From Sulfurospirillum diekertiae (GTDB taxonomy: Bacteria; Campylobacterota; Campylobacteria; Campylobacterales; Sulfurospirillaceae), in NCBI RefSeq assembly GCF_002162315.1, contig NZ_CP021416.1, positions 310,001 to 374,000 of the forward strand: DNA of 64,000 nucleotides, read 5' to 3'. Made by a program: the position numbers and the translations under genes. Each line of letters starts with the position of its first letter. Position 1 is the first letter of the stretch. Shown piece after piece: positions 1-64,000 of the stretch. The notes under the pieces are model-generated. The model was given only the letters and a program-made list of their open reading frames with translations, was not told where the DNA came from and searched no databases.

Positions 1-572
<572 letters not shown>

Positions 573-688
573 TTATAGCAAAATTAGCATATTGAATAGA
601 AATAGGCAAATTTCAAAGCGTTCTATGCTAACGTTATTGTAGAGCTTTTGCTAGAATTAAGCTATAAAATATCTTCTTAGGAGTTACC

Positions 689-1441
689 ATGAAAATAGCA
701 CTTATCACAGGCGGCAGTAGAGGTTTAGGCAAAAGTATGGCATTACATTTGGCGCAAAAAGGACATGATGTCATTATTACCTATCAAAATTCAAAAACAG
801 AAGCGCAAAATGTAGTAGATGCGATACAAAAGCTAGGTCAAAAAGCAGCTTTGTTACAGCTAGATATTGCTCAAACAAAAACATTTCCTCTGTTTTTAGA
901 AACGTTTAAAGCGCTCCTTGCTTCACAGTGGAACACCAATCGTTTTGATATTCTCATTAACAACGCAGGTATTGGGATTAACACTCCTTTTATAGAGACA
1001 ACGGAAGAGCAATTTGATACTTTGATGAACATTCATCTCAAAGGAACTTTCTTTTTTATTCAAACCTTGTTACCAATCCTCAACGATGGGGGTAAAATCC
1101 TCAATATCTCATCAGGATTGGCTCGCTTTAGTTTACCAGGGTTTGCAGCGTATGCCATGATGAAAGGTGGCATTGAAGTTTTGACACGGTATTTAGCCCT
1201 TGAATTAGGAAAACGCAACATCTCCGTGAATGTTTTAGCTCCCGGTGCAATCGCAACAGATTTTGGTGGGGGTGTGGTGAGAGACAACGAAAATGCTAAT
1301 GCGTTTATTGCGTCCCAAACAGCGCTCGGACGAGTAGGGCTTGCCGATGATATCGGTGCAGCCGTTTCATTACTTGTTTCTGATGATGCTCATTGGATCA
1401 ATGGCGAACGTATCGAAGTTTCTGGCGGAATGCGTTTGTAG
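689..1441 (+). CDS. SDR-family NAD(P)-dependent oxidoreductase (FabG-like)
   Basis: A 250-residue classical short-chain dehydrogenase. Visible motifs are the Rossmann glycine loop TGGSRGLGKS (residues 7-16), NNAG at 91-94, catalytic Ser at 141/142 and YAMMK (Tyr155, Lys159). The C-terminus has the usual SDR oligomer region. The start is supported by AGGAG about 8 bases upstream. The family reduces or oxidises carbonyl/alcohol groups; the true substrate cannot be read. FabG-like genes are usually near acp/fabD, and none are here, so a detoxification or secondary role is more likely than fatty-acid synthesis. An AraC regulator follows 35 bases downstream on the same strand and probably controls it. 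Confidence 0.85.
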   Translation: MKIALITGGSRGLGKSMALHLAQKGHDVIITYQNSKTEAQNVVDAIQKLGQKAALLQLDIAQTKTFPLFLETFKALLASQWNTNRFDILINNAGIGINTPFIETTEEQFDTLMNIHLKGTFFFIQTLLPILNDGGKILNISSGLARFSLPGFAAYAMMKGGIEVLTRYLALELGKRNISVNVLAPGAIATDFGGGVVRDNENANAFIASQTALGRVGLADDIGAAVSLLVSDDAHWINGERIEVSGGMRL

Positions 1442-1476
1442 TACAATAACACTCAAAAAGAGTCAAAGGGTATGGT

Positions 1477-2373
1477 GTGGAAGAAAAGCTATATGAGCTC
1501 GCCGTCTTACTTCAAGAAGAAGCTCGCAAAGATGGGCTTAATGAGACAGGTATCGCTAACATCAAGGTTTTTAAAGCCTCAAGTGTTACTGAAGCGTTGC
1601 ATACCGTGTATGAGCCTTCTCTTTTCATCATTGCTCAAGGTGCAAAGAGGGTGATGTTAGGATCCAATACTTATTGTTATGATGCCTCTTCGTATTTAGT
1701 CTCTTCGATGAATTTGCCAATATCAGGGCAAATCATCGAGGCATCGTTGGAAAAGCCATTTTTGTCGATGCAACTTTGTTTTACACCTGAATATATTTTT
1801 GATCTTGCGTCGCAAATGGATTCTGTGAAAAAAGGAACAATCCAAACGCCTTTGGCGATGAGCGTGCATCGCGTGAGCGAAGAGTTGATTGACGCAATAC
1901 TCAGATTGGCAAAACTCTTTCAAAAAGCAGAGGATAGTTCTATTCTAGCACCACTTATTATCAAAGAGATTCTTTACCGACTATTGCAAGGAGAGTATGG
2001 TGTTGTTTTGCGACAGTTTGCGTTGCATGGCTCAAATGCAAACCGTATTGCTCAATCGATTGAGCTGATAACTTCGGATATTTCAGAGCCTCTGCACGTT
2101 GGACTTTTGTCGCAAAAAGTCGGGATGAGCGTCTCGGCTTTTCACAAACATTTTAAATACGTGACAGCGATGAGCCCTCTTCAATACCAAAAACAGTTAC
2201 GTTTGCAAAAAGCCCGTGAACTATTAGTGACCAAGATGAATGAAGTAGGGGAAGTTGCATATAATGTGGGTTACGAAAGTCCTTCTCAGTTTAGCAGAGA
2301 GTATACGCGATTTTTTGGTCTTTCGCCTCAAAAAGACTTGATGCAGTTTAAACGAGAGATAAAAAGTGTGTGA
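1477..2373 (+). CDS. AraC-family transcriptional regulator
   Basis: A 298-residue protein starting at GTG, with AAAGGG about 7 bases upstream. Residues about 20-170 match the AraC N-terminal cupin-like type (SLFIIAQGAKRVMLG, SSYLVSSMNLPISGQI) and the C-terminal third holds two helix-turn-helix units, LSQKVGMSVSAFHKHFK and VGEVAYNVGYESPSQFSREY, as in HTH_18 domains. This subfamily often sits beside an oxidoreductase gene and activates it in response to a small molecule. It is probably co-transcribed with, and regulates, the upstream SDR. The effector is unknown. I see no terminator between the SDR and this gene. Confidence 0.85.
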   Translation: MEEKLYELAVLLQEEARKDGLNETGIANIKVFKASSVTEALHTVYEPSLFIIAQGAKRVMLGSNTYCYDASSYLVSSMNLPISGQIIEASLEKPFLSMQLCFTPEYIFDLASQMDSVKKGTIQTPLAMSVHRVSEELIDAILRLAKLFQKAEDSSILAPLIIKEILYRLLQGEYGVVLRQFALHGSNANRIAQSIELITSDISEPLHVGLLSQKVGMSVSAFHKHFKYVTAMSPLQYQKQLRLQKARELLVTKMNEVGEVAYNVGYESPSQFSREYTRFFGLSPQKDLMQFKREIKSV

Positions 2374-2412
2374 CATTTTTTAAGAAGAGTGGAGTTATAC
2401 TTTTGACGAAAC

Positions 2413-2565
2413 TTATTTCTCAGGGCAGGGTGTAACTCCCTACTGGCGGTAATCTTACATGATAAGAGAGTCCGCGAGCGCTTTTACATGTAAAAGTAAA
2501 AGGTCAAGCAGATTTGGTGTGATTCCAAAACCAACGGTTAAAGTCCGGATGAGAGAGAATGTAGT
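2413..2565 (+). promoter_or_regulatory. FMN riboswitch (RFN element) upstream of ribB
   Basis: The conserved RFN blocks are present in order: TCTCAGGGCAGGGTG, ACTCCC, CTGGCGGTAAT, GAGAGTCCGCGAGCG, GCAGATTTGGTG, ATTCCAAAACCAACGGTTA, AAGTCCGGATGAGAGAGAAT. It binds flavin mononucleotide and turns down ribB when FMN is plentiful. The variable stem between GCGAGCG and GGTCAAGCAG is built from the exact palindrome CTTTTACATGTAAAAG (2481-2496), a copy of the palindrome dispersed through this window. Between riboswitch and gene there is TGCCCTGATTCTGGTAA (2614-2630), which I recall at the same place in the E. coli ribB leader. Confidence 0.96.
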
Positions 2566-2656
2566 GCATTATTGCCATTGTTGATGACAAAATCGTGTGT
2601 CTATATTTAAAGATGCCCTGATTCTGGTAAGTTTACTCACCTTCTAGGAGTAGACC

Positions 2657-3292
2657 ATGAATCAAATTTGTAGGGACTCGTCCCTTCACTCTTCTGTTAA
2701 GCAAGCCATTGCTTCGCTTCAAAACCAAAACGGCGTGATCGTTATGGACAATCCGGGTCGTGAAAACGAGGCGGATATTATCTTCCATGCAGGCTCCCTC
2801 ACCACAGAACAAACGGCACTGTTGATTCGTGAATGCAGTGGCATTGTTTGCCTTTGTTTACCACCGCAAAAAGTCGATGAACTTGAACTTCCCATGATGG
2901 TCTCGCACAATAAGTCAAAATTTCAAACGGGTTTTACCATTTCGATTGAAGCCAAAGAGGGTGTGACCACGGGTGTTAGCGCACGCGATCGCCTCACAAC
3001 CATACAAGCGGCGATTCATTCAGAGGGTAAAACGAAGATCGTCTCACCAGGGCATGTTTTTCCCCTTCGTGCTAAAGAGGGCGGTGTGTTAGAGCGTGAT
3101 GGTCACACCGAAGCTTCTGTGGATTTGATGCGTCTTTCAGGACTTTCACCGTATGCAGTTTTGTGTGAGCTGACCAATCCTGATGGTACGATGAGTGTAG
3201 GCGATGCGATTTATGACTTTGCTTCTAAACAGGGGTTTCCGATTGTTAGCATTGATGAGATTATTGATTATCGAAAAAAGCATACGCTTTAA
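2657..3292 (+). CDS. ribB: 3,4-dihydroxy-2-butanone 4-phosphate synthase (stand-alone)
   Basis: A 211-residue stand-alone RibB. It converts ribulose 5-phosphate to 3,4-dihydroxy-2-butanone 4-phosphate and formate in riboflavin synthesis. Visible motifs are the acidic Mg2+/substrate loop DNPGRENEADIIF (residues about 32-44), SGIVCLCLP, the GVTTGVSARDR loop, SPGHVFPLRAKEGGVL and RDGHTEASVDL. It lacks a GTP cyclohydrolase II (RibA) domain, whereas Campylobacterota commonly carry RibBA-type fusions, so this may be a second, regulated copy. An FMN riboswitch sits directly upstream and TAGGAG precedes the ATG. A strong hairpin follows the stop codon. Confidence 0.95.
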   Translation: MNQICRDSSLHSSVKQAIASLQNQNGVIVMDNPGRENEADIIFHAGSLTTEQTALLIRECSGIVCLCLPPQKVDELELPMMVSHNKSKFQTGFTISIEAKEGVTTGVSARDRLTTIQAAIHSEGKTKIVSPGHVFPLRAKEGGVLERDGHTEASVDLMRLSGLSPYAVLCELTNPDGTMSVGDAIYDFASKQGFPIVSIDEIIDYRKKHTL

Positions 3293-3295
3293 GAT

Positions 3296-3331
3296 GTGCC
3301 CGTTATAGGCTTTTGAGCTTATAACGGGCAC
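3296..3331. terminator. Bidirectional terminator between ribB and the lysR gene
   Basis: A 12-bp perfect stem, GTGCCCGTTATA with TATAACGGGCAC, encloses a 12-base loop. It begins four bases after the ribB stop and overlaps the 3' end of the converging LysR gene, so it probably ends both transcripts. There is no long T tract on the plus strand. Confidence 0.7.
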
Positions 3332-4202
3332 TCATTTGGGCATGAACAAACTGTTTAAACTCACTAAAAAGTCTGCTTTGGTATTTGCTTTTATGGTAAA
3401 TGAGGTAAAACGATCGATCAATTTTTAAGTTAACCAAGCTCACTTCAAAGAGTTCTCCACGTTTTAGTTCATTGGTAACGGCAACTTTGGAAAGACAGGT
3501 GATGGTTTGTGGATTATTGAGCAAAATGGTTTTTGCCTCTTCAAATTCGGAGAACTCCATTACGATTGTCAAATCTTTGGCAATTTCACCCAAAGCATCT
3601 AAAAAAACTTCCCTCGTCCCAGAGCCTTTTTCTCTTAAAATCCACTTTTTATGAAATAACTCATCAATAAAAAATACTCCATCCCCAAGACAAGAATCCC
3701 CAGAGACAACAATAAGTTGGTCATCGCCAATAGCTTCTTTGAGAATGTCTGCATCCTCGCACGAGGATTCGATAAATCCTATGTCAATGGTCGAATCTTT
3801 TACCATTTGGATAATCTGAGAAGAGTTTTGAATGTCTTTTTGAATCGTTACCTCTTCATGCTGTGCCAAAAAATCAAAAACAATTTGTGGAGTGATAAAA
3901 TCCCCAATCGTTTTACTCGAAGCGATCTTTAAAATTCCCGATATTTTACTGTTCTTAAAAAAATCTTCAGCATCATTCAACGCTCTAAAATGCGAATAGG
4001 TTTTCTCTTTAAAAAGCCTGCCGATTTCATTCAGCACCAATTTTTTTCCGATGCGATCAAAGAGTTGTTCTCCTATTTGCGCTTCTAACGACTTGATGGC
4101 AAGAGAAATAGCAGACTGGCTGATACCCAGTTTTTGTGCCAAGTTTGAGATATGTGAATCTTCACAGAGAGAATAAAAAAATCTCAACTCTTGAAATGTC
4201 AT
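3303..4202 (-). CDS. LysR-family transcriptional regulator (YeiE-like)
   Basis: A 299-residue LysR protein. The N-terminal winged HTH reads MTFQELRFFYSLCEDSHISNLAQKLGISQSAISLAIKSLE in several conserved blocks (residues 1-60), followed by a periplasmic-binding-like effector domain (about 90-290). It is divergent from the YeiH-type membrane protein gene, with about 100 AT-rich bases between the starts. In enterobacteria the LysR regulator YeiE is likewise divergent from yeiH, so I infer that this protein controls its neighbour. Its stop codon lies inside the terminator hairpin shared with ribB. Confidence 0.88.
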   Translation of the reverse strand: MTFQELRFFYSLCEDSHISNLAQKLGISQSAISLAIKSLEAQIGEQLFDRIGKKLVLNEIGRLFKEKTYSHFRALNDAEDFFKNSKISGILKIASSKTIGDFITPQIVFDFLAQHEEVTIQKDIQNSSQIIQMVKDSTIDIGFIESSCEDADILKEAIGDDQLIVVSGDSCLGDGVFFIDELFHKKWILREKGSGTREVFLDALGEIAKDLTIVMEFSEFEEAKTILLNNPQTITCLSKVAVTNELKRGELFEVSLVNLKIDRSFYLIYHKSKYQSRLFSEFKQFVHAQMSARYKLKSL

Positions 4203-4274
4203 AGCCCCTCTTTAATATAATATATTTATGATTATATCAAATATAATTTATTTTACTTATCAAAAAAATGATTT

Positions 4275-4280
4275 TATAAT
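4275..4280 (+). promoter_or_regulatory. Probable -10 element of the yeiH-type gene
   Basis: TATAAT sits 24 bases before the ATG at 4305, within the divergent LysR/yeiH spacer. The spacer also holds ATATTTATGATTATAT, which fits the T-N11-A shape of LysR boxes. No clear -35 is seen, which is normal for Campylobacterota sigma-70 promoters. Confidence 0.5.
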
Positions 4281-4304
4281 GACACAAAACTTTCAAGGAT
4301 ACCT

Positions 4305-5333
4305 ATGTTTCAAAAAGAAAATCGAAATAACACCTTAAGTGGTATTTTATTTGTAGCGCTCTTTTCGATGAGTGCAACGTATATGGCTGATTTTGCTGTT
4401 TTGAAACATCTTGGTATTAGTCCTTTGATTGTGGGTATTGTACTGGGTATGATCTACGCCAATACCTTGCGCAACAGACTCCCCAAAGAGTGGGTTCCAG
4501 GCATTCTCTTTTCAACCAAAACCATTTTGCGAACGGGAATTGTCCTTTATGGCTTTCGCATTACGTTTCAAAACATTGAAGCGGTGGGAACGGCAGGCAT
4601 ATTTACCAGTGTTGTGATCGTTGCTTCGACCTTTATCATCGGCTATTTTATTGGAACAAAAGTGTTAAAGCTCGACAAAGAGACAACGATTCTTACCAGC
4701 GCGGGCAGTTCCATTTGTGGTGCGGCGGCTGTTTTAGCGACCGAACCGGTCATTAACGCGGAGCCTTATAAAAGTGCTATTGCGGTCTCTACGGTTGTGG
4801 TATTTGGAAGTATTGCCATGTTTTTGTATCCATTTTTATACAAATTGGGTGTCATTCCGCTCTCTCCTGAGGCGATGGGCATTTACATTGGTGGCACGAG
4901 TCATGAAGTAGCGCACGCGGTGGCTGCTGGTAATGCTGTGGGTGTTGAAGCTGCAAAAACTGCAGTCATCGTGAAAATGATACGTGTCATGCTTCTTGCC
5001 CCTTTTTTAGTCATTTTAGGGTTTTGGTTGGTACGCACAACACAACACGTTGCTCAAAAACAAAAAAGCAAGATTACCATTCCTTGGTTTGCCGTCTTTT
5101 TTATCGTTGTTGCAGGATTTAACTCTTTTAACTTTTTACCACAAAGTCTGGTTGTTGACATTAATGCGGCGGATACGTTTCTGTTGACTATGGCGATGAC
5201 AGCGCTAGGAATGGAAACGAGTGTGGATAAATTTAAAAATGTGGGGATGAAGCCTATCTATTTAGCGACTATTTTATTTGCATGGCTGATGGTGGGCGGC
5301 TTCTTTATTGTCAAATTCTCTTTGAGTTTATAG
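4305..5333 (+). CDS. YeiH family (UPF0324) putative sulfate/anion exporter membrane protein
   Basis: A 342-residue polytopic inner-membrane protein with about 9-10 hydrophobic helices. It has the family-typical blocks [61 protein letters not shown] and [12 protein letters not shown]-like sequence near the C-terminus. The family is named putative sulfate exporter, but the transported ion is poorly established. Pairing with a divergent LysR regulator is common for this family. The last six bases overlap the converging glutathione peroxidase gene, with no terminator visible. Confidence 0.88.
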
Positions 5334-5804
5334 GTAAAGAAGAATATCAAGCTCTAGCGATTCTGGTTTGGTGGCGGGCGCAAAACGGTTGACAACAATC
5401 CCACTTTTATCGACTAAAAATTTGGTGAAATTCCATTTGATCGCTTCAATACCCAAAAGCCCCTTTTGCGCCTCTTTTAGGTAGGCGTAGAGCGGATGGG
5501 TATGTTCACCATTGACATCGATTTTGGCAAACAGAGGGAAGGTTACGCCATAGGTCAACGAACAAAAACTCTTGATCTCATCTTCATTCAAAGGTTCTTG
5601 GTTCATAAATTGATTGCACGGAAAACCTAAGATGACAAATCCCTTATCTTTGTACTTTTCGTATAAAATTTCTAGCCCTTCATATTGACTTGTAAAACCG
5701 CATTTACTCGCAACATTGACAATGAGTAAAACTTTATTTTTAAACGTACTCATTGAGATCGTTTCGCCGCTAATCGTTTTGACTTCAAAATCATAAATAC
5801 TCAT
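5328..5804 (-). CDS. Glutathione peroxidase family (thiol peroxidase)
   Basis: A 158-residue protein of the GPx/BtuE family. It shows the peroxidatic Cys35 in [12 protein letters not shown], Gln in GFPCNQF (residues 60-66) and the Trp-Asn pair in KWNFTKFLV (Trp124), the three catalytic elements of the family. Bacterial members reduce hydrogen and organic peroxides, usually with thioredoxin rather than glutathione. An additional Cys63 in the FPCNQF motif could be the resolving cysteine. No signal peptide, so cytoplasmic. The gene converges on yeiH and overlaps it by six bases. Confidence 0.92.
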
Positions 5805-5861
5805 GAAAACTCCTTGTTTTTACAAAACATGAAAGGTAGAAAATTATAGCAAAGTTATGCG

Positions 5862-6713
5862 CTAGTCTCGTCCCAAAAATTCAGAAGCTTCGGAGATGAT
5901 CAAAAATGCTTCGGGGTCGTACTCGCGGATAATGTCTTTTAAAAGTTGAATTTTTGACATTTCAACGGTCACTAAAATCATCGTCTTTGTTTGCTTTTGA
6001 TGATGCAATCCAATGCCTGTAAAAATTGTACCATGCTCTTCTATGCGCTCTCTGATCTGTTCGGTTAAGGCTTCTACGTTGTTGGAGACAATCTTCACCA
6101 CTTTTTTCGATGGACGACCAGTCAGAATAACGTCAATGACTTTGGCTGTCACATACACGCCAATCATACTATAGAGTGCTTTTTTGAGGTCACCATAAAC
6201 GAAGATATATGCAAACATGATAGTAACATCGATGCTTAAAAGCACTTCGGAAGCTTTAAATTTACTTTTCATTGCCACGATTTCACCCACCACAGAGGTA
6301 CTTCCTGTCGAAGAGCGTCCTTTGATGACTAAACCAACACCTAGACCTATGAAAATACCACCAAAAATAGCGGCTAAGAGAATATCATCGGTGAGTGGTT
6401 TGAGGTGCAGGAATTCTCGAAAAAGATCGGTGAAAAAAGAGGTTGCAAACATCGCAAGCAAGGTTTTAAAGGTGTATTGTTTCCCAAAATAGATAAACCC
6501 TAAAATGATGAAGGGAACACTCACAAGCATGATGAGTGTTCCTAGTGTGAGCGAGGTAATGATATAGTGGAGTATCAGTGCGATACCAATGCCTCCACCG
6601 GTGACCATATTGTTCGGTGATAAAAAACAGACAACGGCAAAAGCCATCGACATTGTGCCCAAAAGGACATAGGTGTATTGAAACAGCGCTAAGGAGCGCG
6701 AAGGCAATTTCAT
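5862..6713 (-). CDS. YitT family membrane protein (DUF161 + DUF2179)
   Basis: A 283-residue protein with five or six hydrophobic helices in the first 200 residues (for example SMAFAVVCFLSPNNMVTGGGIGIALILHY in two blocks) and a soluble C-terminal domain of about 80 residues ending LKDIIREYDPEAFLIISEASEF, the DUF2179 ferredoxin-like fold. The function is unknown across the family. Its start codon touches the stop of the upstream sppA gene (shared base 6713), which suggests one operon: amidohydrolase - sppA - yitT. Confidence 0.88.
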   Translation of the reverse strand: MKLPSRSLALFQYTYVLLGTMSMAFAVVCFLSPNNMVTGGGIGIALILHYIITSLTLGTLIMLVSVPFIILGFIYFGKQYTFKTLLAMFATSFFTDLFREFLHLKPLTDDILLAAIFGGIFIGLGVGLVIKGRSSTGSTSVVGEIVAMKSKFKASEVLLSIDVTIMFAYIFVYGDLKKALYSMIGVYVTAKVIDVILTGRPSKKVVKIVSNNVEALTEQIRERIEEHGTIFTGIGLHHQKQTKTMILVTVEMSKIQLLKDIIREYDPEAFLIISEASEFLGRD

Positions 6714-7573
6714 TATTTCAAATACCCCATCAAATTAAAAATGGGCAACTTGCTACTACTTTCCAGTTTTTTCATCCATTTATCCACAGCATCTGGTTTT
6801 TCCCAAACAGCATGGCTTACATTGGAAAGCTCTTCAACTTTGGTTTTAGCGGTTTGAATGGAGCCTACTTCATCAATAAGGTGAATCCCAAGGGCTTTAC
6901 TGGCGATAAAAACTTGTGCATTGGCAAATTCATTGGGTTTAGCCAGATTGAGTCCGCGTGCGGTGGCGACATCGGTGATAAAAAGTGTGTACGCATCATC
7001 AATCAGCTCTTTAAGCGCACCGCGCTCTTTGGGGGTCCATTCACGGGTGAACGTTCCCATCTGCTTGTAATCGCCTGCGGTAATGATTTGCTCCGAAATC
7101 CCCAGTTTTTTAGCCAACTCCGCCACATTGGGCGCTTGGAAAAGTACCCCAATAGAGCCAATAAATGCGCCAGGATTAGCGATGATGTAATTGGACCAAA
7201 TCGAAGCATAATAACTTCCACTGGTCATACTGCCAGCAGCATAGGCAACCACAGGTTTGTGTTCGCTCAAACGTTTTACCGCCATTGAAAGCTCGATGGA
7301 AGGGGCTAATGCACCACCAGGAGAGTCTACTTGTAAAAGCACCCCTTTGATTTTGTCATCTTTGTCTGCTTTGTCAATCTCTTCTAAAATATCTTGGACA
7401 TTTAAGATTTCACCTTCGATTTTAACAATTGCAAGGTTTGGGTTTTTAAGCTCTTCTTGAGAACCATAAATGAACACTAAAAGCAGTATAAAAAGCATTG
7501 CTTTAAAGTGGTTTTGGATGTAGCTCAAAATAGCGCCGATCCAGATAAAAGGTTTTTTAATCAGTTCTAGCAT
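6713..7573 (-). CDS. sppA: Signal peptide peptidase SppA, short (36K) type
   Basis: A 286-residue S49 protease. It has one N-terminal membrane helix (about residues 20-37) and then the ClpP-like domain. The probable nucleophile is Ser118 in AAGSMTSGSYYAS and the general base is Lys170 in TAGDYKQMGTFTRE, the Ser-Lys dyad of SppA. It degrades signal peptides left in the membrane. It overlaps the upstream amidohydrolase by seven bases and abuts yitT. In Campylobacter jejuni a similar protease gene lies beside the amidohydrolase and aroQ, so the neighbourhood is conserved. Confidence 0.93.
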   Translation of the reverse strand: MLELIKKPFIWIGAILSYIQNHFKAMLFILLLVFIYGSQEELKNPNLAIVKIEGEILNVQDILEEIDKADKDDKIKGVLLQVDSPGGALAPSIELSMAVKRLSEHKPVVAYAAGSMTSGSYYASIWSNYIIANPGAFIGSIGVLFQAPNVAELAKKLGISEQIITAGDYKQMGTFTREWTPKERGALKELIDDAYTLFITDVATARGLNLAKPNEFANAQVFIASKALGIHLIDEVGSIQTAKTKVEELSNVSHAVWEKPDAVDKWMKKLESSSKLPIFNLMGYLK

Positions 7574-8796
7574 GGTTGTGTTTCTCCGTCAATAAAAGTT
7601 AAATGGGTTTGGTGTGTGTGTAAGATGAGTTGTAAAGCCACATCTTCTTTCTCGCACGCTTGGGGTAAGGTTACCACGATAAAGTCGCTATAGCGCTCTT
7701 TTTCAAGGACGCCACATGGTAGTTGCAACGCTTTGGCAGCGTTACATGTAACGCTTTGTAAAAGCGTTTGTGCAAGGCTTGAAAGCTCTAATTTGGGGTG
7801 TAACATCAGAGCACTTCGCATCTCATCCCAGAGGCTGAGTGAAATGTTGGAGCTAAGACCATCGGTTCCTAGGGTGAGGTTAATGTTCTCTTTTTGCACT
7901 GCTTCAAGATCAAGTTTTCCTACACCTAAAAGTCGGTTGGAAACAGGGCAATGGGTTAGAGTTGCTTGTTGTTCGGCAATCGTATCTAACTCGTGTTTTG
8001 TTGCTTGTACGGCGTGGGTGAAAAGCGTTGGATTTTGCGAAAAGAGCTCTAGGTATTCGACCGCTTCACACATCGGTTTGGCGTGTGGATTAAACGCACT
8101 AAAGAAGCTTTGAAAATCGCCACTCCCTGTATCAATCCATGCACGCTCCGCAGGGCTTTCCATAAAATGCGTCGAGACCACACATCCCTCTTCACGAGCA
8201 ATTTGAAGCGCTTTTTTAGCCAAAATCGGGTGTGTTGAATAGGGCGAATGCACTGAAACGGCAGGTATAAAACGTTTACATGTAAACTCTTGTGAGGCTT
8301 CAAGTCGTCCTCTGAAATCTCCATACATAGCATCCACCGCACTGGGGACTGAACCTAAAACCTCATTGAAATAAACGACACGTTGAGGTGCCTCAACACA
8401 CGCTTCCAAGTCGGCTCCAAAACTGCTGATGGCACCTAAAGTTGTAGTGCCACTTTTGAGCATCTCTTGGAGTTTACATGTAATGAGTTCTGTTGTTGCA
8501 AGTGCACTGAGCTCTTCACGGTGTTTGATGACAGAGCGAAGCCATGCAATAAAATCGCCATAGCGAAGCATACTTTGGTTAGCACTAAATTCTAAATGCA
8601 CATGGCTGTTGATGAGACCAGGTAAAATCACACTATTTTGAGGTGTTTCGATCACGGTTACTGTGGGGTGTTTGGCTTTAAGTTCCACACTTGTTCCCAC
8701 TTCGAGGATGTGTGTGTCAAACAAAACAGCACCCTCTTCAATGATCTCAAACGACTCGTTGCATGTTAGTACAAAATCGGCAGTTATGAGAGTCAC
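7567..8796 (-). CDS. Aminofutalosine deaminase-like amidohydrolase (menaquinone pathway)
   Basis: A 409-residue amidohydrolase of the Atz/Trz-chlorohydrolase class. It has the metal motif HVH (65-67) in LPGLINSHVHLEFS, SVHSPYSTHP, STHFMESPAE and LTLGTDGLSSN, giving the metal-binding His and Asp residues. In Campylobacter and Helicobacter the homologue beside aroQ/sppA deaminates 6-amino-6-deoxyfutalosine in the futalosine menaquinone route; I assign it by that family knowledge and by gene order. Two exact TTACATGTAA repeats lie inside the gene (8276 and 8474) and a third at 7742. Other amidohydrolase substrates cannot be excluded. Confidence 0.8.
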   Translation of the reverse strand: MTLITADFVLTCNESFEIIEEGAVLFDTHILEVGTSVELKAKHPTVTVIETPQNSVILPGLINSHVHLEFSANQSMLRYGDFIAWLRSVIKHREELSALATTELITCKLQEMLKSGTTTLGAISSFGADLEACVEAPQRVVYFNEVLGSVPSAVDAMYGDFRGRLEASQEFTCKRFIPAVSVHSPYSTHPILAKKALQIAREEGCVVSTHFMESPAERAWIDTGSGDFQSFFSAFNPHAKPMCEAVEYLELFSQNPTLFTHAVQATKHELDTIAEQQATLTHCPVSNRLLGVGKLDLEAVQKENINLTLGTDGLSSNISLSLWDEMRSALMLHPKLELSSLAQTLLQSVTCNAAKALQLPCGVLEKERYSDFIVVTLPQACEKEDVALQLILHTHQTHLTFIDGETQPC

Positions 8797-9011
8797 TTTT
8801 TTTCCTTTAATTTACTTATGGCGTTCTTGCAGAACTTTGTATATATTTTTAAAGCGAAGCTTCAAAAACAACAGTAGCACTAGGTTTTTCTTGGCAGAAT
8901 GCCACGTACCTATAGCGCTTTTTGTTCAAAGTATCTCTTAAAAAAAACTTCTTTTATTGAGTCTAAAAAAAGATAAATTGTGGCGTAATTGTATCCTAAA
9001 CTAACCACTGA

Positions 9012-9017
9012 TATAAT
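9012..9017 (+). promoter_or_regulatory. aroQ: Probable -10 of the aroQ-flagellar operon
   Basis: TATAAT preceded by TGA, 30 bases before the aroQ ATG. It sits in the 250-bp spacer between the divergent amidohydrolase and aroQ. Apart from this box, the spacer shows only AT-rich sequence. Confidence 0.55.
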
Positions 9018-9046
9018 AAGAGTAAATTTTAAACAAAAGGTAACTC

Positions 9047-9532
9047 ATGAAAATTGTCGTGGTTCAAGGTCCAAATCTCAATATGCTCAGTCACAGAGAG
9101 CAAACTATTTACGGTGGTATGAAACTCGAAGAGATTCACTCTCAAATGGAGACAGTCGCCAAACAAAATGGTTTTGAAATCGAATTTTTTCAATCAAACT
9201 TAGAGGGTGAAATCGTTGACCGTATCCAAGAGTGCCTTGGCGATGCCGATGGTATTATCATCAACCCAGCAGCGTATACCCATACCTCTATTGCGATTCG
9301 TGATGCCATTAGCGCGGTCTCTTTGCCAGCGATTGAAGTGCATATTAGCAACATTTACCGACGTGAAGAGTTCCGTCAAAAAAGTATGACCGCAGCTGTT
9401 TGTACAGGACAAATCAGTGGTTTTGGTCCTTTTGGTTACCACCTTGCGATGATCTCAATGATGCAAATGCTTGGTGAACTTGACGCTCTTCGTAAAGCAC
9501 AAGCAGCACAACAACAAGTCGCAAAAGCATAA
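9047..9532 (+). CDS. aroQ: 3-dehydroquinate dehydratase, type II
   Basis: A 161-residue type II dehydroquinase that converts 3-dehydroquinate to 3-dehydroshikimate in the shikimate pathway. Visible features are [18 protein letters not shown] with the catalytic Tyr22 and the lid loop, [15 protein letters not shown], and [14 protein letters not shown] with catalytic His99. The ATG has AAAAGGTAAC just upstream. It is the first gene of a long plus-strand run; the M24 peptidase gene starts two bases after its stop. The same order (aroQ, peptidase, folK, flhF) is known in Campylobacter. Confidence 0.96.
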
Positions 9533-9534
9533 GA

Positions 9535-10563
9535 ATGAACTACATTCTCCAAGATGAAAACGCGCTCTACTTCGAGTGCGGTTTTTCATGCGATCATGCG
9601 GTTTTTTTGAAACTTGGAAGCGAAGCATTTTTTATTACCGATGCGCGCTACACAACCGAAGCTTCTGAAATCATTTACACTGCAACCGTTTTGGAAGGCG
9701 ACAGACGCGATCTTTTAAAAACAGCGCGTTTGTTGATTCGTAAAAGTGGCATTAAAACACTCTGCTACAATCCTGCTGAATGGAATGTGGAAGTGTTTGC
9801 ACGTTTGAATGAAAAACTGAATATTACGTTTCAAAAAAAGCCCAATTTTTCGCAACAAAAACGCATTATTAAAAGCGAGCGCGAGCTTGATATTTTAAAA
9901 AGTGCAGCACGTTTTGGGCAAGAGGCGTTTACACGTTTTGGAGAATTTTTAAACCATCACGGTGAAGGTATGGATGAAAAACGTGCCTTCTTTGAAGCCG
10001 AAGCGATTTTAAAACGCCACGGTGAATTGGGGCTTAGTTTTGAGCCGATTATTGCGCTTGGAGCGAATGCTGCTAAACCGCACGCACTGCCTACATGTAA
10101 AACGCTTCAACGTGGCGAACTCGTTCTTTTGGATGCGGGGGTGAAGTATCAGCGTTACTGTTCGGATCGTACGCGAACGAGCTTTTTTGATGAAGGATTT
10201 AACTTTGAAAAAGAGCAGCATTTTAACGAGACCTTGAAACAGAAAGTTTATGATACAGTGTTGTGTGCTCAAGAAGCTGCCCTTAAAGCCGTGAAAATTG
10301 GCGTCAAAGCTAAAGAGATCGACAAAGCGGCACGCGATGTCATTGACAAAGCAGGATTTGGAGCGTATTTCATTCATTCCACTGGGCATGGCGTCGGTCT
10401 GGATATTCACGAATTGCCTGTGATTAGTGCGCGTTCTGAAACGATTATTGAAGAAAATATGGTTTTTACCATAGAGCCAGGTATTTACTTACCAGAGCAA
10501 TTTGGCGTGAGAATTGAAGATACGATTATCGCGCGAGATAACGGTGCTGAGGTTATGGGGTGA
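9535..10563 (+). CDS. M24 family aminopeptidase (Xaa-Pro peptidase)
   Basis: A 342-residue pita-bread metallopeptidase. The metal ligands are visible: Asp in LLDAGVKYQRYCSDRTRT, His in HSTGHGVGLDIHE, Glu in FTIEPGIYLP and Glu in FGVRIEDT. The N-terminal about 115 residues form the short creatinase-like domain. Length and motifs fit prolyl aminopeptidases (PepP/PepQ class) that trim X-Pro peptides in the cytoplasm. It is tightly packed between aroQ (two-base gap) and folK (GTGA overlap), so it is part of one operon. It holds a one-mismatch copy of the dispersed palindrome at 10091. Confidence 0.9.
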   Translation: MNYILQDENALYFECGFSCDHAVFLKLGSEAFFITDARYTTEASEIIYTATVLEGDRRDLLKTARLLIRKSGIKTLCYNPAEWNVEVFARLNEKLNITFQKKPNFSQQKRIIKSERELDILKSAARFGQEAFTRFGEFLNHHGEGMDEKRAFFEAEAILKRHGELGLSFEPIIALGANAAKPHALPTCKTLQRGELVLLDAGVKYQRYCSDRTRTSFFDEGFNFEKEQHFNETLKQKVYDTVLCAQEAALKAVKIGVKAKEIDKAARDVIDKAGFGAYFIHSTGHGVGLDIHELPVISARSETIIEENMVFTIEPGIYLPEQFGVRIEDTIIARDNGAEVMG

Positions 10564-11027
10564 AGTTAGAACGCATTCGATTTTTCCCTACATGTAAAAA
10601 AGCCAGACCCTCTTTTTTACACCGCGCAGTGATTGGACTAGGTGGCAATCAAGGCGATGTCAAAAAACGTTTTGTGAAACTGTATCGCCTGTTTTTAAAT
10701 GACCCACGTTTTTTTATTCAAGAGAGTTCCATGGTGCTTCAAAATCCACCGTTTGGCTACCTTGATCAGCCTGATTTTTACAATGCGGTTATTGTATTGC
10801 AAACATCTCTAAGTGCAAAAGCATTGCTTAAAGTGCTTTTACATGTAGAGCATATTTATGGACGCATCAGACTCTTTAAAAATGGACCAAGAACGCTGGA
10901 TTTGGATATAATATTTTTCGATAATCAAACGATCCATCAACCTAACTTAATCGTTCCCCACCCTAAATGGTCGGAGCGTGCATCGGTTATCGTTCCACTC
11001 TTTACGCTAAAAAGTTTTAAAGGATAG
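10560..11027 (+). CDS. folK: 2-amino-4-hydroxy-6-hydroxymethyldihydropteridine pyrophosphokinase
   Basis: A 155-residue HPPK of folate synthesis. It carries AVIGLGGNQGDVKKRF near residue 22, the substrate loop QNPPFGYLDQPDFYNAVI, and GPRTLDLDIIFFDN, the signature that binds Mg-ATP. It starts at GTG overlapping the stop of the peptidase gene (GTGA), indicating translational coupling. About 20 residues precede the usual HPPK start, so an internal start is possible, but none has a better ribosome site. Two one-mismatch copies of the palindrome lie inside it (10588, 10839). Confidence 0.93.
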   Translation: MKLERIRFFPTCKKARPSFLHRAVIGLGGNQGDVKKRFVKLYRLFLNDPRFFIQESSMVLQNPPFGYLDQPDFYNAVIVLQTSLSAKALLKVLLHVEHIYGRIRLFKNGPRTLDLDIIFFDNQTIHQPNLIVPHPKWSERASVIVPLFTLKSFKG

Positions 11028-11029
11028 AG

Positions 11030-12310
11030 GTGAAATTTCATACGTTTAGTGGTGAAACACCAGCAGAAGCACTTAAACAGGCTCAACAAGACTGCGGTGA
11101 AAATGCGCTTGTGATAAGCACCAAACAGATTCGCAAAAAGACGATTAGCACTTCCGCACTCTATGAAGTGGTTGTTGCCATTGAAGACGATCAACCAACT
11201 CCTGCCCCCAGAAAACCAGAACCAAAAGTTGAGAACAAATATAAAAGTGGCGAAGATGTCCTCTTTAGCCTCTCTGAAGCGGCAAAACAAATTTCTCAAA
11301 TTGCACAAGCTACAGGAGATATGACTGGCTCGAACGCTTCAAGAGAAGCAGAGCGAGCTCAAAACAGTGAAGGTATTGGCGAAATTAAATGTGAAATCAA
11401 TAAACTTGCCGATAAAATTAAACTGATCCAAGAGATGTTTTGGGAAGAACGCGCACCGCATCGCAATCATTTAGCGATTCCTTCAGAATTTTCAGAGATC
11501 TATAAACTCGCAAAAACCAGTGGTATGGGCGAAGATCACTTAGAAAATATTATGAACCTCACACTTGAACATATGCCAGTGCGAATGAAAAATAGTTCAG
11601 AGACGATTAAACGCTATTTTCAAGTGTTGCTTCGTAAACTTATTCCAGTACGGATGGAAGCTGAACTTCCTAAAGGGAATAAGCGCGTGATGATGTTTGT
11701 GGGGCCCACTGGTGTGGGCAAAACAACGACGATTGCCAAACTTGCGGCACGTTACTCATATATTCAGGAAAAGCGTTCCAAAGTGGGCATTATCACCCTT
11801 GATACGTATAGAATTGGAGCAGTTGAGCAACTCTTTCAATATGCTAAGATGATGCGTTTGCCCATCGAAGATGTAGTTGATCCGAGTGACTTTAACAACG
11901 CACTTTCATCGCTCAGCCATTGTGATGTGATTTTGATTGATACCGTAGGAAGTTCACAGTACGATAAAGATAAACTGGTGAAGCTTAATAAGTTTCTGCA
12001 AAGCTCCCAATTACAGATTGATGTTAACTTAGTGCTCTCCGCAGGTAGTAAGCTTGAGGATCTTAAAGAGATCTACAAAAACTTCTCTTTTTTAGATATT
12101 GATACCCTTATTTTTACAAAATTTGATGAAACAAAGGTTTTTGGAACGATATTTTCTTTGATTTACGATATTGATAAACCTGTAAGTTACTTTTCCATTG
12201 GTCAAGAGGTACCTGATGACATTGTCCCAGCGTCCAGTGACTTTTTGGTTGAGTGTATTTTAGATGGCTTTGAGAAAAAAAGAGGTGAACATGGAAACGC
12301 AGGCGAATAA
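11030..12310 (+). CDS. flhF: Flagellar biosynthesis GTPase FlhF (SRP family)
   Basis: A 426-residue SRP-type GTPase. The N-terminal basic/helical region (1-200) is variable, then the NG domain has GPTGVGKTTT near residues 224-233, DTYRIGAVEQL, VILIDTVGSS (G3 region) and FTKFDETKVFG. FlhF fixes the place and number of polar flagella and in Campylobacter also allows expression of the sigma-54 flagellar genes. The GTG start follows GATAGAG. The gene ends inside the start region of flhG, with which it acts as an antagonistic pair. Confidence 0.96.
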   Translation: MKFHTFSGETPAEALKQAQQDCGENALVISTKQIRKKTISTSALYEVVVAIEDDQPTPAPRKPEPKVENKYKSGEDVLFSLSEAAKQISQIAQATGDMTGSNASREAERAQNSEGIGEIKCEINKLADKIKLIQEMFWEERAPHRNHLAIPSEFSEIYKLAKTSGMGEDHLENIMNLTLEHMPVRMKNSSETIKRYFQVLLRKLIPVRMEAELPKGNKRVMMFVGPTGVGKTTTIAKLAARYSYIQEKRSKVGIITLDTYRIGAVEQLFQYAKMMRLPIEDVVDPSDFNNALSSLSHCDVILIDTVGSSQYDKDKLVKLNKFLQSSQLQIDVNLVLSAGSKLEDLKEIYKNFSFLDIDTLIFTKFDETKVFGTIFSLIYDIDKPVSYFSIGQEVPDDIVPASSDFLVECILDGFEKKRGEHGNAGE

Positions 12311-13163
12311 ACTCCAAGAACTAGTCGGCGCAGCTTCTGCTAACGAACATAGCCATACAAAATTTATTGCCATTACCAGTGGTAAAGGTGGTGTAGGTAA
12401 AAGTACTGTTAGTGCCAATATGGCAAATATCTTAGCAAATAATGGTTATAAAGTAGGGCTTTTTGATGCCGACATTGGGCTTGCTAATTTGGATGTTATT
12501 CTTAATGTTCGTATTGATAAAAATATTTTACATGTACTTAAAGGTGAGTGTACATTGGCGGATGTCATTGTCCCTATTAAAAAAAATCTTTTACTGATTC
12601 CTGGTGAAAGTGGCGACGAGATCTTAAAATATTCCGAGCAATTTTTATTTGAACGCTTTTTGGAAGAGACCAAAGTGTTGGATGATCTTGACTTTATGAT
12701 TATTGACACGGGAGCTGGAATTGGTGGACATATACAACTTTTCTTAGAAGCAGCCGATGAGGTTATTGTGGTCACTGTTCCTGATCCTGCTGCTATTACC
12801 GATGCGTATGCAACCATTAAGATTACCAGCAAAACGCAGTCCAATATTCATGTGATTTTGAACATGACCAAAAGCGAGAAAGAGGCGCAACTCATTTTCG
12901 ACAAGATCAATAAAGTAGCCATGGCCAATATTGGTAATGGTTTAAAACTTAATCTTATAGGTAAACTGCCTGAGGATAAACTCATCTCCAAGAGCATTAA
13001 ACAGCGCACACTTTTTACCAATGATGCACCCAATTCATTGGCTGCCCTTGATATGAAACGTATCGTTAACAATTTAGTTTATAAATTGGAACGAAAAGTG
13101 CTTAAAACGGATACAAATAAGAGCTTCGGAAGCTTTTTTAAGCGTATTATTGAGCAATTTTAG
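12291..13163 (+). CDS. flhG: Flagellar number regulator FlhG (MinD-like ATPase)
   Basis: A 290-residue ParA/MinD ATPase with the deviant Walker A GKGGVGKS (31-38), FDADIGLANLDV and VIVVTVPDPAAITDAYA. It limits the number of flagella by acting on FlhF and on polar assembly. A longer frame opens at 12264, but I choose the ATG at 12291 because AGAGGTG lies at the right distance and the protein then begins METQANKLQELV, as in FleN/FlhG proteins. It overlaps flhF by 20 bases. Confidence 0.95.
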   Translation: METQANKLQELVGAASANEHSHTKFIAITSGKGGVGKSTVSANMANILANNGYKVGLFDADIGLANLDVILNVRIDKNILHVLKGECTLADVIVPIKKNLLLIPGESGDEILKYSEQFLFERFLEETKVLDDLDFMIIDTGAGIGGHIQLFLEAADEVIVVTVPDPAAITDAYATIKITSKTQSNIHVILNMTKSEKEAQLIFDKINKVAMANIGNGLKLNLIGKLPEDKLISKSIKQRTLFTNDAPNSLAALDMKRIVNNLVYKLERKVLKTDTNKSFGSFFKRIIEQF

Positions 13164-13185
13164 ATACATTTTGTAAAGGTATTGT

Positions 13186-13554
13186 ATGGTCAAATCAGAA
13201 AATTTCATCTACTTCTTCACTATATGTGGATTTTTTATTGGGTTGATATTTTCGGTGCTAAATTTTTCAGAACCAGAAGAGATACTCTTTTATACATTAG
13301 AAATAACGTTAGTTTTCTATCTTATTATCCATGTGGCTGTTATGAATTTCTTTGATTTTGATCGTTTAAGTACCTTTATTTTTAATAAAAAAGATCATGA
13401 AAGTATTGGCGATTACTTTATTCAAGAGCTGGAAAATAGAGAGAAGGTTATGGATAGTCTTTTAGCGAGCATTGATAATATGAATCAGCATTACGATAAG
13501 ATCATGAAAGGCTCAATGGAGAGTAATGAATCCTACAGTAAAAAAGCAGCCTAA
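13186..13554 (+). CDS. Small membrane protein between flhG and fliA
   Basis: A 122-residue protein with two hydrophobic helices (about residues 8-28 and 33-58) and a charged, probably cytoplasmic C-terminal half (KKDHESIGDYFIQELENREKV in part). Campylobacter has an uncharacterised membrane protein at the same place (between flhG and fliA), so a link to flagella is likely but unproven. The C-terminus overlaps fliA by 29 bases. Its RBS is weak (AAAGGTA). Confidence 0.8.
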   Translation: MVKSENFIYFFTICGFFIGLIFSVLNFSEPEEILFYTLEITLVFYLIIHVAVMNFFDFDRLSTFIFNKKDHESIGDYFIQELENREKVMDSLLASIDNMNQHYDKIMKGSMESNESYSKKAA

Positions 13555-14239
13555 TCCTTACAGTCAAAATCTTAAAAAAGAGCAAGACGAACTCGTTTTG
13601 CAATATCTCCCAGCAGTGCGTGCTATGGCCTATCGCCTTCGTGAGAGACTTCCTGCTTCTGTAGATGTCAACGATCTTATCTCTATTGGAACGGAAGAGA
13701 TGATAAAACTCTCTAGGCGTTACGATAAAGATCAAAATGACTCTTTTTGGGGATATGGTAAAAAACGTGTTTATGGCTCAATGCTTGATTTTTTGCGCTC
13801 CTTGGATACAATGAGCAGAGCCAATAGGCGTTTGATAAAAATGGTTGATAACGAGATTACTGCTTACTTGAGTGAGCACGGGAATGAACCTGATGATGCT
13901 TACTTAGCAAAAGTTTTGAATGAAGACATCGAAAAAATTTCTGAAGCACGCAATAGCTCAATGATCGTCTCAGTGATGTCTTTAAATGAGCAAATTACGA
14001 TTTTATCAGGTGAAGATACTGCACAAAGGGTCGAAAAAGATGAACTCATGGAGATGATTCAGAGTATTCTTTTAACATTTGGCGAACGTGAGCAGATGAT
14101 TATTCAGCTCTATTATTTCGAAGAGCTTAACCTCAAAGAGATCAGTGAGGTTTTGGATATTAGTGAGTCGAGAATTTCTCAAATTCATAAAAAGCTTTTA
14201 GCTAAGATCAAAGAACAATTGGGAATTAACCATGGCTGA
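13526..14239 (+). CDS. fliA: Flagellar sigma factor FliA (sigma-28)
   Basis: A 237-residue RNA polymerase sigma factor. It shows region 2 (LVLQYLPAVRAMAYRLRERLP, SFWGYGKKRVYGSMLDFLRSLD), region 3 and region 4 (LTFGEREQMIIQLYYFEELNLKEISEVLDISESRISQIHKK in blocks). It drives late flagellar genes such as flagellin and is held by FlgM until the hook is complete. Translation begins within the preceding membrane protein gene, with GGAGAG a few bases upstream. It overlaps fliM by eight bases. Confidence 0.96.
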   Translation: MNPTVKKQPNPYSQNLKKEQDELVLQYLPAVRAMAYRLRERLPASVDVNDLISIGTEEMIKLSRRYDKDQNDSFWGYGKKRVYGSMLDFLRSLDTMSRANRRLIKMVDNEITAYLSEHGNEPDDAYLAKVLNEDIEKISEARNSSMIVSVMSLNEQITILSGEDTAQRVEKDELMEMIQSILLTFGEREQMIIQLYYFEELNLKEISEVLDISESRISQIHKKLLAKIKEQLGINHG

Positions 14240-15293
14240 TATACTAAGTCAAGAAGAGATTGACGCACTTTTAGAAGTTGTTGAAGAGGATGGCGACACT
14301 CTCTCGACAGAAAACGAAAGTAGCGATACCCGACAAGTTATCCTTTACGATTTTAAACGTCCTAATCGTGTTTCAAAAGAGCAGTTACGTGCCGTTAAAG
14401 GCATTCACGATAAAATGGCGCGAAATCTTGCTTCACAAATCTCTTCTATTATGCGAAGTATTGTTGAAATTCAGCTACATTCTGTCGATCAAATGACCTA
14501 TGGTGAATTTTTGATGTCCTTACCCAGTCCAACAAGCTTCAACGTTTTTTCAATTAAGCCACTTGATGGTAATTGCATTATAGAAATCAACCCGTCCATT
14601 GCTTTCCCGATGATCGATAGACTCTTAGGGGGTCTTGGTGAGTCGTATGAATCGACGCGTGAACTTACAGACATTGAATTAAATCTACTGGATGCCATTT
14701 TACGTATTATTATGCAACGCCTTAAAGAAGGGTGGGCTCCAATTACAGATATGTATCCAACGGTTGAGACAAAAGAATCCAGTCCAAACGTTGTGCAGAT
14801 CGTTTCACAAAATGAAATCGTCATTATGGTGGTCATGGAGATTATCATAGGAAACTCTAGTGGAATGATTAACCTGTGTTATCCTGTTATTTATTTGGAA
14901 CCAATTCTCTCTCGTTTAGCAAATCGTGATATTATGTTGGGTGAAACCAGCGCTAAAAAAAGCCGTAATAAAGAGCTTAATACGCTTATTTCTCGTGCCG
15001 AAGTTTTTAATGAAGCGATTATTGGGCAAGCAGAACTGAGTGTGGGTGAACTTTTGGAGCTTAAAAAAGGTGACATTGTCAGACTGGACCGCCCTGCTGA
15101 TGATAAAGCTATTGTCATGATTGATAAAAAAGAGCTCTTTTTAGCGGAAATTGGCTTGCATCGTTTTCGTAAATCGATTAAAATAGAGAGTTTGGTTAAA
15201 ACAGATAAAGATGAGGTTAAGAGTGCTTTGGAAGAATTAGAGCATATTCGAAAATCAAAAATTTCATCCTTTGATACAACGCAACAGGGGTAA
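14232..15293 (+). CDS. fliM: Flagellar motor switch protein FliM
   Basis: A 353-residue FliM. The N-terminus MADILSQEEIDALLEVV is the CheY-P binding peptide; the middle is the CheC-like domain (VHDKMARNLASQ-type helix, FEILMSLPSPTSF-like loop); the C-terminal about 80 residues (ELSVGELLELKKGDIVRLDRP) form the SpoA/FliN-like domain. It is the C-ring protein that reverses rotation on CheY-P binding. It is coupled to fliA by overlap and followed at once by fliY. Confidence 0.96.
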   Translation: MADILSQEEIDALLEVVEEDGDTLSTENESSDTRQVILYDFKRPNRVSKEQLRAVKGIHDKMARNLASQISSIMRSIVEIQLHSVDQMTYGEFLMSLPSPTSFNVFSIKPLDGNCIIEINPSIAFPMIDRLLGGLGESYESTRELTDIELNLLDAILRIIMQRLKEGWAPITDMYPTVETKESSPNVVQIVSQNEIVIMVVMEIIIGNSSGMINLCYPVIYLEPILSRLANRDIMLGETSAKKSRNKELNTLISRAEVFNEAIIGQAELSVGELLELKKGDIVRLDRPADDKAIVMIDKKELFLAEIGLHRFRKSIKIESLVKTDKDEVKSALEELEHIRKSKISSFDTTQQG

Positions 15294-15296
15294 GGT

Positions 15297-16163
15297 GTGA
15301 ATACATTTGTACAATTATTACAACAAGAGGTAGTCTCGACAATAGAGGGGTTAACGGGTATTGCACCTACCGTTGAACTTAACGCAGAAGAGAGTGGTGA
15401 GAGCAAACTCACACTCAGCCCTCCACTCGCCAAACTCGATATTACTGTGGGTGGTGAACTGCATGGTAAGATGCGTGTTACGATGGCGACATCTATTGCA
15501 ACTGCCATTGGTGACATGATGCTAGGCGGTGAAGGTAATGAAAAAGAGGATATGGATGCTGAAGATCTTGATGCAACCAAAGAGATTATTTCTAACATTC
15601 TTAGCTCTTTTTCACGCTCACTTGGTAGCCAAAAAAATATGCCTAAGCTTGAGTTTGAAATTGAAAATGTTGAGTATATAGATCCGAACAGTACAATTGA
15701 TTTTAAGGGCTTTGAGAAGTTATTTATCTATAATTTAGCCGTTCACAATTCACATGATACCATTGCATTTGCTATTACGCATGAACTGACTCCTCTTATT
15801 GGTGAAGAGGTTTCCGCTCCATCTGCTTCATCTGCGGCGCCACAAGAGTTTATATTTGAAGAACCTAAAAAAAGTTGTCACAAACATGAGCCCTGAGGAG
15901 CTTAGCAATATTGAACTTATTAAAGATGTCAGGCTTCCGATTCGTGTACGTATCGGCTCTAAAAAAAATGCTTTTGAAAGATGTCTTGAGTATGGATATA
16001 GGCTCTGTGATTGAACTTGATCAATTAGCCAATGATCCTTTGGAAATTTTAGTCGGCGATAAAGTGATTGCCATGGGTGAAGTAGTGATTGTAGATGGTA
16101 ACTTTGGCGTGCAAATAGGTGAAATTGGTACCAAACGCGAACGACTTGAAAAAATTGCGATAG
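15297..16163 (+). pseudogene. fliY: Flagellar motor switch protein FliY, reading frame broken by three A-run indels
   Basis: Read literally, the frame stops at 15896 (199 residues), yet the FliN-type C-terminus continues in the next frames. Dropping one A at 15867-15873 (A7), one at the A8 run near 15960 and one at the A6 run near 16149-16154 gives a continuous protein of about 287 residues ending GTKRERLEKLR at the TAG 16161-16163, a normal FliY length. The N-terminal part is the CheC-like domain (TMATSIATAIGDMMLGGE) and the C-terminal part the SpoA domain (VRLPIRVRIGSKKMLLKDVL, MGEVVIVDGNFGVQIGEIG). The start is GTG after fliM. All three faults are single extra A bases, so I believe the gene is intact in the organism. 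Confidence 0.88.
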
Positions 16164-16171
16164 TAGAGATC

Positions 16172-16906
16172 ATGCAGCAACAAAAACATATTAAAGATAC
16201 GGAACGTAGTAATGAGTGGAGTGTTCTTCGGATTATGTCAGATTTTGTCAAAGGATTTGATGAACTTCAAGATTTAGGACCTTCTGTTACTTTTTTTGGT
16301 AGTGCTAGATTTCATGCCAATAATCGTTATTATCAAGACGCACATACGCTTGCGTATAAGTTAGGAAAGAAAGGCTATTCCATTATTACAGGTGGTTCAA
16401 AAGGAATTATGGAAGCAGCCAATAAAGGGGGCTTTGATTCTGAAAAATGCCAATCTATAGGATTGAATATTAATCTTCCCCATGAACAATCGGGCAATCA
16501 ATACACAACGAAGCATCTTAATTTTGATTATTTTTTTGTACGTAAAGTAATGTTGGTTAAATACTCTCTTGCCTATATTATCTTTCCAGGTGGCTTTGGA
16601 ACACTTGACGAATTTTTGGAAGCGTTAACCTTAACCCAAACAGGGAAAATTACTAAAATTAGTATTTTTTTGTACGGCAAAGATTACTGGGAAAAGCTAC
16701 TTGATTTTATTAAAACAACTATGGTGGAACATCATACCATTCGCCCTGAAGATGTTGAACTCATTATTCTTACCGATGATTTGGATGAGATTGTTACAAA
16801 AATAGATGAGCGTTTGGTGCTTTATATTAATGAGCTTAAAAATGAAGGTTTAGAGCATAGTCATTACTATCAAAAAGCTGTAGAATTTTTATCAAATCAA
16901 GAGTAA
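16172..16906 (+). CDS. LOG family protein (Rossmann-fold nucleotide-binding, TIGR00730 type)
   Basis: A 244-residue protein beginning MQQQKHIKDTERSNEW. It shows the LOG signature GGSKGIMEAANKGG and PGGFGTLDEFLEAL, the PGGxGTxxE motif of cytokinin-activating phosphoribohydrolases. An open frame extends upstream to 15911, but that is the FliN end of fliY read in the same frame because of the indels; the ATG at 16172 is the likely start. The cellular role in bacteria is uncertain; members hydrolyse nucleoside 5'-monophosphates to the base and ribose 5-phosphate. Confidence 0.85.
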   Translation: MQQQKHIKDTERSNEWSVLRIMSDFVKGFDELQDLGPSVTFFGSARFHANNRYYQDAHTLAYKLGKKGYSIITGGSKGIMEAANKGGFDSEKCQSIGLNINLPHEQSGNQYTTKHLNFDYFFVRKVMLVKYSLAYIIFPGGFGTLDEFLEALTLTQTGKITKISIFLYGKDYWEKLLDFIKTTMVEHHTIRPEDVELIILTDDLDEIVTKIDERLVLYINELKNEGLEHSHYYQKAVEFLSNQE

Positions 16907-16908
16907 AA

Positions 16909-18594
16909 ATGACAAAAAAATTATATTTCCAACATCTTCTAAAAAAACATTTACCTCTTTTAGGGGCTCTTTTATTATTGAGTTTTGTACTGTATGAAAT
17001 TAGTTTTTATATCTTTAAAACGTATCGTGCTTTTTTTAATTCTGATGCTGCCATTGCCAATATTTTAGCCGAAGAAATGGTCCTTGCAGGGAGTTTCTTT
17101 CCAAGCCATTGGTGGTATGTCAACAATGATCTTTGGGTTTTTTATAAACAATTGCTCGTCATTCCATGGGTACTCGCGGGTAAAAATGGTTATTTTGCGC
17201 ACGCCTTTACAGTTTTTGAAGTCAGTGTGTTTATGATTGTCTTTATTTATCTCTTCTTGCGTTCTTTAATGCTTTCACGCGCTTCTGCTATTATGGGTGG
17301 CGTGGTTGTTTGTATTGCTTATTCACCAATGTATTTACGAGAACTTTTTGGTGAAGCTGCCTATACATGGTACTTTCTTTTTATGATCGGATTTATGTTT
17401 ATTTTTCGCAAGCTTAGCCCACATGTCATTAGCAAGAGCACGCAAGTTAAGGCTTTTATCTTTTTTATGATGTTGCTTTATTTACTGGTACTTGCGAATC
17501 CTATACGTTTTTTTGTTTATTATGTTGTGCCTTTTTTTGGAGCACTTGCTTTAAGTATTTACTTTGCTAGAGATAGTATTAAAACATTCCAACATGCAGT
17601 GTATCGCCTCTTATCGGTCAAAAAAATGGTTATTTTTGCTTTTGCATGTTTGGTAATGGGACTTGCGGGAATGGCACATTACAATCTTTTGGAGAGTTTG
17701 CATTTAGCGGGTGGTGCTAATAATGCAGGGCTTGTTTCACTTGAAATTCTCCCCGTGCACGCAGCACATGCTTTTTTAGGGTTGCTCAACTTCATAGGAG
17801 CTGAATGGAATGAAGGTGTTCGAGCATCGTCTATTGGAGGTGCCATTTCACTTTTAAAATTTGCACTTTACCCATGTGTATTAATTATTCCAGCGTTACA
17901 TGTAAAAAAATCTTTTTATCAGATGAGCGCAACAGAGCGCTTTTTTGTTCTTTTTTCCTATGTAGGGTTTGCAATTATTTATATCCTTTATTCGACAACA
18001 GCATTGCATGAAAATGCATGGGCAGCACGTAACAATATTCGCTATATCTCCCCTTTTATTATGATGATTTTGGTTTGTAACGTTATTATGTGGCGCTTTT
18101 TCTCTCTGTTTGCCAAAGTTATTTTATCCGTCTGTTTAGCAATGGCATTGGGATTATCGTGGAACTATGTTTCTCCTAAAGAGTGGCGTGGAATTGTTGA
18201 TGAACGGATTGCCTTGGTGGAAGAGCTCAAGAGCAGAGGGTTGCATTTTGGCTATGCGGAGTATTGGGATTCACATCTTTATACGGCCTTTAGTGATGGC
18301 GACGTGGATATTCGTCCGATTGAGGTTGACGAGAAAGGTATTTCCCTTGTCAAATGGTTATCCAGTGATCGATGGTATCAGAAAGATTCAACCGATGGTA
18401 AGGTCTTCTTTATGCTTAAGCATGAAGATATTGCTGATTTCAATGTAAGCCTTAAAAACCTGAATATGCCTGATCCCATTGATCAATTTACAATGAATCA
18501 ATACACTATATATGTTTTTGAAAAAAATCCGCTTTATGTGAAAAAAAGTAAAGCAGAAGCTAGGAAGAAAAAGCGTATAATGACAGCTCCGTAA
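16909..18594 (+). CDS. Polytopic membrane protein, GT-C glycosyltransferase-like
   Basis: A 561-residue protein with about 10-12 hydrophobic helices and a soluble C-terminal segment (about 430-550). After the first helix comes a loop with acidic residues, YRAFFNSDAAIANILAEEM, and SHWWYVNNDLWVF, the place where GT-C enzymes (ArnT, PMT, GtrC types) keep their catalytic Asp. I do not recognise a named family. Following genes (GT2, WbqC, aminotransferase, flippase) suggest that it transfers a lipid-linked sugar to a surface polymer. It starts three bases after the LOG stop. It carries a TTACATGTAA at 17896, and another lies just after its stop (18596). Confidence 0.7.
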   Translation: MTKKLYFQHLLKKHLPLLGALLLLSFVLYEISFYIFKTYRAFFNSDAAIANILAEEMVLAGSFFPSHWWYVNNDLWVFYKQLLVIPWVLAGKNGYFAHAFTVFEVSVFMIVFIYLFLRSLMLSRASAIMGGVVVCIAYSPMYLRELFGEAAYTWYFLFMIGFMFIFRKLSPHVISKSTQVKAFIFFMMLLYLLVLANPIRFFVYYVVPFFGALALSIYFARDSIKTFQHAVYRLLSVKKMVIFAFACLVMGLAGMAHYNLLESLHLAGGANNAGLVSLEILPVHAAHAFLGLLNFIGAEWNEGVRASSIGGAISLLKFALYPCVLIIPALHVKKSFYQMSATERFFVLFSYVGFAIIYILYSTTALHENAWAARNNIRYISPFIMMILVCNVIMWRFFSLFAKVILSVCLAMALGLSWNYVSPKEWRGIVDERIALVEELKSRGLHFGYAEYWDSHLYTAFSDGDVDIRPIEVDEKGISLVKWLSSDRWYQKDSTDGKVFFMLKHEDIADFNVSLKNLNMPDPIDQFTMNQYTIYVFEKNPLYVKKSKAEARKKKRIMTAP

Positions 18595-18614
18595 TTTACA
18601 TGTAAAGGTGTCGC

Positions 18615-19544
18615 GTGGAGTCTGTCAAAATTAGTGTCGTTTCTCCCATTTATGGCTGTAAAGAGTGCTTGTTTGAACTGTATGATCGTTTGGTTAAAAC
18701 ACTCAGTCAAATCACAGATAATTTTGAAATTATTTTGGTGAATGATGCCTGTCCTCAAGCTTCTTGGGAACGGATTATGATGTTATGTGCAAAAGATACT
18801 CGTGTGAAAGGCATCAATCTCTCACGCAATTTTGGGCAACATTATGCCATTACTGCAGGGCTTGATCATGCTAAAGGCGATTGGGTTGTTGTTATGGATT
18901 GTGATTTGCAAGACAGACCTGAAGAGATCATTAAGCTTTATAACAAAGCACTGGATGGCTATGATATTGTGTTTGGTAAACGCGTTGAGCGTCAAGATAC
19001 TTTCTTGAAACGCCTTGGTTCCCAAGTGTTTAATAGAGTTTTAGAGTATTTTACTGAGACCAAACATGATAATAGTATTGCCAATTTTGGTATTTATGCT
19101 CAAAAAGTTGTGGAAACGATTAATCGTTACCGTGAACAGAGTAGGGACTTTTTGTTGTTTGCTCAAATGGTAGGATTTAAAAAGACTGAGATTGAAATTG
19201 AGCATGCTGCACGTGCGTATGGATCATCTTCCTATAATCTTTCCAAACTAATCCGTTTAGCCATTGATTCTATTGTATCACACTCTAACAAGCCGTTGAG
19301 GCTCTCGATACAGTTAGGATTTTTTATTGCATTAATCAGTCTTATCTATGCCTGTTGGCTCGTTATTCGTTACTTTTTCTATCATACCCCAGCGGAAGGT
19401 TGGACCAGTTTGATGGTATCTATGTTCTTTATGTTTGGGCTTCTGTTTGCGATTATTGGCATTGCAGGGCTTTACATTGGGAAGATCTTTGATGAGGTTA
19501 AAAGACGACCTCTTTATATTATTCAAGAGACAATTAATTTATGA
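18615..19544 (+). CDS. GT2 family polyprenyl-phosphate glycosyltransferase (GtrB/ArnC/DPM1-like)
   Basis: A 309-residue enzyme. The GT-A domain (1-220) has SVVSPIYGC, VNDACP, MDCDLQDRPE (DxD-like D95-C-D97 and the QDRPE block typical of DPM1/GtrB), and two C-terminal membrane helices (about 230-255, 265-292). Such enzymes move a sugar from a nucleotide to undecaprenyl phosphate on the cytoplasmic face. The start is GTG, with AAAGGTG upstream, placed directly after a TTACATGTAA palindrome. It overlaps the next gene by four bases. Confidence 0.88.
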   Translation: MESVKISVVSPIYGCKECLFELYDRLVKTLSQITDNFEIILVNDACPQASWERIMMLCAKDTRVKGINLSRNFGQHYAITAGLDHAKGDWVVVMDCDLQDRPEEIIKLYNKALDGYDIVFGKRVERQDTFLKRLGSQVFNRVLEYFTETKHDNSIANFGIYAQKVVETINRYREQSRDFLLFAQMVGFKKTEIEIEHAARAYGSSSYNLSKLIRLAIDSIVSHSNKPLRLSIQLGFFIALISLIYACWLVIRYFFYHTPAEGWTSLMVSMFFMFGLLFAIIGIAGLYIGKIFDEVKRRPLYIIQETINL

Positions 19545-20233
19545 AAAGAATAGCAATTTTACAATCAAACTATATCCCATGGAAGGGATATTTTGACATT
19601 ATTGGCAGTGTGGACGAATTTGTCCTCTATGATGATATGCAGTACACCAAAAATGATTGGCGTAACCGCAATAAAATTAAAACGCAAAATGGACTTCAGT
19701 GGCTGAGTATTCCTGTGCGTCAAGAGAGCTTGCACCAAAAGATTAATGAGACCAAAATTATTGATCCCAAATGGAATGTCAATCATTGGCGAAGTATTTC
19801 TCAAAGCTATGCCAAGGCACCACATTTTAAAGCGTACAAAGAGCAAATGGAAGCTTTGTATATGAGCGCGACCATGGAGACGATTAGTGAGATCAATCGT
19901 CATTTTATTGATGCGATATGTGCGATGTTAGAGATTAAAACGGTGATTCGAGACTCGCGTGAGTTTGTTTTAGCTGATGGTAAGAGTGAGCGACTGTTGG
20001 CACTCTGTCAAGATTTAGGTGCGACAACGTATCTAAGTGGTCCTGCGGCGCGTGATTATCTGGATGAGTCTATTTTCAAAGAAGCGGGAATAGCGGTTGA
20101 GTGGATGGATTACAGTGGTTACCACGAATATCACCAACTTTTTCCTCCGTTTGAACATGGCGTTAGTGTGATCGATCTGATCTTAAATGAAGGCAAAAAT
20201 GCCAAAAACTTTTTAAAGAGTACACCAAAATGA
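19541..20233 (+). CDS. WbqC family protein
   Basis: A 230-residue protein of the WbqC-like family: MKRIAILQSNYIPWKGYFDII, EFVLYDDMQYTKNDWRNRN, LSIPVRQESLHQKI and a terminal HGVSVIDLILNEG block. The family is found in O-antigen and capsule clusters next to sugar aminotransferases. The biochemical role is not established; a part in modifying an amino sugar is suspected. It overlaps both neighbours by four bases (ATGA), so translation is coupled. Confidence 0.88.
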   Translation: MKRIAILQSNYIPWKGYFDIIGSVDEFVLYDDMQYTKNDWRNRNKIKTQNGLQWLSIPVRQESLHQKINETKIIDPKWNVNHWRSISQSYAKAPHFKAYKEQMEALYMSATMETISEINRHFIDAICAMLEIKTVIRDSREFVLADGKSERLLALCQDLGATTYLSGPAARDYLDESIFKEAGIAVEWMDYSGYHEYHQLFPPFEHGVSVIDLILNEGKNAKNFLKSTPK

Positions 20234-21363
20234 TACATTTTAATAAACCTCCTTTAACTGGAAACGAAGAGAAATATCTTTTAGAGACACTGCACAGCCT
20301 TAAAATGTCAGGTGATGGTGTTTTTGGAAAGCGTTGTCAAAAATGGTTTGAAGAACGCTATCACTGTTCTAAAACCTTGCTCACACCTTCGTGTACGCAT
20401 GCGCTTGAAATGGCTGCTCTTCTCTTGGATATCAAAGAGGGCGATGAAGTTATTATGCCGAGCTATACGTTTGTCAGTACCGCTGATGCATTTGCATTGC
20501 GTGGAGCGAAGATTGTTTTTGTCGATGTACGACCTGAGACAATGAATATCGATGAGCGTTTGATCGAAGCGGCGATTACGCCTAAAACTAAAGTGATTGT
20601 TCCTGTACATTATGCAGGTGTTGGATGCAATATGGATGTCATCATGGATATTGCAAACCGTCATAATCTTTTTGTCGTTGAAGATGCCGCACAAGGGTTT
20701 GAGTCAACCTACAAAGGCAAACCTCTTGGAACGATTGGTCATTTGGGCGCCTTTAGTTTTCATGAAACCAAAAATGTGACCAGTGGTGGCGAAGGTGGAT
20801 TATTACTGATTAATGATGAGCGATTTTTTCAAAGAGCAGAGATTATCCGTGAAAAAGGAACCAATCGTAGCCAATTCTTTAGAGGAATGGTGGACAAATA
20901 TAGTTGGGTAGATATTGGTAGTAGTTATCTTCCTTGTGAGTTTCAATCTGCATACCTTTGGGGTCAACTTGAGATGGTGGATACCATTCAAACACACCGC
21001 TTAAACAGTTGGAAAGCGTACTATGAAAGACTTGAACCCCTTGCAACAAAAGGGTTGATTGAGCTTCCATTTATTCCAGAAGGATGCATACACAATGCCC
21101 ATATGTTTTATTTAAAAGTGAAAGATTTAGACGAGAGAACTGTGCTTTTAGAAAAATTTAAAGAGCTCAATATTGGCGCCGTTTTCCATTATATCCCATT
21201 GCACAGTGCTCCTGCTGGGTTAAAATTTGGACACTTCTTTGGAAAAGATATTTATACGACAAGGGAGAGTGAGCGTTTGATTCGCCTTCCAATGTATTAT
21301 GGTTTGACACTAGAAGAGATCGATGCCGTGTGTGAAGTATTGATAAAATGGAGTGCACGTTAA
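20230..21363 (+). CDS. dTDP-4-amino-4,6-dideoxygalactose transaminase-like (WecE/RffA type)
   Basis: A 377-residue DegT/DnrJ/EryC1/StrS aminotransferase. PLP-binding Lys181 lies in AFSFHETKNVTSGGEGG, with VVEDAAQG and SYTFVSTADAFALRGAKI. The order of conserved blocks (LLTPSCTHALEMAALLLDI, GDEVIMPSYTFVSTA, DVRPETMNIDE, PVHYAG) is that of enterobacterial WecE, which makes dTDP-Fuc4N from the 4-keto sugar. The exact nucleotide sugar is an inference from this resemblance. It is coupled to WbqC upstream and its stop overlaps the ATG of the next gene (TAATG). Confidence 0.88.
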   Translation: MIHFNKPPLTGNEEKYLLETLHSLKMSGDGVFGKRCQKWFEERYHCSKTLLTPSCTHALEMAALLLDIKEGDEVIMPSYTFVSTADAFALRGAKIVFVDVRPETMNIDERLIEAAITPKTKVIVPVHYAGVGCNMDVIMDIANRHNLFVVEDAAQGFESTYKGKPLGTIGHLGAFSFHETKNVTSGGEGGLLLINDERFFQRAEIIREKGTNRSQFFRGMVDKYSWVDIGSSYLPCEFQSAYLWGQLEMVDTIQTHRLNSWKAYYERLEPLATKGLIELPFIPEGCIHNAHMFYLKVKDLDERTVLLEKFKELNIGAVFHYIPLHSAPAGLKFGHFFGKDIYTTRESERLIRLPMYYGLTLEEIDAVCEVLIKWSAR

Positions 21364-21761
21364 TGGCACATTTATACATCTTTGGAACGATTTTTTTTAC
21401 CGTATATGGTCAACTTGTTATTAAGTGGCGGATTCCTTTTCATGGGCATTTACCCGATGCATCAGCTGAAAAACTCTTCTTTTTACTCAAGCTTTTTTTT
21501 AGATCCATTTATTTTGAGTGGTTTTGTTTCCGCATTCATCGCCTCTTTGTGTTGGATGGCGGCCATGACAAAGTTCGAACTCAGCTACGCTTATCCATTT
21601 ATGGGACTCACGTTTGTAGTCGTTTTTTATCTCTTCAGTCTTTTTTATTTAGTGAAAGTGTTACAGTTTATAAAATTCTCGGTCTTGCCTTGATTGTATT
21701 AGGTATTTTTTATCTCCAGTCGTGCCTAATTACTGCGATAACATCAGATAAAAATCATTGA
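21363..21761 (+). pseudogene. EamA/SMR-like small flippase, frame broken at two T runs
   Basis: Read literally, no single frame covers the gene. The product starts MAHLYIFGTIFFTVYGQLVIKW in frame 1, moves to LDPFILSGFVSAFIASLCWMAAMTKFE after the T8 run near 21493-21500, and returns to SESVTVYKILGLALIVLGIFYLQS after the T6 run near 21650. Correcting T8 to T7 and T6 to T7 gives about 130 residues with four hydrophobic helices, the ArnE/ArnF or EmrE pattern. It would flip an undecaprenyl-linked sugar for the cassette upstream. A true pseudogene is possible but less likely given similar indels elsewhere. Confidence 0.75.
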
Positions 21762-21765
21762 AAGA

Positions 21766-21791
21766 GTGAAGAGAGAATTTTCTCTCTTCAC
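21766..21791. terminator. Bidirectional terminator hairpin between the flippase and EF-hand genes
   Basis: GTGAAGAGAGAA pairs with TTCTCTCTTCAC (12-bp stem, tiny loop). It lies between two converging genes, five bases after the flippase stop, and ends the long glycan/flagellar operon. Confidence 0.75.
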
Positions 21792-21800
21792 ATGAGTATT

Positions 21801-22103
21801 TTATCGTGAGCGCATACGTCGGAGCTGCCCATCTTGTAGCTCTTCTTTAGTAATTTTACCATCTTTGTTGGTATCGAAGTAGGCAAAATCGGGTGAATTT
21901 ACAGCATTTCTCATGGGCATCCCCGCTTCCGCTCTTGTGTTCATACGCTCCGCTTTCACAGCATCAAACTCCTCTTTGGTAATGACCCCATCTTTGTTTT
22001 TATCATACGCTTCAAAGGCAAGAGGTCCACGCGTTGTATCTGCGGCAGAAAGATTTAAACCTACAAAACTTGCCATGGTTAAAAGCATGAGTGTTTTTTT
22101 CAT
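21801..22103 (-). CDS. Exported EF-hand domain protein
   Basis: A 100-residue protein. Residues 1-20 are a Sec signal peptide (MKKTLMLLTMASFVGLNLSA, cleavage near AA-DT). Two EF-hand calcium loops follow: DKNKDGVITKEEF and DTNKDGKITKEEL, each with Asp/Asn/Asp and a terminal Glu at the right spacing. It should bind Ca2+ in the periplasm. It overlaps by four bases the upstream DUF4405 gene and is probably co-expressed with it. The function is unknown; similar small EF-hand proteins are common in Campylobacterota. Confidence 0.9.
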   Translation of the reverse strand: MKKTLMLLTMASFVGLNLSAADTTRGPLAFEAYDKNKDGVITKEEFDAVKAERMNTRAEAGMPMRNAVNSPDFAYFDTNKDGKITKEELQDGQLRRMRSR

Positions 22104-22924
22104 TTTGACTCCTTCGTTTGGATTGTTTTAAGTAATTCTAATAGCTCAATAGGCTTTACATGTAAAGCTTCTGCACACTCTTTCATCGTTGAATTTTCGG
22201 TGGCATTAAAGCCTTTTTCGTGGATAATATGTAATGCTTTTTCAAGTTCAAACGTCTGCTGTGTGCTGGCTTCTTTGAGGGTTAATTTACCGTATCCTCC
22301 ACCAGAGGTAGAATTTTTAGATTGAGATTTAGTGTTAATGATATCAAAAATCTGAGCGGGAGATTTGCCATTTTCTTTAGCAATTTCTGCAATTGTTTTT
22401 GAACGATCGACACCTTGAATTTTATGTGTATTCAGCTGAGAAATTATGGCTGAAATGCTGCTATTAGTACGCATGGAAAACTCTTCTAACGTGGAGAGCT
22501 CAGCATGTCCATAAGGTGCTTGATCGACTTTTCTTTCCCAAGAGGCTTTTATCTCGTCTTGAAAATCCAAAAATTGCTCGAATGGTACCCAATAATAAAG
22601 GGTTCCAAGAAGAAAAAGAAGATTCACTCCAAGGGCTAAAAGAAACTCTTTGGTAAAAAGTGAAAACTCTCGTGATTTGTTCATTAAATAGTTGATAAGA
22701 GCATTCCAATTAAGATAAATATGAAAAAGCATACCCACCAAAAAGAGCACCATAAAGGTTACATGTAAATGAGTATAGTGTGTTTTATCAAGCCCTAAAA
22801 GCTGCCAATTTGTCCAGTTGGCTACTCTGCCCTTGGGTGAGAGAAAAAGGATAATGCCTGTGTAACTCATTATGAGAAAAGAAAACCCAATACATAAGGA
22901 AGTAAAGCGTCTAAGTGAATACAT
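22100..22924 (-). CDS. DUF4405 domain membrane protein
   Basis: A 274-residue protein. Three or four membrane helices (about 8-28, 52-75, 92-115) carry His residues in HYTHLHVTFMVLF and GMLFHIYLNW, like the cytochrome b561/DUF4405 group, so haem binding is possible. The soluble C-terminal half (120-270) holds two helix-turn-helix-like repeats (TIAEIAKENGKSPAQIFDII; MKECAEALHVKPIELLELL), which look like the domain of unknown function seen in related proteins. It is the first gene of a pair with the EF-hand protein. Palindrome copies lie at 22156 and 22759. Confidence 0.75.
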   Translation of the reverse strand: MYSLRRFTSLCIGFSFLIMSYTGIILFLSPKGRVANWTNWQLLGLDKTHYTHLHVTFMVLFLVGMLFHIYLNWNALINYLMNKSREFSLFTKEFLLALGVNLLFLLGTLYYWVPFEQFLDFQDEIKASWERKVDQAPYGHAELSTLEEFSMRTNSSISAIISQLNTHKIQGVDRSKTIAEIAKENGKSPAQIFDIINTKSQSKNSTSGGGYGKLTLKEASTQQTFELEKALHIIHEKGFNATENSTMKECAEALHVKPIELLELLKTIQTKESK

Positions 22925-23059
22925 ACATGTCCTTTATTTTCTTATAATATAAATAAACTTTACTGATAGTATGACACTTTAATGTTAAAAGAGTGTTAAC
23001 GCTATCTTAAGTCCCTATTGGATAAAATAAAGCACTTTTTGATGTAAAGGATATTTCAT

Positions 23060-23989
23060 ATGAGAGGCTACAAAGTCTTTGCAGGAACAGCAAATCCAGA
23101 GTTTGCTAAAAGGGTTGCCAAACATCTTTCGTTACCACTTTCAGCGGCTGAAATTAAACGCTTTAGCGATGGTGAGATCAGTGTTCAAGTCAGTGAGAGT
23201 GTGCGTGGAAAAGATGTTTTTATTATTCAATCAACGTGTGCACCTGCGAATATTAATTTAATGGAATTACTTATTCTAACCGATGCGCTTCGCAGAAGTT
23301 CAGCGAACAGCATTACAGCGGTTATGCCTTATTTTGGCTATGCACGACAAGATAGAAAAGCGGCTCCAAGAGTTCCTATTACGGCAAAACTTGTTGCCAA
23401 TATGATCCAAACAGCTGGCATTGATCGTGTCGTGACCATAGATCTTCATGCCGGGCAAATTCAAGGTTTCTTTGATATTCCTGTCGATAATCTTTACGGT
23501 TCTATCATTTTCAACGACTATGTGAAAGCCAAAAATCTCAAAAACCCAATCATCGCAAGCCCCGATATTGGCGGTGTTGCACGTGCAAGAAGTTTTGCAA
23601 AACTTTTAGGCGTAGACATGGTCATCGTAGATAAACGTCGTGAAAAAGCCAATGTATCAGAAGTTATGAATATCATTGGTGATGTTGCGGGTAAAGATGT
23701 TATTCTGGTTGATGATATGATTGACACAGCAGGTACGATTGTCAAAGCCGCTGAAGTGTTGAAGAAAAAAGGTGCAACAAGCGTTATGGCGTGCTGTACA
23801 CATGCAGTTTTAAGTGGTCCAGCGTATGAGCGTATTTCTAAAGGTGATTTAGATGAGCTTATCGTTACCGATACTATTCCTCTCAAAGAAGCCAATGATA
23901 AAATCAAAGTGCTTAGTGTTGCTCCTGTCTTTGCAGAAGTCATTCGTCGTGTTTATCACAATGAGAGTGTCAATGGATTGTTTGTTTAA
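23060..23989 (+). CDS. prs: Ribose-phosphate pyrophosphokinase
   Basis: A 309-residue PRPP synthase with [52 protein letters not shown] (ATP loop) and the PRPP motif [14 protein letters not shown]. It makes PRPP from ribose 5-phosphate and ATP for nucleotide, His and Trp synthesis. Length is the usual one. AAAGGATA precedes the ATG. The stop overlaps the lepA ATG (TAATG), so both are translated from one message. Confidence 0.97.
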
Positions 23990-25782
23990 TGCAGAAATAT
24001 ATTCGTAATTTTTGTATTATTGCTCATATCGACCATGGTAAAAGTACCTTAGCCGATCGTCTTATTCAAGAGTGCGGTGCAGTCAGTGCACGTGAAATGA
24101 CTGCACAAATGATGGATACCATGGACATCGAAAAAGAGCGTGGCATTACTATTAAAGCACAAAGTGTTCGTCTAACGTATGTGAAAGATGGACAACCTTA
24201 TATTCTTAACCTTATCGACACTCCCGGTCACGTAGACTTTTCCTATGAAGTGAGCCGTTCTTTAGCTTCCAGTAATGGAGCACTTCTCGTTGTTGATGCC
24301 TCTCAAGGTGTGGAAGCGCAAACGATTGCCAATGTGTACATCGCTTTGGAAAATAACTTAGAAATTATCCCCGTTCTCAATAAAATTGATCTTCCTGCGG
24401 CAGATCCTGAGCGTGTAAAAGATGAGATCGAACATACTATTGGACTTGATTGTTCCGAGGCGTTAAGTGTCAGTGCCAAAAGTGGTATTGGTATCAGGGA
24501 ACTTCTCGACACATTGGTTGATAAAATCCCTGCCCCAACAGGCAATGAAGATGCCCCAACCAAAGCGCTGATTTACGATAGCTGGTTTGACAACTATCTA
24601 GGAGCACTTGCTTTGGTTCGCGTCTACGATGGCGCGATCAAAAAAGGGCAAGAAGTCTATGTCATGGGTACAGGTAAAAAACACGAAGTATTAAACCTCA
24701 TGTATCCGCATCCGCTCGTGTTAGAAAAAACACCGATGATTAAAACGGGCGAAGTGGGCATTGTTGTTCTGGGGCTTAAAAACGTAGGTGATGTTAAAGT
24801 AGGCGATACCATTACGGATTTTCGTAACAAAACGAAAGAGCCGATTCCTGGCTTTAAAGAGGTCAAACAGTTCGTTTTTGCGGGACTCTACCCGATTGAA
24901 ACCGATAAATTTGAAGAACTCAGAGACGCGCTTGATAAGCTCAAACTCAATGACTCAAGCATCTCGTATGAGCCTGAAACTTCTGCTGCCTTAGGCTTTG
25001 GCTTTAGGGTTGGCTTCTTGGGGCTACTTCACATGGAAGTCATTAAAGAGCGTTTGGAGCGAGAGTTTGATCTTGATCTCATTGCTACCGCACCAACGGT
25101 TACGTATAAAGTGAAAACGACGAAAGGGACAGTCCTTGATATTCAAAACCCAAGTCAACTTCCTCCGGTGAATGAATTTGAAGAGATTCAAGAACCGTAT
25201 GTCAAAGCAACCGTGTTAACACCGACAGAATTTTTGGGCAACATCATCATTTTGATGAATAATAAACGTGGCATGCAAAAGAAAATGGACTATCTCAGTC
25301 CAGAGCGTGTACTTTTAGAGTATGAAATTCCACTCAATGAAATTGTGATGGACTTTTATGATAAACTCAAATCGGTCAGCAAAGGGTATGCCAGCTTTGA
25401 TTACGAGCCTATCGGGTATCAAGTGGGTGATTTGGTCAAGCTGGATCTTTTGGTCGCAGGTGAGCCTGTGGATGCACTTTCCATCATCGTTCCACGTGTG
25501 AGTGCGCAAACCAGAGGACGTGACTTTGTTAAAGCGATGAAAGAGATCGTCCCTCGTCAACTTTTTGAAGTAGCGATCCAAGCGAGTATTGGCACCAAAG
25601 TCATTGCACGTGAAACCGTGAAATCCATGGGTAAAAATGTGACCGCGAAGTGTTACGGTGGCGATATTACGAGGAAGCGAAAACTGCTTGATAAACAAAA
25701 AGAGGGTAAAAAACGTATGAAATCCATCGGTAAAGTCCAATTACCGCAAGAGGCGTTTTTGACCATTCTTAAGATCGACTAG
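23989..25782 (+). CDS. lepA: Elongation factor 4 (LepA) GTPase
   Basis: A 597-residue translational GTPase. G1 is AHIDHGKST (12-20), G2 sits in [12 protein letters not shown]3 is DTPGHVDF, G4 is NKIDL and G5 is SAKSG. The LepA-specific C-terminal domain ends [20 protein letters not shown]. It back-translocates or remodels ribosomes under stress. The complete length fits the family. It is coupled to prs by TAATG and followed by comF 12 bases later. Confidence 0.97.
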
Positions 25783-25794
25783 CTTTACATGTAA

Positions 25795-26367
25795 ATGCGT
25801 TGCCATCTTTGTTTAAACCTCAGTTGGCAACCACTTTGCAAAACCTGCCTGCAAACCATTCTAGCCCCAACACCTGCTTTTAGAGTGTTGGAAAGTGGGC
25901 TTAGAGTCTACTCTTTTTACAACTACACTGACATAGCCCCTCTGCTTCATACCAAGCACACCTACATCGGCGCTAAAATCTTCGCTCAACTTGGAACGCA
26001 TACCTTTTTTGAATTTTTAAAAACCTTTGAGTTACCCAAAGGCATTTACGCCATTCCCATCGACGATCATGTCAGACACGGTTATTCTCACAGTGCCATC
26101 TTAGCTAAAGCAACCAAGCCTTTTTTAACGCCAATATATGGGAGTTTAAGAGCGCAAAATCATGAGAGTTATTCGGGGAAAAGCAGAGCCTATAGACAAG
26201 CCAATAAACGTAATTTTATCTTTACATGTAAAGATGAAGTGGATGCTATTTTGATCGATGACATTGTCACCACGGGCAGTACATTAGAAGAAGCCTATGA
26301 GACGCTTAAACAGCATGGAGTGAATGTACTGTTTGCGCTTGTTTTAGCGGATGCGAAAGAGAACTAA
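25795..26367 (+). CDS. ComF family phosphoribosyltransferase-like protein
   Basis: A 190-residue ComF-type protein. The N-terminus has a CxxC...CxxC zinc motif (C3, C6, C15, C18) and the C-terminal half the PRPP loop AILIDDIVTTGSTLEEA. The family is needed for natural transformation in several bacteria (it helps load single-stranded DNA). The ATG at 25795 directly abuts an exact TTACATGTAA (25785-25794), which occupies the space where a ribosome site would be; no purine-rich site is seen, so it may depend on lepA translation. A second exact copy lies in the gene at 26222. Confidence 0.85.
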   Translation: MRCHLCLNLSWQPLCKTCLQTILAPTPAFRVLESGLRVYSFYNYTDIAPLLHTKHTYIGAKIFAQLGTHTFFEFLKTFELPKGIYAIPIDDHVRHGYSHSAILAKATKPFLTPIYGSLRAQNHESYSGKSRAYRQANKRNFIFTCKDEVDAILIDDIVTTGSTLEEAYETLKQHGVNVLFALVLADAKEN

Positions 26368-26401
26368 TCTATTCTCTTTCAACGTTTACATGTAAGATGT
26401 T

Positions 26402-27715
26402 TTAGATATCTTTCGCTAACTCTTTTTCTTTGCGAATGATATACCAACCAAGAATGGCTCCCAATAAAAATACAGCTATAACATAAAATCCTGCAGCGTA
26501 TTTGCTGAAAAAGTTTGCCAGAATTGGAATCAGGAAAGCAGTTAAAGCGCCGGTGATGGCATAAGAAATATTAAACGAAAAAGCGACGCCACTGTATCTG
26601 ACTTTGGCAGGAAACGCTCGTACCATATAGTATGGAAATGCCCCAACAATACCAACGCTAAAGCCAACAATGGGGTAAGTGATGTAGAGCATTTCTCTGC
26701 CTGCAGAAAGGGATGAGAGAAATATGATTGTTGCGATAACAACGAAAAGGCATCCAATCATAATTACTTGACCAATAGAAAATTTATCAGTAAGGTAGCC
26801 ATAAAGGACGCATCCAAGCGCTAAACCAGCAGTTGCAAGCAGTCTTGAAATGGATACATCCATTTCGGAAAAACCAAATTGTCCTTGTAAATAGACATGG
26901 GACGTGACGATAATCACCATGATACCAGCAGAGAGAACCCATGTGAGTAAAATAGAAAGAGTTACTTGGGGTAAATAGTTTGATAAAACCTCCCAAATAG
27001 GTAATTTTTTAGAAATTTCCTTCTCACCCCGTTGTTGCATTTCAAGAAAAATAGGCGTCTCTTTAAGCCATTGCCTTAAGTACATGGCGATAAAACCAAA
27101 AATACCGCCCACGATAAATGGAATTCTCCACGCCCAAGCGTGCATTTCAGTCGTATTAAAATTACTTTGCATCAAGATAGAAACGACAGAACCAAGAAGA
27201 ATGCCAAGTGTCAGACCCGAAGTCAGTGTCCCACAAGCAAGCCCAACTTTATCTTTAGGAACATGCTCTGCTACAAAAGTCCAAGCCCCAGGAATTTCAC
27301 CACCTACAGCAAGTCCTTGGCAAACGCGAAGGAGTAAAAGAAAAACAGGCGCAAAATAACCTACAAGAGCATAGGTTGGTAAACAACCAATCAGAAGTGT
27401 GGGGATTGCCATAAGAAGAATGCTGAGGGTAAACATACGTTTTCTACCCAATAAATCGCCAAAATGTGCCATGACAATACCACCAAAAGGACGCGCTAAA
27501 TAACCCGCTGCGAAAATTCCAAATGTTTGTAATTGACTCAACCACATAGGCATGTCTGCAGGAAAAAATAGGCTACCAATCACTTTGGAAAAAAATACAA
27601 AAATGATAAAGTCATAAAACTCCAACGCTCCACCAAAAGCAGAAAGAGAAAGTGTTTTGTAATCTTGAGCGCAAAGCATCCTTTTATGCTTCATTGCCGT
27701 ATGTTGCTGAGCCAT
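26402..27715 (-). CDS. MFS transporter, metabolite:H+ symporter (ProP/ShiA-like) type
   Basis: A 437-residue protein with 12 hydrophobic helices. Hallmarks of the MHS subfamily are FGGALEFYDFIIFVFFS near the N-terminus, ARPFGGIVMAHFGDLLGRKRMF (the GDxxGRK loop between helices 2 and 3), and RVCQGLAVGGEIPGAWTFVAEHVP. Members take up organic acids, betaine or shikimate with protons. The substrate is not readable. It converges on comF; between them are a weak hairpin and a TTACATGTAA at 26386. Confidence 0.88.
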   Translation of the reverse strand: MAQQHTAMKHKRMLCAQDYKTLSLSAFGGALEFYDFIIFVFFSKVIGSLFFPADMPMWLSQLQTFGIFAAGYLARPFGGIVMAHFGDLLGRKRMFTLSILLMAIPTLLIGCLPTYALVGYFAPVFLLLLRVCQGLAVGGEIPGAWTFVAEHVPKDKVGLACGTLTSGLTLGILLGSVVSILMQSNFNTTEMHAWAWRIPFIVGGIFGFIAMYLRQWLKETPIFLEMQQRGEKEISKKLPIWEVLSNYLPQVTLSILLTWVLSAGIMVIIVTSHVYLQGQFGFSEMDVSISRLLATAGLALGCVLYGYLTDKFSIGQVIMIGCLFVVIATIIFLSSLSAGREMLYITYPIVGFSVGIVGAFPYYMVRAFPAKVRYSGVAFSFNISYAITGALTAFLIPILANFFSKYAAGFYVIAVFLLGAILGWYIIRKEKELAKDI

Positions 27716-27856
27716 TTTGCTATCCTATAGTTTTTAAAAGCTCAAATTATAACGAAAAATTATCGGATACAATAGGCTTTACATGTAAAAAACTGTTTAT
27801 AAAATAAGCATATAAACATGGAAAGGTGGTGGATTGAATTTTGTTACTGAGCCAGT

Positions 27857-28375
27857 TTACACTCTCTCACATGAATTTATGACGATAGGGGATGGGCTAT
27901 TTTTTTCTACATGTATTTTAAGCATGAGTAAAAGTATTTGGTACATGTCTTTGTCATTGCGTTTAGCAACCGTCTTTAATGTATCTTCATCATTTTCAAC
28001 TGTGATATGGTTTTCCAAAAGTTTTTCTTTCATGAACGTAGCATCAAAATGAAACAGTACACACAGCGTTTGAAAAGATTGATGTTTGGTATTTTGAATC
28101 AAAAAGTCTATGTTGTCTTCATTGCGGATATGTTTGTTCAAAATAATGGCAATACTTTCTTGCAAAAGTTTTCGAATCGTGCATCTTCTCAACCAAGCAT
28201 GTACACCTAAAAGCCCAATAATAATAAGTGCTGATAGCTTATGTAACAAAAGATTTGAAAATGTATAAGAACCTAATACAAAAGAGATACCTGTGGTATA
28301 AAGAGTAATAAACATCACAATAATGGCTATAATTATTATGACTTTAAGAACAGTTTCATTGAGGCGTGCAAACAT
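27857..28375 (-). CDS. Hypothetical membrane protein with two N-terminal helices
   Basis: A 172-residue protein. Two hydrophobic stretches (about 10-32 and 44-62) are followed by a soluble helical C-terminal domain (HIRNEDNIDFLIQ..., VENDEDTLKTVAKRNDKDMYQ in part). I do not recognise a family. The 140-bp gap to the MFS gene holds only a TTACATGTAA copy (27779-27788). The gene lies just left of the transposase element and points away from it. Confidence 0.65.
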   Translation of the reverse strand: MFARLNETVLKVIIIIAIIVMFITLYTTGISFVLGSYTFSNLLLHKLSALIIIGLLGVHAWLRRCTIRKLLQESIAIILNKHIRNEDNIDFLIQNTKHQSFQTLCVLFHFDATFMKEKLLENHITVENDEDTLKTVAKRNDKDMYQILLLMLKIHVEKNSPSPIVINSCERV

Positions 28376-28389
28376 AAAATTCCTTCAAA

Positions 28390-29239
28390 AGGGGTCAGGG
28401 CTAAACTTTTAACTTTTAATATTCCATGTTATAATTCTAGCAAAAAAAAGATGGTAAGTATGTCACGAAGATTACGCATTGAAAGCTTAGGCTATCATCA
28501 TGTCTATAACAGAGGGGTTGCTAAAAGCGCTGTATTCATAGATGAGATAGATAAAGCAAAGTTTATAGAGCTGATGGCGAGTATGGCTAGAGAGTATAAA
28601 TTCAATATTCATGCATTTTGCTTAATGGACAATCACTATCACATTTTAGTTCAAAATACGCGCGAAAATCTCTCTTCAGGTATGCGCCAACTTAACGCAC
28701 AGTACGCAAGTTACTTCAATAAACGCCATTGCAGAGTAGGGCATTTATGGCAAGATCGCTTTAAATCGTGGTATGTGTTAGATAACAAACACCTTTTTGC
28801 ACTTTTTAAATATATCGAAAATAATCCTGTAAAAGCACAGATAACGCACAAAATAGGTGATTATATCTATTGTTCAACATATAGTATTTTAAAAGATGCA
28901 GTACCTTCCTTTTTGCAAAATTCATTTGTATTGCGAGATTACAATACTCAAGAATTGATTGATCTCTTAAATATCCCTCTGAGTGATTCAGAACGTTTAA
29001 CGATAGACGCATTTCACAAAACAAAGTATAAGCATGAAGATGGCCATATAGCGCTTTTGCACAAAGAAGAACTATCAAATTACTTTTTACATGTAAAGAA
29101 TAAGCAACAACGAAATGAAGCGGTAAAAAAATGCGTATGAAGATGGGTATAGCAAAACAGATATTGCAAAAAAAACTGTCTCTAAGCGTTGCAGGAGTGA
29201 GTAAAATTCTAAAAAGTTAAAAGTTTAGCCCTGACCCCT
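28390..29239 (+). mobile_element. REP-type (Y1 HUH) transposase element with 28-bp terminal inverted repeats
   Basis: The transposase gene is bracketed by perfect inverted copies of a 28-bp end: left 28390-28417 beginning AGGGGTCAGGGCTAAACTTT, right 29212-29239 ending in its complement AAAGTTTAGCCCTGACCCCT. The GGGGTCAGG end is what I recall from many REP-associated tyrosine transposases. The element is about 850 bp and lies between the hypothetical membrane protein and gyrA. Confidence 0.88.
28451..29220 (+). CDS. REP-associated tyrosine transposase (TnpA-REP/RayT), C-terminus shifted by two A-run indels
   Basis: A Y1 HUH transposase. The HUH motif is LMDNHYHILVQN (His62, His64) and the tyrosine region is NAQYASYFNKRHCRVGHLWQDRFKS. 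The literal frame stops at 29140 (229 residues). Removing one A in the A7 run near 29126-29132 and one in the A8 run near 29168-29175 extends it to the TAA at 29218-29220, adding YEDGYSKTDIAKKLSLSVAG, a helix-turn-helix tail usual in the family (about 255 residues). ATG 28460 is an alternative start. It probably moves by a single-strand mechanism that uses the flanking palindromic ends. Confidence 0.88.
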
Positions 29240-29298
29240 ATTGAAACCAAAGGAAAAGTAAAGTACAATCAAACAATTTTACATTGCAAGGCTAATGA

Positions 29299-31827
29299 AT
29301 GGATAATATTTTTGATTCGAACCAAGACATCAAAACAGTAAGTATTGAAGAGTCGATAAAGACCAGTTATCTTGATTATTCGATGAGCGTTATCATTGGG
29401 CGTGCACTTCCCGATGCACGAGATGGATTAAAACCCGTACACAGAAGAATTTTATATGCAATGAACGATCTTGCGATCTCATCACGCAGTCCTTATAAAA
29501 AATCGGCACGTATCGTCGGTGATGTTATCGGTAAATACCATCCACATGGTGATACTGCTGTTTATGATGCGCTTGTTCGTATGGCACAGCCGTTTTCAAT
29601 GCGAATTCCGATTGTTGATGGACAAGGAAACTTCGGTTCAATAGACGGAGATAGTGCAGCTGCTATGCGTTATACCGAGGCACGTATGACTCCACTAGCA
29701 GAAGAGCTTCTTCGCGATCTTGATAAAGATACGGTTGATTTTGTCCCTAACTATGATGACAGTATGATTGAACCAGATGTATTGCCAAGCCGTGTTCCTA
29801 ACCTACTTCTTAACGGATCAAGCGGTATTGCGGTTGGTATGGCAACGAATATTCCACCACACTGCTTGGATGAACTTTTAGATGCACTTTTACTTTTGAT
29901 TGAAAATCCAGAAGCCACCTTGGATGAAGTAATGGAGTTTATCAAAGGACCTGATTTTCCAACCAGCGGTATCATCTTTGGTAAAAAAGGGATTCTTGAG
30001 GCATATAAAACAGGACGTGGTCGTGTAAGAATACGTTCTAAAGTGCATATTGAGAAAAAAGGCAATAAAGATATTATTGTTATTGATGAACTTCCGTACC
30101 AAGTCAATAAAGTTCGTTTAATTGAGCAAATTGTAGCGCTTGTTAAAGATAAAATGATTGAAGGTATCAGTGAAATCAGAGATGAGAGTGATAGAGATGG
30201 TATTCGTTTGGTCATTGAGCTTAAACGTGAAGCGATGAGCGATATTGTTCTCAATAACCTTTATAAATCCACCAATCTTGAAGTAACGTTTGGTGTTATT
30301 TTACTTGCAATTCATAACAAAGAGCCAAAAGTCTTTACGCTAATAGAGCTTTTACTCCTCTTTTTACGCCATCGCAAAACGGTTATTATTCGCCGTACTA
30401 TTTTTGAACTTGAAAAAGCAAAGGCAAAAGCCCATATTTTAGAGGGTTTAACGATTGCACTTGATAATATTGATGAAATCATCGCTCTTATTAAAGGCAG
30501 TGCCGACACTAAAAGCGCTAAAGATGGCTTAATTGAGCGATTTAATCTCAGCGAAGTTCAAGCGGGCGCTATTTTGGATATGAGACTCCAACGCCTTACA
30601 GGACTAGAGAGAGAAAAAATTGAAAATGAGCTTGCAGAATTGCTTAAAGAGATTCAATACCTTACAGACATTCTTAAAAGTGAAGTCGTGTTAAATGATC
30701 TTATCAAAAAAGAACTGATTGAAATTAAAGATAAATTCAAATCAAAACGTATTACAGAAATCGTTGATGATTATGATGATATTGACGTAGAAGATTTGAT
30801 TGCCAATGAATCCATGGTTGTGACCATTACGCATCGTGGTTACATCAAACGTGTACCATTGAAACAGTATGAGAAGCAAAAACGTGGTGGTAAAGGCAAA
30901 ATTGCGGTAACCACATATGATGATGACTTTATCGAAAGCTTCTTTGTTTCCGATACCCATGATACGTTGATGTTTGTGACGGATCGCGGACAACTCTACT
31001 GGCTCAAAGTCTACCGAATTCCAGAAGGAAGTAGAACAGCTAAAGGTAAAGCAGTTGTTAATCTTATTCAGTTACAAGCAGATGAAAAGATTATGGCTAT
31101 TATTCCAACAACCGATTTTGATGAGACCAAATCATTGGCGTTCTTTACCAAAAATGGTGTTATCAAACGTACGAATTTAAGTGAATTTAAAAATATCCGA
31201 TCTGTGGGTGTTAGAGCAATTACGCTAGATGATGATGATGAGTTAGTCACCGCGAAAGTCGTAACACAAGACACTAAAAACCTTTTCATTGTCACTAAAA
31301 AGGGTATGTGTATAAGATTTGAAGTCAGTGATGCGAGAGAAATCGGCAGAACAGCGCGAGGGGTCACTGGTATTCGCTTTAAGGAAGAGAATGACAGAGT
31401 TGTTGGTGCTGCTGTAATTTATAACGATCAAGAAGAACTTTTAACGGTAACCGAAAAAGGTATTGGTAAACGTACAACGGCGGAAGAGTATCGCTTGCAA
31501 GGTCGTGGTGGTAAAGGTGTTATTGCCATGAAACTTACACCGAAAACTGCCGATTTAGTAGGTGTTGTCATTGTTGATGAAGACAAAGACCTTATGGCTC
31601 TTACTAGCAATGGTAAAATGATTCGTGTTGATATGGAAACCATCCGAAAAGCAGGACGTAATACCAGCGGTGTTAAAGTCGTTTCCGTGGAAGGTACTGA
31701 TATTGTTGCAAGTATTGCACGATGTCCAAAAGAAGAGAGTGATGAGCTTGAGGGTGAATTTGAAGAAGGAGACGAGGGTTCCAATGAAGGAAGCTTGATC
31801 TCAGATATAACTCCAAGCGAAGAGTAA
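29299..31827 (+). CDS. gyrA: DNA gyrase subunit A
   Basis: An 842-residue GyrA, complete. The catalytic Tyr125 is in [11 protein letters not shown]. The quinolone-determining loop reads [10 protein letters not shown] (81-90): Thr86 and Asp90, using Campylobacter numbering, are wild type, so no target mutation is seen there. The C-terminal beta-pinwheel has the six-blade repeats with the GyrA box QRRGGKGK-like [10 protein letters not shown]. It introduces negative supercoils with GyrB. The acidic tail ([17 protein letters not shown]) is normal for the class. LPP20 follows. Confidence 0.98.
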
Positions 31828-31875
31828 TTGGAATAGTAGTTGCTTAAAGATAAAAAAATATTTAAAGGTGTCCCT

Positions 31876-32316
31876 ATGAATAGATGGTTTGTAACACTTT
31901 TGGCAAGTTTGGGTTTAATTTTATTGGTTGCAGGGTGCTCAGCAAAAAAGGATGAACCACCTAAAAATCCAAAAGACGCTATGTATGATTTCAGTAATGA
32001 AAAATCAATTGTCGTTTATGGTGAAGGTATTGCACCTCAAAATACAGTTTCTCCTGCACAAGCAATTGCATTAGCAAAACGTGCTGCAATTACCGATGGG
32101 TATCGCCAACTGGGTGAGAAACTCTATGGTGTAAAAATTAACTCTACAGAAACCGTTAGAGATGCAATGTTGAAAGATTCTCGTATTACTGCACAAGTCA
32201 ATGCTTTGATTAAAGATGCTGCGATTACGGATGCAACATTTAAAGATGGTTTATACAGTATTCGTATGGAAGTTACTATGAGTGCACGTAGGTGGCAAGA
32301 ACTTTTTGCTTATTAA
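31876..32316 (+). CDS. LPP20 family lipoprotein
   Basis: A 146-residue lipoprotein. The signal peptide has the lipobox LVAGC (Cys21). The body (ALAKRAAITDGYRQLGEKLYGVKI, GLYSIRMEVTMS) is the LPP20 domain, first described in Helicobacter outer-membrane lipoproteins. I start at the ATG at 31876 because AAAGGTG lies eight bases before it and it gives a proper signal peptide; an in-frame upstream TTG at 31840 would add 12 unneeded residues. It overlaps the next gene by 25 bases. Confidence 0.88.
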   Translation: MNRWFVTLLASLGLILLVAGCSAKKDEPPKNPKDAMYDFSNEKSIVVYGEGIAPQNTVSPAQAIALAKRAAITDGYRQLGEKLYGVKINSTETVRDAMLKDSRITAQVNALIKDAAITDATFKDGLYSIRMEVTMSARRWQELFAY

Positions 32317-32681
32317 TAGGTCTAACACAAGCGCTTTTTTGCAGTGATCTTTTTTGGTTTTCATACAAAATTGTCACTGTAAATGGCCTTGTCGTTTATG
32401 AACAAAAAAATATTGCCCCCGTCATGATTCCCTACGAGGGTAAAGCACAGAAGTTATGCTCTATTGAGTTATCTAATACGCAAAATCTTCCCAAAGAACA
32501 ATTTTTGCGAAAACACTTTGATGATATTCTGCCTTGCTTCTATCAACTCTCCTCACATCTTCTTGCTTGGGATGATCAATATCTGAAACATGGAAATGAC
32601 AGGATAGAGTTGGTCATCGAGCCCGTGCGCTTTACAGTAGATTTTAAAGATGAATTCGCTACCATAAATGCCATTAGGTAA
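32292..32681 (+). CDS. Hypothetical exported protein
   Basis: A 129-residue protein starting at GTG inside the LPP20 gene. The first 17 residues (MARTFCLLIGLTQALFC) look like a signal peptide. The mature part has no motif I recognise (KIVTVNGLVVYEQKNIAPV, IELVIEPVRFTV). Tight packing between lpp20 and flgR, with short gaps, argues that it is a real gene of the same operon. Its function is unknown. Confidence 0.65.
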   Translation: MARTFCLLIGLTQALFCSDLFWFSYKIVTVNGLVVYEQKNIAPVMIPYEGKAQKLCSIELSNTQNLPKEQFLRKHFDDILPCFYQLSSHLLAWDDQYLKHGNDRIELVIEPVRFTVDFKDEFATINAIR

Positions 32682-32708
32682 AACTTTTTCTGGTAGGATT
32701 GATTCAAA

Positions 32709-33872
32709 ATGCATGTTGCAATTGTAGAAGATGATATAAATATGAGAAAATCCCTTGAGATAGCACTTGGGGAGTATGAAGAATTTAAAATCTCTACGTA
32801 TAAAAGCGCACTTGATGCCCTTAAAAAGATTGATTCCAGTGTCGATTTGATTGTGACTGATATTAATATGCCGGGAATGGATGGCATTGAGTTTATTAAA
32901 AAACTTGATGGTGCTTATGACATTATCGTTATTACAGGCAACGCGACGCTCAGTCGTGCCATTGAGTCTGTTCGCTTAGGTGTCAAAGATTTTTTAACCA
33001 AGCCTTTTGAAATTGAAACACTCGTTGAAGCCATTAAGCGACATGATAAAATTCGTACTAAAGTAAAAGAAAGTTTTGAAAAGATTGATAGCACCAAAGA
33101 AGAAAATGGCGATTTTATAGCAAACTCTCCAGAACTTGAAAAAGCACTTACCATTGCTAGAAAAGCGGCAAAAACGGATGTGAGTGTGCTTCTTTTGGGT
33201 GAAAGTGGCGTGGGAAAAGAGCTTTTTGCCAACTACGTGCATAAAAATTCTCCTCGCTCTAAAAATCCATTTGTTGCCATTAATATGGCTGCTATTCCTG
33301 AAAACCTTTTGGAGAGCGAGCTTTTTGGCTATGAAAAAGGGGCATTTACGGATGCTATTGCAGAAAAAAAAGGTTATTTTGAAGTTGCCAATGGCGGAAC
33401 GCTGTTTTTAGATGAGATTGGTGAAATGCCAATGACTCTTCAGGCGAAGCTTCTAAGGGTGATTCAAGAGCGTGTTATGGTGCGCGTAGGTGGAACAAAA
33501 GAGCTTATTATTGATGTTCGTATTGTTTCTGCGACGAATGCCGATATTAAACGAAGCATTAAAGAAGGACATTTTAGAGAAGACCTTTACTATAGGCTCA
33601 ATACGATTCCTATTGAAATAGCACCGCTTCGACAACGTAAAGAGGAAATTTTACCCATTTGCGAGGTGATTTTAGAGCGTGTTACGAAGAAATATGGGTT
33701 GCAAAAGCGTTATTTTTCAGAAGAGGCAATCGAATCTTTAATGACGTATCGATGGCCTGGGAATATTCGAGAGTTGATCTCTGTGGTAGAACGTGCAGTG
33801 ATCTTAAGTGATACCGAAGCGATCAGTAAAGAAGATCTCTTCTTAGAGAGTCGTAACTGGTTTAGTTCGTAG
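32709..33872 (+). CDS. flgR: Sigma-54-dependent response regulator FlgR
   Basis: A 387-residue NtrC-type protein. The receiver domain (1-115) has the phospho-acceptor Asp51 in IVTDINMPGMDG. The AAA+ domain has Walker A GESGVGKE (164-171). The sigma-54 contact loop reads GAFTDA (211-216) instead of the usual GAFTGA. It ends at ISKEDLFLESRNWFSS with no Fis-type DNA-binding domain, as in Helicobacter FlgR, which activates sigma-54 flagellar genes from solution with the kinase FlgS. A long inverted repeat follows it. Confidence 0.93.
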   Translation: MHVAIVEDDINMRKSLEIALGEYEEFKISTYKSALDALKKIDSSVDLIVTDINMPGMDGIEFIKKLDGAYDIIVITGNATLSRAIESVRLGVKDFLTKPFEIETLVEAIKRHDKIRTKVKESFEKIDSTKEENGDFIANSPELEKALTIARKAAKTDVSVLLLGESGVGKELFANYVHKNSPRSKNPFVAINMAAIPENLLESELFGYEKGAFTDAIAEKKGYFEVANGGTLFLDEIGEMPMTLQAKLLRVIQERVMVRVGGTKELIIDVRIVSATNADIKRSIKEGHFREDLYYRLNTIPIEIAPLRQRKEEILPICEVILERVTKKYGLQKRYFSEEAIESLMTYRWPGNIRELISVVERAVILSDTEAISKEDLFLESRNWFSS

Positions 33873-33884
33873 CAAACCTACAAT

Positions 33885-33936
33885 AGACTTTTTTTGATAA
33901 CTTAATACCAGCACCATTGGGTTATTAAAAAAGTCT
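33885..33936. terminator. Long imperfect inverted repeat between flgR and asd
   Basis: AGACTTTTTTTGATAAC (33885-33901) can pair with GTTATTAAAAAAGTCT (33921-33936), with one G-U pair and one bulged T. It starts 12 bases after the flgR stop. There is no T tract after it, so it may be a processing hairpin or a weak terminator. Confidence 0.45.
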
Positions 33937-33960
33937 CATATAAAAATTAAGGTAAGAGAA

Positions 33961-34989
33961 ATGAAAAAGTACAATGTAGCAATCGTTGGCGCTACGGGTG
34001 CAGTTGGTGAAGAGCTGTGTAGAGTTTTAGAAGAGGTTGATTTTCCTGTCAATAATCTCGTTCCTCTTGCAAGCAGCAAGAGTGCAGGACTTGAAGTTGA
34101 GTTCAAAGGTAAAACCTATAAAGTCCTTGAGCTCACTGAAAAAGCATTTGAAGAGAACGATGTTGAAATTGCATTTTTCAGTGCAGGTGGTGATATTTCC
34201 GCACATTATGCTCCTTTTGCAGCAGAAGCAGGTGCAGTCGTTATTGACAATACCAGCCATTTTAGAATGGATCCAGATGTTCCTTTGGTCGTTCCTGAAT
34301 GCAATCCTGATGATATTGGGCAATGGCAAAATCGAGGCATTATCGCCAATCCAAACTGCTCAACCATTCAAATGGTGCAAGTGTTAAAACCACTCGATGA
34401 TATCTTTAATATTACTCGTGTGGATGTTGCCACTTATCAAGCGGTCAGCGGTGCGGGTAAAAGTGGTATGGAAGAACTGGTCAATCAGATGCAAGACTTT
34501 TTTGCCTTTAAACTCGATCAGTGTGAGCCAAAAACATTTTCACATCAAATTGCTCTCAATGTTATTCCTCATATTGATGTTTTCATGGATAATGACTACA
34601 CTAAAGAAGAGATGAAAATGGTCAATGAGACTCAAAAAATCTTAGGTAAAACGATGGAAATTAGCGCAACATGTGTTCGTGTTCCAGTTATGCGAAGTCA
34701 CTCTGAAGCGATCACCATTCATTTTGAAAAAGATGTCAATTTAGAAAAAGCGATTGAAGCACTTAAAAATGCAGAAAATGTAATTGTTTTGGATAACCCA
34801 GCGAAAAAAGAGTACCCAATGCCAATTATTTCAACCGATACCAACGAGACCTATGTAGGAAGAATTCGTAAAGATATCAACCGCGATAACATACTTCATC
34901 TTTGGTGTGTTGCTGATCAAATTCGTGTAGGCGCTGCGACCAATGCGGTGAGAATTGCACAAAAATGGATCAAAAGAGAAGAGGCTTAA
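33961..34989 (+). CDS. asd: Aspartate-semialdehyde dehydrogenase
   Basis: A 342-residue enzyme that reduces aspartyl phosphate to aspartate semialdehyde for Lys, Met, Thr and diaminopimelate synthesis. It has GATGAVGEEL (NADP loop, 10-19), catalytic Cys133 in ANPNCSTIQM, and SHFRMDPDVPLVVPE. Complete length. AAGGTAAGAG precedes the ATG. The stop overlaps the next ATG (TAATG). Confidence 0.97.
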   Translation: MKKYNVAIVGATGAVGEELCRVLEEVDFPVNNLVPLASSKSAGLEVEFKGKTYKVLELTEKAFEENDVEIAFFSAGGDISAHYAPFAAEAGAVVIDNTSHFRMDPDVPLVVPECNPDDIGQWQNRGIIANPNCSTIQMVQVLKPLDDIFNITRVDVATYQAVSGAGKSGMEELVNQMQDFFAFKLDQCEPKTFSHQIALNVIPHIDVFMDNDYTKEEMKMVNETQKILGKTMEISATCVRVPVMRSHSEAITIHFEKDVNLEKAIEALKNAENVIVLDNPAKKEYPMPIISTDTNETYVGRIRKDINRDNILHLWCVADQIRVGAATNAVRIAQKWIKREEA

Positions 34990-35504
34990 TGCTAGAAAAA
35001 TTATTTGAGCGAGGGTTGTGGTCGACGCGACTCATGACCCTCTTAGCGGTTGTCTTTAGTATTTTAGCCGCTTTTGCACTTTTCTTTTTAGCCAGTGCAG
35101 ATCTTTACCATGTTTTGGTATTGACCTATCAGTATTTTTTCACAAATTTTCATCCTGAAAATTTTCATGCAGATATTGTCGCGGATATTATTGGCGCGAT
35201 TGATCTTTATCTAATTGCCGTTGTTCTGCTCATCTTTGGTTTTGGTATTTATGAGCTTTTTATCTCTGAAATTGATGTAGCTAAAGGTACGGGTGGCGAT
35301 AAGATTTTATATGTGAGCTCTTTAGATGAGCTAAAAGATAAAATCGCAAAAGTCATTGTGATGGTCTTAATCGTAAGCTTTTTTCAACGTGTGCTTCATG
35401 CTGAATACAAGGGCGCTTTAGAGATGCTCTATCTTTCATTTTCTATTTTGGCTCTTTCCTTAGGGCTCTATTTTTTACATAAAAATGGAGGAAAACACGA
35501 ATGA
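34989..35504 (+). CDS. YqhA family membrane protein (UPF0114)
   Basis: A 171-residue protein with four hydrophobic helices; the family signature [14 protein letters not shown] is seen in [16 protein letters not shown]. The function is unknown. I use the ATG at 34989 ([16 protein letters not shown]), which overlaps the asd stop by one base (TAATG); a longer frame from 34965 would lie inside asd. It overlaps hemE by four bases. Confidence 0.88.
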
Positions 35505-36523
35505 TTTTTGTAGATGCATGTTTCGGTAAAAAAACGCCTTATACACCGGTATGGATGATGCGTCAAGCAGGGCGTTATTTGCCTGAGTATATGGAAGTGA
35601 GAGCTCAAGCAGGAGATTTTTTATCTCTTTGCAAAAACCCTGAAAAAGCCTGTGAAGTCACGCTTCAACCGGTTGATATTTTGGGTGTGGATGCTGCGAT
35701 TTTATTTAGCGATATTTTAGTGGTTCCCTTAGAAATGGGCATGGAGCTTCAGTTTTTAAAAGGCGAGGGGCCTGTCTTTTCACATCCCATTAAAAATCAA
35801 GCGGATTTGGACAAGCTCAGTGTTGAAAAAGCGATTGATGGCTTAGCCTACGTTTATGAGACGATTAAATTGATTCGTGGCAAACTCGCTGCGGATAAAG
35901 CGCTCATAGGTTTTTGCGGTGCGCCTTGGACACTTGCAACCTATATGATTGAAGGTCAAGGCACCAAGACCTACGCTTTGGTTAAAAAGATGATCTACTC
36001 TAACCCTCAGTTTATGCATGCGTTGCTTAAAAAAGTGACGGAAGTACTTAAGGGTTATATGGAGCGTCAGATTCAAAGTGGTGCGAATGTTGTGATGATT
36101 TTTGATTCATGGGCGGCGGCACTTGAAGAGAGTGCGTATTTTGAGTTCAGTTGGTCGTATATGAAAGAGATCAGCGCGTATCTCAAAGCAAAATATCCGC
36201 ATGTGCCTGTCATTTTATTTCCTAAAGGCATTAGTGGTTATTTGGATAAAATCGATGGTGAATTTGATGTCTTTGGTGTGGATTGGTCAACGCCGATTGA
36301 GCTTGCGAAAGCAAAATTAGGAGGCAAATATGTCCTTCAAGGCAATATGGAACCGACACGTCTTTACAACAAAGAGGCGATTGATGAGGGGATTGAGCAT
36401 ATTGTGAATGTGATGAAAAATGAGAGACATATCTTTAACTTAGGACACGGCATTTTGCCAGATATTCCCGTTGAACACGCTCAATACTTCATTAAACAGG
36501 TACAAACTCGTACAAAGATCTAA
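35501..36523 (+). CDS. hemE: Uroporphyrinogen decarboxylase
   Basis: A 340-residue enzyme of haem synthesis that removes four carboxyl groups from uroporphyrinogen III. It begins [30 protein letters not shown] (seen in two blocks), the PVWxMRQAGR signature, and has [18 protein letters not shown] and [10 protein letters not shown]. Complete length. GGAGGAAAAC precedes the ATG. The start overlaps the yqhA stop. A clear terminator follows. Confidence 0.97.
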
Positions 36524-36525
36524 CC

Positions 36526-36556
36526 GTTTGCCCTTATTTTTAGGGCAAACTTCTTT
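36526..36556 (+). terminator. Rho-independent terminator after hemE
   Basis: GTTTGCCCT (36526-36534) pairs with AGGGCAAAC (36542-36550), with a loop TATTTTT, followed by TTCTTT. It starts three bases after the hemE stop codon. A TTACATGTAA copy follows at 36555-36564. Confidence 0.8.
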
Positions 36557-36574
36557 ACATGTAAAGGATTTCCC

Positions 36575-37486
36575 ATCAGCCAGATTATCTTTGGACCCAT
36601 CACGTCAAGACGTTTTGGACAGTCACTTGGCATCGATCTTAGCCCCTCCATCAAACAATGTAATTTTGACTGCCTCTATTGTGAGCTCAAAGGGGCTAAA
36701 ACAGTCGATAAGGCGAAAGATGCACCTTCATTCCATGAAGTGTTAGATGCGCTTAAAATGGCACTCTCTAAGCATCAAAACCTTGATGTCATTACACTCA
36801 CCGCCAATGGCGAGCCCACCCTTTACCCTGAGCTTGACGCACTGGTGGATGCTATTCTTATTTTACCCAATCGCCCAAAACTGCTGATTCTCTCCAATGG
36901 CTCTACGATTCATGATGAGGCGATTCAAAAAACGCTTTCTAAAATTGATATTGTCAAACTCTCTTTGGATTGTGTCAGTCCAAAATGCTTTAAGAAGCTT
37001 GATCGCGCGCACAAAGGGATTGAAATTGGGCAGATTATCGAAGGTATGAAACAATTTAGAACGCGCTATCAAGGGACATTGGTCATTGAAATTTTAGTGG
37101 TAGAAAGGCTCAATGATACCGAAGAGGAATTTCATGCTCTCAATGCGGCATTGCATGAGATCAATCCTGATCGCATTGATGTCAGTACCATTGATCGCCC
37201 ACCTGCGTATGCGGTCAAAGGTGTCAGCATTGAGCGTTTAGTCGAGCTTTCAAATCTCTTGGAAGATTTACATGTAAACATTGCGTATAAGAAAAACTAC
37301 ATCTCTGAAAAGCGTTATTTTAGCGAAGAGGAGATTTATGAACTTCTTAAACGAAGGCCTCAAAGCTTTGAAGATATAGCGCTTTGTTTTGATGCGCAAA
37401 GTTTGAAAAATCTCAACCATTTGGTCGAAAAAAATGCTTTACATGTAAAAAATATTGCAGGCGTGAATTTTTATAAAGTAACCTAG
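36575..37486 (+). CDS. Radical SAM protein with apparent ATC start codon
   Basis: The open frame reads SQIIFGPITSRRFGQSLGID then LSPSIKQCNFDCLYC. The three cysteines of CNFDCLYC are the 4Fe-4S/SAM cluster motif of radical SAM enzymes. The first usual start codon (GTG 36740) lies downstream of this motif and would delete it, so translation must begin upstream. The only suitable site is ATC at 36575, six bases after AAAGGA, which lines up with the initial Met I recall in homologues. The product has about 303 residues; the C-terminus (about 210-303) looks like a winged-helix tail. The substrate is unknown. A single-base sequence error (ATG to ATC) is the alternative. Confidence 0.8.
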   Translation: MSQIIFGPITSRRFGQSLGIDLSPSIKQCNFDCLYCELKGAKTVDKAKDAPSFHEVLDALKMALSKHQNLDVITLTANGEPTLYPELDALVDAILILPNRPKLLILSNGSTIHDEAIQKTLSKIDIVKLSLDCVSPKCFKKLDRAHKGIEIGQIIEGMKQFRTRYQGTLVIEILVVERLNDTEEEFHALNAALHEINPDRIDVSTIDRPPAYAVKGVSIERLVELSNLLEDLHVNIAYKKNYISEKRYFSEEEIYELLKRRPQSFEDIALCFDAQSLKNLNHLVEKNALHVKNIAGVNFYKVT

Positions 37487-37504
37487 TGGGCAAAGCGCCC
37501 ACTA
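37484..37504. terminator. Convergent terminator between the radical SAM and TRAP genes
   Basis: TAGTGGGC (37484-37491) pairs with GCCCACTA (37497-37504) around a five-base loop. It begins at the radical SAM stop codon and lies between converging genes. Confidence 0.6.
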
Positions 37505-37509
37505 CGCTA

Positions 37510-39585
37510 TTACGCAAGTGCTAATTGCTGTTTTTTGTATTTGACTCTTTGTCCAAAATAGATTAAACCATAGAGGGTAAAACCGATTACATAGGCAAAA
37601 TAATGACTCGGAAGCCCCAGTTTTGCTGCCATAAGTTTTGGAAGCATTAAAAATGGAATGACGACAATCAATAAAATTCTCTCAATATTGTTAATCTTAG
37701 TTAAGATAAAACTTTGTGTTGCTGATGTAAAGGCAAACATACCAAAGATAGCTCCACCAAAAATAAGCGCAATTTCAAAAGGATTGGTAATCCAAATCCA
37801 TTTTGAAGGATCATTGGGATCGTTTGCATCTACACCACTTATTAACAGTAGCTCATTGTTGAAGAAGAACATAAACGGCAAAATACCCGTCCTGATGTCA
37901 TAAATAAACGCTTGAATACCTGTAATAATCGGATCGCTCTTTGCAACTGCCGCCGCGGCATATGCCGCCATGCCCACAGGAGGTGTGTCATCGGCCAAAA
38001 TACCAAAGTAGAAAACAAACATATGCGCTGCAAGTGCTGGGATAAGATACCCATTGCTTCCTGCTAGATCCATGATGATAGGTGCTGTTAATGCCGCCAT
38101 AACGATATAGTTCGCCGTTGTTGGAAGTCCCATACCCAAGACCAAAGAGACAAAAGCGGTTAAGAAAAGAACGCCTAAAATGTAGCCATTGGCTAAATTG
38201 TCAATGACCTCTGCGAGGACAAGACCAATACCTGTTAGCGTTACAGAGCCTACGATGATACCCGCAACGGCAGTTGCAATCGCAACCGAAACCATATTTT
38301 TGCCACCATTGACCATGCCATGTCCAATATCTGCCAACCCTTCTACAAAGAGCGATAAAGTCACTTTTTCTTGATTGATTAAGGCTTTAAGTGGCTTTTG
38401 CACGAGCATGATAATCATCAAAAACATAATCGCACTAAAAGCGGCACTTTGTGCGGATTGTCGTAGTACCACAAGCGTATAGATTAAAAAGAAAATAGGA
38501 ATAAGGTAGTGAATACCATGAATAAAGATAGGCCAGACACGACCAAGAATATTAGGATCTTCACCTTTGAGACCATGTTTTTTAGCTTCCAAGTGAACAA
38601 TGTAAAAAAGAGCAATATAGCACGTAAATGCAGGAATAAAAGCTGCAAAAACAATATCCGTATAATCGAGTCCTAAAAACTCCGCCATGATAAATGCCGC
38701 GGCACCCATAATCGGAGGCATCAATTGACCATTAACGGAAGCGGCAGTCTCAACAGCCGCAGCTTTATGTGCGCTAAAACCAAGACGTTTCATCAAAGGA
38801 ATAGTAAAGGTTCCCACCGTGACTGTGTTGGCGATGGAAGAGCCTGAGATCATACCAAACATACCCGAAGCTGCAACAGCCGCTTTGGCGGGACCGCCAT
38901 CGTAACGTCCCAAAATAGTGTAGGCAAGTTTAATGAAGTATTCACCCGCACCTGCTCGGTCTAAAAGAGCGCCAAAAAGAACAAATAAAAAGACAAAACT
39001 TGCACTAACACCTAGTGGTACACCAAAAATACCTTCGGTTGTGAGAACCATTTGTCCGACAATTTTATTAAGACTCGCCCCTTTATGGGCGATCATATCC
39101 GGTAAATAAGGACCAAAGTAGTCATAGGCTAAAAAGACCATTGCCACAACCATCAATGGGAGTCCCATGACTCTTCGTGAGGCTTCGAGAACAACTAAAA
39201 TGGTTGTAACACCAACGATGATATCGGTTTGTGTCCATGCACCTGAGCGCATAGCTAAGTCTTTATAGGCATACCATTGGTATAAAACAGCAGCAATACC
39301 TACAATCATAATACCAAAGTCATACCATGTAATGGTTGATTGAAGTTTAGGACTTTTATACATAGCATGCATTGAAAATGCGAGAGCAAGGCCAAAGGCT
39401 AAGTGAATCGCTCTTGCATGAGCGCTATTACCTGGTTCAATGACCATATAAAGTTGGAATAAAGACCATGAAAAAGCAATAGCAGCTATAAGCCAGTAAT
39501 GCCAACTTCCTTTTTCAAAATCTCTATGTCCTTCAAATTCGCTGATGAGTTTTTCATCATCCAGTCTTTCTTCGAGTGTTTTCAC
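37510..39585 (-). CDS. TRAP transporter permease, fused 4TM/12TM (DctQM type) subunit
   Basis: A 691-residue protein with about 16-18 hydrophobic helices. The N-terminal part is the small DctQ-like unit and the rest the large DctM-like unit (GMFGMISGSSIANTVTVGTFTIPLM, GMGLPTTANYIVMAALTAP). The fused form is the usual partner of TAXI-type binding proteins. It imports small organic anions by ion gradient. The binding protein is encoded just upstream, and a hairpin at 39609-39634 separates the two. The substrate is unknown; glutamate or dicarboxylates are candidates. Confidence 0.92.
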   Translation of the reverse strand: MKTLEERLDDEKLISEFEGHRDFEKGSWHYWLIAAIAFSWSLFQLYMVIEPGNSAHARAIHLAFGLALAFSMHAMYKSPKLQSTITWYDFGIMIVGIAAVLYQWYAYKDLAMRSGAWTQTDIIVGVTTILVVLEASRRVMGLPLMVVAMVFLAYDYFGPYLPDMIAHKGASLNKIVGQMVLTTEGIFGVPLGVSASFVFLFVLFGALLDRAGAGEYFIKLAYTILGRYDGGPAKAAVAASGMFGMISGSSIANTVTVGTFTIPLMKRLGFSAHKAAAVETAASVNGQLMPPIMGAAAFIMAEFLGLDYTDIVFAAFIPAFTCYIALFYIVHLEAKKHGLKGEDPNILGRVWPIFIHGIHYLIPIFFLIYTLVVLRQSAQSAAFSAIMFLMIIMLVQKPLKALINQEKVTLSLFVEGLADIGHGMVNGGKNMVSVAIATAVAGIIVGSVTLTGIGLVLAEVIDNLANGYILGVLFLTAFVSLVLGMGLPTTANYIVMAALTAPIIMDLAGSNGYLIPALAAHMFVFYFGILADDTPPVGMAAYAAAAVAKSDPIITGIQAFIYDIRTGILPFMFFFNNELLLISGVDANDPNDPSKWIWITNPFEIALIFGGAIFGMFAFTSATQSFILTKINNIERILLIVVIPFLMLPKLMAAKLGLPSHYFAYVIGFTLYGLIYFGQRVKYKKQQLALA

Positions 39586-39608
39586 GCATAAACCTTTATG
39601 TCAATCTG

Positions 39609-39634
39609 TAAGGCTTCTCTTTCAAAAAGCCTTA
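39609..39634 (-). terminator. Intercistronic hairpin between the TAXI binding protein and the permease
   Basis: TAAGGCTT (39609-39616) pairs with AAGCCTTA (39627-39634). It is followed by a TTACATGTAA (39632-39641) that shares its end. In transport operons such hairpins let the binding protein be made in excess of the permease; this is an inference. Confidence 0.5.
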
Positions 39635-39651
39635 CATGTAAGAAATTTATT

Positions 39652-40605
39652 TTATTTAAGTAGTCCTGCTTCTTTAAATGCTCTCATAGCACCTGGATGT
39701 TGTGGTACGCTTAAGCCTTCGAGCAAGCTCTCTTTGGTAATTGTTTTGTAAGAAGGGTGAAGTTCTTTAAATTTATCGAAGTTATCAAGAATCGTTTTTA
39801 CTACTTGGTAAACCACTTCATCTTTGACTTTGCTACTGGTTACAAGAACAGCTTTAACACCAATACTTGGAACATCATTTGGAACACCTTTATAGTATGT
39901 ACCTGAGATAGTACCTTTGGCATAATAAGGATATTTTTTAACCAATGCATCAATGGCTGGACCTTCAATAGGAACAATGTTGATGTCCACAGAACTCGCG
40001 GCATCTTTAATGTTTGCCGTTGGATGACCTGCTACAAAGAAGTAACCATCAATATGGTTATCTTGGAGCATCGTTGGACCTTCTGTCGATTTGAGTTCAT
40101 TGACAAGCGCTAAGTCTGAGCGTTTAATGCCAAGTGCTTCAAAAACAACATCAACAGTCATATTGGTTCCTGAACCTGGAGAGTCTAAATTGAGTCTTTT
40201 ACCTTTAAGGTCTGCCATCGTCTTAATCCCTGATTTTTGGCTGACAACAAGAGCAAGAAGTTCTGGATAAATCGCAATGGCACTGCGAAGTTCTGGTACA
40301 GCAGCAGCACCTTCAAATTTACCTTCACCTTTATACGCTTGGTATGCTGTATCACTTTGGGCAATACCAAAATCAAGTTCACCTGCTTTGATGGTATTAA
40401 CATTATAAACAGAGCCACCTGTAGATTCCACTGAGCAGCGAATATTCGTCTCTTTTTTGTTTTTATTGACCATTTGGCAAATAGCACCACCTGTTGGATA
40501 GTACGTTCCAGTAACGCCACCTGTACCAATTGTAATAAACTCCGCTGCAAACAGAGAGATACTTAGCGTTCCCGTAAGCGCTAATGTAGTGAGTATTCTA
40601 TTCAT
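39652..40605 (-). CDS. TAXI family TRAP transporter solute-binding protein
   Basis: A 317-residue periplasmic protein. The signal peptide is MNRILTTLALTGTLSISLFA with cleavage after AA, then FITIGTGGVTGTYYPTGGAICQMVNK, the TAXI signature (the GTGGVTGTYYPxG block). The last part (HPSYKTITKESLLEGLSVP) is also typical. It captures the substrate for the DctQM permease encoded downstream. AGGAG precedes the ATG (revcomp of GACTCCTTG). The family binds glutamate or other small acids; the substrate is not readable. Confidence 0.93.
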   Translation of the reverse strand: MNRILTTLALTGTLSISLFAAEFITIGTGGVTGTYYPTGGAICQMVNKNKKETNIRCSVESTGGSVYNVNTIKAGELDFGIAQSDTAYQAYKGEGKFEGAAAVPELRSAIAIYPELLALVVSQKSGIKTMADLKGKRLNLDSPGSGTNMTVDVVFEALGIKRSDLALVNELKSTEGPTMLQDNHIDGYFFVAGHPTANIKDAASSVDINIVPIEGPAIDALVKKYPYYAKGTISGTYYKGVPNDVPSIGVKAVLVTSSKVKDEVVYQVVKTILDNFDKFKELHPSYKTITKESLLEGLSVPQHPGAMRAFKEAGLLK

Positions 40606-40755
40606 CTTGACTCCTTGAATTGTAGTGTTTCATTTAATGCTACTACGTTTTTTCTTACTATTACTTGAATAAATCTATAAAAGGGTAGTTTGATTATGTT
40701 TTTTTTAAGATTAGTACAACAAATTTTTTCTTGAATAATTATTTTTAAATAAGTC

Positions 40756-40786
40756 TTGACAATAAAAAATTTTTTTTGACTATAAT
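40756..40786 (+). promoter_or_regulatory. Promoter of tRNA-Asn
   Basis: TTGACA (40756-40761) and TATAAT (40781-40786), separated by 19 bases with an A/T-rich run between, 21 bases before the tRNA 5' end. It also reads away from the divergent TAXI gene. Confidence 0.7.
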
Positions 40787-40806
40787 TTCGACCTCATTCA
40801 AAGTGT

Positions 40807-40888
<82 letters not shown>

Positions 40889-41053
40889 ATCTAGCATACT
40901 CCAAAATAGTCTAAAAATCCCTATAAAATCGGCATTCTTTCGCAAATATTCATCTAATACAATACAACGCAATTTAACCCAAACTAAGAGTCAAAGTAGT
41001 AATATTGGTAGTAATTTTTGATAATTTCTACTTTTCTAAGGAGAATGACTACT

Positions 41054-42265
41054 ATGGCATCAAAACTCCTGAAAGACTTACAAGTACGTAATGCCAAGCC
41101 TTTAGAGCAAGATTACAGACTTACAGATGGCGAAGGCTTATATCTTCTCGTGAAACCCAATGGTAGTAAACTTTGGCGCTACAACTATTCTTTTGAGAAC
41201 AACAAGTATGTCTATTCGATTGGGAAATACCCTGAGATCAGCCTTGAAAGAGCAAGGATTTTACACCAAAATGCGATTAGACTTAAAGCAGATGGCATTA
41301 ACCCTGTTGATCAAAAGCGAAAAGCGAAACTAGAGAAGAAACTAGCTACGGTTAATACCTTTAAAGCTATTGCAAAAGAATGGCTTGAAAAGAAAAAGAG
41401 GGAATTAGCAGAAAAGACTTTTGAGGGCGTTGAGCGGAGGGTTGAAAAGAATCTTTATCCGATTTTGGGTGATATAAATATTCGTGAAATCAAGAAGCAA
41501 GACGTTGCAAGTGCTTTAAAAATTGCAGATTTACGTAGCCCTGAAGTAGCTAGCCGCTGTTTAGGCTATGCTAAAAATATTTTCGAGTACGCAGAAGATT
41601 TAGGGGTTATTGAGTTTAGCGTTATATCTTCTATGACAGCTGGTAAATTTTTAACCAAATATGAGAATGAAAGATTCGCACACATTAAAGACCCGAAAAG
41701 ATTAAAAGAGCTTTTAATTGCAATTGATTCATATTCTGGTGAATATGTTGTTAGACAGCTTTTGAGATTATTGCCATTAGTTGCTTTACGTCCAACCGAA
41801 GCCAGGGCTGCAACATGGAATGAAATCGACTTTGAAAAAAAGATTTGGTCTATCGGTAAAGAGCGTATGAAAATGAGAAAGGATCATATCGTACCCCTTT
41901 CATCCCAAGCATTAAAAATTTTAGAAGAACTGCATCCTTACACAAAAAACAGTAAATATATTTTTCAAAGCCCTCGAAAATCGGATACTCCGTTATCGGA
42001 TAATTCTATCAACAAGGCCTTGTCAATTTTAGGCTTTAAGGACGAACAAACCGGACACGGTTTTCGCCATATTTTCAGCACAACGTGCCATAGCAATTTA
42101 AGGGAGCATCAATTTGATTCTCTTGTTATTGAAGCATGTTTATCGCATAAAGATAAAAATAAAGAACGTGACGTATATAATGGTGCTAAATATATACCCG
42201 AGAGAATGCAATTGATGCAATGGTACGCAAATTATTTGGATGATTTGAAAAATAGCAAGAATTAA
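41054..42265 (+). CDS. Tyrosine recombinase/integrase, P4 family (DUF4102 N-terminus)
   Basis: A 403-residue integrase. Residues 1-85 form the DUF4102 arm-binding domain (LTDGEGLYLLVKPNGSKLWRY). The catalytic residues are Arg246 in ALRPTEARAATW, His335-Arg338-His339 in TGHGFRHIFST, and Tyr375 in DVYNGAKYIPER. The start at ATG 41054 has AAGGAG about ten bases upstream; the open frame continues to 41018 without need. It catalyses site-specific insertion at the adjacent tRNA-Asn. The position next to attL and pointing inward is standard for tRNA-targeting islands. Confidence 0.96.
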   Translation: MASKLLKDLQVRNAKPLEQDYRLTDGEGLYLLVKPNGSKLWRYNYSFENNKYVYSIGKYPEISLERARILHQNAIRLKADGINPVDQKRKAKLEKKLATVNTFKAIAKEWLEKKKRELAEKTFEGVERRVEKNLYPILGDINIREIKKQDVASALKIADLRSPEVASRCLGYAKNIFEYAEDLGVIEFSVISSMTAGKFLTKYENERFAHIKDPKRLKELLIAIDSYSGEYVVRQLLRLLPLVALRPTEARAATWNEIDFEKKIWSIGKERMKMRKDHIVPLSSQALKILEELHPYTKNSKYIFQSPRKSDTPLSDNSINKALSILGFKDEQTGHGFRHIFSTTCHSNLREHQFDSLVIEACLSHKDKNKERDVYNGAKYIPERMQLMQWYANYLDDLKNSKN

Positions 42266-42469
42266 TTGATTGATCCAGTTCATCTGATGAATTTGTAATT
42301 TTCCGAAAAGTCCTAAAATAGGAATTATCTGATATATTTTGATTATCTCGTTAATCCGAAAAATCTGTATAAAGAGATAATTTATGATATATCTTATAAC
42401 TCTTATTTTGATTTGGATAAAATAAACATATAATTTTCTCACAAAGTATTAACACAAGGCATATGTTCA
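42266..42469. promoter_or_regulatory. AT-rich promoter region between the integrase and methyltransferase
   Basis: About 200 bp without a gene. It holds TCCTAAAATAGGA (a 5-bp stem palindrome near 42311) and a TATAAT-like box in ACATATAATT about 40 bases before the methyltransferase ATG. Nothing else is recognisable. Confidence 0.4.
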
Positions 42470-45128
42470 ATGACTGTCTTAGAAATAGAAAATAATCTTC
42501 ATAATCTAGTAGCAAATCTTGACAAAGAAAACTTCATCTTCGAGCTACTCTTAGCATACGGTATCCCAAAATCAACCATCAAACGACTGCAAGGAAGCGA
42601 TCACGACAAACTTACATCATACGGTGAACTTGTCATGAGAAAAAAACTTTTTTTCAAAGTGACGGATAATGAACTTCATGCCACGATAGATGAACTTAAA
42701 TCTTCAAAAGAAGTTCTTAAACACTTACCAAGATTTGTTCTTGTAACAGACTACGAAACACTCCTTGCCTATGACGTTAAAACGGAAGATAGCCTCGATA
42801 TCGAACTCTTAAACATTATCAATCATTACGATTTTTTCTTGCCTCTCGCAGGGATGGAAAAAACTACCTTTACCGATGAAAACCCAGCCGATGTCAAAGC
42901 CTCACTCAAGATGGCAAAACTCTATGATGAGCTTCAAAAAAACAACCGCTTTGAAATCAAAGAGGAAGTTCACTCTTTGAATGTCTTTCTCACAAGGCTT
43001 TTGTTTTGCTACTTTGCTGAAGATACCAACATCTTCCCTGACAACCTCTTTACCTCTTCACTCTCATCGCACACGCAAGTGAACGGGAGCGATTTGGATG
43101 CTTACTTGCAAAGACTTTTTACCATTTTCAACACACCAAACACAAAAAGAGAGCCAAACACACCCGCATACCTAAACGCATTTCCTTATGTCAATGGCGG
43201 ACTTTTTGCTTTACATGTAAAGCTTCCGACTTTTACCACTCGTTCACGCTCCCTCATGCTAGAAATCGGAAAGTTAAAATGGTCACAGATAAATCCAGAC
43301 ATCTTTGGAAGTATGATACAAGCAGTTGTTACCCCTGAACACCGTGGTGGAATGGGCATGCACTACACCTCTGTACCCAACATCATGAAAGTCATCGAAC
43401 CGCTATTTTTAGATGAACTCTATGTCGAATTTGAAAAAAGTTATGAAAGCAAAACCAAACTTAAAGCTTTACATGTAAGGCTCTCAAAACTCAAAATCTT
43501 TGACCCAGCGTGTGGAAGCGGAAACTTTCTCATCATCGCCTATAAGAAACTAAGAGAACTTGAAATGAGCATCTTGCAACGCATAGACACATTAAGCAAA
43601 GAGCGGAGTTTTGTCTTTAGCGAGATAAAACTAACACAATTTTACGGCATAGAGCTAGACGATTTTGCACACGAAGTAGCAATGCTTTCTCTTTGGCTCG
43701 TCGAACATCAGATGAACTTAGAATTTTACAAAGCATTTGGGAGAACAAGTCCTAGTTTACCTCTTCATGACGGAGGAAATATTGTTCATGGAAATGCTAC
43801 AAGGTTGGATTGGGAAGAAGTTTGTCCTAAAAATGTTGGGGATGAGATATATGTTTTGGGAAATCCACCGTATTTAGGCTCAAGTATGCAGAACAAAAAG
43901 CAAAAAGAAGACATGGCATCTGTTTTTCAAGGTATCAAGAATTACAAAAACTTAGATTACATAGCATGTTGGTTTTATAAAGGTGCAAAATATATACAAA
44001 ACTCAAATACAAAATTAGCTTTCGTAACGACAAATTCTATCGTACAAGGTGAACAGGTTGCAATGTTGTGGCTTCATATTTTTAAGTTAGAGATTGAAGT
44101 GTTTTTTGCTCATCAATCTTTCAAATGGACAAACAATGCTAAAGGAAATGCCGGTGTTACTGTTGCAATTATCGGATTAAGAAACTGTTCTGATGCCGAT
44201 AATAAATATATCTTCAATGGTTCGATTAAGCAAAAAGTTAAACATATCAATCCATATCTAACTTCTGTCAATGTCTCTGTTGTGACAAAGCGAACAAAAT
44301 CTTTATCGAAATTACCACTTATGGAATACGGAAATAAAGCAGTTTATGGAGAACCTTTGATTCTTGAAAAGCAAGAAAAAGAGCGTATTCTTAGTGCATT
44401 TCCAGAAGCTAAAAATTTTATAAGACCGCTTAAAGGAGCAAAAGAGTTTTTAAACGGCTTAGAGCGTTGGGTAATTTGGATTGAAGATAAAGACCTGTCG
44501 TTGGCACAATCTATTTCCCTTATAAATGAACGAATTGAAAAAGTAAAAACTCTTCGGCTTTCAAGTAACGACAGCGGAGCGCAAGAATTGGCTCAATACT
44601 CTCATCGTTTTAGAGATACAAAAACTTCTAAAACGACATCCTTGATTGTGCCGCTTACAACATCTGAACGAAGAAAATATATACCAACTGGATTTTTATC
44701 ACAAGAAACGATTTTAACCAATGCAGCCAATGCAATTTACGATGCTGAACCTTGGATATTTGGAGTTATATCATCATTAATGCACATGGTTTGGATGCGA
44801 ACTGTTGCAGGAAGATTAAAAACAGATTATCGTTATTCATCAGCACTTGTTTACAACACCTTCCCATTCCCAAATATCTCACAAAAACAAAAAGACGAAA
44901 TCACCGAGCTTGTATTTGGCGTACTCGATGAGCGAGAAAAACACAGCCAAAAAACCCTAGCCCAGCTCTACGACCCAAACAAAATGCCAGAAGGCTTAAA
45001 AAAAAGCCCACCACGCCCTAGACAAAGCCATAGAACAATGCTACCGCCCCAAACCATTCGAAACCGATGAAGAAAGACTAGAGTACCTTTTTAGGATGTA
45101 TGAAGAGATGACAAAGGGCAAGAAATGA
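42470..45128 (+). CDS. Class I SAM-dependent DNA methyltransferase (type IIG/IIL-like), C-terminus shifted by one A-run indel
   Basis: About 885 residues after correction. Motif I DPACGSGNFL lies at 345-354 and catalytic motif IV NPPY at 465-468, so it is an N6-adenine enzyme. The N-terminal about 130 residues (RFVLVTDYETLLAYDVKT; Asp94, Asp102-x-Lys104) could hold a PD-(D/E)xK nuclease site, as in single-chain restriction-modification enzymes, but this is weak. The literal frame ends at 45070; deleting one A from the A8 run at 44998-45005 restores HHALDKAIEQCYRPKPFETD to a TGA at 45126-45128. That TGA overlaps the next ATG (ATGA). It carries two exact TTACATGTAA copies, unlike its neighbours. 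Confidence 0.85.
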
Positions 45129-48100
45129 GTAAAATAAATCAAATTGAAAAAGCACTTCAAGAAATTGATGCTACAAAATTTCATAAGCTTTTAGATGCAT
45201 ATTTGACAAAAAAAATATCTGCACCTCATTCTAATGGTACAAAACTTGGGGAAGACAAACCAATAAAAGGTACACCTGACAGTTATATTGTTTTAGAAGA
45301 TGGAAAATATATATTTATTGAATATACTGCACAGAAAACCAATATTGTAGAAAAATTTTTAAAAGATTTAGAAAAATGCTTTGATGAAGAGAAAACAGGT
45401 ATAAAAGTAGTACAAATAAATAAAATTGTACTTGCATGTAATTCTGATTTAAATCCACAAGAGATAAAACAATTTATAGATTATTGCAGCTCAAAAAATA
45501 TTACATGTGAATTTATTGGAAATTCATATTTAGCGAATGATTTATTTAGTAATTATCCAAATATAGCTAAGGAATTTTTAGATATCTCGATAGATACTGG
45601 TCAAATTCTTGATTGTGTAGAGTTTATAGATGCTTATGAAAAGAACAAATTTTCAACATCACTTAATACAACATTACAATTTAGAGATGTAGAAATTCAA
45701 AATTTAAGAGAATCATTAGCAAATAATCAAATCACTTTTATTACTGGTGCCGCAGGAGTTGGTAAAACGAAATTGGCGATAGATATTAGTTCTTTATATG
45801 CTAAAGAAAATGGATTTATTTTTAAAGCTATTTTAAATAGAGGTGCCAATATTTTTGATGATTTAAAGGTATATTTTAATTCTCAATCTGAACAGTATCT
45901 AATTTTTATTGATGATGTTAATAGAATTCATCTATCGTTAGAATACCTCTTTGAATATTATGGTGAAAAAATCAATCAGGGGACTATAAAAATAATTGCA
46001 ACAATTAGAGATTATGCAAAAGAAAAGTTATTTGATAAATTACCTAAAAGTATAAGTTATTATGAACTTGAATTAAAACCTTTAAGCGATGACTCAATTA
46101 AAAAAATTGTTGAGAAAGAATATAGTATTACAAATCATCTCTATCTTGAGAGAATTGCAGATATTGCTCAAGGTAATCCAAGATTAGCTTTAATGGCAGC
46201 ATCTATAGTTAAAAAGCAAAACAGATTAGATGCAATTTATGATGTGACAACATTATATGATGAGTATTTTTCTAGTATTAAAAAAGATATTGAAATATTT
46301 GAAAAAAATGATTTACTTTTGTTAAGTGTAGCAATCATTTCATTTTTTAGAATTATTGATAGAGAAAATACTCAACAAATTGATATGATAGAAAAAGCCT
46401 TTGATATTTCAATTGATGCGATATGGAAAAATATAGAAGAGTTACATCGCCTTGAAGTTGTTGATATGTATGAAAATAATGTCGTTAAAGTTTCAGATCA
46501 AATACTTTCTACTTATTTATTTTATAAAACTGTTTTTGTTGATAAAAAAATTAACATTGGCATTTTCTTAAAGCATTTTTTTCCTAGTTTCAAAGGAAAA
46601 TTTGTTGATGCTTTAAATCCATTGTTGAGTTCCTTTGATACAAATCTCATATTAGAAGTATTGCGTGAACCAGTTAATAATTTATGGGGTGAATCCCTTT
46701 CAAATAAACAGCACATTTATGAAGTGATAAATACATTTTGGTTTTTAAAACAAACAGATATTTTGATTTATTTTTCAGAGGCAATTGAACAATTAGATAA
46801 TGTAGAAATAGATGCTGAACCACTTGATATTTGGAAACAAATTAATACAAATCAAACTGATGAGATTTTAAATAAACTTTCTTTATTTAGGCATGATAGT
46901 TTAGAAAATATGAAAATTTCTATCGAATTAATTATTACGTACTTAACTAAAGTACCATCAAAAATATATGAAGTTATTATCGTACTAACTAAAAATTTTG
47001 GAATCAAGTATGATAGCTATCGATACAATTATTCTAAAGAAAAAATTTTAATCGACACTTTATGGAACTTTACTGAACATGGAAAGAATCAATTATTAAC
47101 GAGATTGTTTATTAGGGTTTGTAGTGAATTTTTAAAAACCGAGTTTGAAGAAAATAAAATGAAAGGTCATAATTTTATCATATCTCGTTATAAACCTTTT
47201 GAAACAGAAAATTTGCAAGAACTAAGAAATGATATTTTTGAAAAATTAGATATATTGTTTTCTAGTGGAAACTTTTTAGGAGACTTGGAAAACTTAATTC
47301 AAAAATATCCATCAGGGATTAGTTATAGTGCTGATGTGAGCAATGTAGAAAAATGGGATGTTCAAAATATTTTAAATTTAATAGAAAAATATTTTGATTC
47401 AAGTATATATAGACATTGTCAAATTGTACAAAATCTATTAAAAAGTTTTGATGGGCATAAACTTGTTTATGATACTAGTATCAAAGAAACTTTTAAACAT
47501 CAAGCATATGAATTAAAAAAACTACTTTTTTTAAATGATGTAGATATTTCATTAGAGCAACCAAGGGACAAAGAAGAAAAAACAGATTGGGATAAAATAC
47601 GACAAATAAAACATGACAGATTAGCTGATTTTGTAAAAGATTATACTTTAAGTGATTGGCTACAACTTTTTGATTCGTGTAAGTTGTTTTTTGCAGAGCA
47701 AGGAAGAGATGCTTATAATCTAAAAAGTAGTTTGAATGAGTTATTTCACATAATTGCTCATAAAAATGAAACTCTTTATATTGATATACTAGAAAAATAT
47801 CTTGAGTTAGGTGATCCATTTTTATTAAATTTGAATATGTCAGATTTAATAAAAATTGTTGGAAAAGAGAAAGCCTTTGAATTCATAAAGAAATATTCTT
47901 TTCAAGCTCAAGAAACATGGTTATTTAATCTTTTTATAGCAATTGATGAAAGCAAAATTACTTCGAAAGAGGCTGAATCATTATTAGAACTTTATAAAAC
48001 TTCTAGTTATAGGAGCATGCCTTCTCATTTAGATTATTTAATCAAATATTGTACAGTAGATGAAAATATTTTTTTAGAAATAATGACCATTTTGGTTAAC

Positions 48101-48904
48101 AGGGCAGAAAATGAAGACAATAGATTTGTAGATACTTTTTCTATAATTTTTAATCCATTTACCGATATTTTTAAACTTCTTGACCAATATATATATTCAG
48201 ACATAGTATTATTTAAAAAAGCATATTTATTTTGTTTGAATTGTGAAAATCATTTTGACTATGACATGATGGCTTTTAACAAATTGATTAACTTTGATAT
48301 TAATTTTGTTGATAATTATATTGTTTATATTCTAAATAGCCATGACAAGTCAATAAGTTCTCATGATATTCACAATGATTTTTCATTAATTTGGAAGAGA
48401 GATGACTATCAAAAAATCTTTCTTAGAATCATCGAAGTGATTTATAGCTTAAAAACTAAGCAACTTGTTTGGAGAAAAGGTGAATTGCTCAAGGTCTTTT
48501 TTATAAATCGTGAAAATCAAGGTGAAATTGAAAATAGAGCAGATAGCTTAATTAAAAAATATATTGACTTGTATTTTAGTGATAATAAAAAAATTATTTT
48601 TATATTTGAATTAATAAGTGAGTTTAGCGAAGAAAGAAAAATAGCTCTTATATCTTATTTCATCGCTAGAAATGATTCTTTTGAATTATTTAAGCAATTA
48701 TCATTAGAGCCAATGATGCAAAGTTGGAATGGTAGCAGAATACCATCTCTACAAAAAGAGATTGATTTTTTTACTTCATTACTTTCTTTGATGACAACAG
48801 CCCCTTTGCTTAGACATAAACAAAAAATACAGCAGAGTATAGATTTTTTAAAACAAGATATACAAAGAGAAAGAAAAAGTGACTTTATGAGAGATGATTA
48901 TTAG
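45125..48904 (+). CDS. Large STAND-type P-loop NTPase with nuclease-like N-terminus
   Basis: A 1259-residue protein. Residues 49-71 read GTPDSYIVLEDGKYIFIEYT followed by AQK, the shape of a PD-(D/E)xK nuclease core (Pro51-Asp52, Glu66) with Thr68/Lys71 in place of a standard ExK. The NTPase part has Walker A GAAGVGKT (208-215), Walker B LIFIDDVNRI (Asp263-Asp264), sensor IIATIRDYAKEK and a GNPRLALMAAS helix as in STAND ATPases. The remaining about 750 residues are helical and probably sense a trigger. This is the layout of Avs-like antiviral STAND proteins, though I cannot name a type. It is very AT-rich and overlaps the methyltransferase stop by ATGA. Confidence 0.8.
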   Translation: MSKINQIEKALQEIDATKFHKLLDAYLTKKISAPHSNGTKLGEDKPIKGTPDSYIVLEDGKYIFIEYTAQKTNIVEKFLKDLEKCFDEEKTGIKVVQINKIVLACNSDLNPQEIKQFIDYCSSKNITCEFIGNSYLANDLFSNYPNIAKEFLDISIDTGQILDCVEFIDAYEKNKFSTSLNTTLQFRDVEIQNLRESLANNQITFITGAAGVGKTKLAIDISSLYAKENGFIFKAILNRGANIFDDLKVYFNSQSEQYLIFIDDVNRIHLSLEYLFEYYGEKINQGTIKIIATIRDYAKEKLFDKLPKSISYYELELKPLSDDSIKKIVEKEYSITNHLYLERIADIAQGNPRLALMAASIVKKQNRLDAIYDVTTLYDEYFSSIKKDIEIFEKNDLLLLSVAIISFFRIIDRENTQQIDMIEKAFDISIDAIWKNIEELHRLEVVDMYENNVVKVSDQILSTYLFYKTVFVDKKINIGIFLKHFFPSFKGKFVDALNPLLSSFDTNLILEVLREPVNNLWGESLSNKQHIYEVINTFWFLKQTDILIYFSEAIEQLDNVEIDAEPLDIWKQINTNQTDEILNKLSLFRHDSLENMKISIELIITYLTKVPSKIYEVIIVLTKNFGIKYDSYRYNYSKEKILIDTLWNFTEHGKNQLLTRLFIRVCSEFLKTEFEENKMKGHNFIISRYKPFETENLQELRNDIFEKLDILFSSGNFLGDLENLIQKYPSGISYSADVSNVEKWDVQNILNLIEKYFDSSIYRHCQIVQNLLKSFDGHKLVYDTSIKETFKHQAYELKKLLFLNDVDISLEQPRDKEEKTDWDKIRQIKHDRLADFVKDYTLSDWLQLFDSCKLFFAEQGRDAYNLKSSLNELFHIIAHKNETLYIDILEKYLELGDPFLLNLNMSDLIKIVGKEKAFEFIKKYSFQAQETWLFNLFIAIDESKITSKEAESLLELYKTSSYRSMPSHLDYLIKYCTVDENIFLEIMTILVNRAENEDNRFVDTFSIIFNPFTDIFKLLDQYIYSDIVLFKKAYLFCLNCENHFDYDMMAFNKLINFDINFVDNYIVYILNSHDKSISSHDIHNDFSLIWKRDDYQKIFLRIIEVIYSLKTKQLVWRKGELLKVFFINRENQGEIENRADSLIKKYIDLYFSDNKKIIFIFELISEFSEERKIALISYFIARNDSFELFKQLSLEPMMQSWNGSRIPSLQKEIDFFTSLLSLMTTAPLLRHKQKIQQSIDFLKQDIQRERKSDFMRDDY

Positions 48905-48943
48905 AAAAAAAGCAAAAAAAAGAGATGAAAAAAGAAAAAACAC

Positions 48944-49444
48944 ATGCAAAAAATAGCCAACCTGAACATCTATATAGGTACAAAAGAGGAGTACCGCATG
49001 GCGGTAAGCCAAGGTATGAAAATCGTCTGTGCACTCAACCGTGCCAATGGCTTTGTGACACATCAGTCACAGGTGGGTTGGAGCGGTAGAGGGTGTAACA
49101 AGGACAATCCTTACTATCTCTACAAAGAGGAAGATGATGCTATTTATCTAAACATGATTGATGGAGATGACCCAAAATATGTAAACGATGAAATGATAGA
49201 TGCGGCTTTAGACTTTATTAAACGGCATTTGGATAATGATATGCCCGTCTTTGTGTATTGTAGTTTAGCAGAGTCGCGAAGCCCTTCTATCGTACTTATG
49301 TATATGCTAGAGCACGGTCATATCGAAGCAACAAACAATGCTTTGAGAGAGTTCAAAGATAAATTTTATGCCAACTATCAGCCCAAAAGAGGCAATGTGG
49401 AGTATATTGTAAAAAGATGGCTAGGCAAATTGATCAAGGAGTGA
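48944..49444 (+). CDS. Dual-specificity protein phosphatase-like protein
   Basis: A 166-residue protein with the Cx5R phosphatase loop VYCSLAESRSPSI (Cys106, Arg112). The upstream acidic stretch NMIDGDDPKYV could supply the general-acid Asp. The N-terminal YIGTKEEYRMAV / GMKIVCALNRANG pattern is that of compact DSP domains. It could dephosphorylate protein or another phospho-compound; the target is unknown. Similar small phosphatases are found next to methyltransferase/helicase genes in islands. The RBS is poor and purine-rich. The gene ends six bases before fic. Confidence 0.8.
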   Translation: MQKIANLNIYIGTKEEYRMAVSQGMKIVCALNRANGFVTHQSQVGWSGRGCNKDNPYYLYKEEDDAIYLNMIDGDDPKYVNDEMIDAALDFIKRHLDNDMPVFVYCSLAESRSPSIVLMYMLEHGHIEATNNALREFKDKFYANYQPKRGNVEYIVKRWLGKLIKE

Positions 49445-49450
49445 AATAAT

Positions 49451-50587
49451 ATGAATATAAAAGATTTTAAATCAGGTACGCTGAGACAAGAGTATCAATA
49501 TAAAAGTTTTTTGCCAGAATTTATCAATCATACTTTTACATGGGATGACCCTCAAATCAATACTATGCTTGAAAATGCAACTAGAGCACTTGGTGAACTT
49601 AACGCTTTTACGAGGATTGTACCAAATGTAGATATGTTTATACAGATGCATATCACAAAAGAAGCGAATACATCAAGTAAGATAGAGGGCACAAAAACAG
49701 AGATGGATGAAGTGCTTATCGCAAAAGAGCAGATAAATCCTGAAAAAAGAGATGACTGGCAAGAGGTACGAAACTATATTGATGCTATGAATACTGCTAT
49801 CAAAGAGCTTGAAAGTTTACCTATCTCGAATCGTCTTATCAAAAATATTCATGCAATTTTGCTCAATAGCGTAAGAGGTGAAGCAAAACAGCCGGGTGAA
49901 TTTAGAAGATCTCAAAACTGGATAGGTGGTGCTAGTTTAGCAACAGCTTATTATATTCCACCCCATCACAATGAAGTTGGGGATCTCATGAGTGATTTGG
50001 AAAAATTTTTGCACAACGAAGAGATATTTGTGCCGCATCTTATAAAAATAGCAATTGCTCACTATCAGTTTGAGACGATCCACCCATTTTTGGACGGGAA
50101 TGGGCGTATCGGTAGACTGCTCATAACACTGTATTTAGTGAGTAAAGGATTACTTAGAAAACCATCTTTGTATCTCTCTGATTTTATCGAAAAAAATAAA
50201 TCAGCTTACTATGAAGCACTGACAAAAGTAAGAGCAGATAATGATTTGATTCATTGGATAAAGTTTTTTCTTGAAGCAGTGATTGTTACTGCCAATAATG
50301 GCGTACAAACGTTTCAAAATATTTTGAGTCTCAAACAAGAGATGGATACACTGATAGTAGGATTTGGTAAAAAGGCACACAATGCGAGCAAATTGATAGA
50401 GTTCTTATATCAAAGGCCTATTATCTCAATTAGTGAAATCATAGAGCCTTTGGAGATTAGTAAGCCTACGGCAAATACTTTAGTCAAAGAGTTTGAGTCA
50501 AAAGGTATTTTAAAAGAAATTACAGGATATGAGAGAAATAAACTGTTTGTATTTGATAGGTATTTGACAATATATAGTAAAAATTAA
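49451..50587 (+). CDS. Fic family protein (class II, with internal inhibitory motif)
   Basis: A 378-residue protein. The Fic core HPFLDGNGRIGR (211-222) matches HPFx(D/E)GNGRxxR exactly, so AMP or other nucleotide transfer to a target hydroxyl is expected. The inhibitory motif SSKIEG lies at 75-80, N-terminal to the core, which makes it class II (self-inhibited). The C-terminus (about 320-370) is a winged-HTH-like tail (SISEIIEPLEISKPTANTLV). Its role here may be toxin-like or regulatory. It starts after the phosphatase by six bases, so the two are probably one operon. Confidence 0.93.
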   Translation: MNIKDFKSGTLRQEYQYKSFLPEFINHTFTWDDPQINTMLENATRALGELNAFTRIVPNVDMFIQMHITKEANTSSKIEGTKTEMDEVLIAKEQINPEKRDDWQEVRNYIDAMNTAIKELESLPISNRLIKNIHAILLNSVRGEAKQPGEFRRSQNWIGGASLATAYYIPPHHNEVGDLMSDLEKFLHNEEIFVPHLIKIAIAHYQFETIHPFLDGNGRIGRLLITLYLVSKGLLRKPSLYLSDFIEKNKSAYYEALTKVRADNDLIHWIKFFLEAVIVTANNGVQTFQNILSLKQEMDTLIVGFGKKAHNASKLIEFLYQRPIISISEIIEPLEISKPTANTLVKEFESKGILKEITGYERNKLFVFDRYLTIYSKN

Positions 50588-50592
50588 AGTCA

Positions 50593-50667
50593 TAAATTTT
50601 ACTAAGAGAATTTTATAGTTAAAGTTAGGATCCTAAATTTTACTAAGAGAATTTTATAGTTAAAGTT
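50593..50667 (+). repeat. Two 34-bp direct repeats between fic and the helicase gene
   Basis: TAAATTTTACTAAGAGAATT continues as TTATAGTTAAAGTT in both copies, at 50593-50626 and 50634-50667, period 41. They fill the 110-bp spacer before the helicase. Possible roles are a regulator's tandem binding sites or a duplication trace. Confidence 0.85.
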
Positions 50668-50698
50668 CGAGCCAATTTTTTGAATTAGAGAGGGATGA

Positions 50699-52621
50699 AT
50701 GACAAATATCATAGATGTAACTTATGGGCAAACAGGTGAGAGCAAAAAAACCAATAACTTTGGCATGAGGGATATGCAAGCAAAAGCTTACGAAGCTAGA
50801 AACGAGCAGTACCTTCTTCTTAAAGCTCCCCCAGCATCTGGAAAATCAAGAGCTTTGATGTTCATCGCTTTAGACAAACTTTACTATCAGAATATTGCCA
50901 AAGTCATCGTAGCTGTACCTGAGCGATCTATCGGCGGTTCTTTTGAAAAGACCGATTTAAAATCAAACGGTTTTTTTGCTTCATGGGAACCAAACCCTCT
51001 GTATAATCTTTGTACTCCCGGAGGAGAAAAGAGTAAAGTAGAAGCATTTAAAAAGTTTATGAACAGTGATGAAAAAATTCTGATTTGCACCCATGCAACA
51101 CTCAGGTTTGCCTTTAAAGAGCTAGATGATGCAAAATTTGATAATTGTGTACTAGCGATTGATGAGTTTCACCATGTCTCAGCTGATGGAGAAAACCAGC
51201 TAGGAGAGCTTATTCGCTCTGTTATGCAAAATTCTACTGCTCATATAGTAGCTATGACAGGTTCGTATTTCAGAGGCGATAGCGTACCGGTACTTATGGC
51301 TGAAGATGAGGCAAAATTTTCAAAAATAACCTATAACTACTACGAACAACTAAATGGTTATGAGTATTTGAAATCATTGGGCATTGGATATCACTTTTAT
51401 CAAGGGCGTTATACAAGTGCAATACACGAAATTTTAGACACTAATAAAAAAACAATTTTACACATTCCTAATGTCAATTCTGGTGAATCTACAAAAGATA
51501 AACACCGAGAGGTAGATACTATTTTAGATACTATCGGGACAGTGGAGCAGATTACTGAGGAAGGGATCATCATCGTTAAACGAAAAGGCGATGGTAAACT
51601 TCTTAAGGTAGCTGATTTAGTCAATGATGAACCAAAAGCAAGAGAGAAAGTCGTAACATACCTACGCAACATCAAAAATGTTGATGATATGGATTTGATT
51701 ATAGCCCTTGGTATGGCAAAAGAGGGTTTTGATTGGCCTTACTGCGAGCATGCTTTGACTGTTGGTTATAGAAGTTCCTTAACAGAGATCATTCAAATCA
51801 TTGGAAGAGCAACAAGAGATAGCAACAATAAAACTCATGCTCAGTTTACAAACCTTATAGCTCAACCTGATGCACAGGACTCTGAAGTCAAACTTAGCGT
51901 CAATAATATGCTCAAAGCCATTACAGCATCACTATTGATGGAACAAGTCTTAGCACCAAATTTTAAATTTAAACCGCGATTTGATGGCGATGATGAACCT
52001 AATCAAAAAGGTGAACTCAAAATCAGAGGTTTCAAAAAACCAACAAGCAAAAGAGTGGAAGATATTATCGAATCAGATTTGAATGATTTAAAAGCAGCTA
52101 TCTTGCAAGATGAAGTGATGATAAAAGCCATTCCGGGAAACCTTGATGCAGAAGTGATCAATCGAGTTTTGATCCCTAAAATTATCAAGGTTAAATATCC
52201 TGATTTGAATGATAATGAAGTGGAAGAGCTAAGGCAGCATGTCGTTGTTGATAGTGTCGTTAAAAATGGGCATATCATAGAAAGCGGTGATAAAAAATTT
52301 ATAAAAATGGCAGATAAATTTGTTAATATAGATGAACTTCATATTGATTTGATAGATCAAATCAACCCATTTCAAAGGGCTTTTGAAATCCTATCAAAAT
52401 CAGTGACGACGCATGTGCTTAAATTGATTCAAGAGAGTATTGAAGCAACAAGAATAGAAATGACACCGGAAGAAGCTATTATACTTTATAAAAAAATTCC
52501 TGTATTTAAAAGCGAGCATGGAAGAATGCCAGATTTAAACAGCAGTGATTTTACAGAAAAAAGAATGGCGGAAGCTCTTATTTATCTCAATAAGCTTCGA
52601 CGTGAGAAAGTCAATGGTTGA
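50699..52621 (+). CDS. DEAD/DEAH-box SF2 helicase family protein
   Basis: A 640-residue SF2 ATPase. Motif I is LKAPPASGKS (41-50), motif II AIDEFHH (153-159), motif III VAMTGSYF, and motif VI IIQIIGRATRD (364-374, QxxGRxxR-like). The C-terminal 220 residues have no name I can give. It resembles the translocase subunits of restriction systems. AGAGGG sits about five bases before the ATG. Its last codons overlap the next gene by eight bases (ATGGTTGA), which shows that they are made together. Confidence 0.9.
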   Translation: MTNIIDVTYGQTGESKKTNNFGMRDMQAKAYEARNEQYLLLKAPPASGKSRALMFIALDKLYYQNIAKVIVAVPERSIGGSFEKTDLKSNGFFASWEPNPLYNLCTPGGEKSKVEAFKKFMNSDEKILICTHATLRFAFKELDDAKFDNCVLAIDEFHHVSADGENQLGELIRSVMQNSTAHIVAMTGSYFRGDSVPVLMAEDEAKFSKITYNYYEQLNGYEYLKSLGIGYHFYQGRYTSAIHEILDTNKKTILHIPNVNSGESTKDKHREVDTILDTIGTVEQITEEGIIIVKRKGDGKLLKVADLVNDEPKAREKVVTYLRNIKNVDDMDLIIALGMAKEGFDWPYCEHALTVGYRSSLTEIIQIIGRATRDSNNKTHAQFTNLIAQPDAQDSEVKLSVNNMLKAITASLLMEQVLAPNFKFKPRFDGDDEPNQKGELKIRGFKKPTSKRVEDIIESDLNDLKAAILQDEVMIKAIPGNLDAEVINRVLIPKIIKVKYPDLNDNEVEELRQHVVVDSVVKNGHIIESGDKKFIKMADKFVNIDELHIDLIDQINPFQRAFEILSKSVTTHVLKLIQESIEATRIEMTPEEAIILYKKIPVFKSEHGRMPDLNSSDFTEKRMAEALIYLNKLRREKVNG

Positions 52622-53765
52622 GTTTTCATTAGATGAGATTTTAGCCGATGACCCACTAGGGCTTTTGAATGAGCAGAAAGCCACAACAAAAGCTTTAAAT
52701 GAAGATGATAGGCTTATTTCGAGTTTTGAAGAGATTAACACTTTTGTTGAACAAAATGGACATGAGCCTCAAAAATCGCCTAATATGCAGGAGCGTACTT
52801 TGTATTCAAGATTGCAAGGAATACGTGAAAACCCTGAAAAGATGAAGGCTCTTAAACCGTATGATCGATTGAATCTCCTGCAAGAAATTGAGATTAATTC
52901 CATTGATGATATTTTAAATAACGATGCATTTGGATTGCTTGGCGATGAGAAAGAGAATGACATATTTACATTGAAGCATATTCCAAAAGAACGTGAGCAG
53001 ACAGATTTCGTTGCACAAAGAAGACCATGTAAAAAATTTGATAAATATGAGCTTCTTTTTAAAGAAGTACACCAAGATCTAAAAAACGGTACAAGAAAAT
53101 TATCTAAATTTAACGAAAAGTTCTTTGAAGAAGGTAGCTTTTTTATTTTAAAAGGGGTGTTGGCTTATTTAGAAAAAATTGATGATCCAAAAAAAGATAA
53201 ATTTAATAAACTGGATTCCAGAACAAGGATTATCTTTGAAAATGGAACTGAATCAAATATGCTTTTGCGATCCTTTGGAAAGGGCTTGTATGAGGATGGA
53301 TATTTCGCAAGTCTACAAGATGATAGGGTACTAGATAAATTATCTCAAATTTCAGAAGAAGATAATAAAACGGGTTATATTTATATCTTGGAGTCTTTAA
53401 GTTCAGATACCAAAATTGCATCTATCAAAAACTTATACAAAGTTGGTTATTCAACAACTGAAGTCAAAGAAAGAATTAAAAATGCTGTTAATGAGCCGAC
53501 GTATTTGATGGCTCCCGTTAAAATTGTTAGTGTTTATGAAACCTATAATATGAACACACAAAAATTTGAACAACTTATTCATAAATTTTTTGGCAAAGTA
53601 TGCCTAAATATTGATATTTCTGGAGATGCTAGTAAACGATATACTCCAAGAGAGTGGTTTGTTGTGTCGCTCGATATTATTGAGAAAGCATTAGAACTTA
53701 TTATTAATGGTGAAATCATACACTATAGGTATGATGAAAAATCAGACAAACTAATTATGATTTAA
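52614..53765 (+). CDS. GIY-YIG nuclease family protein (T5orf172/MUG113 type)
   Basis: A 383-residue protein. The C-terminal third begins at TGYIYILES (254 onward) and has NLYKVGYSTTEVKERI, TYLMAPVKIVSVYET and KFEQLIHKFF, which follow the GIY-YIG fold of T5orf172-like nucleases (YIYI...YKVGxS.... R...). The N-terminal 240 residues hold two short similar pieces (DDPLGLL... NNDAFGLL...) and no other domain I know. With the coupled helicase it could form an effector pair that cuts DNA. I use the ATG at 52614; the frame opens 23 codons earlier inside the helicase. Confidence 0.88.
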   Translation: MVEFSLDEILADDPLGLLNEQKATTKALNEDDRLISSFEEINTFVEQNGHEPQKSPNMQERTLYSRLQGIRENPEKMKALKPYDRLNLLQEIEINSIDDILNNDAFGLLGDEKENDIFTLKHIPKEREQTDFVAQRRPCKKFDKYELLFKEVHQDLKNGTRKLSKFNEKFFEEGSFFILKGVLAYLEKIDDPKKDKFNKLDSRTRIIFENGTESNMLLRSFGKGLYEDGYFASLQDDRVLDKLSQISEEDNKTGYIYILESLSSDTKIASIKNLYKVGYSTTEVKERIKNAVNEPTYLMAPVKIVSVYETYNMNTQKFEQLIHKFFGKVCLNIDISGDASKRYTPREWFVVSLDIIEKALELIINGEIIHYRYDEKSDKLIMI

Positions 53766-53806
53766 AGACCATAATGTTACAGAAAATTTAATATGCTCAA
53801 TAAATA

Positions 53807-54055
53807 TTATTTCGTAGCTTTTTTCACTTGAGGGATTAAATCTGTCACTTCCAAACCAAATTCAGAAGCAATTCTATAAAGGTGCTCAAGGTTATAACTG
53901 ACATCATGTTTACGGGTTTCTATTTTAGCCACATAGTTGGGTGATTTATGACCAAGGATTTGTGCTAATGCTAATTGGCTGATACCTCTTTTAGTTCTTT
54001 CAGCCTTAACATTTTCAACAATTTGATCCATAAAACGCTCAATCATTTTTTCCAC
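53807..54055 (-). CDS. Xre-family HTH transcriptional regulator
   Basis: An 82-residue protein with a Cro/C1-type helix-turn-helix (ERTKRGISQLALAQILGHKSPNYVAKIETRKHD, residues 19-51). It converges on the GIY-YIG gene and is divergent from the small secreted protein gene. Its own upstream region holds palindromes AAACACTTATAAGTGTTT (54121-54138) and a variant AAACACCTATAAGTTG (54073-54088), the likely operators. It probably represses itself and one side of the island. Confidence 0.9.
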   Translation of the reverse strand: MEKMIERFMDQIVENVKAERTKRGISQLALAQILGHKSPNYVAKIETRKHDVSYNLEHLYRIASEFGLEVTDLIPQVKKATK

Positions 54056-54072
54056 AATAAATCACCTTTAAT

Positions 54073-54138
54073 AAACACCTATAAGTTGATGAAATAGTAG
54101 TGATTAACGAGGTTTGTAACAAACACTTATAAGTGTTT
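54073..54138. promoter_or_regulatory. Operator region of the Xre regulator (two related palindromes)
   Basis: An 18-bp perfect palindrome, AAACACTTATAAGTGTTT, lies at 54121-54138, and a degraded copy, AAACACCTATAAGTTG, lies 48 bases earlier, next to the Xre start codon. Two sites of unequal quality fit a repressor with autoregulation. Confidence 0.75.
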
Positions 54139-54191
54139 AATAAGCTCTTTTACGGTATCCTTTATCTATAAATTAGTCATAAGGAATGTTA

Positions 54192-54446
54192 ATGAAAAAG
54201 GTTCTTGTATCGTTGATTATGGTAGTTGGTTGTCTATTAGCAAGCGAAGGGCAAAAATCAGTCACAACCTGTCGTTTTGAGGCAAGACAGATTGGTGCAT
54301 TTGCTGATAGCCCAATGACCTGTTCGGGAGATTTTAAAAAATCATCAACCACACAAGAGCTTTACGGGGATGGATGGCGATTGATAAACTCCTATACCCA
54401 GAATAGTAATGTGTACCTTGTGTTTGAAAAGAACAAAAATCTGTAA
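54192..54446 (+). CDS. Small exported protein, unknown
   Basis: An 84-residue protein beginning MKKVLVSLIMVVGCLLASEG, a Sec signal peptide (a Cys lies in the hydrophobic part, but the context is not a clean lipobox). The mature part has two cysteines (TTCRFEAR, MTCSGDFKK), perhaps a disulfide. No family is recognised. I use ATG 54192 with AAGGA six bases upstream. It lies just after the Xre operator and so is likely under Xre control. Confidence 0.7.
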   Translation: MKKVLVSLIMVVGCLLASEGQKSVTTCRFEARQIGAFADSPMTCSGDFKKSSTTQELYGDGWRLINSYTQNSNVYLVFEKNKNL

Positions 54447-54458
54447 AGGAGAATAAAG

Positions 54459-54770
54459 ATGCTTTCCATGATTCGTGATTACCTCATTATGGTCTTGGCT
54501 AAAATCATTGTTGGGGCTTTCTTTGGTGGTTTAGTTTTGTTTGGATTTTTCATACTCTATTGGATCTTTCGTGATTATGCAATAGCCGTTACTACCATGA
54601 AAGCTACATTGACATGTGATGCTGCAAAATTTTTCTCATTATTGCTTCTTGTTGGATGCTTCTTTCATACAGCAGAGTATAAAAGCACTCCTAAAAAGTC
54701 AGAATTTAATACATGTAAATACCTTGATAAAGTCTTTTTTGAACACGACACAGGTATAAGGCAATGGTAA
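54459..54770 (+). CDS. Small membrane protein, unknown
   Basis: A 103-residue protein with two hydrophobic helices (about 8-38 and 58-70). AAAGGAG lies upstream of the ATG. It starts 12 bases after the exported protein and its TAA overlaps the next ATG (TAATG), so the three genes are one operon. Nothing in it names a function. A one-mismatch copy of the palindrome lies inside at 54709. Confidence 0.65.
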   Translation: MLSMIRDYLIMVLAKIIVGAFFGGLVLFGFFILYWIFRDYAIAVTTMKATLTCDAAKFFSLLLLVGCFFHTAEYKSTPKKSEFNTCKYLDKVFFEHDTGIRQW

Positions 54771-55705
54771 TGAAACGAACACATATTCTTTTATCAAGCA
54801 TCATGACGGTAGTTTTCCTTTCTGGTTGTGCCACAACACCCTCACAACCTAATCCTTCCTCTTTGCAGCAAGCAACTTCTTTAAAAGAATACATTGCCCT
54901 CAAACGAGGTGGTGAGACAATAAACTACAATGTTATTGCCGAAAGAGAGCATCAATCAATTATTGAGTATCGAACCTACGATGAAGCAGTGAATGTGGCA
55001 GATGCTCGAGACATCATGGAAGTCCTTGATGATGCTAAAGGCTATTGTGAGAGCATCAAAGGGAAAAGTGTGTACGGTGATAAAGCAATTCAAGCTTTAA
55101 ATGCACGACCAACTTTGCTTAGTCTTGATTATGTGAGTTATAAAAGTGCCATAAGAGAACAAGGATTAGGAAAATACGAAGGATTTTACCAATGCCTCTC
55201 ACCCAATGATGGTTTTTCCATCGTTTCCATGAAAGATAACGTTGAGTTACAACAACGTGCCATTCTTGGCAATAAACGAGATCTAAAAGAGACCTATTCA
55301 CGTTTTTATCTGATTCAACACGATAAAGCACAAAGCCTTGGCTTAAAAACATGGCTAAAAGGCTCAAAATATGCCCAAATTTCAACGAAGTATACTTCGT
55401 TCGAGGATTTACTCGACTTGGAGAAAAATAGCTCTGTTTTTCCTTGGAGATACGAACGTATTACTGGAGCTCAGAAGTACTGCACCTATCATGGTGGTGA
55501 ATTCTTTGTTTCGAATGCCTTAACACAATTTAAACCTATTACGATGGATGAATATCTTTTTATGCGTTTAGAGACTATGAATCCAACAACCATCAATATT
55601 TTTATGAATCAAGAGACCTTTACATGTAAAAACAGTGCTAACCCTGCACAGAGCTTTACGTTGATACATACCGATAAACAACTGGAATACAAAAAAGGGG
55701 AATAA
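54770..55705 (+). CDS. Putative lipoprotein, unknown
   Basis: A 311-residue protein. The signal peptide ends at the lipobox FLSGC (Cys20), followed by ATTPSQPNPSSL. The mature protein shows no domain I recognise and no conserved catalytic motif. It starts one base into the stop of the preceding gene. It contains an exact TTACATGTAA (55620-55629). Because it is in an island, a surface or receptor-blocking role (superinfection exclusion) is possible but speculative. Confidence 0.75.
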   Translation: MKRTHILLSSIMTVVFLSGCATTPSQPNPSSLQQATSLKEYIALKRGGETINYNVIAEREHQSIIEYRTYDEAVNVADARDIMEVLDDAKGYCESIKGKSVYGDKAIQALNARPTLLSLDYVSYKSAIREQGLGKYEGFYQCLSPNDGFSIVSMKDNVELQQRAILGNKRDLKETYSRFYLIQHDKAQSLGLKTWLKGSKYAQISTKYTSFEDLLDLEKNSSVFPWRYERITGAQKYCTYHGGEFFVSNALTQFKPITMDEYLFMRLETMNPTTINIFMNQETFTCKNSANPAQSFTLIHTDKQLEYKKGE

Positions 55706-55779
55706 GACATTTCCCCTTGGTGTTTTAGAACAATTTGTTCTATAATCTCAACATAGATCGAATCTAAAAGGATTGACGG

Positions 55780-55902
55780 ATGACATGGTTTAATATCATA
55801 TTTGGCACATTATCTTTCGTTGTAGCTGTTCTAGCGATTGCTAAACTTCGTTATGAACTTGGTTATTCTAAGTACAGCCCTCAATACAAAGAGCATCAAT
55901 AA
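55780..55902 (+). CDS. Small 40-residue membrane peptide
   Basis: The translation is MTWFNIIFGTLSFVVAVLAI then AKLRYELGYSKYSPQYKEHQ, with one membrane helix (about 5-22) and a positively charged, Tyr-rich tail. AAAAGG lies nine bases before the ATG. It is short, but the signal, RBS and hydrophobic pattern support it. It could be a holin-like, toxin or regulatory peptide. Confidence 0.55.
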   Translation: MTWFNIIFGTLSFVVAVLAIAKLRYELGYSKYSPQYKEHQ

Positions 55903-56725
55903 TCTCAAAATCAATACTCTTCTAGAAGAAGTATGGTAAATCTCTTCTAAAGCTTCCTTTGAAAAAACATTCCTCCTAAAATAAAAATATTTCAACGATT
56001 TGCTAGTCATCTTTAGTTTGTACCTTTGTTATCACTCCAAAGTATTTGGTACATCACTATTCACTATCGTTCATATATAAGCCATTTTGGAAACAGAAAA
56101 AAAGAATTTTTGACAATTTTTATACACCTCTTTAGAGGTATATGCCCTTTTGGAAACATTTTATTTTATATGGAAACAGAGTAATATATATACCCTTTTG
56201 GAAACAAAATATTGATAGAAGATTTTAAGTAGCCTTGTGGTTAGTTTTTAAAGGTTATTTTTGACATAAATAAAGAAGCCTCCGTACATCACTATTCACT
56301 ATCGTTCATATATAAGCTATTTTTGTAACAAAATATTCATAGAAGATTTCAAGCATTGCAGTTAATTTTTTCAGAGAGGATTTTGAAGCCTTTATACAGC
56401 ACTATTCACTGTCGTTCATAATATAGGGGTTTTATTCCCAAAAACGATTTTAGATACTACCTCTTTAGAGGATATATGCATTTTATTCCCAAATAGTAAA
56501 ACACCTCTACGTAACTATATATAATATAGGCATTTTATTCCCAAAAATAAAATTCTTTAACAAATAAAATATTTTACACCTATAATCATTTACTCAATAC
56601 TTGAAATTTTTACTATATATTGTTCGTTTATTTAGTCTATATATTTACGTTAAATAGTATATATAAAAGGTAAATATTTGAGATATTTTTTAGTATAATT
56701 ACAAAAAGAGGTAAAAGGTTGGAAA
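55903..56725. repeat. 820-bp gene-free region with an iteron-like box array
   Basis: A 32-base leader, beginning TACATCACTATTCACTATCG and ending TTCATATATAAG, occurs three times: 56050-56081, 56285-56316 and (varied) 56395-56426. Each is followed by a box. Box 1 TTTTGGAAACA is at 56085, 56148 and 56196, with partial forms at 56171 and 56321; box 2 TTTTATTCCCAAA is at 56430, 56481 and 56533. A second leader, CCTCTTTAGAGG, occurs at 56127-56138 and 56460-56471, once before each box type. The layout resembles iterons of a replication origin or a set of operators. The last 100 bases hold a -10 box (56694-56699) for the recombinase. Confidence 0.7.
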
Positions 56726-57358
56726 ATGGCTCAAACGATAGGGTATATTCGTGTTAGTACCAATAATCAAGACTTCCAAAATCAACACCATGCTATTCTT
56801 TCCTATGTAAATCACAAGGGTTTAGGAAAAGTTTCGTTTGTGGAAGTTAAAATCAGCAGCAAAAAGAGTGAAGAAGATCGAAAGATCGATGAGCTTTTAA
56901 TAACCCTTCAACCCCATGATCATTTGATCGTCTCAGAATTAAGCCGTATCGGACGAAGCGTGGTGAATGTAGTCACTATTGTGAATCAACTTATTTCCAA
57001 GAAAGTCAATATTCATATCCTAAAAGAGCATCTTTTGATTGAGCCAGATATGCAAAATCCTTTCACTGACTTTCAAATCAATATTTTCTCCTCCTTTGCC
57101 CAATTAGAAAGAGATTTGATTAGCCAACGAACCAAAGAGGCCTTACATGCACGCAAAGCTAATGGTATTAAACTTGGAAAGCCCAAAGGCACAATTCAAG
57201 AGAGTATGTACGATAAAAATAAAGCTAAGATCAAAGAACTTTATGATTTAGGAGTCAGTCTCACAAATATTTCTCAAAAACATTTAGGATATGGCACGAT
57301 TAAAAGTTTGAGTGAATATATTAAAAACAAGCTAAATAGGAAGGAAAACCATGAGTAA
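56726..57358 (+). CDS. Serine recombinase (resolvase/invertase type)
   Basis: A 210-residue protein. The catalytic Ser11 is in IGYIRVSTNNQDFQNQ, with LIVSELSRIGRSV and FSSFAQLERDLISQRTKEAL in the catalytic domain, and a C-terminal HTH (residues about 165-205). It cuts and rejoins DNA at short sites; in a plasmid-like island it may resolve multimers or flip a segment. An imperfect AT-rich palindrome lies just upstream (about 56636-56668) and could be its res site. It overlaps the next gene by eight bases. Confidence 0.92.
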   Translation: MAQTIGYIRVSTNNQDFQNQHHAILSYVNHKGLGKVSFVEVKISSKKSEEDRKIDELLITLQPHDHLIVSELSRIGRSVVNVVTIVNQLISKKVNIHILKEHLLIEPDMQNPFTDFQINIFSSFAQLERDLISQRTKEALHARKANGIKLGKPKGTIQESMYDKNKAKIKELYDLGVSLTNISQKHLGYGTIKSLSEYIKNKLNRKENHE

Positions 57359-57581
57359 TGATCAAGTCTTAACTGTTATGTCAGATGAGTTTAAAGCGTC
57401 TTACGATTTTTATCAAGATTACGAGGATATGGTGATTCATAAAATTACCAGAAAAATTTTCAAAATTAACTTTGTTCACGGCATGGCACAGCTTGTTCCT
57501 GTATCCAATGAAAAAGCTATCAATAAAATAGAGTTTGGTATGCAATCGTTTGTTGAGATGCTAAGGAAGCAAGGGTTTTAA
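57351..57581 (+). CDS. Small hypothetical protein coupled to the recombinase
   Basis: A 76-residue acidic/basic protein (EFKASYDFYQDYEDMVIHKI) with no signal or membrane helix. It begins within the recombinase gene (8-base overlap) and is preceded by AAGGAAAA. No family is recognised. The coupling suggests a partner or regulator of the recombinase. Confidence 0.65.
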   Translation: MSNDQVLTVMSDEFKASYDFYQDYEDMVIHKITRKIFKINFVHGMAQLVPVSNEKAINKIEFGMQSFVEMLRKQGF

Positions 57582-57635
57582 AGATAAACAAATATTTAAT
57601 TTGTAGGTAACAAAATTATTTACAAATTTAATGTT

Positions 57636-58133
57636 TTAAGAAATAAACTTTTCAGGATATTTCATAATTAAATATATTTCAATATCAGAAAAATGACTAT
57701 CAACTGCTTGAATTACAGTTTTTCTTTTTGCCTCAGTATCCCAAATTTTAGATAACTTGACAGAAAGGAGAAAAGCTTTAAATCTTTCCTTAGCATTTTT
57801 TACGGTTAAATTGTTTAAATCTTGTTCTTCGAGTTGCTTGAGATGTCTTGTAATAAATTCTGGTGTCGGAAAGATAATATTAAAGATCGATCTATCAAGC
57901 CTATTGATCCTTTTCAAATTTTGAATAACATAATCCTCAAATACTGGGTCTAAATGATAATCTTCAAATTTTTCAAATTTTGAGATAAATCCTTTTTGCA
58001 AGAATTCTTCTAAATCTTCTTTTAGAAAATATTTTGAGATAAGTTGCATAACAGGAACTTTTTCTCTTTTCCATTTAAAGAAAGTCGGTCTTGAAAATTG
58101 AAAAAGTTGAGTATAAATTTCATCATCTTTCAT
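57636..58133 (-). CDS. Hypothetical protein with N-terminal HTH-like segment
   Basis: A 165-residue protein from the ATG at 58133 (MKDDEIYTQLFQFSRPTFFKWKREKVPVM in blocks). This N-terminus looks like the DNA-binding part of small regulators that insert a helix (SRPTFFKWKRE). An upstream open frame to 58190 would add a hydrophobic stretch with no support. The rest is helical and unassigned. It is divergent from the replisome-organizer-like gene; between them are a palindrome ATTGAC-N6-GTCAAT and a 15-bp repeat, so it may be that gene's regulator. Confidence 0.65.
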   Translation of the reverse strand: MKDDEIYTQLFQFSRPTFFKWKREKVPVMQLISKYFLKEDLEEFLQKGFISKFEKFEDYHLDPVFEDYVIQNLKRINRLDRSIFNIIFPTPEFITRHLKQLEEQDLNNLTVKNAKERFKAFLLSVKLSKIWDTEAKRKTVIQAVDSHFSDIEIYLIMKYPEKFIS

Positions 58134-58173
58134 TAACGCATCCTCATATTTTTGTAAAAATATAATACAAAGT

Positions 58174-58222
58174 ATTGACACGAAAGTCAATATAATATAT
58201 AATTCTAAATATAATATATAAT
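58174..58222. promoter_or_regulatory. Divergent promoter/operator with palindrome and tandem 15-bp repeat
   Basis: ATTGAC ACGAAA GTCAAT (58174-58191) is a palindrome with a 6-base centre. AATATAATATATAAT occurs at 58189-58203 and again at 58208-58222 (period 19). It lies in the spacer between the divergent hypothetical and replisome-organizer-like genes and should hold both promoters. Confidence 0.6.
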
Positions 58223-58247
58223 ACTAAACATTGTGTGAAGGTTAAAA

Positions 58248-58805
58248 ATGGCTGAACGACGAATGTTTGCGAGAACAATAATAGATAGTGATATATTTTT
58301 AGATATGCCAATATCTGCTCAATGCTTATATTTCCATCTTGGAATGCGTGCAGATGATGATGGTTTTGTTAATAATCCAAAAAAAATAATGCGCATGATA
58401 AATGCAAGGGATGATGATATGCGCATACTCTTCGTTAAAAGCTTTATAGTTGGATTTGAAAGTGGTGTAATCGTGGTAGCTCACTGGCGAATTCACAATT
58501 ATATTCAAAAAGATCGCTATAAACCAACAAATTTTTGCCAAGAAAAGGCTCTTTTATATGTTGCCGAAAATAATGTGTACTCTTTGGATACTAAATGTAT
58601 ACACGTTGGATACACAGGTAAGGATAGTCTAGAGTTAAATAGGCCTCTGCCTAGCAAAGTTGAAGAATTTGAAAATGAAATAGTAATAACATATCCTCGT
58701 TATTCGACAACTGTTGGATCAACATCTATATTAAAAAGGAAGCCTAACAAAAAAGGAAATACTTCTTCTTTTGAAGGGGAAAATCAAGGAATACCTCATG
58801 AATAA
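58248..58805 (+). CDS. Phage replisome organizer-like protein (N-terminal domain only)
   Basis: A 185-residue protein. MAERRMFARTIIDSDIFLDM, ISAQCLYFHLGMRADDDGFV and NNPKKIMRMI, HWRIHNYIQKDRYKPTNF are close to the N-terminal winged-helix domain of replisome organizers that I know chiefly from Firmicutes phages. It binds an origin and helps load the helicase. The usual C-terminal DnaD-like domain is missing, and a basic tail (LKRKPNKKGNT) follows. It may act on the iteron-like array. It overlaps the AlpA-like gene by eight bases. Confidence 0.78.
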   Translation: MAERRMFARTIIDSDIFLDMPISAQCLYFHLGMRADDDGFVNNPKKIMRMINARDDDMRILFVKSFIVGFESGVIVVAHWRIHNYIQKDRYKPTNFCQEKALLYVAENNVYSLDTKCIHVGYTGKDSLELNRPLPSKVEEFENEIVITYPRYSTTVGSTSILKRKPNKKGNTSSFEGENQGIPHE

Positions 58806-58986
58806 TAATCATCAAATTGAAAAAGAATTTTTTCGCCCTAGAGAGGCAGCACAGTTTCTTAGTATTGGGCTATCAACCTTATGGCTTCACATTAAAAATG
58901 ACAAAATAAAAACCTTGAAACCAACGCCAAGAACTACTATAATTACGCGTAAAGAGCTATTGTCTTTTCTTTACAGCAATGCTTGA
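58798..58986 (+). CDS. AlpA/MerR-like HTH excisionase-type protein
   Basis: A 62-residue protein from ATG 58798: FFRPREAAQFLSIGLSTLWL followed by HIKNDKIKTLKPTPRTTIITRKELLSFL, the helix-turn-wing pattern of AlpA and excisionase proteins. Such proteins help the integrase to excise the element or activate its genes. It sits near the right border of the island, where xis genes are often found. A frame from 58771 is longer but lies inside the upstream gene. Confidence 0.82.
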   Translation: MNNNHQIEKEFFRPREAAQFLSIGLSTLWLHIKNDKIKTLKPTPRTTIITRKELLSFLYSNA

Positions 58987-59066
58987 TAGTAGTCATTTTA
59001 GTAGTAATTATTTAATTTATTATTCATAATAATCCCTATGTATAGGAGTTTTATTGAATAAGTATT

Positions 59067-59092
59067 AATCCAGCATTCGGAGCCACTCTTTT
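59067..59092 (+). repeat. attR: right 26-bp direct repeat of the tRNA-Asn 3' end
   Basis: An exact copy of 40863-40888 without the rest of the tRNA. Together they define the 18.2-kb insertion. The 354-bp gene-free stretch 58987-59340 holds this repeat and the metQ promoter; I see nothing else in it. Confidence 0.92.
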
Positions 59093-59278
59093 TTAAACCC
59101 CTTCAATAAAATCACCAAAAATTAATTTTAGAACCACGAATCACATTCAACAAGCCAACAGCCTTTTAGAATCTTTTGTACGTTTAGGTTCAATTGGCAT
59201 ATTACTATCTTAACATACAGTATACTATTGCCATCATTTAAGCAGGAATTTTAATCAATAGTAACAAGATAAGATTAC

Positions 59279-59307
59279 TTGACATTAAATACCATTTGCG
59301 TTACACT
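59279..59307 (+). promoter_or_regulatory. metQ: Sigma-70 promoter of metQNI
   Basis: TTGACA (59279-59284) and TACACT (59302-59307) with a 17-base spacer, 33 bases before the metQ ATG. No SAM riboswitch or S-box is seen upstream. Confidence 0.65.
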
Positions 59308-59340
59308 TCTACTATTATTATAAGGCACAAGGAGAGAATA

Positions 59341-60171
59341 ATGAATTTGAAACAATGGAAATCAAAAGTATCTATTTGGATTGCGGCACTGTTCATCTTT
59401 ACCGCAGGAAATGCATTTGCAGAGAATAAACATCTTATTATTGGTATATCACCAGGCCCTTACGGCGATCTTTTCAAACAAGCGATTGCGCCTAGTCTTG
59501 CACAAAAGGGGTATACCGTAGAGATTAAAGAGTTTAGTGACTATGTGCAACCCAATCTTGCACTTGCCAATAAATCAATCGATGCGAATCTCTTTCAACA
59601 CCCCATGTATTTGAAAAAGTTTGCAGCGGACAAAGGTCTTAAACTCTCAGCGCTGATCAGCGTTCCAACGGCAGGTGTTGGTATTTACTCTAAAAAATAT
59701 AAATCGATTGCAGACATTAAAGAGGGCTCTTCCCTTACTCTTGCCAATGACCCTACAAATCTAGCAAGAGCACTTCGTTATTTGCAAGCGGTGGGACTTA
59801 TTAAAATTAAACCAGAGATTGATGCAACGAAAGCTTCAGAGAAAGACATTGTTGAAAATCCAAAAAAACTTAAAATCCATCCGCTTGAAGCAGCTCAAAT
59901 TCCTCGCACATTGGACAGTGTAGACATTGCCGTTGCTTCTGGAAATTATGCGATTTCTTCAGGCATTTACCCAACTGCCATTGATCGAGAAATTATTCCT
60001 GAAGATTATATCAACGTCATTGCGGTTCGAACCGATGATTTAGATGCACAATATGTGAAAGATATTAAAGAAGTGGTTGAATCAGAAGCCTTTGCAAATA
60101 TTATGAGTGATCCTGCTAAAATCTTCAAAGATTTTCAAAAACCTGCGTGGTTAAAAGCTAAAACAAAGTAG
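59341..60171 (+). CDS. metQ: Methionine ABC transporter substrate-binding protein (NlpA family)
   Basis: A 276-residue protein of the MetQ/NlpA family. The signal peptide is of SPI type, ending AGNAFA-ENK, without a lipobox Cys, which is unusual because most MetQ are lipoproteins. The mature part has ISPGPYGDLFKQ, VEIKEFSDYVQPNLALANKS, DANLFQHPMYLKKF and SVDIAVASGNYA, the family pattern. The ATG at 59341 follows AAGGAGAG. A 10-bp hairpin separates it from metN. Confidence 0.92.
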   Translation: MNLKQWKSKVSIWIAALFIFTAGNAFAENKHLIIGISPGPYGDLFKQAIAPSLAQKGYTVEIKEFSDYVQPNLALANKSIDANLFQHPMYLKKFAADKGLKLSALISVPTAGVGIYSKKYKSIADIKEGSSLTLANDPTNLARALRYLQAVGLIKIKPEIDATKASEKDIVENPKKLKIHPLEAAQIPRTLDSVDIAVASGNYAISSGIYPTAIDREIIPEDYINVIAVRTDDLDAQYVKDIKEVVESEAFANIMSDPAKIFKDFQKPAWLKAKTK

Positions 60172-60179
60172 AGTATGAA

Positions 60180-60206
60180 GTACGGTATGTTTGTTGCATA
60201 CCGTAC
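60180..60206 (+). terminator. Intercistronic hairpin between metQ and metN
   Basis: GTACGGTATG (60180-60189) pairs with CATACCGTAC (60197-60206), loop TTTGTTG. No T tract follows, so it probably stabilises the metQ message rather than ending it. Confidence 0.6.
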
Positions 60207-60233
60207 GGATAGATTATTGGAGATTAGGTCATT

Positions 60234-61241
60234 ATGGTAAATATTGAAAATGTAACGGTTACGTTTCAAACGAAAGACACCTCTTTTAAAGCAGTTGATA
60301 CTATTAATTTGCACATTCAAGAAGGCGAAATATTTGGTATTGTCGGTACGAGCGGTGCTGGTAAAAGTACCCTTATTCGTACTATTAACCTTCTTCAAAA
60401 ACCGACATCTGGAAAGATATGGATTGCTGGAGAGGATATTACAGAATACACAGGATTAAAACTTAGAACGATCCGCCATAGCATAGGTATGATTTTTCAA
60501 CATTTCAATCTCATTCACACAAAAACTGTTTTTGACAATGTTGCTTTTCCTATGGTCATTGCAGGAGCTTCTAAAGAGGCAATTGCCCAAAGGGTTCCTG
60601 CACTTTTAGAGCTTGTAGGTCTCTCGGACAAAATGCATGTTTATCCATCTACCCTTTCAGGCGGACAAAAACAACGTGTTGGTATCGCTCGAGCGCTTGC
60701 CAATAGCCCTAGAATTCTTTTATGCGATGAACCTACCTCTGCACTTGATCTTGAAACGACTAATGCTATTTTAGACCTTCTAAAAGAGATCAATAAAAAA
60801 TTAGGTATTACAACCATTCTGATTACTCATGAGATGGATGTGATTAAAAAAATATGTAACAAAGTTGCCGTGATGGATAAAGGCATTGTGGTTGAAACAG
60901 GCAGTGTTTATGATATCTTCTCACTTCCAAAGCACCTTTTTACACAAAAATTAGTAGCCCATACGCTTAATCTTGAGTTACCTTCTCGCATTTTACAAGA
61001 TGTTCAAGGCCGTCTCATTAAAGTTGTTTACAACGGAGATAGAGCTGAAGAACCGATATTGAGTGACGCGATTCGTACTTTTGGAGTAGACATTAATGTT
61101 TTGCATGGAAAAATTGAGTATATTGATGAAAAACCTTTAGGGGTACTTCTTTTAAATATTAATGCAAGTAGTGCTCAGATTGAACAAATTATAAGTTATC
61201 TTAAAGAGCGAACAGCGTCAGTGGAGGTATTTCATGGATAG
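60234..61241 (+). CDS. metN: Methionine ABC transporter ATP-binding protein
   Basis: A 335-residue ATPase. Walker A is GTSGAGKST (38-46), the signature LSGGQKQR, Walker B LLCDEPTSALD and the H-loop ITHEMD. The C-terminal about 90 residues form the NIL domain (regulatory methionine sensor). With MetI and MetQ it imports methionine. It overlaps metI by eight bases. Confidence 0.96.
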   Translation: MVNIENVTVTFQTKDTSFKAVDTINLHIQEGEIFGIVGTSGAGKSTLIRTINLLQKPTSGKIWIAGEDITEYTGLKLRTIRHSIGMIFQHFNLIHTKTVFDNVAFPMVIAGASKEAIAQRVPALLELVGLSDKMHVYPSTLSGGQKQRVGIARALANSPRILLCDEPTSALDLETTNAILDLLKEINKKLGITTILITHEMDVIKKICNKVAVMDKGIVVETGSVYDIFSLPKHLFTQKLVAHTLNLELPSRILQDVQGRLIKVVYNGDRAEEPILSDAIRTFGVDINVLHGKIEYIDEKPLGVLLLNINASSAQIEQIISYLKERTASVEVFHG

Positions 61242-61893
61242 TTTTATCGAACTTTTACCCGATCTTTTAAAAGCATTTTGGGAAACCTTACAAATGGTAG
61301 GTATCTCTTTTTTCTTCTCCCTTCTTTTGGGTATTCCTTTAGGGTTATTTTTATTTATTACCGATAAAGGTCTTTTTTGGGAAAACAAATTTCTGAATGC
61401 GATGAGCGGTTTGCTTATCAATGTTGTGCGTTCAACACCTTATGTTATATTGCTGGTTCTGTTGCTTCCCTTGACACAAATACTCATTGGGACAACCATA
61501 GGACCTATTGCTGCCTCTTTTTCACTTTCGGTTGCAGCAATTGCTTTTTATGCGAGGTTGGTGCAAGTATCACTGTGCGAAGTCGATAAGGGCGTAATTG
61601 AGGCGGCTACTGCTTATGGTGCGACACCGTTCCAAATTATAAAAGACGTTTTACTTTCCGAAGCACTTCCTGGACTTATTAGGGGGCTGACTGTTACAGG
61701 GATCAGTCTTGTAGGCTACTCTGCAATGGCGGGCATTGTTGGTGGTGGAGGTGTGGGCGATCTTGCAATTCGCTTTGGATATTATCGCTACGAAACAAAC
61801 GTGATGGTTATGACCGTTGTCATTCTTATCCTTTTAGTGCAAATTCTACAAGTATTTGGAGATAACATTGCTACGAAAGTCGATAAAAAATAA
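61234..61893 (+). CDS. metI: Methionine ABC transporter permease
   Basis: A 219-residue permease with five membrane helices and the EAA loop EAATAYGATPFQIIKDVLLSEALPGL (in blocks), which contacts MetN. It fits MetI in length. It starts within metN (ATGGATAG overlap). A small hairpin follows (AGGCTCT/AGAGCCT at 61898-61917). Confidence 0.95.
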   Translation: MDSFIELLPDLLKAFWETLQMVGISFFFSLLLGIPLGLFLFITDKGLFWENKFLNAMSGLLINVVRSTPYVILLVLLLPLTQILIGTTIGPIAASFSLSVAAIAFYARLVQVSLCEVDKGVIEAATAYGATPFQIIKDVLLSEALPGLIRGLTVTGISLVGYSAMAGIVGGGGVGDLAIRFGYYRYETNVMVMTVVILILLVQILQVFGDNIATKVDKK

Positions 61894-61897
61894 TCAC

Positions 61898-61917
61898 AGG
61901 CTCTTATAGTAGAGCCT
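61898..61917 (+). terminator. Probable terminator after metI
   Basis: AGGCTCT (61898-61904) pairs with AGAGCCT (61911-61917) around TATAGT; then TGGAGTTATTTTA. It starts four bases after the metI stop. Confidence 0.55.
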
Positions 61918-62045
61918 TGGAGTTATTTTAGAGTATTAAATTAGCTCCGAAATAGTACAGCACCTAAAGAATCATCTTTCAATTAAAGCAAAAAAACCAT
62001 ATTGATTTGGTAAAGTAACATTACTAAAAATTAGGATGATAATCT

Positions 62046-63530
62046 ATGTCTGTACTTTGGGACGCTTTAACAAATGTTGATAATCTTACAATTGCTTTAC
62101 TTCTTTTATCGCTAGGAATTGCTCTCTTTTATGAAATGATTAATGGTTTTCACGATACTGCCAATGCCGTCGCGATGATTATCTACACGCACTCTATGAA
62201 AGCACGCGACTCGGTCATTATGTCAGGTGTCATGAATTTTTTAGGTGTTTTGATGGGTGGAATTGGCGTTGCTTATGCCATTGTTCATCTGCTCCCTGTC
62301 GATATTATGGTCGCAACTAATAAAAATGCTTCCTTAGCAATGGTCTACGCACTTCTTATTTCTGCTGTTATATGGAATTTAGGAACATGGTATTTTGCCC
62401 TCCCTGTTTCAAGCTCGCACTCACTCATTGGTTCTATCATTGGCGTCAGCGCAACGTTTGGTGTTTTAAACGGATTTGATATTTCCCAAAGTGTTAACTG
62501 GAAAGTCGTTTACGGGGTGCTTGCTGGCTTAGCCATTTCTCCTGTTATTGGCTTTGGTATTGCATTTTTTATGATGCGGTTGGCTCGAAAATATATTGAT
62601 AGCCCCAAATTATTTAAATCACCGACACAAGAAGAAAAGCGTAAACATCCTAATTTTTGGGCACGTATGGGTATTATTGCCACAGGTGCGGGGGTTAGTT
62701 TTGCGCATGGATCAAATGATGGTCAAAAGGGTATTGGTCTTATTATGATTATTCTCATTGGTATTTTGCCTAATTATTATGCCCTCAATATGAACTCACA
62801 TCAGTATAAAATAACTCAAACAAAAGATTCCGCTAACAATTTAGCAAGATTTTATGCCGATAATAACGAAACGTTAGTTCAAATGGTGAGTGAAAAAAGG
62901 CTTACAAGTGCCCTTAAAACAAAAAATACCATTGCAGAGTGTAACGTTGATCAAGTCGGCATATCGGCATCTTTGGTTGCTCAAAAGCTCAATAATTTGA
63001 AATCCTATGAAGATCTTGCAGCAGAGGATATTTGGAGTGTTCGCACCACGATTTTATGCTCCGATAATTTCTTTGCTCAAGCCGAAAAAATATACCTTAT
63101 TGGGGACAAAGACAAGTCAGACTACATTGCTACTCAGAGAAAAGCGCTTGTTTCACCTATAGAGTATGCGCCTACGTGGGTTATTATGGCTGTTGCTCTT
63201 GCGATTGGTATTGGTACGATGATAGGGTATAAAAGAATTGTTGAAACTATTGGTGAAAAAATTGGTGCTAAGCCGATTAACTATATGCAAGGAACGATTT
63301 CTCAATTGACAACAATGGTCACCATTTTATTGGCTAACTTTGTACATGCTCCTGTAAGCACCACGCATATTCTCTCCAGTGCCGTAACGGGTTCAATGGT
63401 CGCAGAACCCGATGGTGGTATCCAAAGAAGTACGGTGAAGATGATTGTTCTTTCATGGATTTTTACGTTACCCGTTACCGCAGTGCTTGGCTCAGCAATT
63501 TACATGCTTTTGAACTTTTTAATGAAGTAA
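62046..63530 (+). CDS. Inorganic phosphate transporter, PiT family
   Basis: A 494-residue protein with about 10 helices. The PiT signatures GFHDTANAVAMIIYT (near 36-50) and GVSFAHGSNDGQKGIGL (near 217) are both present, and a third related copy, HAPVSTTHILSSAVTGSM, lies near the C-terminus. The central loop (about 250-370) is long and hydrophilic, as in PitA-type proteins. It takes up phosphate (as metal-phosphate) with protons. The promoter is in the 150-bp spacer after metI. Confidence 0.94.
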   Translation: MSVLWDALTNVDNLTIALLLLSLGIALFYEMINGFHDTANAVAMIIYTHSMKARDSVIMSGVMNFLGVLMGGIGVAYAIVHLLPVDIMVATNKNASLAMVYALLISAVIWNLGTWYFALPVSSSHSLIGSIIGVSATFGVLNGFDISQSVNWKVVYGVLAGLAISPVIGFGIAFFMMRLARKYIDSPKLFKSPTQEEKRKHPNFWARMGIIATGAGVSFAHGSNDGQKGIGLIMIILIGILPNYYALNMNSHQYKITQTKDSANNLARFYADNNETLVQMVSEKRLTSALKTKNTIAECNVDQVGISASLVAQKLNNLKSYEDLAAEDIWSVRTTILCSDNFFAQAEKIYLIGDKDKSDYIATQRKALVSPIEYAPTWVIMAVALAIGIGTMIGYKRIVETIGEKIGAKPINYMQGTISQLTTMVTILLANFVHAPVSTTHILSSAVTGSMVAEPDGGIQRSTVKMIVLSWIFTLPVTAVLGSAIYMLLNFLMK

Positions 63531-63603
63531 AAGGATTGTGAGTTAGAAAAGCTTTAATGGTTAAATGCTTATTTTTTAACACAGCCACTTTCACAAAGGA
63601 TGT

Positions 63604-63609
63604 TATAAT
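63604..63609 (+). promoter_or_regulatory. Probable -10 of the dehydrogenase gene
   Basis: TATAAT 25 bases before the ATG at 63634, with AAAGGAAA as ribosome site. No clear -35. Confidence 0.5.
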
Positions 63610-63633
63610 TTCGCATTATTTCAAAGGAAATGT

Positions 63634-64000
63634 ATGCGCGTAGGAATTATCGGAGCAGGTGGTGTTGGTGTTGAATTGATTAGCTATCTTTTGACATTGG
63701 GCAATATGAGTGAAATTGTTTTAGTCAATCGTAATAAAGACAAAGCTTGGGCAGAAGTAGAAGACTTCTCTTATGTTGAATCCTTTACCTATGCGCGCAA
63801 TACCCACTTACATCATGGTGATTACGCTGATTGTGCGGGATGTGATGTTGTCGTGATTACCGCAGGCGCAACTCTCAAAGGCAATCAAACCAGAGACGAA
63901 CTTCTAGGTGAAAATGCTAGCCTGATCAAAACCATCGTTCATGAATTACACACCTATGCTCCTAATGCTATTTTAATTATGGTGACCAATCCAGTAGATA
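63634..64000 (+). CDS. Lactate/malate dehydrogenase family protein, 5' part only
   Basis: The gene continues past the window; 122 residues are seen. MRVGIIGAGGVGVELISYLL is the NAD Rossmann loop (GxGGVG). ITAGATLKGNQTRDELLGEN and VTNPVD are hallmarks of the LDH/MDH superfamily; the active-site loop RxxxR region that separates lactate from malate is not fully visible, although KGNQTRDELL is like the malate/lactate form common in Campylobacterota. It could be mdh. It acts in central carbon metabolism. Confidence 0.85.
   Translation, partial: MRVGIIGAGGVGVELISYLLTLGNMSEIVLVNRNKDKAWAEVEDFSYVESFTYARNTHLHHGDYADCAGCDVVVITAGATLKGNQTRDELLGENASLIKTIVHELHTYAPNAILIMVTNPVD

Follow-up and report, generated by a model that had tools for sequence, protein, structure and literature searches.

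Stacked modules resembling putative plasmid transfer origins in a chromosomal island of Sulfurospirillum diekertiae

The array and its genomic setting

The window analyzed here (a stretch of 64,000 nucleotides) comes from the genome of Sulfurospirillum diekertiae, a single contig of 2.88 Mb, and contains an island in which an array of repeated sites is flanked by plasmid-related genes. The following features are relevant (positions are those of the window; strand is given where assigned):

41018-42265: tyrosine integrase, beside tRNA-Asn
53807-54055, minus strand: XRE-type HTH regulator, 82 aa; one per array in every array-bearing genome of the genus
54186-54446, plus strand: small protein, 86 aa; homologue of pCIG1485E RS08985 (41%, E 2e-18)
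54459-54770, plus strand: membrane-type protein, 103 aa; its plasmid family abuts traG, the position of an entry-exclusion protein
54764-55705, plus strand: lipoprotein-like protein, 313 aa; homologue of pCIG1485E RS09080 (46%) and of a pHRV44 protein (41%)
55780-55902, plus strand: 40-aa ORF (MTWFNIIFGTLSFVVAVLAIAKLRYELGYSKYSPQYKEHQ) directly 5' of the array, conserved before most arrays of the genus
56049-56229, plus strand: module 1, box GGAAACA; P1 at 56055-56083 with box at 56085-56095, P2 palindrome at 56127-56138 with box at 56148-56158, extra box at 56172-56178, P3 with box at 56196-56206; the same module occurs in genome G005
56281-56353, plus strand: module 2, a relic with box TGTAACA (TTTTTGTAACA) at 56320-56330; P1 leader joined to the P3 downstream flank
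56394-56560, plus strand: module 3, box ATTCCCA; P1 at 56400-56428 with box at 56430-56442, P2 palindrome at 56460-56471 with box at 56481-56493, P3 with box at 56533-56545; site spacings 51 and 52
56063-56070, 56298-56305, and 56408-56415, plus strand: P1 core ACTATCGT; the core ACTn0-2TCGT is common to related arrays
56726-57358, plus strand: serine recombinase (Mpi-like), a neighbor and not a partner of the array
57351-57581, plus strand: 76-aa protein, homologue of plasmid proteins encoded beside WGR-domain genes
58248-58805: 185-aa protein matching phrog_8489 (positions 1-118 of 296), the N-terminal part of phage DnaD-like helicase loaders

The array (56049-56560) comprises seven sites of one plan, in which an AT-rich TATA-like run leads, via a short GC spacer and TTTT, to a 7-nt box, and these sites are organized in stacked tandem modules. 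Each module has three sites (P1, P2, and P3) with their own fixed leaders, and the same box of approximately 7 nt ends all three: GGAAACA in module 1, TGTAACA in the collapsed module 2, and ATTCCCA in module 3. The P1 leader, CACTATTCACT[A/G]TCGTTCAT (P1: CACTATTCACT[A/G]TCGTTCA), occurs at 56055-56074, 56290-56309, and 56400-56419; these three copies are the only ones in the whole genome, and 0.01 would be expected in the window at 3 mismatches. The P2 palindrome, CCTCTTTAGAGG, was found in both full modules. The box of module 1, TTTTGGAAACA, is present at 56085, 56148, and 56196 (0.15 expected) and that of module 3, TTTTATTCCCAAA, at 56430, 56481, and 56533 (0.02 expected); the extra GGAAACA preceding P3 of module 1 is a further copy of the module's own box. 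For modules curated by hand, the boxes within a module differed at 0.38 of 7 positions, compared to 3.23 of 7 when the sites were dealt between modules (0 of 100,000 permutations). The array did not match any RNA family model in Rfam up to an E-value of 5.

An earlier note on this DNA had described a modular array with shared leaders and changing boxes. The array is real and larger than described there, and the leader and box copies were confirmed. Both of the box types that the note recognized (GGAAACA and ATTCCCA) are present, but it overlooked the third, TGTAACA, in the collapsed module, as well as the extra GGAAACA of module 1; likewise, leaders and boxes are indeed modular parts, but the unit is the three-site module and not a free mixing of the two.

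The origin of the relic could be traced by comparison with G005. In the intact module of that genome, the first and last copies of TTTTTGTAACA are 110 bp apart, and the window from 56281 onward matches the predicted product of recombination between them at 80 of 80 positions, the relic being a 110-bp deletion product. Given this exact agreement with the prediction, the stacks change through recombination of their repeats.

The genes 5' of the array have homologues scattered over two plasmids, pCIG1485E of Campylobacter iguaniorum and pHRV44 of Nitrosophilus labii. RS08985 of pCIG1485E (from a family of 84-86 aa) adjoins ParM and a gene of the SLL family, which is described below, and the plasmid homologues of the 313-aa lipoprotein are encoded upstream of pilin/traL genes. 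The window copy of the 103-aa protein matches its plasmid family weakly (E 0.002), while its island relatives match strongly (91% in L042 and 42% in G005). Judged by these plasmid positions, the membrane-type protein and the lipoprotein appear to resemble entry/surface exclusion factors. An exclusion lipoprotein, Sfx, is carried by IncC plasmids and unrelated mobilizable elements (PMC11493245). Besides these genes, defence-type cargo lies beside the island integrase (42470-53765), including a Type IIG restriction-modification enzyme, a SoFic-type Fic protein (49451-50587), and a helicase with weak PbeA/Cas3-like hits, which is overlapped by a protein with weak PDC-S57 hits.

Two neighbors on the 3' side were considered as partners of the array. 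The serine recombinase gene starts 180 bp downstream, as would suit a res/gix-type recombination site used by this enzyme; however, arrays without a serine recombinase nearby were found at four loci (L031, L032, L034, and L035) and a recombinase without an array at another (L033). Because of this inconsistent association, we rejected the recombination site, which we regard as highly improbable. The 185-aa protein, proposed as partner in the earlier note, could not be upheld either: it has no homologue on four array plasmids and, from its match to helicase loaders, is probably a phage fragment.

Related arrays in the genus and beyond

In our samples (one genome per species), arrays were detected in 6 of the 24 genomes of the genus, i.e., the window genome and five others. 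G005 contains three arrays, and at 2.537 Mb it has three full modules in tandem. Absence from related islands, which the earlier note had named as part of a refutation, was checked, and the array is present in them. Arrays of the same plan, with further box types, are also present in contigs named Sulfurimonas, Malaciobacter, and Campylobacter. No array was seen in small mobilizable plasmids, viral contigs contained neither the P1 motif nor a relative of SLL, and no description of these arrays was found in the open-access literature. The Sulfurimonas-type islands have a different layout from the modules of the window's genus, P1 being followed by an inverted box pair (GTCCCC..GGGAC; L042:1735-1830) and then by more TTACT boxes. 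Additionally, one contig binned as Flavobacteriaceae (L038) has an array region nearly identical to that of the C. iguaniorum plasmid and, judging by this near identity, is probably mis-binned.

Within the genus, the 82-aa XRE regulator goes with each of the eight arrays and is confined to the genomes that have one (p 7e-6). Between arrays with unlike boxes its identity is 78-99%, and it is therefore unlikely to be the protein that reads the boxes.

A tyrosine integrase is also present in other islands (L034 and L035). The window's island has its own integrase, and a search of the window genome for F-type TraU gave no hit, in agreement with an integrative mobilizable element, which has an integrase of its own and no conjugation machinery. 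The smallest island, in G012, consists of integrase, SLL, XRE regulator, small ORFs, and array; neither added cargo nor a relaxase was seen in it.

The SLL family and F-type conjugative plasmids

The array of pCIG1485E immediately precedes a gene for a protein of 198 aa, whose family (approximately 200 aa) was named SLL after its N-terminus. No family was matched by the pCIG1485E gene in NCBIfam or by the island homologue in Pfam and PHROGs, and no sequence relative was found in the PDB. The structure model, built from 4 sequences, is all-helical but of low confidence (mean pLDDT 64), and nothing stood out when it was compared by VIA-align, the best natural chain (Z 5.9, rmsd 2.8) covering 66 residues of one helical segment.

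Among 72,556 records, SLL homologues were present on 31, all of them Campylobacter or Nitrosophilus plasmids of at least 70 kb; no small plasmid with SLL was found. Same-plan arrays precede SLL on pCIG1485E, a C. upsaliensis plasmid, pHRV44, Campylobacter T6SS plasmids, and several integrated conjugative elements. Indeed, most F-type conjugative plasmids and elements examined have an array upstream of SLL, each with its own box (CCTTACT, CGTTACA, AGGGAAAC, TGTACC, CATACC, CGTTACC, CACCCCC, or CTTCCCC), and in most conjugative loci tested SLL has F-type tra genes on one side and ParM on the other; at F-type loci it is otherwise flanked by TraG and the traA-L genes. The automatic repeat count upstream of SLL exceeded every shuffle at 6 of 18 loci, and no array was recognized at the SLL loci of G132, G108, and G310; the link between array and SLL is therefore common but not universal. 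At the class level, the P1 motif was found in 8 of 397 genomes, SLL in 24, and both in 5 (p 2.6e-5), with distances between motif and SLL of 0.2-2.2 kb in G264, G297, G213, and G281.

The boxes vary between elements while the core stays. Of the arrays tested, 10 of the 12 conjugative ones and all four island ones contain ACTn0-2TCGT, compared to 0.43 expected among these 16 (the count includes close relatives and does not represent independent events); the arrays of G238 and G361 are without the core. A shared core is combined with subtype-specific sites of the accessory type, and the window array resembles that of F-type plasmids, which is itself only a putative oriT. When the boxes of the window were sought in potential helpers, only GGGAAACA of pHRV44, which contains GGAAACA, was retrieved; no helper with a box identical to TGTAACA or ATTCCCA was found. 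A search for a helper within the genus yielded an F-type element in G022, whose array is of another kind (two copies of AAATACCCCCTAAACTAGT and one of AAATACCCCCCAAACTAGT; L142:10620-10850) and which gave no SLL hit.

No SLL gene was found in the window genome, and across the genus SLL occurs in 3 of the 8 array units, the other 5 being without it. Given that both SLL and F-type TraU hits are lacking in the window genome, a resident cognate operator or replicon is unlikely. This bears on a further suggestion of the earlier note, that of two competing operators or a set of tiny transcripts. TATA-like runs come shortly before the boxes, which on plasmids precede SLL, as might be expected if the boxes served an autoregulated gene as operators or drove tiny RNAs as promoters. 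However, promoter-like and terminator-like counts are at background (sigma-70-like sites at the level of shuffled sequences, and no terminator-like site), the genes on the 3' side vary from array to array or are convergent, and the XRE regulator is found, at 78-99% identity, with different boxes. Single modules could be operators, but the stacking of modules without a cognate gene downstream would be left unexplained; plain operators or tiny RNAs are therefore disfavored, and we consider them improbable.

A vegetative origin needs more attention. Here the boxes would be iterons, SLL a plasmid replication initiator, and the stack an oriV of several specificities for the excised island, with a DnaA box in P1. 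The boxes repeat in direct orientation within AT-rich DNA that precedes the gene of their presumed binding protein and adjoins parM; SLL, which matches no Pfam, PHROG, or NCBIfam family, might be an initiator of a new type; no Rep_3 initiator was found in the host genome of pCIG1485E; and P1 of the islands and of pCIG1485E contains CTATTCACT, which fits the epsilonproteobacterial DnaA box with its TTCAC core (PMC5043019). However, 7 of the 12 conjugative arrays lack this core, so the DnaA box was discarded as a conserved element. In addition, the sites are widely and unevenly spaced (46-65 in the majority of island modules, 43-148 in plasmids and other elements), unlike regular 17-22-bp iterons at helical spacing; all 31 plasmid records with SLL are of at least 70 kb; pHRV44 has a separate Rep_3 gene; and GC skew gives no origin signal at the array, although GC, purine, and keto skews on four plasmids are dominated by gene orientation and are not decisive. 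Overall, an oriV seems unlikely but deserves to be kept in mind. The earlier note had come near to the best-supported reading in proposing an origin with several sets of recognition sites, but the evidence favors transfer over replication.

Two further observations concern possible replication regions of these plasmids. Downstream of SLL, Campylobacter T6SS plasmids have dense 11-nt repeats (GTTGTAGTTAA-like; L071:3937-4320), possibly a replication or partition site. On pHRV44, a set of Rep_3 and ParA (L105:37625-39481) and a set of SLL and ParM (L103:35916-38389) are approximately 40 kb apart, as if two replicons had fused.

Proposed function of the stacked modules

Based on sequence comparison, we propose with a probability of about 0.5 that the array is a stack of plasmid-derived oriT-type modules in a mobilizable chromosomal island that several helper plasmids could move in trans. 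SLL, absent from the window genome, is the likely partner of the array and would act as a relaxosome accessory factor that binds the 7-nt boxes, in a role comparable to those of SmpO, TraM, or MobI. The invariant core in P1 would be the side recognized by a conserved helper relaxase and is the best candidate for the relaxase/nic-side site, while the boxes would confer plasmid specificity. An island with several modules of different boxes might then be nicked and transferred by several helper plasmids, which would supply SLL where the island has no copy of its own, and modules would be gained and lost via homologous recombination between repeats. Weighing against this reading are the failure to identify a relaxase with confidence, the lack of helper boxes identical to TGTAACA or ATTCCCA, the poor model of SLL and its lack of a known domain, the DnaA-box-like sequence in P1 of islands and pCIG1485E, the two arrays without the core (G238 and G361), and the negative result for small mobilizable plasmids.

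Similar arrangements have been reported in staphylococci. The pWBG749 family combines an identical relaxase core with divergent subtype-specific accessory-factor sites, and among staphylococcal plasmids there are some with 2 or 3 acquired oriT mimics, each of another subtype (PMC8136818). The constant core, the divergent 7-8-nt sites that define subtypes (ossA-ossB, bound by SmpO), the accessory gene beside oriT, and the presence of several subtype mimics on one non-conjugative replicon (PMC8136818) all have putative counterparts here. Unlike these mimics, the present modules reside in chromosomal islands of Campylobacterota, in tandem within one block and with at least 3 boxes per module; unlike SmpO, SLL is all-helical in its low-confidence model and was not recognized as a ribbon-helix-helix protein, and the system is described here from sequence. 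The island also resembles the SGI1-family/MGI islands mobilized by IncC plasmids or SXT ICEs, in that it is integrated, has no secretion system of its own, is tied to F-type plasmids, and carries homologues of helper genes. SGI1 has its own oriT and MpsAB (PMC6414798), whereas the array described here is close in sequence to that of conjugative plasmids and is stacked. Iteron-type plasmid origins likewise combine AT-rich direct repeats, placed before the gene of a presumed binding protein, with a DnaA-box-like sequence (here in P1 of islands and pCIG1485E); they differ from the array in its wide and uneven spacing, its variable box with constant flanks, the lack of a known initiator family, and the DnaA core that is not conserved.

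The exclusion-type genes suggest a different use of the same sites. Copies of plasmid control sites might titrate SLL proteins as a decoy and, together with the traG-adjacent membrane protein and the lipoprotein, exclude or destabilize incoming plasmids. Such a role would fit the retention of arrays in the 5 of 8 units without SLL, the stacking of several specificities, and neighboring genes that are exclusion-type by plasmid position. Nevertheless, 3-5 sites per module are few for titration, the full three-site order and the core are conserved, which would be needless in a decoy, and the islands also possess an integrase and in some cases SLL, both expected of a hitchhiker. As the main explanation, we give the decoy only a small chance, but a decoy or exclusion role is compatible with the oriT reading, and both might apply.

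A bolder and rather doubtful extension of the oriT reading is that the islands of this family maintain a list of plasmid address tags that grows and is edited by recombination, and that the family both rides on and excludes several F-type plasmid families via a new origin-binding class, SLL. Each module would be the tag of one plasmid family, beside exclusion-type genes, and such lists would be widespread in Campylobacterota islands. Transfer origins of large F-type plasmids in Campylobacter are not annotated in the records examined. If the oriT reading is right, it could be predicted from sequence which plasmids move which islands in Campylobacterota, including Campylobacter, and SLL would be an undescribed protein family with its probable DNA sites. 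The matched box sets would then form a natural series for studying how origin specificity evolves; moreover, with the exclusion-type genes of the islands tied to the same plasmids, the question of hitchhiking versus defence would be directly testable.

With regard to the helper relaxase, none was identified with confidence on the array-bearing plasmids. The gene beside TraD encodes an HD domain only, with an additional GGDEF domain in two plasmids. This HD protein is a candidate for the helper relaxase, which would be an unusual one, or for a c-di-GMP-linked regulator of transfer. The HD-GGDEF fusions are encoded beside TraD on the F-type plasmids at L067:34113-36515 and L106:15924-18215, and the C. 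upsaliensis protein contains HD only.
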